From Acidimicrobiaceae bacterium (GTDB lineage Bacteria > Actinomycetota > Acidimicrobiia > Acidimicrobiales > RAAP-2): a DNA stretch of 36,899 nucleotides. Where the stretch lies: NCBI GenBank assembly GCA_027306755.1, contig DAHUZE010000060.1, positions 1-36,899 of the forward strand. The letters are read 5' to 3'. Of this stretch, positions 1 to 36,899 are shown in pieces. Both the position numbers and the translations under genes were made by a program. Within the stretch, counting starts at the first letter, position 1. Every line of letters starts with the position of its first letter. Under the pieces are notes generated by a model that was not told the origin of the DNA, searched no databases, and saw only the letters and a list, made by a program, of their open reading frames with translations.

Positions 1-1
1 G

Positions 2-508
2 GTGGTGCTTCTCATCATGGGCATCCTGATGGCGATCGCGATCCCTACGTTCCTCGGCGTGACCTCGGTCGCGAACGACCGGTCGACCCAGTCGAATCTG
101 ACCAACGCCTTGACGTCTGCCAAGTCCCTGTACGCGCAGGCCGCCGGCTACGTCACACCGGCCAAGATGACCACGGACCTCAAGAAGGCCGAGCCCGAGT
201 TCACCTACGTGACGGGTCCGAGCCCGGCGCAGGCCACCCTGTCGGTCTACACGACGGGTACCGGGACAACGACGACAACCCTGGGCACCAAGCTGGTGCT
301 GGCCGCGTTCATGACAAAGACGAAGGTGTGCTGGTTCGCCATCGACAACGAGTCGGGCACAACGGCGGGCGTCACCTACGGCTACACAGCCGCACTGACC
401 AAGACAACCTGCAAGGCCACAACGGTCAAGACAAAGACAACGGGAACGAAGGTTGCCACATCGTTCGAGTACGGCCCCAGGTGGCCGACAGCGCCGGCCG
501 GGAAGTGA
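2..508 (+). CDS. pilA: Type IV pilin (PilA-like), N-terminus truncated by window edge
   Basis: Starts inside the class III pilin hydrophobic helix (VVLLIMGILMAIAIPTFLGVTSVANDRSTQSNL...), followed by a Thr/Lys-rich domain with two Cys; next to pil genes. Confidence 0.88.
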   Translation: MVLLIMGILMAIAIPTFLGVTSVANDRSTQSNLTNALTSAKSLYAQAAGYVTPAKMTTDLKKAEPEFTYVTGPSPAQATLSVYTTGTGTTTTTLGTKLVLAAFMTKTKVCWFAIDNESGTTAGVTYGYTAALTKTTCKATTVKTKTTGTKVATSFEYGPRWPTAPAGK

Positions 509-548
509 TCCGGGCAGTCCGCTGCACCGTCTGACGTGACGACCGAAC

Positions 549-571
549 GGGCCCCCACGGTGTGGGGGCCC
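549..571 (+). terminator. Hairpin terminator after pilin gene
   Basis: Perfect 10-bp stem GGGCCCCCAC/GTGGGGGCCC with 3-nt loop, 40 nt after the pilin stop; short T run (CTTCC). Confidence 0.65.
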
Positions 572-616
572 TTCCGCGTCGCCGTTGGTTGTCCGAATGG
601 GGGGAGTCCGAGGACC

Positions 617-1957
617 ATGGACGCAGGAGCAGGCTCCGTCCCGACCCGCGCGCACCTGATCGTCGCCGGCGTAGCCGTGGTCGCCACCGGGATGGCCTAC
701 ACCCTGCTGTGGGGACCCGTCGTCCTCCACGTTCCGGTCTGGGTGGTCCCGGGTGACATCTGGGGCACGTTCCGTGACGCCCACATCGTCGGCTGGGGCG
801 GAGAGGGAATCCTCTACGCGTCGGACGTCCAACGCCTGACCGGGTACATCAGCCTGCCGGGGATGCCAGCACTGCTGGCGCCCGTCGCCATGCTCTCAGG
901 CGCCCTGAACCTGAGCGAGTCCCTTCCACTGACGCTCTCCCATCCGTCGGCCTGGCTGTTGCTCGGACCTGTGGAGATGGCGCTGGGTGCCAGCGTGCTG
1001 TTCCCGTTGGACGCCGTGGCGGCGCGGCTGGGGCTGCGGGGCAGGAGGCGGGCACTCCTCGTGTGGTCTGAGGCGGCGCTGATCTGGCCGGTGGTCACCT
1101 TCTGGGGCCACCCGGAGGACCTGATCGCCCTGGGCTTGGGCCTCTACGCCCTCAGGGACGCACGGGACGGAGCCTGGCGCCGCAGCGCTCTGCTGCTCGG
1201 TGCCGCCATCGCCTTCCAGCCGCTGGTGATCGTGCTGGCGCCCCTGGTGCTGACCAGTATCCCGTGGCGCCGGTGGGGGGCTGCGATCGGGCTGTCCGCC
1301 GGCCCCTCATTGGCCCTCCTCGCAGCGCCACTCGCCCATGCCTGGAGCACAACGGTCTCCCTGTTCGCCAACCAACCCACGTACCCGTCCTCGAACCACC
1401 CGACGCCGTGGGTGGCGCTCTCCACGGTGCTCCAGCGTGCATCCCGGGTGCACGGTGCCGTCGTCAGCTCCGCCGCGGCCGGGCACTATTCGATGCATCC
1501 CGCGGTCGGGACCCTCGGGGAGACGGTGGCCGGAGGACCGGTGCGCCTCGTTCCCATCGCCCTGTCGGTGCTGGCCGCCGTGTACGCCAGGTGCCGCCGG
1601 ACAGAGCGCGCCCTGTGGGCTCTGGCCGCCGCCTGCCTTGCGCTCCGGTGCCTCTTCGAGGCGGTGATGACGCCGTACTACGCCGTCCCGGCACTGGCTG
1701 TGGGCATCGCACTGGCAGCGGCGCTTTCCTCGAGGCGCTTCCTGCTGGCAGCCGCCGGCGCCGCGTGGTGCACCTGGCTCGGCTACCGCAACGCAGGCAC
1801 GTGGGGCTACTACCTCCCGGTGGTGACCACGCTCGTGTGGACGCTGGCGAGCGGTTGGCGGCTCAGCACCGCCCCGGCGACACCGTTGCATGCCGGGAAC
1901 AGGGATGACGAGGAGCCGGCGCCCGAGCCCGTGGCTCCGGTGAGGGTGGGGGCCTGA
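617..1957 (+). CDS. Polytopic membrane protein, GT87/DUF2029-like glycosyltransferase or related
   Basis: Many hydrophobic segments. ATG at 617 preferred over the ORF start at 536 because 536-600 spans the terminator hairpin. Confidence 0.6.
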   Translation: MDAGAGSVPTRAHLIVAGVAVVATGMAYTLLWGPVVLHVPVWVVPGDIWGTFRDAHIVGWGGEGILYASDVQRLTGYISLPGMPALLAPVAMLSGALNLSESLPLTLSHPSAWLLLGPVEMALGASVLFPLDAVAARLGLRGRRRALLVWSEAALIWPVVTFWGHPEDLIALGLGLYALRDARDGAWRRSALLLGAAIAFQPLVIVLAPLVLTSIPWRRWGAAIGLSAGPSLALLAAPLAHAWSTTVSLFANQPTYPSSNHPTPWVALSTVLQRASRVHGAVVSSAAAGHYSMHPAVGTLGETVAGGPVRLVPIALSVLAAVYARCRRTERALWALAAACLALRCLFEAVMTPYYAVPALAVGIALAAALSSRRFLLAAAGAAWCTWLGYRNAGTWGYYLPVVTTLVWTLASGWRLSTAPATPLHAGNRDDEEPAPEPVAPVRVGA

Positions 1958-1978
1958 GCTCTCAGCCGCTGGAGCGGC

Positions 1979-2227
1979 TCAGCAGGCGGCGCCGCTGCTG
2001 TTGGTCGGGTCGAACGGGTCCCGCGTCGCCCCGCACTGAGGCAATGTGACTGTCTTCGCGGGGTTCGCGGCGCGCGTGGAATGCGATGCGGTCAGGACGG
2101 CCGCAGGATGCCGGGGAGCCGCCGCCGAGGTGATCTGCAGCCCGACGGTGGTGCCACCGGCTGCGCCCACCAGCACGACCAGTGCCAGTGCCGTGGCCCT
2201 GTGTCCGGAGAATCTGTGGTTTCGCAT
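1979..2227 (-). CDS. Small secreted/anchored protein with RDPFDP motif (possible mini-PilP-like protein)
   Basis: MRNHRFSGHRATALALVVLVGAAGGTTVGLQ...TVTLPQCGATRDPFDPTNSSGAAC; SD GGGAGG 5 nt upstream of ATG; directly downstream of pilO. Confidence 0.6.
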   Translation of the reverse strand: MRNHRFSGHRATALALVVLVGAAGGTTVGLQITSAAAPRHPAAVLTASHSTRAANPAKTVTLPQCGATRDPFDPTNSSGAAC

Positions 2228-2265
2228 GCGCGCCTCCCGTCTCGGTTGCCGTTGTGCGGCGTGGC

Positions 2266-2853
2266 TCACCCTGCAGCGCTCGCGGCCTGCGACGTGAAGA
2301 TGGCCAAGGCAAAAGTGGCAGAGAGCTGGGTCGAACGGTTGGTGCCAGGGCCACCCCCGGTGATCGAGATGCTGTTGATGTCCGTGAGGCGCGGCAGGTT
2401 GTAGATGGCCTTCATGAACGTCACCAGGTGGTTGTATGTGCCCTTGACGTCGGCGGAGATCGGGATGGCGAGGTAGGAGGTCCCCGTGGCGGTGACCGGC
2501 GTCCCCGGCTGAAGCGACGAGATGCTGACCCCTGCCGCGTTCCCGGCGCTCGAGAGCGTCTGGATGTATGTGTACAGGTCCTCGCTCGTCGGGACGAAGC
2601 CCTTGAGCTTGGAATCGATGGCCTGGATCTGGCCGACGTGGTGGGATTCCTGGCGGACGCGCTGGAGCTTTGCCTGATCGAGCACCACGTTCTGCTGGAG
2701 CGTCGCCTTCTGGGTCTCGAGCGACGAGAGCTTGTGGGTCTGGGGAAGGAAGAAGGCGAACAACCAGACCAGCATCACCACCACCAAACCGGCAGCACCG
2801 ATCAGGACGAGCGGCTTCTTCGCCACGCTGAGCACTTGCGACGCCTTGGTCAT
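2266..2853 (-). CDS. pilO: Type IV pilus inner-membrane component PilO
   Basis: Short cytoplasmic N-term, one TM helix, coiled coil, alpha/beta domain (SADVKGTYNHLVTFMKAIYNLPRLTDINSISI). ATGA overlap with upstream pilM-pilN ORF. Confidence 0.85.
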   Translation of the reverse strand: MTKASQVLSVAKKPLVLIGAAGLVVVMLVWLFAFFLPQTHKLSSLETQKATLQQNVVLDQAKLQRVRQESHHVGQIQAIDSKLKGFVPTSEDLYTYIQTLSSAGNAAGVSISSLQPGTPVTATGTSYLAIPISADVKGTYNHLVTFMKAIYNLPRLTDINSISITGGGPGTNRSTQLSATFALAIFTSQAASAAG

Positions 2854-4544
2854 GGGATTCGCTCCTCAAACTGCTTCAGGCGCTGCGAGTGGACGGCGTT
2901 CGTGATCTGGAAGGTGACCGGGAAGCGCACGCCTGTCGAGGCGGAGGCGACCGACCCGCTCAGGGACACGTTGGCCAGACCGGGCGACTTGGCCATGGCC
3001 AGGCCGAACTGGGTCACCTCTGTCAGGTTCTTGGTGGCCACTGTGGTCGTGCCGAGGGCGATGTCCTTAGAGCTTGCACCCGAGCCACCAGTTGTGGGTG
3101 GGGCTCCTCCGACCGCACCTTCAGGTTTGGACGCCTGCATGTCGAGATTGCCCAGCACTGAGCTGGCCGGGAGGTACTGACCGAACTGGTTGAGCACCAC
3201 CAGCCAGTCCACCTCGTTGGCCACCAGCGGCTTCAGCTGGCCCTGGAGCGCCGTTACGTCGTTGCCCAGGCGGACGGCCTTGTCGTACTTGGGGATCTGG
3301 ACGGTGGTGATTGTCTGCACGGTGGACTGCAGCGCGGATACCTGATGTTGCGCCGAGCGAACCGCCAGCACCCTCCAGGCGCTCAGGGCGGCGAGGATGA
3401 CGAGGACCGCGACGCCCGCGACCACGAGCCCCTTCCGGATCGTGCGCTCGGACCGCCTCGCCAGTACGTCCTGAGGCATGAGGTCGAACCGGGTGCGCGT
3501 CGGCCCGTTGAGGGCGAGTCCCAGGGGAACGGCCAGCGTCGGATTGATCTGCTCGGAGTCTGTGGCCGAGATCCCCAGCCGGCTCACGTCCACGAACGAC
3601 AGCGGGGATGCCTCGAGCACCGGCAGGTCGAGCCCGTCCTGCACCTTGGGCAGCAGCCCGGCGGTCCTGGAGGCTCCGCCGGTCATGAGGACGCGGACCG
3701 GAGGGGTCCGGCCCGGCTGCGTCGAGTAGTAGCGGATCGAGTTGTGGATCTCGGCGGCAAGCTCGTCCACCGTGCGGTTGACCGCAGACACCGCCGTTGG
3801 GTCCTGCGGTCCGGACATGCCCAGCCGGCGCTTGGTCAGCTCGGCGTCGGCGAACGGGATGTCCAGCGCAGCGGACACGGCCTGGGTCATGGCGTCGCCA
3901 CCCAAGTCGATGGTGCGGACGAAGAGGAGCGTGCCGCCCTGGTGGACGATCACCATGGTCAGGCCGGCGCCTACGGAGACGACTGCCTCGGGCTCGGTCT
4001 CCGAGCCGGGAAGGGTGAAGGCCCGGGACAGCGCCGCCGTGTCCAGGTCGATGGCGATCGGCTCGAGACCCGCGTCCTCCACGGCGGCCAGGACGCCGTC
4101 GATCAGGTCCCGGTGGGCAGCGGCGACGAGCACACGGATCAGCGGCATGCCGTCGCCGTCGGCAGTGCGAGAGATGACCGTGGAGGCGAGCGACGTCCGG
4201 TCGATGGGGAACGGGACGACGTCCTCGGCCTGCAGGGTCACGGCGGCGTTGAGCTCCTCGGGGGGGAGCGGAGGCAACTCCATCTCCCGGGTGATCGCCC
4301 GCAGGCCCGCCACCCCCAAGTGGACCTGGTTGGTCCGGAACCCTCCTTCACGCCAGAGCCGCCGCAGGGCGGCGCTGACCTGGACGGCGTCGCGCACCTC
4401 GCCGTCAACGATGGCGCCGTGGGGCAGGCCGACCTGACCGTAGGCCTCGAGGGACGGCTTGCTGCCGTTGTCCACGACAAGCTCGACGGCTCGAAGCGCG
4501 CTGGTTCCGATGTCGAGCCCGACGATGCGCTGTGCCATCCCCAC
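2850..4544 (-). CDS. PilM-PilN fusion protein
   Basis: N-terminal actin-like PilM (IVGLDIGTSALRAVELV...GGDAMTQAVSAALDIPFADAELTKRRLG...ILMTGGASRTAGL) continuing in frame into a PilN-like part (RFDLMPQDVLARRSERTIRKGLVVAGVAVLVILAALSAWRVLAVRSAQHQV...). GTG at 4544 or ATG at 4538 with AAGGGGG SD. Confidence 0.88.
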   Translation of the reverse strand: MGMAQRIVGLDIGTSALRAVELVVDNGSKPSLEAYGQVGLPHGAIVDGEVRDAVQVSAALRRLWREGGFRTNQVHLGVAGLRAITREMELPPLPPEELNAAVTLQAEDVVPFPIDRTSLASTVISRTADGDGMPLIRVLVAAAHRDLIDGVLAAVEDAGLEPIAIDLDTAALSRAFTLPGSETEPEAVVSVGAGLTMVIVHQGGTLLFVRTIDLGGDAMTQAVSAALDIPFADAELTKRRLGMSGPQDPTAVSAVNRTVDELAAEIHNSIRYYSTQPGRTPPVRVLMTGGASRTAGLLPKVQDGLDLPVLEASPLSFVDVSRLGISATDSEQINPTLAVPLGLALNGPTRTRFDLMPQDVLARRSERTIRKGLVVAGVAVLVILAALSAWRVLAVRSAQHQVSALQSTVQTITTVQIPKYDKAVRLGNDVTALQGQLKPLVANEVDWLVVLNQFGQYLPASSVLGNLDMQASKPEGAVGGAPPTTGGSGASSKDIALGTTTVATKNLTEVTQFGLAMAKSPGLANVSLSGSVASASTGVRFPVTFQITNAVHSQRLKQFEERIP

Positions 4545-4788
4545 TAGCCCCCTTGCCGAGTGGGACGGCCATTCGACCGTTCCACCTCACCGGATCCCGC
4601 CGATGAGTGCATCCCCAAAACTTTCCCCAGTGCTGCAGTGGTGACGCAGCGTTGCAAGCCTACTGCCTTTGCGACCAGGGGTCGTGCCACTGCGCGGCCG
4701 CTGCCAGCCGCCGGTGTGGCCCGGCGCCGCGCCGGCCCGGCGCCGCTCCGTCCGCCGCATCGGGGTTCTGCGAGGCGCCGCCTGCCCG

Positions 4789-4794
4789 TAGGAT
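4789..4794 (+). promoter_or_regulatory. Candidate leaderless -10 TAGGAT (carboxyltransferase gene)
   Basis: 8 nt upstream of ATG 4803. Confidence 0.45.
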
Positions 4795-4802
4795 GCGCGG
4801 GC

Positions 4803-6158
4803 ATGGCGTCGGTGGTCGCGACAGGACGGTCGGTCTCGGTTCGCTCCGGCGTGGACGGCACCGTGGCGGTCGGGGTGGAGCTCTTGGAGGGCCGGCGGAT
4901 CGTGCACGCCCGGACGTCTTCGGACTACCGGCGCGGTGCCCTGGCCCGGCACGACGGCGAGAGCCTCACCCGCGCCGCCCAGCTGGCCAGGGAGCTGCGG
5001 ATCCCGCTGGTGCTGGAACTGTCCTCCAGCGGCGCCGACGTCTCGGTGGGGATCGACGCTCTCCATGGCTGGGGCGGTGCGGCAGCCGCGGTGGCCGCCT
5101 GCTCGGGCATCGTCCCGGTGATCGCCGCCGCCGTCGGGCCGGTGGTGTCGGGGCCGGCCCTCCTCCTGGGTCTCGCCGATCTCGTGATCATGGCTCCCGA
5201 GGCCGTGGCATTCGTGTCAGGCCCGGCGATGGTCGCGGCATTCACCGGCGTCCGACTGGCGCCACGGGAGCTCGGCGGGGCCGCCGTCCATGCCACCGCC
5301 AGCGGGCTGTGCGCCATCGAGGCCGACGACGTGCTGGACGCCGTGGCCGAACTGCTGGAGTTCCTCCCCGACCACGCGGATGAAGAGCCGGCGGTCTTGC
5401 CGTCCGGGGACCCGGGCGACCGGCTGGCTCCAGAGCTCCGGACGGTCATCCCCCCGGCAGAACGTGCCTCCTACGACGTGCGGGACGTGATCAGGGCCAT
5501 CGCCGACGACGGGGCCTTGTCGGAGGTCTGGATGCGGTGGGCCCCCCAGCTGGTGACCTCCTTCGCCCGGCTCGGAGGTCGAGCTGTCGGGGTGGTGGCC
5601 AACCAGCCGCGTTCCCTCGCCGGCACCCTGGACATCGCGGCGTCCCAGAAGGGCGCCCGCTTCGTGCGGCTCTGCGACGCTTTCAACCTGCCGATCATCA
5701 CGCTGGTGGACACGCCCGGCTTCCTTCCAGGCAAGGACCTGGAGTGGCGGGGCATGATCCGCCACGGCGCGGAGCTGGTCTTCGCCTACGGGGAGGCGAC
5801 CGTGCCTCGCCTGTGCGTGGTCCTGCGCAAGGCGTTCGGCGGCGCCTACATCGTCATGGACTCCAGGGGGCTTGGGAACGACCTCTGCGTGGCGTGGCCG
5901 CAGTCCGAGATCGCCGTGATGGGCGCCCCCGGCGCCGTCCAGATCCTGCACCGTCGGACAGCGCCGGCAGATCGGGTGGCCAAGGAGGCCGAGTACCGCG
6001 AGCAGCTGCTCACGCCGTGGGTGGCCGCCGAACGCGGCTTGGTCGACGAGGTGATCGATCCGGCGGAGACGCGGATCATCCTTCACCGCGCGCTTCGGGC
6101 GCTGGCCACGAAGCGGGAGCTGCTCCGGGGGCGCAAGCACGGGGGGGGCCCGCTGTAG
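4803..6158 (+). CDS. Acyl-CoA carboxylase carboxyltransferase (beta-subunit family)
   Basis: C-half FVRLCDAFNLPIITLVDTPGFLPGKDLEWRGMIRHGAELVFAYGEATVPRLCVVLRKAFGGAYIVMDSRGLGNDLCVAWPQSEIAVMGAPGAVQILHRR is characteristic. Confidence 0.88.
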   Translation: MASVVATGRSVSVRSGVDGTVAVGVELLEGRRIVHARTSSDYRRGALARHDGESLTRAAQLARELRIPLVLELSSSGADVSVGIDALHGWGGAAAAVAACSGIVPVIAAAVGPVVSGPALLLGLADLVIMAPEAVAFVSGPAMVAAFTGVRLAPRELGGAAVHATASGLCAIEADDVLDAVAELLEFLPDHADEEPAVLPSGDPGDRLAPELRTVIPPAERASYDVRDVIRAIADDGALSEVWMRWAPQLVTSFARLGGRAVGVVANQPRSLAGTLDIAASQKGARFVRLCDAFNLPIITLVDTPGFLPGKDLEWRGMIRHGAELVFAYGEATVPRLCVVLRKAFGGAYIVMDSRGLGNDLCVAWPQSEIAVMGAPGAVQILHRRTAPADRVAKEAEYREQLLTPWVAAERGLVDEVIDPAETRIILHRALRALATKRELLRGRKHGGGPL

Positions 6159-6275
6159 TTCCCGCTAGCAACCATTTCCGCAGGTCAAGCGTCTCTTTTG
6201 ACTTTCCGGTTCATCGTCACGAAACTGCAATGTGACCCATAGCTAATCCACACGTCGCAGGGGCATGATGGGCAT

Positions 6276-6590
6276 GTGAGTGCAACGAGTCCCGATGCAC
6301 CGCTCGTGCTCGAGTCGTGCCACAGCACGTGGCTCTTCGACACCGGGCGCATGCGGTTTCGCCGGATCCTGAAGGGCCTCGATCTCGACTCCCGGCAGGC
6401 CTCCACTGCGTGGAGGCCCTACTACGGACTCGAGACGGACCCGATGTCGGAATCCTTCGTGGTGCTCTTGAACCCCGAGGGGACCCGGCTTCTGCGATCC
6501 TGGAGGCACGTGGAGCGCTGCCCGCAATGCGGCGGCGAGGCCACGGCGGAGCTGTCGATTGACCAGCTTCGCAGCGCAGCGTTGAGCTGA
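6276..6590 (+). CDS. Conserved-looking hypothetical protein with CPQCG motif
   Basis: GTG-start ORF of 104 aa between two well-supported genes; single CxxC. Confidence 0.5.
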   Translation: MSATSPDAPLVLESCHSTWLFDTGRMRFRRILKGLDLDSRQASTAWRPYYGLETDPMSESFVVLLNPEGTRLLRSWRHVERCPQCGGEATAELSIDQLRSAALS

Positions 6591-6741
6591 CCAGTGTCAA
6601 CAAGCCGCCTTCGCCGGTGAGGCGACGGCGGCGCCCGTCACGAACCGAGCGACAGCGCGGCCGCGGTGGCCGTCCCGCGGGATCGGCCTGAACGCGTCCG
6701 TCCCGTTGCGCCCAAGGCAACGGCGCCCGCCCCGGCGCGAA

Positions 6742-6747
6742 TATCCT
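6742..6747 (+). promoter_or_regulatory. Candidate leaderless -10 TATCCT (pilT)
   Basis: 6 nt upstream of GTG 6754. Confidence 0.45.
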
Positions 6748-6753
6748 TGCGGC

Positions 6754-7851
6754 GTGGACCGACGCGATCTGGACCGGCTGCTCTCGCTCCTCAGTCAGTG
6801 GGAAGCGTCTGACCTGCATCTCAAGGCCGGCGTGGGACCCCGGGTGCGCATCGACGGAGAGCTGCAGCAGATCGCCAACGAGCCGCGATGCACCCCGGAT
6901 GACACCGAGGTCGTGGCCCGGGCCATCATGTCGCCGGAGGTGGCCGCCGTCTTCGACAAGAACCACGAGGCGGATTTCGCCTATTCGGTGGGCGGGGTCG
7001 GCCGGTTCAGGGTGAACGCGTACTTCCAGCGCAGCTCGGTCGCTCTTGCATTCCGCCGAGTCCTCTCGAACCCGGGGTCGGTGAGCGATCTGGGCCTGCC
7101 GCCCGTGATCAGCAAGCTTGCGGAGGAGCGCCGGGGGCTGATCCTGGTAACCGGGCCGACCGGATCGGGCAAGACCACCACGCTGGCGGCGATGATCGAC
7201 CACATCAACCGCGGCCGCACCTGCCACATCATCACCATCGAGGACCCGATCGAGTACCTGCACAACGACCGGATGGCCTCCATCAGCCAGCGTGAGGTCG
7301 GGTTCGACACCAATTCCTTCCCGTCGGCGATGCGGGTCGTCCTGCGCCAGGATCCTGACGTCATCTTCGTAGGAGAGATGCGGGACATGGAGACGGCCGC
7401 CGCTGCCCTGACGGCAGCCGAGACCGGTCACCTGGTGCTCTCGACGCTCCACACCATCGACGCCACCGAGACGATCTCGCGGGTGGTGGACTTCTTCCCG
7501 CCTCATCAGCAGAAGCAGATCCGCACCTCGCTTGCCGGGTCGCTGAAGGGGACGATCGCCCAGCGGCTGGCGCGGCGGGCCGACGGCCAGGGCCGGATCC
7601 CGGCGGTGGAGGTGATGGTTGCCAACGGGCGGATCCGCCAGTGCATCGAGGACGTCGAGCACACCAGCGATATCGCCGACATCATCGCCGACGGCGAGTA
7701 CTACGGCATGCAGACCTTCGATCAGAGCCTGGCCCAGCACCTGGCGACGGGCTCGATCTCCCTGGATGAGGCACTGGAAATGGCGACCAACCCCCACGAC
7801 CTGCGGGTCACGCTGGAGCGCCGGGGCCTGGTCCGCACCGGAAGGGCGTAG
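6754..7851 (+). CDS. pilT: Type IV pilus retraction ATPase PilT
   Basis: SDLHLKAG, Walker A GPTGSGKTTT, DPIEY, RQDPDVIFVGEMRDMETAAAALTAAETGHLVLSTLHT, QRLARR. GTG at 6754. Confidence 0.94.
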   Translation: MDRRDLDRLLSLLSQWEASDLHLKAGVGPRVRIDGELQQIANEPRCTPDDTEVVARAIMSPEVAAVFDKNHEADFAYSVGGVGRFRVNAYFQRSSVALAFRRVLSNPGSVSDLGLPPVISKLAEERRGLILVTGPTGSGKTTTLAAMIDHINRGRTCHIITIEDPIEYLHNDRMASISQREVGFDTNSFPSAMRVVLRQDPDVIFVGEMRDMETAAAALTAAETGHLVLSTLHTIDATETISRVVDFFPPHQQKQIRTSLAGSLKGTIAQRLARRADGQGRIPAVEVMVANGRIRQCIEDVEHTSDIADIIADGEYYGMQTFDQSLAQHLATGSISLDEALEMATNPHDLRVTLERRGLVRTGRA

Positions 7852-7859
7852 CGAGGGGG

Positions 7860-9422
7860 TCAGCGCGGGGGGAACCGGGATGCGCCCGGGAAGTTGCCGT
7901 AGAGCTGCTCGTCCTGGCCGTCGGGCCCGTAAGTGAGGGCCTCCACCAGGAGATCGCCACCCACGAACGCCCCTTTCCATGAGCCGCCCAACCCGCCGAA
8001 CACCTCTTCCCTGTCACCGCGGCTCCGGGGCTTGTTGATGCCGACCTTGAATGCCTGGAGCTCCTCGGCCACCTGCGTGGCGAGATCCGGATCGTCCGTG
8101 GCGATGCTCGCCACCAGGGAGCCGTTGGAGGCGTTCATGGCCGCAACCAGCTCGGCGGTGGTATCCACGACCACCACCGAATCCAGCGGGCCGAACGGCT
8201 CGGCGTGGTGCAGCGACCACGACGCCGCCGGTTGGAGCACGCATGCCGGGGCCACGTAAGCGGCGGTGTCCTGCACGTCCAGGAACCGGCCGTCGCCGAC
8301 CGAGCCGCGGTAGAGGGGAATGCCGCCGCCCCGCACCGCCTCGTCGAACTGGGCTCCCAGGTCCGCGGCCTTGGTGGCGTGGATGACCGGCCCGAAATCG
8401 AGCTCCGGCAGCGGGTCGTCGGGATGCTCGACCGCCAACGGGTGCCCGAACGTGAGGGCCCGGACGACGGGCAGGTAGGTCTCCAGGAACGCCGGGAAGA
8501 GCCGGCGCTGGACCACGTAGCGCGGGTATGCCGTACAGCGCTGCTTGGCGTACTCGAAGCCCTTGCGCATGTGCTGGGCCAGCAAGTGCCACTGCGAGAA
8601 GTCCCAGATGCCCCAGGCGTTCAGCCCCTCTTGCTCGAGCATGTGCCGGCGCCCGGTGTCCGCCAGCGACACGGCGGCCCGCCGGCCGTTGGCCCGGCCC
8701 CCGACGAACATCAGGGCACCGATGCCCTCGGAGCGGATGAGCACGTCGCCCAGGCGCGAACCCATGCCGGAGAGCAGCGTCACGGGGAGCCCCGCCCTGC
8801 GCATCAGGGCGTGCGCCAGCGTGAGCGCGTGAAAGCCTCCCTGACTGGGCGTCTTCGCCACCACGGCGTTGCCGGTCAGGACTTGCACGAGCTCGGCGTG
8901 GACCTGGACGCTCATCGGGTAGTTCCAGCTGGCGATGTTGGACACCGGGCCGGGGAGGGGCTGGCGCATCCCTCCCCCCGGCGCCTGCAGCTGCCGCTCG
9001 ATCTGCCCCAGGTACCAGCGAGCCCCGTCGATGCAGCGATCCACATCCGCGCACGCCAGCCGCCAAGGCTTGCCGATCTCCCAGACCAGGAGCACAGCGA
9101 GGAGATCCCGGTGCTCGCTCAGCGCATCCGTCGCCTCGGCCACGCGGGCCCGTCGGTCGTCCAGGTCGACCTTCGACCAGGTCTCGTGCTCGTCGCAGGC
9201 GAATTCGACGGCGGCCATCGCCTCGTCCCGGTCCATCATCGGAGGCCCAGGGATCGGGGTGCCGTCCACGGCGTTCACGTGGTCGCCCGGGATCCCGACG
9301 CGCCGCCACTCCCCTCGCGTCAGGTTCAAGAGGCGATCGGAGTCGAAGGCCTCGGGGGCCGCACGCGTGCAGCGACCGTAGGTCTCCCACCAGGAGGTGC
9401 CGGGCTTCAACTGGAGCGCCAT
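7860..9422 (-). CDS. Aldehyde dehydrogenase superfamily protein
   Basis: SNIASWNYPMSVQVHAELVQVLTGNAVVAKTPSQGG; Cys region KQRCTAYPRYVVQ; HAEPFGPLDSVVVVDT; 520 aa. Confidence 0.85.
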   Translation of the reverse strand: MALQLKPGTSWWETYGRCTRAAPEAFDSDRLLNLTRGEWRRVGIPGDHVNAVDGTPIPGPPMMDRDEAMAAVEFACDEHETWSKVDLDDRRARVAEATDALSEHRDLLAVLLVWEIGKPWRLACADVDRCIDGARWYLGQIERQLQAPGGGMRQPLPGPVSNIASWNYPMSVQVHAELVQVLTGNAVVAKTPSQGGFHALTLAHALMRRAGLPVTLLSGMGSRLGDVLIRSEGIGALMFVGGRANGRRAAVSLADTGRRHMLEQEGLNAWGIWDFSQWHLLAQHMRKGFEYAKQRCTAYPRYVVQRRLFPAFLETYLPVVRALTFGHPLAVEHPDDPLPELDFGPVIHATKAADLGAQFDEAVRGGGIPLYRGSVGDGRFLDVQDTAAYVAPACVLQPAASWSLHHAEPFGPLDSVVVVDTTAELVAAMNASNGSLVASIATDDPDLATQVAEELQAFKVGINKPRSRGDREEVFGGLGGSWKGAFVGGDLLVEALTYGPDGQDEQLYGNFPGASRFPPR

Positions 9423-9484
9423 CGGTCCATACTGCCTGGCGCAGCACCCCTCCGGCGACGCGGGCACGCCCCGGACGGCGAGCG

Positions 9485-10231
9485 TCAGGACCGGGCGAGC
9501 ACCGCCGAGGCGATCACGCCCGCGAACGATCCGGCCAACATGACCGGCAGCGGGGGCGGCCGTTTGCTGGCGACGCTGGTGGCGACGGCCGCCGCCACCA
9601 GCCATCCGGCAACGAGCGGGCCGCCACCAGCCCACAGCGCGCCCGCCGCCCATCCGATCGAAACGAGCATGGTGGCGCGACGCCGGCGGCCACTGCGGTC
9701 GGCCCGGTCGATCCCGAGGGTGGCGCCCGCAACCAGGGCGCCGCCGGCTGCGGCCCATGCCGTGGCGAGGGGATGGCCGAGCGCCGCTTGCACAGGTGCG
9801 AGCGCGGCCGCACCAAGCGCCGCTAGGACGGCGACGACCGTGGGGACCGGAGCCCCGTCGGCATCCACAAGGGCGGCGACGATGGTGCAGCTGCCCACCA
9901 GGGCCACCGGCGGGACCAGCCAGTGCGACCGGAGCGCCCCGGCCGCCAGGAGGAACGCGCCAGCGGTGGCCAGCTCCACCAGGGGGTAGCGACCCGAGAC
10001 GGGCGCACGACAATGGCGGCACCGCCCCCGCAGAACGAGCCAGGACACCACCGGGACGAGGTCGACAGCGCTGAGCTGGACGTCGCACGACGTGCAGTGC
10101 GACGGCGGATGAACGATCGAGAGATGCCGCGGGACGCGGTAGACGACCACATTGAGGAAGGAGCCGACCAATAATCCGACGCCGCCTGCGGCGAGGAGGG
10201 TGACCGCCTCCGCCGCGCCCCCGGTGCCCAC
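9485..10231 (-). CDS. Prepilin peptidase-like protein (PilD/A24 family), apparently lacking the GxGD motif
   Basis: GSFLNVVVYRVPRHLS...CTSC...CRHCRAPVSGRYPLVEL is the PilD N-terminal domain; C-terminal multi-TM peptidase region follows. Confidence 0.85.
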   Translation of the reverse strand: MGTGGAAEAVTLLAAGGVGLLVGSFLNVVVYRVPRHLSIVHPPSHCTSCDVQLSAVDLVPVVSWLVLRGRCRHCRAPVSGRYPLVELATAGAFLLAAGALRSHWLVPPVALVGSCTIVAALVDADGAPVPTVVAVLAALGAAALAPVQAALGHPLATAWAAAGGALVAGATLGIDRADRSGRRRRATMLVSIGWAAGALWAGGGPLVAGWLVAAAVATSVASKRPPPLPVMLAGSFAGVIASAVLARS

Positions 10232-10239
10232 CGTGAGGG

Positions 10240-10245
10240 ACTGTA
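10240..10245 (-). promoter_or_regulatory. Candidate leaderless -10 TACAGT (prepilin peptidase-like gene)
   Basis: 8 nt upstream of GTG 10231. Confidence 0.45.
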
Positions 10246-10469
10246 GCGGGGGTCCTACTGGAATTGCGGCCTACCAGTACCGTTCCGGGGCGAAACGAGC
10301 TAGTCTTTTTCCCGTTGGGTGCAGCACTTCGCTCATGGCGGAGCGCTGCTGGGATGGGGTGACGGGATGGGAACCGGACGCTCGCCAGGGCGCGTCAGCG
10401 CGCGTGGTGTGGCGGTGGTTGCCCGATCCCTCCTTGCTCCCGGCGGCGCGCCGGAGTCGAAGGAGGGGA

Positions 10470-13313
10470 ATGACTGGGGAGTCCGCGAGGTCGGTGCAGG
10501 GTCTGCCCGAGCAGCGCGCCCTGCGGTACATCGATCTGTCGCGCACGACGTTCGCCACCGACGCGGCCTCCCTCCTTCCCGAGGAGACGGCGCGCCGGTA
10601 CAGAGCCGTCCCTGTAGAACGTCGCGGCGACGTGACCCTCGTGGCGGTGGCCAACCCGGCCAATCCGCTCACGCTGGAAGCGCTTCGGGAGGGAGCCGGA
10701 TGCGACGTCACCACCGTTGTCGCCTCGCCCGACCAGGTCACGACGGCCATCGCCGCCCTGTACGGGGGTCCGACGCGTAACAGCCGCCGGCGCGGTCAGC
10801 ACGTGGCAGCGGACGGGCCGGAAGGGGCGGACGGGCCTATCTTCGAGACGCTTCGGTTCGCCTCGTCCGAGGCGCTGGCGGCCGACAACGGCCTCGCGGC
10901 CTATGGTGCCCGAGAGGAGATGGTGAACGGCTCGAGCTCCCTGGAGGAGTCCCTGCGGTCGGTCCTGGTCCCGCCCGAGGCGGATCGCAACCTTCCGGTG
11001 CTCGACCCGTCTGCCGGGGGAGACGACGAGGCACAGGGAGGGGAACCTCCCGCCGGGCCGATCGGCGCCAGCGTCGTCAACGGGGCGCGGTCCGGCGGGA
11101 CCCCGACCCCCCACAACGGCGCTCCGCCGGCCGCCGGTGCGACCGCCAACGGCGCGGCTCCCAACGGCGCGGCTGCCAACGGCGCGATCTCCAACGGCGC
11201 GGCTGCCAACGGCGCGGCAGGCGGCGGCGCGGCAGGCGGCGGTCCGGCCAAGGCCGGACCTGGAGCTCCACCCGAGGAAGCTCCGCCCGGCGACAACTGG
11301 CCCAGCGGATCGGTCGCCGGCGTTTCGGTCGCCGACACGCCGGGCAGCGGCCTGGGATCGATGAAGGACCACCCGCATACCCCGGCTTCGGGCCTGTCCT
11401 CCGGACGGGAGATCACGGTCACGTCCAGCCCCGGTCATCCGGGGTTGGACAAGGAGCCCGCTGGCGCCCATCCCACCCACACTTCCGCCACCGAGCCGCC
11501 CGACGGGGATGCAAGGCCGCAGGAGGACCCGGCAGCAAGGCCGGGCGGCCCCGCCACCCCGCCACCACCTCCGCCGGGGTTCGGATCCGTGGAAGGCGAC
11601 TCGGCCATGGAGGAGGCATCGGTCCACTGGCCGCCGCTGGCCCGGGTCCTGGTGCGGGCGGGGACGGTCTCGTTCGACCAGATGGTGCACGCCCTTCGGG
11701 CCCACCGTGAGTCCGGGGAGCCTCTCGCCCGGTACCTGTTCAGCCAGAAGCTGGCGACCGAGGACGACCTCGTCCAGGCGATGGCCGAAGAGGTCGGGCT
11801 GGCATACGTGGACCTGACGGCCTACCCGGTCGACCCCAACGTGGCGGCCCTGGTGCCCGAGGCGGTCGCCCGCCGACACATGGTCCTGCCCATCCGGCTC
11901 GAAGAAGGTGTCCCGGTGGTGGCCATGGCGAACCCCACCGATGTCTTCGCCATGGACGACCTCCGCAGCATCATGGGGCGCAATTTCACCCCGGTGGTCG
12001 CCACCCGCTCGCAGATCGAGCTCCACCTGCGCCAGCTCCAGGAGTCCTCGGGCGGAGACGTCCAGGAGGCAGCCCAGAGCGCGGCCGGCGCGGCGGGGGC
12101 CGCCGGCGGCGGGTTCGAGCTGGAGAGCCTGCAGTCGGTGGTGGAGGACGCGCCGATCGTCCGCTACGTCAACCTGCTCATCCTCCAGGCCCTCAACGAG
12201 CGGGCGTCGGACATCCACATCGAGCCGACGCCCAAGCGGCTCCGCATCCGGTTCCGCATCGACGGCGTCATGCACGATGCCAGCTCTGCCTCGCCCGCCA
12301 TCCACAACGCGGTGATCAGCAGGCTGAAGGTCCTGGGCGAGATGGACATCACCGAGCACCGGGTGCCGCAGGAGGGCCGGGTATCGGTCTCCGTCGGAGA
12401 GCGGCAGATCGACCTCCGGTTGGCGATCCTGCCCTCCCAGTTCGGCGAGACGTGCGTCATGCGGCTCCTGGACAAGTCAGCGAGCATCCGCCGCCTTTCC
12501 GAGCTGGGGTTCTTCCCGGACACCTTGGAGCGCTACGCCCAGGCCTACAACCACCCCTACGGCGTCATCCTGGTGACCGGGCCGACCGGCGCCGGAAAGA
12601 CCACCACGCTGTACGCCACCCTGCAGGAGGTCATGTCCTCGGAGAAGTCCGTGGTCACCGTGGAGGATCCGGTCGAGTACCAGATCGACGGGATCACCCA
12701 GGTCCAGATCAACGCCAAGGTGGGCCTGCACTTCTCCACCGCCCTCCGGTCGATCCTCCGAGCCGATCCCGACATCATCTTGGTAGGGGAGATCCGCGAC
12801 ATCGAGACGGCGTCCATCGCCATGGAAGCCGCCCTGTCGGGTCACCTGGTGCTCTCCACCCTCCACACCAATACGGCGGCCGGGACGCCGCTGCGGCTGA
12901 CGGAGATGGGTATCGAGCCCTTCCTGGTGACGTCGGCCGTGGGCGGTGTGCTCACCCAGCGATTGGCCAGGGTCCTCTGCGAGCGGTGCAAGACGCCGTA
13001 CAGTGCGTCGCTGACGGACTTCTACGCGGCCGGCTACCGGGAGGTGGACCTCGAGGAGCTGGACGTCTCCACGCTCTACCGGGCAGCCGGCTGCCGGACT
13101 TGCAGCCACACTGGGTACCACGGCCGGATGCTGCTGGCGGAGGTCATGCCCATCACCGAGGAGATCGAGCGCATGATCATCGAGCAGCAGTCCATCGTCG
13201 CCATCGAACGCCAAGCGGTCGAGCAGGGCATGCGTACGCTCCGGCAGGACGGGCTGCGCAAGGCGCTGGCCGGCTTCACGACGCTCGAAGAGGTCCTGCG
13301 GGTGGTCGTATGA
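10470..13313 (+). CDS. pilB: Type IV pilus assembly ATPase PilB with split MshEN-type N-terminal region
   Basis: MshEN-like segments, Walker A GPTGAGKTTT, ADPDIILVGEIRDIETASIAMEAALSGHLVLSTLHTN, tetracysteine CERC...CRTC. ATG 10470 after AGGAGG. Confidence 0.93.
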   Translation: MTGESARSVQGLPEQRALRYIDLSRTTFATDAASLLPEETARRYRAVPVERRGDVTLVAVANPANPLTLEALREGAGCDVTTVVASPDQVTTAIAALYGGPTRNSRRRGQHVAADGPEGADGPIFETLRFASSEALAADNGLAAYGAREEMVNGSSSLEESLRSVLVPPEADRNLPVLDPSAGGDDEAQGGEPPAGPIGASVVNGARSGGTPTPHNGAPPAAGATANGAAPNGAAANGAISNGAAANGAAGGGAAGGGPAKAGPGAPPEEAPPGDNWPSGSVAGVSVADTPGSGLGSMKDHPHTPASGLSSGREITVTSSPGHPGLDKEPAGAHPTHTSATEPPDGDARPQEDPAARPGGPATPPPPPPGFGSVEGDSAMEEASVHWPPLARVLVRAGTVSFDQMVHALRAHRESGEPLARYLFSQKLATEDDLVQAMAEEVGLAYVDLTAYPVDPNVAALVPEAVARRHMVLPIRLEEGVPVVAMANPTDVFAMDDLRSIMGRNFTPVVATRSQIELHLRQLQESSGGDVQEAAQSAAGAAGAAGGGFELESLQSVVEDAPIVRYVNLLILQALNERASDIHIEPTPKRLRIRFRIDGVMHDASSASPAIHNAVISRLKVLGEMDITEHRVPQEGRVSVSVGERQIDLRLAILPSQFGETCVMRLLDKSASIRRLSELGFFPDTLERYAQAYNHPYGVILVTGPTGAGKTTTLYATLQEVMSSEKSVVTVEDPVEYQIDGITQVQINAKVGLHFSTALRSILRADPDIILVGEIRDIETASIAMEAALSGHLVLSTLHTNTAAGTPLRLTEMGIEPFLVTSAVGGVLTQRLARVLCERCKTPYSASLTDFYAAGYREVDLEELDVSTLYRAAGCRTCSHTGYHGRMLLAEVMPITEEIERMIIEQQSIVAIERQAVEQGMRTLRQDGLRKALAGFTTLEEVLRVVV
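11148..11237 (+). repeat. In-frame 15-bp tandem repeat (~6 copies) encoding NGAAx in the PilB linker
   Basis: aacggcgcggctccc / aacggcgcggctgcc / aacggcgcgatctcc / aacggcgcggctgcc / aacggcgcggcaggc / ggcggcgcggcaggc read directly. Confidence 0.9.
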
Positions 13314-15016
13314 CCATGGCCACCTCCATGCGGGCCGAGTGGTCGAGACGGCTGGGCACGGCGGTGGCCGCGGCCGGGCTCCTGGCCGCGGACACCTCGG
13401 ACGAGCTCGTTGCCGAGGCGGTGCGGAGCGACGCGCCGCTCTCTGCGCTGCTCATCCGCCGGGACATCCTCCCTCCGTCAACGGTGGTGACGATGCTGGC
13501 CCGGGTGGCGCAGCTTCCCGCCGTGGACCTGGCGACCGACCTCCCCACCCAGGACGTGGAGTGGATCCTCCCCCCGAACCTGGCCCGAGACCACCACGCG
13601 CTCGCACTGCGCTCGTCGGGGAACCAGATCGTGGTCGTGTACGCCGAACCACCGGCGGCAGAGGACGTCCGGGCGCTCGGCGAAGCCATCGGCTACCGGG
13701 TGGTTCCCGCGCTCGGTGACCCGGTGGTCATCGAGGCGCTGCAGGAAGCCTCTGCGAAGCGGGGCAATGGCACGACACCGGCGGGGGTTCCGCCGCCAGC
13801 GCGCCTCGCGGCCGCTGCGAACGGGTCGGGGGTCTCCGCCGACGATTCTGCGGCGAGGGCGACGAAGGTTGCGGACGCCCACCATCTCCCGGCGGTGCCT
13901 GACGGCGACGAAGAACCGCTCATGGCCGGCAACCTCGAGCGCGACGGGGTCCCGCTCCATGTGGACGATCTGCTGCGCTATGCCGTCAGCATCGGAGCGT
14001 CGGACCTCCACCTGACCGTGGCCATGCCCCCAACCGTGCGCCTGCACGGTGCGCTCCGGCCGCTGGAGGACGTCGGCCGCCTGGACAACCGGACGCTGCG
14101 CGAGATGCTCTTCAGCATCCTGACGCAGCATCAGAGGGAACAGTTCGAAGCCGAGCACGAGCTGGACACCTCCCACTCCATCGCCGGCGTCGGCCGCTTC
14201 CGGGTCAACGTGTGCATGCAGCGGGGAACGATCGCCGCCGCGCTGCGCCCGATCCCCCATGAGGTGCCGGAGTTCACGACCCTGGGCGTGCCCGAGTCCG
14301 TGTCCGCCTTCGCCAACCTGCGCCGGGGCCTGGTGCTGGTCACCGGCCCGACCGGTTCGGGGAAGTCGACCACCCTGGCCTCCCTGATCGACATCGTCAA
14401 TCGCAATCGGCCACTGCACATCGTGACCGTGGAAGACCCCATCGAGTTCCTGCACGGGCACAAGCGTTCCATCATCACCCAGCGTGAAGTGGGGGCGGAC
14501 ACGTACTCATTTGCCGAGGCCCTGCGCCGTGCCCTGCGCCAGGACCCCGACGTGATCCTGGTGGGCGAGATGCGGGACCTGGAGACCATTTCCACCGCGC
14601 TGACGGCGGCGGAAACCGGCCACCTCGTGTTCGCCACCCTGCACACCCAGGACGCGCCGTCCACCATCGACCGCGTCATCGACGTGTTCCCGGCCAACCA
14701 GCAGGACCAGATCCGGATCCAGCTCGGATCCTCGCTGGCCGGGATCGTCACCCAGCAGCTGGTGCCCACGGTGGACGGCCAGGGCCGCTGCGTCGCCACC
14801 GAGGTCCTCGTGTGCACCCCGGCGATCCAGAACCTCATCCGGGCGGCCAAGACGCACCAGATCTACTCGCTCATGCAGACCGGTGCGCAGTACGGGATGC
14901 AGACCATGGACCAGAGCCTGGTGTCGCTGGTTCGCCAGAACCTCGTCACCCAGGCCGTCGCCCTCGATCGGTGCCGCAATGACGAAGATTTCCGCAACCA
15001 CCTGGCCGGGAGGTAA
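13310..15016 (+). CDS. PilT-type ATPase with N-terminal MshEN-like domain
   Basis: N-term RRLGTAVAAAGLL...PLSALLIRRDILPPSTVVTMLARVAQLPAVDL; C-term PilT (SDLHLTVAMPP, GPTGSGKSTT, RQDPDVILVGEMRDLETISTALTAAETGHLVFATLHTQDAPSTIDRVIDVFP). ATGA overlap with pilB. Confidence 0.92.
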   Translation: MTMATSMRAEWSRRLGTAVAAAGLLAADTSDELVAEAVRSDAPLSALLIRRDILPPSTVVTMLARVAQLPAVDLATDLPTQDVEWILPPNLARDHHALALRSSGNQIVVVYAEPPAAEDVRALGEAIGYRVVPALGDPVVIEALQEASAKRGNGTTPAGVPPPARLAAAANGSGVSADDSAARATKVADAHHLPAVPDGDEEPLMAGNLERDGVPLHVDDLLRYAVSIGASDLHLTVAMPPTVRLHGALRPLEDVGRLDNRTLREMLFSILTQHQREQFEAEHELDTSHSIAGVGRFRVNVCMQRGTIAAALRPIPHEVPEFTTLGVPESVSAFANLRRGLVLVTGPTGSGKSTTLASLIDIVNRNRPLHIVTVEDPIEFLHGHKRSIITQREVGADTYSFAEALRRALRQDPDVILVGEMRDLETISTALTAAETGHLVFATLHTQDAPSTIDRVIDVFPANQQDQIRIQLGSSLAGIVTQQLVPTVDGQGRCVATEVLVCTPAIQNLIRAAKTHQIYSLMQTGAQYGMQTMDQSLVSLVRQNLVTQAVALDRCRNDEDFRNHLAGR

Positions 15017-15069
15017 CCTTTCAGCGGGGATGATTGCGGCGGCATGGGGCCGGCGCGAGGAGGGATGGG

Positions 15070-16293
15070 ATGGCGACCACCTTCGACTACAAGGTCCGTG
15101 ATCGCACGGGCACCCTGATCCAGGGGTCGCTCGACGGCGACAGCTTGCCCTTGGTCGTGAGCCGCCTGCGGTCGATGGGCTACCTGCCTGTCTCCGTCAC
15201 GCCCGTCAACAGCCGCGGGCTCAAGACCGAGGTCGTCATCCCCGGCCTCACGGACCGGATCAAGGCCAAGGATGTGGCCGTGTTCACGCGGCAGTTTGCC
15301 ACGATGGTGGATGCCGGACTCTCGATCAGCCGGGCGCTCACCGTGCTCTCGACCCAGGTGAGCAACAAGTTCCTTGCCATCAAGCTGCGCGAGGTGCGTG
15401 ACGACGTGGAAGTCGGGCTGGCGCTGTCCGACGCGCTGGCGAAGCACCCCAAGGTCTTCGACGAGCTGTACGTCTCGATGGTGCGGGCCGGGGAGCTCGG
15501 GGGTTCCATCGACGTCGTCCTCCGCTCCGTCGCCACACAGCTGGAGAAGCAGGTCGAGCTGGCGCGCAAGATCAAGGGGGCAATGGCGTACCCCGTCGTC
15601 GTCCTGAGCGTGATCGGGATCATTTTCGTGGCGATGATGGTCCTCATCGTCCCGGTCTTCAGCCGCCTGTTCAAGACCCTCGGTGCCCCGCTGCCCACGC
15701 CCACCAAGATCGTGATCGACATCTCCGGCGTGCTCGCCAGCTGGCGGGCCCTGATCGTGGTCGCGGTGATCGTCGGAGCCGTCCTCATCCTTCGGCGCTG
15801 GATCAAGACGGAGAAGGGCCGGCTCAAGTGGGACGCCTTCAAGTTGAAGCCCCCGATCTTCGGACCCCTCGCCCACAAGGCAGCCCTGGCCCGCTTCAGC
15901 TACACGCTGTCCTCGCTCATGTCCTCGGGCGTGCCGGTCATGGAGGCGCTGGACATCGTGGGGCGGGCGTCGGGCAACGCCGTCGTGGCCAAGGCCACGC
16001 AGGAGATCAAGGTGGCGGTCCGCCAGGGTCGCCCGTTCACCGATCCCATGCGCAGCAACCCGCTGTTTCCCCTCCTGCTCGTCCAGATGGTGGAGGTGGG
16101 GGAGCAGACCGGTGCCTTGGACGACATGCTGTTCCGGGCGGCCGGCTACTACCAGGGCGAGGTTGACCAAACGGTGGAGAACCTCTCGTCCATCCTCGAG
16201 CCTCTCATGGTGGTCGTCATGGGCGCCGTGGTCGGCACGGTGATCATCAGCCTCTACCTGCCGATGCTCACGTACATCAAGTACGTCAAGTAG
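15070..16293 (+). CDS. pilC: Type IV pilus platform protein PilC
   Basis: FTRQFATMVDAGLSISRALTVLSTQ...FSYTLSSLMSSGVPVMEALDIVGRASGN...MVEVGEQTGALDDMLFRAAGYYQGEVDQTVENLSSILEPLMVVVMGAVVGTVIISLYLPML. Confidence 0.95.
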   Translation: MATTFDYKVRDRTGTLIQGSLDGDSLPLVVSRLRSMGYLPVSVTPVNSRGLKTEVVIPGLTDRIKAKDVAVFTRQFATMVDAGLSISRALTVLSTQVSNKFLAIKLREVRDDVEVGLALSDALAKHPKVFDELYVSMVRAGELGGSIDVVLRSVATQLEKQVELARKIKGAMAYPVVVLSVIGIIFVAMMVLIVPVFSRLFKTLGAPLPTPTKIVIDISGVLASWRALIVVAVIVGAVLILRRWIKTEKGRLKWDAFKLKPPIFGPLAHKAALARFSYTLSSLMSSGVPVMEALDIVGRASGNAVVAKATQEIKVAVRQGRPFTDPMRSNPLFPLLLVQMVEVGEQTGALDDMLFRAAGYYQGEVDQTVENLSSILEPLMVVVMGAVVGTVIISLYLPMLTYIKYVK

Positions 16294-16478
16294 CGCGCCT
16301 AGGGCGACGAAAGCCCGGCGCCCGAGCCGTGCGCGCGGGCATCCCCTACACTGACGCCCGATCCAGCGAGTTGCCATCCGCACGGCGCCGCCGGTGCCGC
16401 CTGAGCCACCCGGGAGCCACGACGCCAACCGGAGGACGCAGCGAGGAACGCCGCCGCCACCGCCGGGCCGCACACGGG

Positions 16479-17663
16479 ATGTCCGCCGGTCTGAGGCCCG
16501 GGTGGCCGCACCTCAAGCGGGCGTGGCCCGTCCTGCGTTGGCTCCTCGGTCTGGCATTGCTCGGGGTGGCGGTGGACGTCCTGGCGGGGGACAAGACGGA
16601 ACTGGCCGGCATCGGCACAGCGCTTGACCACCTTCGCTGGTGGTGGATCGCGCCGGCGATCGTCGCCGAGGCAGCGTCCGAGCTGTCGTTCGTGATCGCC
16701 GAGACCCGGCTCCTGGCTGCGGGCGGCCTGCAGCCGCCGCTCGGGCCCATGGTCGGCGTCAGTCTGGCTTCCCAGGCCATGACCAACTCTGTGCCCGGCG
16801 GCCCAGCCGTGGCGGCCGTCTACGGGTTCCGGTGGTTCCGGCGCTTCGGGGCCGACGACACCCTGGCCGGCTGGGCCCTGGTCGGGATCACCATCTTTGC
16901 CGCCCTCTCCCTGGCCATCCTGGCCGGCGCGGGCCTGGTGCTCGCCACCGAGCTGGGAGCATCGTTGAACCTGGTCCCCGGCGTGGTAGGGGTGCTCGTC
17001 GCGACGACGGCACTCGGCGTCCTCTTCGTGTACGTGCGCCCGCTGGCTGCGGTGGGCCGCTGGATGCTCCGGACGTCCCATTCCCTCGTTGGCCGCCCTA
17101 GGGGCGATCACGAGGCGCAGATGGAGCGCCTGCTGGAGCGGGTGTCCGCCGTGCGACTGCGGAACCGCCAGGCCGTGGTGGTCGTCGGATGGGCGCTGGC
17201 CAACTGGCTCTTCGACTGCACCTGTTTCGGCCTGGCCTTCCTCGCAACTGGTTCGGGTGTCCCGTGGAAGGGGCTGCTCCTGGCGTACGGTGCCGGGCAA
17301 CTGGCGGCCAACCTCCCCATCACGCCCGGCGGCCTGGGCGCGGTTGAGGGCAGCATCACGGTGGCCCTTGCTTACTTCGGCGGGGGGACCACGGCGGACA
17401 TCTCCGCGGTGGTCGTCTACCGCCTCGTCAGCTTCTGGCTGGTGCTGCTCGTGGGTTGGGGCGCCTGGGGGACCCTGGCTCTCGGTGTGCGGCGGGGCCG
17501 GTGGGTCCGAAGCGCGCGCCAAGCAGCGGTCGAGCCGCAGGTGACCGATCGCGAGGAGCAGGTGAGTGCCGGCGATCCCTGGGGCCGGGAGCCCGGCGAT
17601 CCGACGGGTGATGAGACGGGCGATGACACGGGCGATGCGACGGGAGGGGACGTACGAGCATGA
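16479..17663 (+). CDS. Lysylphosphatidylglycerol synthetase/flippase-like membrane protein
   Basis: Polytopic; AMTNSVPGGPAVAAVYGFRWFRRFG and NLPITPGGLGAVEGSITVALAYFG are typical of this family. Confidence 0.8.
   Translation: MSAGLRPGWPHLKRAWPVLRWLLGLALLGVAVDVLAGDKTELAGIGTALDHLRWWWIAPAIVAEAASELSFVIAETRLLAAGGLQPPLGPMVGVSLASQAMTNSVPGGPAVAAVYGFRWFRRFGADDTLAGWALVGITIFAALSLAILAGAGLVLATELGASLNLVPGVVGVLVATTALGVLFVYVRPLAAVGRWMLRTSHSLVGRPRGDHEAQMERLLERVSAVRLRNRQAVVVVGWALANWLFDCTCFGLAFLATGSGVPWKGLLLAYGAGQLAANLPITPGGLGAVEGSITVALAYFGGGTTADISAVVVYRLVSFWLVLLVGWGAWGTLALGVRRGRWVRSARQAAVEPQVTDREEQVSAGDPWGREPGDPTGDETGDDTGDATGGDVRA
17598..17645 (+). repeat. In-frame 12-bp tandem repeat (4 copies) encoding DxTG
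   Basis: gatccgacgggt / gatgagacgggc / gatgacacgggc / gatgcgacggga. Confidence 0.85.
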
Positions 17664-18121
17664 CCAGGGAGCGATGGAGTCAAAGGCCCTACGGCGCCCG
17701 GTTGCGGTTGGGCGTGGCGGCGGCGGCGGTCGTGGTGGGAGCGTTTGCCCTGGCCGGGTGTGCGTCCGTCCGCAACGAGCTGGGCACGGCCGACAGCGCC
17801 TGCTACATCGGCCTGCCCGAAGCGGTCGCGGCGGTGCACCACCACGGGCACCTGTTCGGCGTGCGGCTGGTGAGCGTGTCCTCGCTCGAGCGCCAGGCGC
17901 CCCTGCTCTACGAGGCTGCCCGGAAGGCGCCGGGACGCAGTACGAGCCAGGTCTGCCTGGTTGCGTTCGGCGGAACATTCACCGCGGGGGCCGTCCAGCA
18001 CCCACTCGGCCGGGCCGCCAGCCACCTGGCAGTCGTGGAGCTGGCCTACCCGGACAAGCGGCTCTTCGGCACCGTCCTCCTGCGCCGCCCGTTCCTCGCG
18101 TTCGGGCACACGCACATCTAG
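17660..18121 (+). CDS. Putative lipoprotein, hypothetical
   Basis: Signal peptide with lipobox-like LAGC; start overlaps the upstream stop by 4 bp. Confidence 0.6.
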   Translation: MTRERWSQRPYGARLRLGVAAAAVVVGAFALAGCASVRNELGTADSACYIGLPEAVAAVHHHGHLFGVRLVSVSSLERQAPLLYEAARKAPGRSTSQVCLVAFGGTFTAGAVQHPLGRAASHLAVVELAYPDKRLFGTVLLRRPFLAFGHTHI

Positions 18122-18181
18122 ATCACACTGGGGCAACGGTCGCGTTCGGGCGTGGTTGGCCCGGAGAGGCCCCCGCCGTCC

Positions 18182-18187
18182 TACGCT
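18182..18187 (+). promoter_or_regulatory. Candidate leaderless -10 TACGCT (double-WYL regulator)
   Basis: 7 nt upstream of GTG 18195. Confidence 0.5.
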
Positions 18188-18194
18188 GGCCGCC

Positions 18195-20174
18195 GTGGCA
18201 CCCCCGGACCGCCTCGAGCGACTGACCGACCTCGTGCTGGTGCTACTGCACGCCGGCACCCCGCGCACCCTGGACGAGATCGCCCACACCGTGCCCGGCT
18301 ATCCCGAGTCGCACACCGCACGCCGTCAGACCTTCGAGCGGGACAAGCGGATTCTCCGGGAAGAGGGCATCCCGGTCGTCACCGAGCCGGTGGAGGGGCC
18401 GGAGCAGTACGGGTACCGGATCGACCCGGATGCCTTCTACCTGCGGGACCTCGCCCTCGAGCCCGAGGAGCAGGCGGCACTGCACCTGGCAGTGGCGGGC
18501 GTCCACCTGGGCGATCCGAGCGGGCGGGACGCGCTGGCCAAGCTGGGCGCCTACGGGATGTCCGACGCTGCGCCCGTTGCCGCGCTGGCCCCGCCGCCCG
18601 CCCTGGTGGCACTGTTCTCCGCCGTTCGCTCACAGGCCGAGGTCCACTTTTCGTACCGAGGCCGGGAGCGCGCCGTCGCGCCGGTGGTCCTGCGCTTCCA
18701 CGGCGGCCGCTGGTACCTCGTTGCCTGGGACACCGAGCGCGGTGCAGTCCGCACGTTCCGAGTTGATCGGATGGATGGCGAGCCCGGAGTGGGACCGCCG
18801 GGCAGCGGCGAGCCGCCGGCGGGGGTCGCCGCTGCGCGGGCCTCCCTCGAGCCTTGGCGGCCGGTGGGCGACGACGAGGACGAACCCGTCATCGTTCGGG
18901 TCGACGCGGTGGAGGGGCCACGTGTCGCCGCCGAGGTAGGTCACGATGCAGTGGTGGAGCGCCGGAGCGACGGGGGCGTCGTGCTCCGTCTCGGTGTCGC
19001 CAACTTCGAGGTCCTGCGGTCATGGCTGCTCGGGCTGCTCGACCACGCCGAGCTGGTGGGCCCGCCGCCGGCCCGGGAGGCCGTCATCCACTGGCTCGAA
19101 GCGATGGTGGAGGCCGGTCGCGGGGAAGGCGCGACCTCCGCAGCGGACCGGGCCGGGACACAGGCTTTGCCCGTCGGTCGGGTGCAGCCCGAGGCTGCCT
19201 CTGCGCCCGAGCCGGCCGCGCGCCTGGCGGGGCGCCCCCCGTCCCGCACCGCCAGTGCGCGGCTCCGCCGGCTGCTGGCCATCGTCTCCTGGCTGGCAGA
19301 CGCGGGGGAGGCATCCGTGGCCGAGCTGGCGGCACGCTTCGACATGGACGAGGACGAAGTCGTGCGGGAGCTGGAGCTGGCGGCGTGCTGCGGGGTTCCC
19401 CCCTACACGCCGGACGCCCTTTTGGACATCGTGGTGAGCGAGGAGTCAGTCCAGGCCTTCCTGCCCAGGGACATGGCACGCCCCCGCCGGCTTACCCCCG
19501 CCGAGGGGCTTGCCCTGGCGGCGTCGGCGCGAACGATCCTGGCCGTCCCCGGCGCGGACCCCGACGGCGCGCTGGGCCGAGCGCTGACCAAGCTCGACGC
19601 CGTCCTGGGCGACCACGGGCAGCTGGTGATCGACCTCGACGCCCCCGCCAACCTGGAGGCGGTGCGCGCCGCCGTGGCAGCGGGCCACCAGATGGAGATC
19701 GAGTACCACTCGGTCTCCACCGACGAGACAACCGTCCGCGTGGTGGAGCCGGTTACCGTCGTCGCCCTCGACGGACACTGGTACCTGGACGCCTACTGCC
19801 ACCGGGCCGCCGGGACGCGCCGGTTCCGCGTCGACCGGATGCGCTCGATCCGTCCGCTCGAGGAGCCGGTCGACCCCGCGCTCCGGCGCGCCGTGCTGGA
19901 GGGGAGGGACGACGCCTTCGTCCCCGGACCGGGCGCCACGGCCGTGACGCTGCGGCTGGACCCCCGAGCTGCGTGGGTGGTCGACTCGGTGCCCATCGTG
20001 GCCGAGCACACCTTGGACGGGGGCGCGCTGGAGGTATCGCTGGCCGTTGGCGGGACGGCCTGGTTGGAGCGGCTGCTCCTCCAGCTCGGGACCCATGCGC
20101 AGGTGGTGGCTCCCCCCGATGCCCGCGACGTCGGTGTCCGCGCCGCAGCCCGCGTGCTCGCCGGCTACCGCTGA
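18195..20174 (+). CDS. Fused PafB-PafC-type transcriptional regulator (two HTH/WYL units)
   Basis: Two tandem HTH + WYL units: RLERLTDLVLVLLHAGTPRTLDEIAHTVPGY...FSYRGRERAVAPVVLRFHGGRWYLVAWDTERGAVRTFRVDRM and RLRRLLAIVSWLADAGEASVAELAARFDM...IEYHSVSTDETTVRVVEPVTVVALDGHWYLDAYCHRAAGTRRFRVDRM. Confidence 0.9.
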   Translation: MAPPDRLERLTDLVLVLLHAGTPRTLDEIAHTVPGYPESHTARRQTFERDKRILREEGIPVVTEPVEGPEQYGYRIDPDAFYLRDLALEPEEQAALHLAVAGVHLGDPSGRDALAKLGAYGMSDAAPVAALAPPPALVALFSAVRSQAEVHFSYRGRERAVAPVVLRFHGGRWYLVAWDTERGAVRTFRVDRMDGEPGVGPPGSGEPPAGVAAARASLEPWRPVGDDEDEPVIVRVDAVEGPRVAAEVGHDAVVERRSDGGVVLRLGVANFEVLRSWLLGLLDHAELVGPPPAREAVIHWLEAMVEAGRGEGATSAADRAGTQALPVGRVQPEAASAPEPAARLAGRPPSRTASARLRRLLAIVSWLADAGEASVAELAARFDMDEDEVVRELELAACCGVPPYTPDALLDIVVSEESVQAFLPRDMARPRRLTPAEGLALAASARTILAVPGADPDGALGRALTKLDAVLGDHGQLVIDLDAPANLEAVRAAVAAGHQMEIEYHSVSTDETTVRVVEPVTVVALDGHWYLDAYCHRAAGTRRFRVDRMRSIRPLEEPVDPALRRAVLEGRDDAFVPGPGATAVTLRLDPRAAWVVDSVPIVAEHTLDGGALEVSLAVGGTAWLERLLLQLGTHAQVVAPPDARDVGVRAAARVLAGYR

Positions 20175-20266
20175 GGAAGCCCCCGCCATCGCCCGCACCG
20201 CGCCCGACCGTTGAGGCGCATGCGTGGCCTGCCCGGCGCGGTGTTGGTGCGGAAACGACGGGGCGG

Positions 20267-21772
20267 ATGCTCTTCGTCGCCCGGGTGAGCGACCGCAGCG
20301 GCCGCTACTACCTGTCCGACATGGCCGCAGAGGTGGGAGCGAGCTCCCTGGTGGCCCGAGAGCAGGCCGCCATGCCGGCGCCGGGCCGCTGGACTGGCGC
20401 CGCCGCCCGCGGGCTGGGGTTGTCCGGGCCGGTGGGGGGCGCACCGCTGGCAGCGGTGCTGTCGGGTTGCCACCCGCACGCCGAGCACCGGTTGCGACAG
20501 CGCCCGGGCGCGGTAGCCGGCTACGACCTCGTCTTCGCCGCGCCGAAGTCGGTCAGCATCCTGTTCGGGTTGGGCGGCGCCGACCATGCGGGCGTCGCGA
20601 TGGCGGCGCACCGCGCCGGCGTGGAGACGGCTCAGGCGTACCTCGAGGAGCGGGCGATCGGCGTCCGCGTCGGGACGGGGGAGGACCGACGGACCGCGAG
20701 CGTGCGTGGGATGGTTGGCGCGGCCTTCGACCACGGGGTGAGCCGAGCGCTTGATCCCCACCTGCACACGCATGTTGTGGTGGCGAACATGGCTCAGGGG
20801 CCGGACGGCCGGTGGCGGGCGCTCGACGGGCGCGGTCTCGACGCCCACGCTCGAGCTGCCAGCGCGCTGTACGACGCGCAGTTGCGCCACACCCTGACCG
20901 AGCGCACCGGCGCCCGCTGGTCGCGCCGGACCAGCGGTGCCTATGAGCTCGCGTCGGTGGATCCGGCGGTGCTGGGCGCGCTGTCCGGGCGCCAGGCCGA
21001 GATTCGCGGCCTCCTTCACGGTTCGGGCCTTCGTGCAGCCGCTGCCCCTGGTTCCCGCGACGCGGGCCGAGGAGCGCGGACGCCACCCTCGGCGCGCGCC
21101 CGGGCGGTTGCGTGGGCGTCCACCCGGGACGCGAAGGCGACCGTCGCCGCCCGGACACCCGCCGCGTTGCGCCGCCGATGGCTGGCCGCCGTCGGCGACG
21201 TCGGCTGGACGCCGGAAGACCTTTCGCGGTCACTGGGCGCGCTGGGTCCGCCCGAGCCCGGAACCACCCTGGACGAGCACCGGTTTGCGACGTCGCTCCA
21301 CGCCGGCACAGTCCATGGCGGAGCGACCCGGCGCGAGGTGGTGGCGGCATGGGCCGACGCCGCGGCATCGGGCGTGTCGGGTGCCGACGTACGTGACTGC
21401 ATCGACCAGCTGGCCCGCTGGGACCGCGCCGTGGGCGTTGCCGAGCTCCCGCATCAGCGTGCCGAGCTGCTGGCGTCGCCGCAGGCGCTGTGGGCCCTGG
21501 GGCCACGTCCGGTCCGTCCCGGACGCCTTGCTGTCTGGCAGCACGCCGCAGCGGCAGTGGACCGTGCGCGCGCCCGCGGCGTCGGGCAGGACGTCCGGAC
21601 TGCTCCATGGCATTACCCGAGGCTTTCACCTGCGGGACTCGCCCGGCTCACGACCGAGCAGCTGGCCGCTCACTTGACGGCCACGCGAGCCGTGGCTGAC
21701 GCCCGCCGCCGGCTCGGGCTGCCCACCACGTCTCCTGAGCGCGATGCAGCACGGTCCCGTGGCCGCGCGTGA
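20267..21772 (+). CDS. MobF/TrwC-family relaxase domain protein (no helicase domain)
   Basis: Tyr pair GRYYLSD; GYDLVFAAPKSVSILFGLG; three-His motif DPHLHTHVVVANMAQGPDGRWRALDGR; 501 aa. Confidence 0.88.
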   Translation: MLFVARVSDRSGRYYLSDMAAEVGASSLVAREQAAMPAPGRWTGAAARGLGLSGPVGGAPLAAVLSGCHPHAEHRLRQRPGAVAGYDLVFAAPKSVSILFGLGGADHAGVAMAAHRAGVETAQAYLEERAIGVRVGTGEDRRTASVRGMVGAAFDHGVSRALDPHLHTHVVVANMAQGPDGRWRALDGRGLDAHARAASALYDAQLRHTLTERTGARWSRRTSGAYELASVDPAVLGALSGRQAEIRGLLHGSGLRAAAAPGSRDAGRGARTPPSARARAVAWASTRDAKATVAARTPAALRRRWLAAVGDVGWTPEDLSRSLGALGPPEPGTTLDEHRFATSLHAGTVHGGATRREVVAAWADAAASGVSGADVRDCIDQLARWDRAVGVAELPHQRAELLASPQALWALGPRPVRPGRLAVWQHAAAAVDRARARGVGQDVRTAPWHYPRLSPAGLARLTTEQLAAHLTATRAVADARRRLGLPTTSPERDAARSRGRA

Positions 21773-21831
21773 TGGGGCGGGGCTGCCGCTGATCCACGGC
21801 ACCCTGCCTGCGCTGGCCCGTGCGGGGTGGC

Positions 21832-23460
21832 TCAGCGCCAGCGGTCACCGCGTGCAACGGGCAGGGGCATTCGTGCCGGTCCTCGTGGAAGCGCACGGCG
21901 CTCCCGGTCGCGGTCGGGTACCGCTGTGCACCACGGCCACGTGGCGTGGGCGGGAGTCAGCCGGATCCACCCCATGCGGTTCCGTGCGTCCAGGGCCAGA
22001 GCGTGACCCGCGTTCCCCCGGGCGACCACGTCGACCGGAAGGCGGCGCCGCACCACGGCTGCCCGGTTGGTCGAGAGCTGGCGGCCGGCCGCACCCCGGG
22101 ACTGCCCGACGGTCCGGCTGACGACCTCCCGGTCCCCGCTGAGCGCGGAGAGGGTCTCGAGGGTGCGTACGTCGGCGATGCCCCCCAGCACGGCGGTGGC
22201 ACCGAAGAGGGAGACGAAGGCGTCCGCTGCCGGGCCCCATCGCGTGCGACCCTGCGAGAGGTCCTGCAGGCAGGCTAGGGTCAGCACCCCCTGCCCGGCC
22301 CCCTCGCTGACGATTGCCGGCAGGTCGGGCAGCGGCGCGATGTTGGCTGCCTCGTCCAGTGCGAAGAGCACCGGTGGCCGGGCAACGCGGTCACGTGCCT
22401 GCCGGTACGCCGCATCGCGGATCTGGGTCAACATCCCGACCACCAGCGGAGCCACGAGCTGTTGGTCTGCGCCCGGGGCGCATACGTAGATGGTTGCCGA
22501 TCCCTCACAGAACGCCCGGGCATCCAGGAACGTCGGCTCGGTGCTGGCCAGGGCCGCCGTGGAGCGGTATGCGCCCAGGGTGCCGGAGGCAGTCGACCAG
22601 ATCCCGGACTGCTCGCGATCGTCCGTGCTCAGGATTCCGGCAAGGACATCCCCGGCAATCTCTCCTGACGTGCCGCCTGCCGATGCGAGGACGTCGAGCG
22701 CTTGCGCGCCGTCATGGCGGTCGACCCAGCGCAGAACCGTGCGCATCGGCACCTGGTCGAGCGCGGCGGCGTGCAGGAGCGGAGCCAGGAGCGCCGAGGC
22801 CCGCTCGGACCAGTGGCTCTCGGGACCGCCGCCGGCCATCCCCGGTGCGTGCCCCCGTGCCGTGCGGACCATGGCGTCGGCGGTGCGTAGCGCCCCATCC
22901 CACGTGGCCGCCGCCGCCACCGGGGACCATCCGATGCGGTGGACGCCCCGGGGAACTTCGATCGTGCCGCTCGGGTCGAACAGCATGCACCAGCCTGCCC
23001 GCGAGCGCGCTCCCACGGTCTGGCGCAGCACATCGGGTTTGGTGGAGGTGGAGACGACGGGTCCCGGGGCGACGAGCACGTTGGGAACGATGACCGAAGA
23101 CGTCTTTCCCGATCGAGAGGGCCCCAGGACCAGCGTCGAGCGCTCGCAGCCGGACCACGCCCACCCCCGTGCCGTCGCGCCGAGGTAGACGCCGTTGCCG
23201 CGCCCGTCGGGCCCGAGCGCCGCAGCCCGTAACCCGGCCAGGGCTCGTGTCGATGTGCCGGCCCGCGCAGTCGCCAGCGGGGGCACCCACGGGGGCCGCT
23301 CGCGTGGCACCGCAACCTGGACGCGCCCTGCCGTTCTTGACGACGGAACGAGCGGCGCGACGCTCCAATCGGGTGCGGTTCCGCGTGCACTGCGCGCGCG
23401 TCGGCCGTCACGCATGTACAGGAACCGCGTCGCGCGCGCTGCTGTCGGCGCGTCGCACAT
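21832..23460 (-). CDS. VirD4/TraG-like type IV coupling ATPase, without obvious TM segments
   Basis: Walker A LGPSRSGKTSSVIVPN; STKPDVLR; Walker B PPVLFALDEAANIAPLPDLPAIVSEGAGQGVLTLACLQDLSQGRTRWG. Start uncertain; the ORF extends to 23625. Confidence 0.82.
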   Translation of the reverse strand: MCDAPTAARATRFLYMRDGRRARSARGTAPDWSVAPLVPSSRTAGRVQVAVPRERPPWVPPLATARAGTSTRALAGLRAAALGPDGRGNGVYLGATARGWAWSGCERSTLVLGPSRSGKTSSVIVPNVLVAPGPVVSTSTKPDVLRQTVGARSRAGWCMLFDPSGTIEVPRGVHRIGWSPVAAAATWDGALRTADAMVRTARGHAPGMAGGGPESHWSERASALLAPLLHAAALDQVPMRTVLRWVDRHDGAQALDVLASAGGTSGEIAGDVLAGILSTDDREQSGIWSTASGTLGAYRSTAALASTEPTFLDARAFCEGSATIYVCAPGADQQLVAPLVVGMLTQIRDAAYRQARDRVARPPVLFALDEAANIAPLPDLPAIVSEGAGQGVLTLACLQDLSQGRTRWGPAADAFVSLFGATAVLGGIADVRTLETLSALSGDREVVSRTVGQSRGAAGRQLSTNRAAVVRRRLPVDVVARGNAGHALALDARNRMGWIRLTPAHATWPWCTAVPDRDRERRALPRGPARMPLPVARGDRWR

Positions 23461-23898
23461 GCCGACGCCTTGCGCGGTCGATACCGTAAGGAGGGATGTG
23501 CATCGCATCCGAACAAAGGCCGTCAGCGCAGAGAGTTCCGTTGCGCCGCAACAGGAGTTCGCTGATGGCCGCCGTGCACCCACTCGAGTTAGCTGAACAG
23601 GACGGTGTGTGGTTCGTTGCCGCAAATCGTGCCCCGTGTTCCGCGCGGGTCCCTATGCTTGACCTGCAGCCCAAAAGCCCTGGAGAATGGAGGGAACCCG
23701 GTTTGCGTGGACGAGCATTCGAGTCTACGTACACACGGCGGCGATTCGGGCGGCGCACGGCAAGCATCGAACGGAACGGTCGCCGGATGCAGAGGTGGGA
23801 CACGTTGGACCGGGATGCAGGATGGGCGGTGCGACAGCGGATCGCCCACGACGAAGCGAAAGAAGCAAGAACCGAAGAAGCGGTGCAGCAATGCGGAC

Positions 23899-23915
23899 GC
23901 CGGTCGTGTACCGGC
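23899..23915. repeat. Inverted repeat GCCGGT-cgtgt-ACCGGC
   Basis: Perfect 6-bp arms, 5-nt spacer, ~50 bp upstream of the H1-like gene in a ~500-bp gap without a convincing CDS. Confidence 0.5.
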
Positions 23916-23966
23916 AGCCGCGGGCTCCACCTCAGTCAGCGTTGACCTACTCAGGGAGGTGTACCT

Positions 23967-24383
23967 GTGGCGACTGCCGCAACGAAGAAAGCGCCGGCTA
24001 AACGGACGGCGAAACGGACCACCACGAAGGCGACCGGGGCTCGCAAGACCCCGACGGCTCGCAAGGCCGCCGGGGCGCGCAAGACGGCCGCCCGCAAGAC
24101 GGTGGCCAAGAAGGCCACGGCTCGCAAGGCGACGGCCAAGCGGACGGCGGCCCGCAAGACCACGGCCAAGAAGACCACGGCCAAGAAGACCACGGCCAAG
24201 AGGGCGGCGGCCAAGAAGACCACGGCTAAGAGGGCGGCCGCCAAGAAGGCCACCGCCAAGCGCCCGGCGGCCCGGAAGACGGCGGCCAAGAAGGCCACCG
24301 CCAAGAAGGCCACGGCTCGCAAGGCTGCCGCACGGAAGTCGACGACCCGCAAGGCGCCGGCAAGGCGCGGCACGACGCGATAG
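23967..24383 (+). CDS. Histone H1-like Lys/Ala/Thr-rich nucleoid protein
   Basis: [28 protein letters not shown]... repeated AKKTT/ARKAA; SD AGGGAGG before GTG 23967. Confidence 0.85.
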
Positions 24384-24470
24384 CGACTGCTTGATCGAAT
24401 CACCCGGCGGGCCGGGCACCGTCGGCTGACTATGCCGGGGTGTCCGGCCTTGTCGCGTGCCAGCGGGCGC

Positions 24471-25130
24471 TTAGGGTGCCTCTCTCGCCTCGGGTTCTTG
24501 GCCAGGCTCGATAAGCAGGAGATCGGTGGGCCAGTCCACGTCGTGAGCGAGGGCGGGGACGTCCAGCACCCGGACCGGGAGGCCGATGCGCCGGCACTCG
24601 CTGCGGTGGCGGGCGAAGGATCCGGGACCATACGAGAAACGGAACCCGCAACCGACGGGGAGCTCGATGACGTTGGTGCCGTCCCGGTGGCGATCGGGAA
24701 CGAGCGTGATGCCGGCGAACGGCCCCAGGTCGGCCAGCCCGGCGGCCCGGGGCAGGTCGCCGTGCGCCACGATCACGCGGCGCGCGCCCATCCGGCCGAG
24801 GTGATCGACGCCGGCCTCCACCGCCCCGTTGAGGCCGCGCCCCGGCTCCCACACCACGAGGGCGCCGCGGCCGCGAGCCCAGTCCGCAACCAGGGGATCG
24901 TCACACACAACCGCTACCGGGAGGGGCGCCGCGGCGCCAACCACCCGGGTCGCCATGGCGCGGGCGAGCTGCTCGCGCTCCGTTGCGCTCAAGGCGTCGC
25001 CCAGCCGGCGCTTGGCGTCGGCGAACGCCTTCACCGGCACCAGAACCGCCCGTTCTCCGATGCCTCCGATGGCTGGAGGATGGGCCTGCCTTCCTTCGGC
25101 GGCGTGGGCGCCGTGCCACTCGCCGGACAC
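24471..25130 (-). CDS. cofC: 2-phospho-L-lactate/phosphoenolpyruvate guanylyltransferase (F420 biosynthesis)
   Basis: AVLVPVKAFADAKRRLGDALSATEREQLARAMATRVV...VIVAHGDLPRA...ITLVPDRHRDGTNVIELP...FRFSYGPGSFARHRSECRRIGLPVRVL. Start uncertain (GTG 25130 proposed; ORF extends to 25214). Confidence 0.88.
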   Translation of the reverse strand: MSGEWHGAHAAEGRQAHPPAIGGIGERAVLVPVKAFADAKRRLGDALSATEREQLARAMATRVVGAAAPLPVAVVCDDPLVADWARGRGALVVWEPGRGLNGAVEAGVDHLGRMGARRVIVAHGDLPRAAGLADLGPFAGITLVPDRHRDGTNVIELPVGCGFRFSYGPGSFARHRSECRRIGLPVRVLDVPALAHDVDWPTDLLLIEPGQEPEAREAP

Positions 25131-25242
25131 TGCCGGCAATTGTACGGCGGCCCGTCCCCTTCCCTCCCCTGTGGGTCCGGCGCCGCCCGGGGCGGTCGTC
25201 TGCGCACGGTGCACGACGCCACCGCATGGCGGTCGAGAGTCG

Positions 25243-25248
25243 TAGGCT
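25243..25248 (+). promoter_or_regulatory. Candidate leaderless -10 TAGGCT (gpsA)
   Basis: 8 nt upstream of GTG 25257. Confidence 0.45.
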
Positions 25249-25256
25249 CATCCGGA

Positions 25257-26297
25257 GTGGGACGGCGAGCCGCAAGTGCCGGGGGGGTCGCGGTCGTGGG
25301 CGCCGGCTCGTGGGGGACGACCATCGCGTGCCTGCTGGGCGGCAGCGGCTCCGTCAACCTCTGGGGTCGTTCGCCAGACCTGGCTCACATGATGGCGCGG
25401 GACCGGGAGAACGACCGCTACCTACCCGGCGTCCGGTTGCCGCCCACAGTGCGGCCCACGCCGTCGCTCGCCGAAGCCGTCTCTGGCGCGGATGTTGTCC
25501 TCGTAGCAGTGCCGTCGCACGGCTTCCGGGCCGTGCTGGAGGCAATGGGGCCGGCGCTCTCCTCGCATGCTGCCGTGGTGAGCCTCGCCAAGGGCATCGA
25601 GGCCACCACCAACCTCCGCATGTCCGAGATCATCGAACAGGTCCTCCCCGGACATCCCGCTGGCGTGCTGAGCGGGCCGAACCTGGCCCACGAGGTGGCG
25701 GCGGGGCAACCGGCGGCCACGGTGGTGGCCCTGGCGGACGAGTCATTGGCACAACGGGTCCAAGCACTGCTGCACTGCTCCACCTTCCGCGTCTATACGG
25801 GTACGGACGTTGTCGGATGCGAGATCGCCGGGGCGAGCAAGAACGTGATAGCCATCGCCGCCGGGATCAGCGACGGGCTCGGCTTCGGTGAGAACACCCG
25901 GGCCGTGCTCGTGACCCGGGGCTTGGCCGAGCAGGCCCGCCTCGGCATCGCACTGGGGGGGCAGCCGCTCACCTTCGGCGGCCTTGCCGGCGTGGGCGAC
26001 CTGGTGGCGACCTGCACCAGCCCCCAGAGCAGGAACCGCTCCGTTGGCGTGGCGCTTGGGCAAGGCCGCCCGCTCGAAGACGTGCTGGTGGGTATGCACA
26101 TGGTGGCCGAAGGGGTCAGGACCGCCGGACCGATGGTCCGCCTGGCCCGGGCCAGCGGAGTGGAGATGCCGATCGCCGAGCAAGTTGCCGCCCTTGTTGC
26201 CGGGGACACGACCCCGGCGCAGGCCGTGGCGGCGTTGATGGAGCGACCTCCGCGCCCGGAATGGGACCCGGAGCTGCTGCGGGAGATGCAAGCATGA
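25257..26297 (+). CDS. gpsA: Glycerol-3-phosphate dehydrogenase [NAD(P)+]
   Basis: GVAVVGAGSWGTTIACLL; SGPNLAHEVAAGQPAATVVA; GCEIAGASKNVIAIAAGISDGLGFGENTRAVLVTRG; FGGLAGVGDLVATCTSPQSRNRSVG. Confidence 0.95.
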   Translation: MGRRAASAGGVAVVGAGSWGTTIACLLGGSGSVNLWGRSPDLAHMMARDRENDRYLPGVRLPPTVRPTPSLAEAVSGADVVLVAVPSHGFRAVLEAMGPALSSHAAVVSLAKGIEATTNLRMSEIIEQVLPGHPAGVLSGPNLAHEVAAGQPAATVVALADESLAQRVQALLHCSTFRVYTGTDVVGCEIAGASKNVIAIAAGISDGLGFGENTRAVLVTRGLAEQARLGIALGGQPLTFGGLAGVGDLVATCTSPQSRNRSVGVALGQGRPLEDVLVGMHMVAEGVRTAGPMVRLARASGVEMPIAEQVAALVAGDTTPAQAVAALMERPPRPEWDPELLREMQA

Positions 26298-27574
26298 TCG
26301 GGTCGGGGCCCGACCGCAGCGACGCGCAGCACGACGCCGCGCTCGGCAGGGTTCGCGGGGCTCTCCGCCAGGCGGGAGCGGCGGACGGGGACATCGATGC
26401 CGCCGTGCACGAGGGCGTCCTGGACCTGCTGGCCGTGGACACGCTGTTCGTCCCGGCCCGCATGCGCCTGACGCCGCGCCAGGTGAGCGAGGCCACGAAC
26501 CTCCCCCTGGGGACGCTCAAGGAGCTCTGGCGCGCCCTCGGCTTCCTCGAACCCGAGGACGACTCGCCGGTACTCACCGAGATGGACGTGGAGGCCGTGC
26601 GGAACCTCCAGTCGCTCCTCCGGCTCGGCGTCACGGGCATGGACACAGCGCTGCAGCTGGCTCGGGTGGTCGGCTCGTCCATGGCCCGGGTTGCCGAGGC
26701 CGGTCTGCTCAGGGGTGCGGACGCGCTCGGCGCCGGCAACGACAGCGTCATGGCGGCGGACGTGGTCACCGCGGTGGCCGAGGAGACGCTCGACTCCATG
26801 GGGCAGCTCCTCGGGTTCGTATGGCGACGGCACATGCAAGCCATGGCCCGCCGGGCCGTGCTGCAGCGCTCGGCGGTCGGGGAGGCCGGTGCCGGCCCGG
26901 TGCTCGTGGTCGGGTTCGCGGACATGGTCGGGTTCACTCTCCTCAGCCAGCATCTGGATGACACCGAGCTGGCCCAGGTGGTGCGCCGGTTCGAGGAGCT
27001 GGCATACGACATCGTGGCCGGGCACCGCGGCAGGGTGGTCAAGACCATCGGGGACGAGGTGATGTTCGTGGTCGAAGATCCGGTGGCCGCCGCCCGGATC
27101 GGCGTGGGCTTGGCCGATGCCTATTCCCGGGACGAGCTGCTGAGCGATGTCCGTGTCGGGATGGCCGCCGGGTCCGTCCTGGTGCGGGACGGGGACTACT
27201 TCGGGACCGTGGTCAATCTGGCGGCCAGGGTGGTCAACATCGCCGATCCCGGAAGCGTGCTCGTCTCCGACGAGCTGCATGCCCGCATCGAGCAGGGTGC
27301 GCCAGGCGAGTTCACCGGCCGACCGCTGCGTCCCCGCACTTTGAAGGACGTCGGGCGCGTCCAGCTCTGGACCTGCAGGCATCAGGGCGACGGCCCCGGC
27401 CCGGGCCGGGCGGGGCGCAGCCGGGCCCGCTGGGAGCGCCTGGCCGACGCGCTGCGGGATCTCGAGGACATACGGGCCGCCGGCGAGCGGTTCCTGGCCG
27501 CCGGGCGGCGTCTCGCGCCCGAGGAGGGTGTGCTCCCCGAAGGCCCTGAGGGCGCGTCGCCGCCAACCGGATGA
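26294..27574 (+). CDS. Class III adenylate/guanylate cyclase with N-terminal regulatory domain
   Basis: FADMVGFTLLSQHL, VVKTIGDEVMFVV, GDYFGTVVNLAARVVN; N-term region with HTH-like TPRQVSEATNLPLGTLKELWRALGF. ATGA overlap with gpsA. Confidence 0.88.
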   Translation: MIGSGPDRSDAQHDAALGRVRGALRQAGAADGDIDAAVHEGVLDLLAVDTLFVPARMRLTPRQVSEATNLPLGTLKELWRALGFLEPEDDSPVLTEMDVEAVRNLQSLLRLGVTGMDTALQLARVVGSSMARVAEAGLLRGADALGAGNDSVMAADVVTAVAEETLDSMGQLLGFVWRRHMQAMARRAVLQRSAVGEAGAGPVLVVGFADMVGFTLLSQHLDDTELAQVVRRFEELAYDIVAGHRGRVVKTIGDEVMFVVEDPVAAARIGVGLADAYSRDELLSDVRVGMAAGSVLVRDGDYFGTVVNLAARVVNIADPGSVLVSDELHARIEQGAPGEFTGRPLRPRTLKDVGRVQLWTCRHQGDGPGPGRAGRSRARWERLADALRDLEDIRAAGERFLAAGRRLAPEEGVLPEGPEGASPPTG

Positions 27575-27584
27575 AGACAGTCCG

Positions 27585-30278
27585 TCAGGCGCCCGGCAGG
27601 CGGACGGTGGCGATTCCGTGGCCCCGGAGGCGGAAGGAGCCGTCGAAAGGCTCCAGGGGAGACCCGCGCAGGTCCACGAGCCAGCCGGAGCGCTCGTCAA
27701 AGTGCACCGTCGTCTCCTCATGGCCGGGGTTGAAGAGCCGGACTTCCAGCACGCCGGCTTCGCGCCGTACGGCCGTCACCTCGGCTCCGATCACCTCCAG
27801 CGCGCTGCCGCGGCGCGATCGGGTGCCACCGCCGAACGAACCCTGGACCTCCAGGGGGAGCAGCACGTCGTCGGCCAGCGCCCATGGATCCGCCGGGCCG
27901 ACCGCCACCGCGTAGCGCAGCTCGATCCGCCGGCCGACGAGCTGCAGGCCCTCGACCGGGGTGAGGGGACCCGCGGGAAAGGGCCGGTACGCCATCCCCA
28001 GACGGGAAAGCATCCCGGTCGAACGCAGCACCGTGATGGCCAGCGCGGCGGCCCGGGCCTCTTCGCCCGCGCCCGATACGCCGACCAGCTCGTACTCCGC
28101 CACCCCGTCGTGGACGACGGTCAGGCCGCCGGCGGCGACGAAACGTCGGGACGGGAACGTCGGGAGGCCGTGCTCGTCGGGCCGACCCTCCGCGACGAGC
28201 CCCCGGACCACGGTGCCGAACGCGCATTCTGCTTCCGACGTTGCCGCCGGGCGGGGGAGTGGCAGGTGGACGCGCAGCCGGTGGTCGCGAGACGGGTTGA
28301 CGAACGCCGTCTCCACGCGGACCGCCGTTTCGTCGGCCCGCAGCTCGACCACCGTGGTGACGTCCACCTCATGCTCACCCACGCGGCGCTGCGACCCGCC
28401 GTCCACGCGGTCGGGCCACCGGTAGCGGGCATCGATCGCCACCCGGGCCCGTACCGGCCCGCGTTCCATGACCGTGACCCGGACCCCCTCGGGAGCGTCC
28501 ACCAATCGATCGGCGGCCGGCGGCGAGAAATTGTAGGAGTCCCCGAGGTCCCCGCCGTCCACCAGCGTGCCCATGCCGGCGACGCCGTCGACGGCAAACG
28601 TCCCGCTCGCGCCGTCCACCAGCACTGTGGTCAGCCCGTTGGCGAGCCCGACCCGGTCCCCGTCTGCGGTCACCTGTACCGGGTGGGCGAGCGGTGCCGG
28701 CGTGAAGGCCTGCCAACCGAAGCCCGGGACCCCGTCGACTCGGGCGACGATCCGCCGGATCGGGGGCCGGTCCAGGCGCACGCGGACCGTAGCCCCAGGG
28801 CGTGCGCCGAGCCGCGAGCGGAGATCCTGCACGGCCTCGGCGATCTGCAGATCCGGCCGCTCCTCCGGGCCGATCGACACCGTGACGTCGATGCCCGTCT
28901 CGTCCTCTCCGATGGTCACGTCCTGGACCCATGCGTCCGCGTCGATCCGCGCGCCGTCGATCATCCCGAGGATCGTCTTCACCGTCTGCGCGTCGAGCGT
29001 AAGCATGCCGGGCAGCCCGGCCCGCTCCGAGACGACCTGGACGTCCCCCCGGTCCGCCAGGGGCGCCCCGCCGTCCCCGGGCATTGCGTCGCCCACCACC
29101 AGCTCCACCAGTCCGCTTCGCTGGCGTGCCGCCGGGTTCACGACGATGGGACCGGAGTCGGCCATGGACGCGCCGAGGGACTGGAGGGCCCGCTGGGCCA
29201 GCCCTTCGGAGATGCTGCGGGCTTCGGCGGCCCGGTGCAAGACGGCGTCCACGACGTCATCCACCGAGCACGCGCAGATGGAGTCGTGGGCGGCATTGCG
29301 GACCATCTGGGTCCAGGCCACGCCCAGCAGCCGTCCAGGCCACTCGCCGGCGCCCGAGAACAGGGCGGTGTACGGCTCGGCTCGCCGCTCGAGGGCCCGT
29401 TCGGCTCGGGCCACCGCCCGCTTCACGTCCACCCGGTTGGAGGTGACGCCCATGAGCATGTTGGCCCTGGCGCCCGAGCGGAGCTCGCCCACCCAGCGCT
29501 GCAATCCCTCCGTGGAAGCTTGGGCCAGGTACTCGGGCAGCGAGGTGATCTCGAAGCGGTAGTCGTCCTGCAGGGCGTTGGCCTCGGCGACCACGCGGCC
29601 CAGGGCGGCCTGCGGAGGAAGGTGGTCCGACCCGTTCATGAGCAAGAGGTCGTCCAGGAGGAACGGGCCGATCTGCTCCACATGGTCGGTGATCCTCCGG
29701 ACGAGCGCCTTGGCGTCGTCGGGCAGGAGGGCCCCGTTGCCGTACCCGAAGGGCAGGTACTCCGCCCGGACCGACGAGCCGTCCGGGGCCTCCCAGATGA
29801 AGGCGCTCCGGGTGACAGAGGCCGGAACCCCCCGCCACACGACGGCATGCTCGATACCGGCGGCCCGCAGGATCTGGGGCATCTGGGCGACGTGGCCGAA
29901 CATGTCGGGCAGGTAGCCCACCGCCATGGACCCGCCGAAGTCGGCCGCGCGCCGCATGCCTAGCTGCAGGTTCCGGACGATGGTCTCTGCCGACACGAGG
30001 AACTCGTCCATCAAGGTGTACCAGGGGCCCACCGTGATCCTGCCCGCGGCGGCGAGGGCCCCGACCCGGGGTGCGGCCCCAGGGCGGATCTCCAGGTAAT
30101 CGTCCAGGGCGGCCATCTGGCCGTCCAAGAGGAATCGGGCGTAGGAGGGGTCGGCCTCCATGAGGGGGATCAGCGCGTCCACCGTCTCGACCAGCCGTAG
30201 CCGGAAGGACTGGAAGGTGTCGTACCACTCCCGGTCCCAGTGGGTGTGGGGGACGATGGCGACCCGTCTCGGCGACAT
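27585..30278 (-). CDS. Glycoside hydrolase family 38 alpha-mannosidase
   Basis: VAIVPHTHWDREWYDTFQSFR; GYLPDMFGHVAQMPQILRAAGI; AHDSICACSVDDV; 897 aa. Confidence 0.92.
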   Translation of the reverse strand: MSPRRVAIVPHTHWDREWYDTFQSFRLRLVETVDALIPLMEADPSYARFLLDGQMAALDDYLEIRPGAAPRVGALAAAGRITVGPWYTLMDEFLVSAETIVRNLQLGMRRAADFGGSMAVGYLPDMFGHVAQMPQILRAAGIEHAVVWRGVPASVTRSAFIWEAPDGSSVRAEYLPFGYGNGALLPDDAKALVRRITDHVEQIGPFLLDDLLLMNGSDHLPPQAALGRVVAEANALQDDYRFEITSLPEYLAQASTEGLQRWVGELRSGARANMLMGVTSNRVDVKRAVARAERALERRAEPYTALFSGAGEWPGRLLGVAWTQMVRNAAHDSICACSVDDVVDAVLHRAAEARSISEGLAQRALQSLGASMADSGPIVVNPAARQRSGLVELVVGDAMPGDGGAPLADRGDVQVVSERAGLPGMLTLDAQTVKTILGMIDGARIDADAWVQDVTIGEDETGIDVTVSIGPEERPDLQIAEAVQDLRSRLGARPGATVRVRLDRPPIRRIVARVDGVPGFGWQAFTPAPLAHPVQVTADGDRVGLANGLTTVLVDGASGTFAVDGVAGMGTLVDGGDLGDSYNFSPPAADRLVDAPEGVRVTVMERGPVRARVAIDARYRWPDRVDGGSQRRVGEHEVDVTTVVELRADETAVRVETAFVNPSRDHRLRVHLPLPRPAATSEAECAFGTVVRGLVAEGRPDEHGLPTFPSRRFVAAGGLTVVHDGVAEYELVGVSGAGEEARAAALAITVLRSTGMLSRLGMAYRPFPAGPLTPVEGLQLVGRRIELRYAVAVGPADPWALADDVLLPLEVQGSFGGGTRSRRGSALEVIGAEVTAVRREAGVLEVRLFNPGHEETTVHFDERSGWLVDLRGSPLEPFDGSFRLRGHGIATVRLPGA

Positions 30279-30286
30279 GGGAGGCC

Positions 30287-30292
30287 AGGTTA
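30287..30292 (-). promoter_or_regulatory. Candidate leaderless -10 TAACCT (GH38 gene)
   Basis: 8 nt upstream of ATG 30278. Confidence 0.45.
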
Positions 30293-30354
30293 GGGCGCGG
30301 CTCCCCGGCCAGCGGCTTCCTGGTGCACCATCGCCTAGGTACGGTGGGTCCGAC

Positions 30355-30411
30355 ATGCAAGAAGCCCCGAGCACCCCGTCGGCCCGATCAGGCCCGGTGG
30401 GCCGCTGGTGA
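30355..30411 (+). CDS. Candidate 18-aa leader peptide overlapping the rnhB-like start
   Basis: MQEAPSTPSARSGPVGRW; TGA overlaps the downstream GTG (GTGA, 30408-30411); TACGGT 9 nt upstream of ATG. Confidence 0.35.
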   Translation: MQEAPSTPSARSGPVGRW

Positions 30412-31142
30412 CCCGCGCCGTCCGGCCGTCGCTGGACACCGAGCGAGCGCTGTGGCGCGCCGGGCACCGCTGGGTAGCCGGCATCGACGTAGTGGGTCGG
30501 GGGGCGTGGGCCGGCCCGCTTTCGGTGGGAGTGGCAGTGGTGCACGCCGGGCTCCGCACGCGGTCGCTGCCCTACTGGCTGCGGGACTCCAAGGCGCTGC
30601 CCGAGGATCGCCGTGAGATCGTCTACGGCCAAATAGCCAACTGGTGCGCCGACGCCGCAGTCGGCCACGCCACGCCTGAGGAATGCGACGTCCTGGGGAT
30701 GACCCTGGCGTGGCGGCTGGCTGCTTACCGGGCGATGGCCATGCTCGAGGTCCGACCCGACGCGGTGGTCGTGGACGGTCCCTGGGATCTGCTGCGAGGC
30801 CGCCAGCCGGACGCGTCGTCACGGCCGCCCCGATGCTCCGAAGCAGACCTGTCCGGGGTGGCCCCGCCCGAGGTGGCCCTACCCGAGGTGGCCCTGCCCG
30901 GTGTCGTCCTGCCCAAGGTACGGGCCGACGCGACCTGCGCTGCAGTCGCCGCGGCGTCCGTCCTGGCCAAGGTCGTCCGCGATCGCTTCATGCGGGACGA
31001 GTCGGAGCATTTTCCGGCCTACGGGTTCGAGCGGAACAAGGGCTACCCGTCCCCGCAGCACAAGATCGCCCTTCGCGGGTACGGGCTCTCGGCCATCCAC
31101 CGTCGCTCCTGGGCCTTCGTCGCCGACCTTCCTTGGCGCTGA
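30408..31142 (+). CDS. rnhB: RNase HII-like protein with altered active-site motif and repeat insert
   Basis: VAGIDVVGRGAWAGPLSVGVAV; LRDSKAL; VVVDGPWD; ADATCAAVAAASVLAKVVRDRFM; FPAYGFERNKGYPSPQHKIALRGYGLSAIHRRSWAF. Confidence 0.88.
   Translation: MTRAVRPSLDTERALWRAGHRWVAGIDVVGRGAWAGPLSVGVAVVHAGLRTRSLPYWLRDSKALPEDRREIVYGQIANWCADAAVGHATPEECDVLGMTLAWRLAAYRAMAMLEVRPDAVVVDGPWDLLRGRQPDASSRPPRCSEADLSGVAPPEVALPEVALPGVVLPKVRADATCAAVAAASVLAKVVRDRFMRDESEHFPAYGFERNKGYPSPQHKIALRGYGLSAIHRRSWAFVADLPWR
30858..30917 (+). repeat. In-frame 15-bp tandem repeat (4 copies) encoding VALPE-like units in the RNase HII-like gene
   Basis: gtggccccgcccgag / gtggccctacccgag / gtggccctgcccggt / gtcgtcctgcccaag. Confidence 0.88.
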
Positions 31143-31271
31143 GCAGTTGGCCCCTCCCGCGCCGCGCCGCGCTCGTCCGGCGCCGTGCCAGGGCCGCCCG
31201 CTCCCCGGAGTGGCGCCGCGCCGTGCCGGGGCGGTGCCGGAAACGGCGCCCACCTAGGATGAGGTGGTCCG

Positions 31272-32210
31272 ATGGTCTATCTCCTCGCTGTCTGTGCCGC
31301 GCTAGCCAATGCGCTGACGAGCATCCTCCAGCGCCTGGGGGTGGAGGATGCGCCGGAATCGTCCACTCTCCACTTGCGGCTCGTCACCTATGCCGCCCGC
31401 CACCGCACCTGGCTTGCCGGCCTCGGCCTCATGGTCCTCTCGTTTGCACTGCAGGCCACCGCGCTCCACCGAGGGCGCCTCTCGGAGGTCCAGCCCATCC
31501 TCACCATCGAGCTCCTGTTCCTGGTGGTCATCCTGGGCACCTGGTTCAAGTTCTCGATCGGCTGGAGGGAATGGCTGGGGTCGGCCGCTGCCGCGCTCGG
31601 GCTCTCCGGCTTCCTTCTCTTTGCCGCCCCCGGGGGTGGCAACGCTCAGCCCACCGCGGTCGGCTGGGGCGAGGTGGGCGGAGCCTGTGCGCTGGCCACC
31701 CTGGTGGGCACCATCCTGGCCCGCCGCGGTCCCCGCTGGTGGCGGGCGGCCATGTTCGGCTTCGCCGGCGCGGTGAGCTACGCGTTTGCCGCCGCCTGCA
31801 CCAAGGAGGTCACCCGCTACGTTGGCGCGGACTGGGTCTCGATCTTCTGGCACTGGGAGACCTACGGGCTTGCGGTGGCCGGCGCCCTGGGAGTCTTTCT
31901 GGCACAGAACGCCTACCACGCCGGTCCCATCGCTGCCTCGCAGTCGACCCTGGTCCTGGTGGACCCGATGGCCAGCATCCTGATCGGCGTCGTCCTGTTC
32001 GGAGACGACCTTCGGACGAGGGGTGCCTGGGGGCCCCTGGAGGCGCTCTCGCTGCTTGTGATGTTCGGGGGGGGCCTGCTCCTGAGCCACTCGCCCTTGG
32101 TCACCGGGATGCGTGCGGGCGGATCGGAAGAGCACGAACGCCTCCGCGGCCGACTGCGCCGTCCGGCCGAGCCGGTTGTGGCCGACTCCGGAATGCAGTC
32201 GTGCCACTGA
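31272..32210 (+). CDS. DMT/EamA-like transporter
   Basis: About 9-10 hydrophobic segments; ALANALTSILQRLG, ALHRGRLSEVQPILTIELLFLVVILGTWF, AASQSTLVLVDPMASILIGVVLFGD. Confidence 0.72.
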   Translation: MVYLLAVCAALANALTSILQRLGVEDAPESSTLHLRLVTYAARHRTWLAGLGLMVLSFALQATALHRGRLSEVQPILTIELLFLVVILGTWFKFSIGWREWLGSAAAALGLSGFLLFAAPGGGNAQPTAVGWGEVGGACALATLVGTILARRGPRWWRAAMFGFAGAVSYAFAAACTKEVTRYVGADWVSIFWHWETYGLAVAGALGVFLAQNAYHAGPIAASQSTLVLVDPMASILIGVVLFGDDLRTRGAWGPLEALSLLVMFGGGLLLSHSPLVTGMRAGGSEEHERLRGRLRRPAEPVVADSGMQSCH

Positions 32211-32227
32211 GCATCACCGGGTAGAGC

Positions 32228-32629
32228 GTGCCCATGGTTTCCATCCCGGAGTCCCATCGCGACCTGTTGGACGCGCCCTTTGCCACCCTGGCGACCATCG
32301 GCCCCGACGGGAGGCCGCAGCTCAGCGAGGTCTGGTTCCTCTCTGAAGGGGACACGGTGGCCATCTCGCTCAACACCTCGCGCCAGAAGACGAAGAACCT
32401 GGAGCGACAGCGGCAGTGCAGCCTGCTCATCGTGGATCTGGCCGAACCGTACCGCTATCTGGAGATCCGGGGCGACGCCGAGCTCGCGCCCGACGACGAC
32501 TATGCCTTTGCCGACCGGGTCGGAGCGAAGTACCAGAGCGACCTTCGCCAGCACGATGGTCCGGGGGAGCGGCGCGTGGTGGTCCGAATCCGTCCCCACC
32601 GCGTGCATGCCGTCGACATGAGGGGCTGA
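32228..32629 (+). CDS. PPOX-class, probably F420-dependent oxidoreductase
   Basis: PFATLATIGPDGRPQLSEVWFLSEGDTVAISLNTSRQKTKNLERQRQCSLLIVDLAEPYRYLEIRGDAEL. Confidence 0.82.
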   Translation: MPMVSIPESHRDLLDAPFATLATIGPDGRPQLSEVWFLSEGDTVAISLNTSRQKTKNLERQRQCSLLIVDLAEPYRYLEIRGDAELAPDDDYAFADRVGAKYQSDLRQHDGPGERRVVVRIRPHRVHAVDMRG

Positions 32630-32721
32630 CGCCTTCCTTGGACACCCGCGCACTGCCGACGCCCCTCCCCGTCCAACGCTGAGCCGCAGTCCTGCCTCGC
32701 GCGGCGCTCGGCCCCGGTAGG

Positions 32722-35145
32722 TCACCGCCCGGCGCCGGGAGCATCGCCGGGCGCCGAGTCCCCGACGATCGGGGGGGCGTAGAGCCGGCGTGACAGGCGG
32801 CGGGCCGCTCCGCCGGCCACCAGCTGGCGCAGCGCCTCGCCGAACACCCCGGGGCCCCAGTATCGGGCGCCGACGACGCGTGCCAGCTCCTGGCGATCCA
32901 TCGCGCCGTTCTCTCGCAATGCGCGCTCGATGGCGACGATCTCGTGATCGAGCGCATCCTCGGCCGAGGTGCCGGCCGCTGTGGACCCGAACGCCCGGCC
33001 CAGGTGGCCCGGCCCAGGCCGGTATCGGCGGATTCCCTGCTGTCCGCGCGTACCGCAGCGCTCTACACCGGACCGGATGCGCGCCGCATCCGCCGCCGCC
33101 TCGTTCCGGGCGCGGACATCGCGGTCCTCGCCGCCCCCGGCGTGGGGAGCGCCGCCCGTCCGGACGCCTTGCTCCCCGCGTTCGGCCACCGCCCGGGCCT
33201 GCTGGCCCGCCGCCTCCAGGCGGTATTGGAGCGACCGCGCCTGTTCGGGCGCCTCGTCCGCGCGGCGCCCGGCGTCCGCCGCGGCTTCCGTGCGCCCGGC
33301 GACGTTGCTCTCGATGGCCTCCGCCCGGTGATCGTGCATGGCCGCCCAGAACTGGTGGACCGGGGCCTCGATCTCCGAGCGCGTCCCTTCGCCTGTACGG
33401 GCGCCCTCGGGCACTGCCTTGTGCCCGTGGCTCCCCTCGGCCACCAGCGCCCGCTGCTCGGCGCTACGGGCGCGCTCGAGGGCGACGGCTGTGGGCGTGC
33501 CGCCCTGCGGCAAACTGGCACGGGACTCCGCCGCCGCGGCCCGGTGCTCGGCAGCACGTCCCCGGTGCTCGGCAGCGCCAGCCTGAGCGCTGACGCTCCC
33601 CGACGGCCCTGCCGCATCGTCGCCCCCCGCCATCGGCTGTGGCGCCCCGTCGCCCGCGCCGGCCGGGCCGCTGGCGTCCGCCGGTGAAGTCGTGTCCTCC
33701 GCTTCCTCCGCGGTCAGGGGCGTCGCGATGTCCTCGAGCTGCGCCTGTTCGGCCTTCACGCCGAAGGCCAGCTCGGCGACCCCGCCCGCTGCCATCAGTC
33801 CCGCTCCGATGAGGAAGGCGACGCCCACCAGACCCTTGGATCCGGTTGCGATCATGGGCCCGAAGAGGAGGGGGCCGGTGATGCCGCCGACGGCGGTGCC
33901 GATGGCGTAGAAGAAGGCGATCGACAGCGCGCGGGACTCCATCGGGAAGATCTCCGAGGAGGTGAGGTAGGCAGCGCTCGCTCCGGCTGAAGCCAGCAGG
34001 AACGTGGCCATCACGACCACGATGAAGGTCCACTTGTTGAGCCATCCCGTCTCCACGAACAGCCCGGCCAGCAGGAGCCCGAGGACGGCGGAGCCGATGT
34101 ACGTGCCGCTGATCATCGGGATGCGTCCCACGCTGTCGAACAAGCGTCCGAGCACGAGAGGCCCGACGAAGTTGGCGGCGGCGTACATGATCAGGAAGAC
34201 CGGCGTGGACCCCGAGGACACCCCGAAGAATTTGGTCATCAAGGTTCCGAGGTTGAACGTGATGCCGTTGTAAATGAAGGCCTGGCCGACGAACAGGGAC
34301 AAGCAGAGAATGGATCTGGCCGGATACTGCTTGAATGCGGCGCGGGCGATGACGCGGAAGCCGATGGTGCGCCGCTGACGGACCTTGAGCGTCCGGTGGA
34401 CCGGATCGAGCCGGGCGCCGGTGCGCTCTTGGACGTCCGCCTCGATCCGGTCCACGATGGCCTCGGCCTCGGCCTCGCGCCCGTGGATGAACAGCCAGCG
34501 GGGGCTTTCGGGAACATGGCGGCGGACACCCATGACCGCGGCAGCCAGCACGATGCCGAGCACGAAGGTGAGCCGCCAGCCGATGTCGGCGGGGAACAGC
34601 GACTCGTCCAGGAACAGCAGAGCCAGGGCGGAGCCGAGGATCGACCCGATCCAGTACGAGCCGTTGATGATCAGGTCGATGCGCCCGCGGGCCCGTGCCG
34701 GTATGAGCTCGTCGATCGCCGAGTTGATCGCCGCGTACTCCCCCCCGATCCCCGCCCCGGTCAGCATCCGGAACAGGTAGAAGAACCACGGTGCGAACGA
34801 GAACGCGGTGACAGCGGTTGCCACCATGTACAGGCCGAGGGTGAGGAGGAAGAGCTTCTTGCGGCCGAAGCGGTCGGTGAGGTGGCCGAAGACGAGTGCG
34901 CCGGCGCAAGCGCCCACCACATAGAGCGCGGCGGCCACGCCGATACCTGCGGGACTGATCGACAGGCCGCTGGCGTGCTGCGTGAGGCGCGATGCCACCG
35001 ACCCGACGATGGTTACCTCGAGCCCGTCGAGGACCCAGGCCGTCCCGAGGCCGAGCACGATGCGCCAGTGGAACCGGCTCCAGGGCAGGCGGTCGAGACG
35101 GGAGGGGATCTTGGTCTCGATCACGGCCAGCTGCACGTCACTCAC
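32722..35145 (-). CDS. MFS transporter (sugar-porter-like) with long cytoplasmic C-terminal extension
   Basis: GHLTDRFGRKKLFLLTLGLYM, RMLTGAGIGGEYAAINSAIDELIPARARGRID, RRHVPESPRWL; same frame continues ~345 aa as Ala/Glu/Arg-rich coiled coil and winged-helix-like tail. GTG 35145 with GGGAGG SD. Confidence 0.88.
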   Translation of the reverse strand: MSDVQLAVIETKIPSRLDRLPWSRFHWRIVLGLGTAWVLDGLEVTIVGSVASRLTQHASGLSISPAGIGVAAALYVVGACAGALVFGHLTDRFGRKKLFLLTLGLYMVATAVTAFSFAPWFFYLFRMLTGAGIGGEYAAINSAIDELIPARARGRIDLIINGSYWIGSILGSALALLFLDESLFPADIGWRLTFVLGIVLAAAVMGVRRHVPESPRWLFIHGREAEAEAIVDRIEADVQERTGARLDPVHRTLKVRQRRTIGFRVIARAAFKQYPARSILCLSLFVGQAFIYNGITFNLGTLMTKFFGVSSGSTPVFLIMYAAANFVGPLVLGRLFDSVGRIPMISGTYIGSAVLGLLLAGLFVETGWLNKWTFIVVVMATFLLASAGASAAYLTSSEIFPMESRALSIAFFYAIGTAVGGITGPLLFGPMIATGSKGLVGVAFLIGAGLMAAGGVAELAFGVKAEQAQLEDIATPLTAEEAEDTTSPADASGPAGAGDGAPQPMAGGDDAAGPSGSVSAQAGAAEHRGRAAEHRAAAAESRASLPQGGTPTAVALERARSAEQRALVAEGSHGHKAVPEGARTGEGTRSEIEAPVHQFWAAMHDHRAEAIESNVAGRTEAAADAGRRADEAPEQARSLQYRLEAAGQQARAVAERGEQGVRTGGAPHAGGGEDRDVRARNEAAADAARIRSGVERCGTRGQQGIRRYRPGPGHLGRAFGSTAAGTSAEDALDHEIVAIERALRENGAMDRQELARVVGARYWGPGVFGEALRQLVAGGAARRLSRRLYAPPIVGDSAPGDAPGAGR

Positions 35146-35183
35146 CGGACCGCCTCCCAGTCCGAGCACGCCGACCACCCCGC

Positions 35184-35189
35184 TACCGT
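35184..35189 (+). promoter_or_regulatory. Candidate leaderless -10 TACCGT (small hypothetical)
   Basis: 7 nt upstream of ATG 35197. Confidence 0.4.
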
Positions 35190-35196
35190 TGCCGTG

Positions 35197-35511
35197 ATGC
35201 TCGCCTGCCGCGTGCTCGGCCACAGGCCGGCCTTCCGGGCCGAGGGAGAGGTCATGCGCTGGGCGTGCGAGCGCGGGTGCGGGGCCGCAGGGGAGAAGCA
35301 GTACGGATCGGCGGACGCCGCCACGCGGTACGCGGCAGCGCTCGACCGTCGCGGCGATCGCACACTCGGCCGCGGGGCTCCGCTCTTCGGGCTGTTCCCC
35401 CTGCGCATCTGGCACTGGTGGCGGACGCGCCGGCGGGATGCCGGGTCTGGCCGAGGCAGCGCAGCGCGAGGCGGCGAGGATGCCCCCTCGGGCGGGGAGG
35501 CCGTACCCTGA
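35197..35511 (+). CDS. Small conserved-looking hypothetical protein
   Basis: MLACRVLGHRPAFRAEGEVMRWACERGCGAAGEKQYGSADAATRYAAALDRR...GLFPLRIWHWW; promoter-like TACCGT 7 nt upstream. Confidence 0.6.
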   Translation: MLACRVLGHRPAFRAEGEVMRWACERGCGAAGEKQYGSADAATRYAAALDRRGDRTLGRGAPLFGLFPLRIWHWWRTRRRDAGSGRGSAARGGEDAPSGGEAVP

Positions 35512-35673
35512 GCGCCACCGTTCCCCGGCGGCCGTCGAGCCGCCGTGCTCCCAGTGGTCCTCCGATGGATCTCGAGGCGTGCCACGGCACGACCGCTGGT
35601 ACCCTGAGGTCCGAGCTCGCAACCACCGTGATGCGGCGGAGTCCGCGCCCCGCACCGGCATGATGAAGCGCCG

Positions 35674-36330
35674 ATGACCGAACGCCCCCCGGCCTTCGCT
35701 GAGGACCCCTGCACTGCGGCGTACTACGACCGCCGGGCCGGCGAGTACGACGAGTGGTATCGGGACCAAGGCGTGTTCGCGGCCCGGGAGCGGCCGGGTT
35801 GGGCCGACGCGGTCGCCGAGCTGCAGGCCGTGGTCGCGTCTCTTAGCCCGTGCCGGACGCTCGACGTAGCCTGCGGCTCGGGCTTCCTCACCCGCAGCCT
35901 GGCCGGCGTGGTGATGGCGCTGGACCGCAGCCCAGCCATGGCGGCCGTTGCGCGGCCGCGCTTACCGGGCGAAGGGAGGCTGGTCGTGGCCGACGCGCTG
36001 TCTCTGCCCGTGGCCTCCGCCAGTCTGGACCGGGTCTTCACCGGCCACTTCTACGGCCACCTTCCCGCCGCCGAGCGGGAGCGGTTCCTGTCCGAGGCCC
36101 GCCGTGTGGCCCCCGAACTGGTGGTCGTGGACTCGGGGCGGGGTCCGGACTCCCCGGCTGACGGCTGGCAGTGGCGGGTGCTCAACGACGGGTCGCGCCA
36201 CCGCGTCTACAAGCGGTACTTCTCCGGGCCGCAGCTGGCCGCCGAGCTGGACGGCGAGGTCCTGCTGGACGGCCGGTGGTTCGTGGTCGCCCGCGCCCCG
36301 CTCCTCCGGTGGCCCACACCGCCCCGGTGA
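35674..36330 (+). CDS. SAM-dependent methyltransferase (class I)
   Basis: AAYYDRRAGEYDEWY; CRTLDVACGSGFLTRSLAG; VVMALDRSPAM; VADALSLPVASASLDRVFTGHFYGHL. Confidence 0.88.
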   Translation: MTERPPAFAEDPCTAAYYDRRAGEYDEWYRDQGVFAARERPGWADAVAELQAVVASLSPCRTLDVACGSGFLTRSLAGVVMALDRSPAMAAVARPRLPGEGRLVVADALSLPVASASLDRVFTGHFYGHLPAAERERFLSEARRVAPELVVVDSGRGPDSPADGWQWRVLNDGSRHRVYKRYFSGPQLAAELDGEVLLDGRWFVVARAPLLRWPTPPR

Positions 36331-36340
36331 CGGCCCCGGG

Positions 36341-36899
36341 TCAGTGGACGGCCAACGCCAGGAGTGCCAGCGCGATCGACACCGGGGCCACGACCGCGCC
36401 CAACACGCTGTACCGCCATACGCTGGGTGCCGCGTCCACCGTGCGTGAGACCTGCAGCCACAGGATGGCCGACAGCGAGCCGGTGACGGCCAGGTTCGGC
36501 CCGAGGTTGAGCCCGATCAGCAGGGCGTGCGCCTGCGCCGGTGGGCGGGCAGCCAGCAAGGAGGCCGCGGGGAGATTGTTGACCACCACGCTGGCCACCG
36601 CCCCGGCCACCGCGGTCGCGGCTGAAGAGGCATGGCCCAGCAACTGGGCAGGCCCGGACCAGATCCGTCCCAGCGTTCCGAAGCACGCGGCCACCGAGAA
36701 CAGCCCCCCCACCATCGGGAGGTTCACCGTCCCTTCCAACCGGCGCAGCGTGAGGCGGCGCCGCCAGAGGCTCCATGCCGCGGCGGCCGCCCCGGCCGCC
36801 AGGGCCACGATCGCCCCCCCCGCAGGGGAAAGAACCAGCATGGCCACGATGGCGGCCAGCACCCCCACCAGGCCGGGGCCGACCCGGACGTGCACGGGC
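36341..36899 (-). CDS. ArsB/NhaD/SLC13-type permease, C-terminal part (cut by right edge)
   Basis: GAVASVVVNNLPAASLLAA...HALLIGLNLGPNLAVTGSLSAILWLQVSR. The M at 36895 is probably internal. Confidence 0.78.
   Translation of the reverse strand, partial: PVHVRVGPGLVGVLAAIVAMLVLSPAGGAIVALAAGAAAAAWSLWRRRLTLRRLEGTVNLPMVGGLFSVAACFGTLGRIWSGPAQLLGHASSAATAVAGAVASVVVNNLPAASLLAARPPAQAHALLIGLNLGPNLAVTGSLSAILWLQVSRTVDAAPSVWRYSVLGAVVAPVSIALALLALAVH

Follow-up and report, generated by a model that had tools for sequence, protein, structure and literature searches.

A PilD-like protein without a detectable peptidase site and a separate aroC-linked A24 peptidase: a putative split prepilin peptidase/N-methyltransferase in an Acidimicrobiaceae bacterium

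Introduction

PilD-type enzymes normally both cut and methylate pilus subunits, and the bifunctional prepilin peptidase has two catalytic Asp residues, the second of which lies in a GxGD motif. The usual target of pilin methylation is the Phe at position +1, and A24 peptidases that lack a methylase domain are textbook knowledge. In Pseudomonas aeruginosa PilD, methylation but not cleavage depends on the four Cys residues and on bound zinc, and the Gly and the basic residue beside the third Cys also contribute to methylation (PMC3584216). According to a review, a prepilin peptidase always has the peptidase domain and just sometimes the methylase domain, and catalysis of methylation by the A24_N domain alone is likely, albeit formally undemonstrated (PMC4471445). 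Prepilin peptidases without a methylase domain have been described, and what role the methylation of pilins plays has puzzled the field for more than 40 years (PMC10191384).

The present study concerns the reverse of the known arrangement, namely a methylase domain without a peptidase, which is new in that the literature searched, with most subscription journals outside its scope, yielded no account of an A24_N protein standing alone. The gene in question lies in a stretch of 36,899 nucleotides from an Acidimicrobiaceae bacterium (assembly GCA_027306755.1, contig DAHUZE010000060.1, positions 1 to 36,899), the whole of which is hereafter called the window. Like PilD/GspO (A24_N plus Peptidase_A24), the window protein has the four-Cys N-domain, the GSFLN and RYPLVE motifs, a location in a pil operon, and a C-region recognisable as a degenerate A24 domain; unlike PilD/GspO, it lacks GxGD, a conserved first Asp, and a PF01478 match, and the peptidase function would reside in another gene.

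The PilD-like protein and its pil locus

The gene is an ORF of 248 aa on the minus strand with a GTG start, at a position common to most orthologs within the genus, and the features relevant to its activities are as follows:

9485..10231, minus strand: PilD-like protein, 248 aa, A24_N kept, GxGD lost (ORF, Pfam, six-frame motif search)
9941..10180, minus strand: A24_N domain (PF06750, IPR010627-type), residues 18-97, GSFLNVVxYRxP...RYPLVE (113-116 bits)
10010..10096, minus strand: zinc-finger-type CxxC...CxxC (C46, C49, C71, C74), with G69/R70 beside the third Cys (ortholog alignment)
9863..9865, minus strand: codon of D123, the first catalytic Asp position (ortholog and profile alignment)
9674..9712, minus strand: approximate expected GxGD site (GIDRADRSGRRRRA), motif absent (alignment, end of profile match)

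The N-terminal PilD domain with intact Cys residues, as described in the original prediction, was recovered by Pfam as PF06750 (A24_N, A24_N_bact; residues 18-97, 113.3 bits, E 5.7e-33), and both the GSFLN and RYPLVE motifs were present. All residues needed for methylation by PilD were found in the window protein, comprising C46, C49, C71, and C74 of CTSC...CRHC together with G69 and R70. The reported loss of GxGD was likewise confirmed, since the motif was absent from all six frames of 9300-10300 and PF01478 (Peptidase_A24) gave no match on the window protein even at E<=10; a search of NCBIfam with the same protein also returned no match. In an alignment that included full-length PilDs from this order, RSGRRR-RATML occupied the GxGD columns in the window protein, and its orthologs likewise had non-GxGD residues there. 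In the AlphaFold model, which is confident (pLDDT 88), the chain forms ten helical segments, of which two adjoin each other. Foldseek against the PDB matched neither this model nor that of the A24 partner described below at E<=0.001, so that, apart from the confident fold, structure contributes nothing positive, and a sequence search of the PDB with a full-length PilD of the same order gave chance zinc-finger matches only.

The PilD-like gene is divergent from a gene for a PilB-type ATPase, with PilT-like and PilC-like genes nearby:

10464..13313, plus strand: PilB-type extension ATPase (two MshEN plus T2SSE), approximate start (435 bits)
13274..15016, plus strand: PilT-like ATPase with an MshEN domain, approximate start (domain match)
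15034..16293, plus strand: PilC/PilG platform protein (T2SSF; domain match)
6706..7851, plus strand: second PilT-like ATPase (T2SSE; domain match)

The pilins of the window genome and its congeners carry a class III signal peptide (EESG/FTLIELMVVLL, the slash marking the cleavage site) with G-1, F+1, and E5, which is of the classical form throughout the genus (...EESG/FTLIELMVVLLIMGILMAIAIPTFLGV), and cleavage after G-1 is therefore expected. Several other properties of the window were also recorded. The PilB-like ATPase contains a long low-complexity NGAAANGA-type linker before its second MshEN domain. Downstream of the pil genes, at a distance of a few kb, a TrwC-type relaxase (18854-21772, plus strand) and a VirD4/TraG-type coupling protein (21832-23625, minus strand) are encoded convergently and belong to a conjugative or mobilisable element. 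At 4560-6158 (plus strand), a single protein matches both Carboxyl_trans and ACCA and represents a fused-type acetyl-CoA carboxylase carboxyltransferase.

Ortholog conservation and selection

A PF06750 gene was found in 12 of the 13 genus members (the window genome included), and in all 12 species it is a pil-region gene of the same kind, with an open and colinear C-region devoid of GxGD. A non-GxGD PilD-like gene also occurred in about 14 further genomes of the family, whose other genera are mixed, with many N-only proteins and few full-length ones (G016, G021, and G029). An alignment of 20 orthologs contained 22 invariant residues, all within the N-domain and including GSFLN, R81, Y82, E86, and the four zinc-type Cys (20/20); in addition, G69 was retained in 17 of the 20 and a basic residue at position 70 in all of them. 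The segment ALVDADGAPVP, originally read as the first Asp region, is indeed present, its Asp being residue 123, but it is not conserved as a catalytic residue, as this position is occupied by D in 13 orthologs, E in three, A in three (L023 among them), and S in one. Moreover, an invariant acidic residue was looked for in the C-region of the 20 orthologs and none was found.

Within the genus, dN/dS, obtained by simple pairwise counts, was about 0.25 in the N-domain and 0.36 over the C-region as a whole; it reached 0.60 near the first Asp, the fastest-evolving part tested, and was 0.30 for the A24 core of the partner. This pattern suggests that selection protects the N-domain and has released the peptidase site, whereas the other membrane helices are still somewhat constrained. 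The value of 0.36, which reflects purifying selection, further implies that the C-region does something beyond decay.

A separate A24 peptidase upstream of aroC

The genome to which the window belongs (G000) encodes a stand-alone A24 peptidase of 248 aa on another contig (L001:1375-2121, minus strand), directly upstream of the chorismate synthase gene aroC. This partner matches PF01478 at 50.4 bits, carries VDLRTGLVP and GMGFGDVR, and has no Cys pairs or Cys domain; in an alignment of 24 relatives, D110, P117, and G171xG173D174V175R176 were invariant or nearly so. One PF06750 protein and one PF01478 protein, on different contigs, and no PF06847 (archaeal-type peptidase) were detected in this assembly of 108 contigs, from which a further A24 protein could be missing because it is 82% complete; several congeners likewise have a single A24 besides the N-only gene. 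Being the only PF01478 protein found where PF06847 is absent, the partner probably acts on the type IVa-like pilins. A second full-length PilD in this genome was rejected, as the sole other A24 protein detected has no Cys domain. The earlier proposal that another PilD elsewhere performs the cleavage is thus upheld as to a separate A24 enzyme and revised as to its nature, a Cys-less stand-alone A24 upstream of aroC.

In a profile comparison (E 6e-9), the stretch from residue 79 to residue 173 in the window family paired with the first part of the partner's A24 domain, D123 falling opposite D110, and the match ended just before the partner's GFGD, which suggests that the C-region of the window protein is an eroded A24 domain and not a replacement. 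At the level of sequence, the window protein and its partner are complementary, each retaining residues that the other has lost. Like TadV/CpaA/FppA and other methylase-less A24 proteins, the partner consists of an A24 core with the Asp and GxGD and without a Cys domain; unlike them, it coexists with a stand-alone methylase-domain protein, is linked to aroC and not to a tad locus, and, among the proteins detected in the window genome, stands alone as a candidate for the maturation of type IVa-like pilins. The gene order A24-aroC is the same across several families of this Actinomycetota class, but in some genomes the aroC-linked gene is the sole A24 gene, whereas in the split lineages it would supply the peptidase that PilD has lost.

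Co-occurrence across genomes

Genomes were classed as N-only or full-length in a first sample of 61, by HMM scoring, and in another 110 drawn from the class, a few of which also belonged to the first sample. In the first sample, a separate A24 was present in 26 of the 27 N-only genomes (the exception being 70% complete), compared with a further A24 in 4 of the 15 genomes with a full-length PilD (Fisher p 3e-6); in the class draw, the corresponding figures were 4/4 resolved N-only genomes versus 6/56 full-length genomes (Fisher p 4e-4), both p values being optimistic because the genomes are related. The link is not strict, since G016 carries a full-length PilD plus a separate A24. The pattern of an N-only protein with a separate A24 was found in six families (f1, f4, f9, f28, f40, and f42), and in G117 (f28) the separate A24 retains its own Cys-bearing N-domain. 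In most N-only genomes, including G096 and G110, the A24 partner directly adjoins aroC.

In G039, G096, and G110, which belong to three other families, the N-only protein is about 100 aa long, a clean fission, and no peptidase remnant was found 3' of the gene in G039. The smallest clean split example is an A24_N protein of 100 aa that stands by itself in a pil locus (L013:1462-1761), found in G039, whose aroC-linked A24 is L088. In the N-only protein of G110 (L239:1989-2435), the canonical CxxC spacing is lost (RCICG...RCCG), so the zinc site may be changing there too. In the A24 tree, the f1 partners formed one clade (99/94) and the G096 and G110 partners another (100/99), and, going by the starred branches, the stand-alone and full-length states must have switched no fewer than three times. 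The best N-domain tree, which is poorly resolved and too short to count independent losses, had 10 changes, one of them forced by starred branches.

A24_N-only proteins without GxGD were also observed in a Clostridiaceae MAG (L197:1273-1800, with a Cys-less A24 partner, L231) and in a Pirellulales MAG (L199:2908-3915, with the A24 proteins L230 and L236), both of which are possible independent splits outside Actinomycetota. In two Campylobacterota MAGs, PilD-like proteins (L160, 288 aa, and L227, 262 aa, both on the plus strand) have GGAD at the GxGD site (AMGGADVIVAG), with the N-domain intact and PF01478 still matched, possibly a real variant of the active-site motif.

Proposed division of labour and its alternatives

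Our preferred reading, to which we assign a probability of roughly two in three, is that the prepilin peptidase/N-methyltransferase is naturally split and the window protein is one of its halves, the aroC-linked A24 cleaving in trans and the window protein methylating. Type IVa-like prepilins (..G/FTLIELMVV..) would be cut in trans by the aspartic peptidase of the stand-alone A24 type whose gene lies directly upstream of aroC. What the window protein keeps is the membrane-anchored four-Cys zinc-type N-domain that PilD requires for methylating the mature pilin N-terminus; its C-terminal part is a degenerate A24 domain with the peptidase active site lost, and the protein would then methylate the new N-terminal Phe. 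Judged from the sequences compared, it is close to certain that the window protein would have no peptidase activity, the putative split of the enzyme into two genes is strongly supported, and the aroC-linked A24 likely replaces the lost peptidase function; from the retained methylation residues, we infer that the window protein methylates, alone or complexed with its partner. The suggestion in the original prediction of a peptidase-dead, possibly methylation-only protein next to pilB fits all of these results. On the more general proposition, that a stand-alone pilin N-methyltransferase acting in sequence with a separate A24 may have arisen repeatedly among bacteria as the C-terminal domain of PilD was eroded or deleted, we would put even odds.

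A non-catalytic role is a good deal less probable, though still to be taken seriously: the N-domain protein could bind prepilins or the stand-alone A24 and thereby restore substrate recognition or dock the peptidase at the pilus machine. Such a role would accord with the purifying selection on the C-terminal helices (0.36), as if the membrane surface matters, with the predicted fold (pLDDT 88), and with the catalytic role of A24_N being formally unproven (PMC4471445); however, the three N-only proteins of about 100 aa have none of those helices, zinc removal from P. aeruginosa PilD stopped methylation and not cleavage (PMC3584216), and prepilin peptidases exist that have no methylase domain at all (PMC10191384).

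Far less probable is that a decaying and functionless pseudo-enzyme has survived by chance among the pil genes of the operon. The loss of the catalytic motif and, in L023, of the first Asp as well would be expected of such a relic, but the ORF is open and colinear in 12 genus species and about 14 further genomes of the family, and the N-domain has 22 invariant residues and a dN/dS of 0.25.

Slightly lower still do we rate a variant or cryptic active site, the former also raised in the original prediction. On this view, D123 would cleave prepilins together with an acidic residue that lies outside any GxGD, close to where the motif was lost (GIDRADRSG). The window protein and most of its congeners' orthologs keep D123, and acidic residues do occur near the lost motif, but this proposal is weakened by the occurrence of D at position 123 in just 13 of 20 orthologs (A in L023), by the fastest evolution being in the surrounding region (0.60), by a C-region without an invariant acidic residue, by a normal A24 enzyme in the same genome, and by the complete absence of the peptidase domain in three related families. 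Finally, removal of GxGD by a sequence error, frameshift, or misassembly, to which an assembly in 108 contigs might be prone, is excluded for practical purposes, as the original dismissal of a simple frameshift anticipated, because 11 other genus species and many of the family, separately assembled, share the colinear GxGD-less C-region and no frame contains the motif.

Implications

For annotation, the split arrangement carries two warnings, namely that A24_N alone does not denote a working peptidase and that the gene for an A24 protein beside aroC may encode the actual prepilin peptidase. With the two activities in two genes, nature provides a minimal N-domain protein, as short as about 100 aa, that becomes testable as an enzyme, and two questions are thereby opened to experiment: whether the N-domain alone is a methyltransferase, and what purpose methylation serves. 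Removal of the PilD-like gene should abolish methylation and leave cleavage untouched, and the apparent split, in an organism described as a soil-type actinobacterium, thus lends itself to studying the purpose of pilin methylation in a natural setting.
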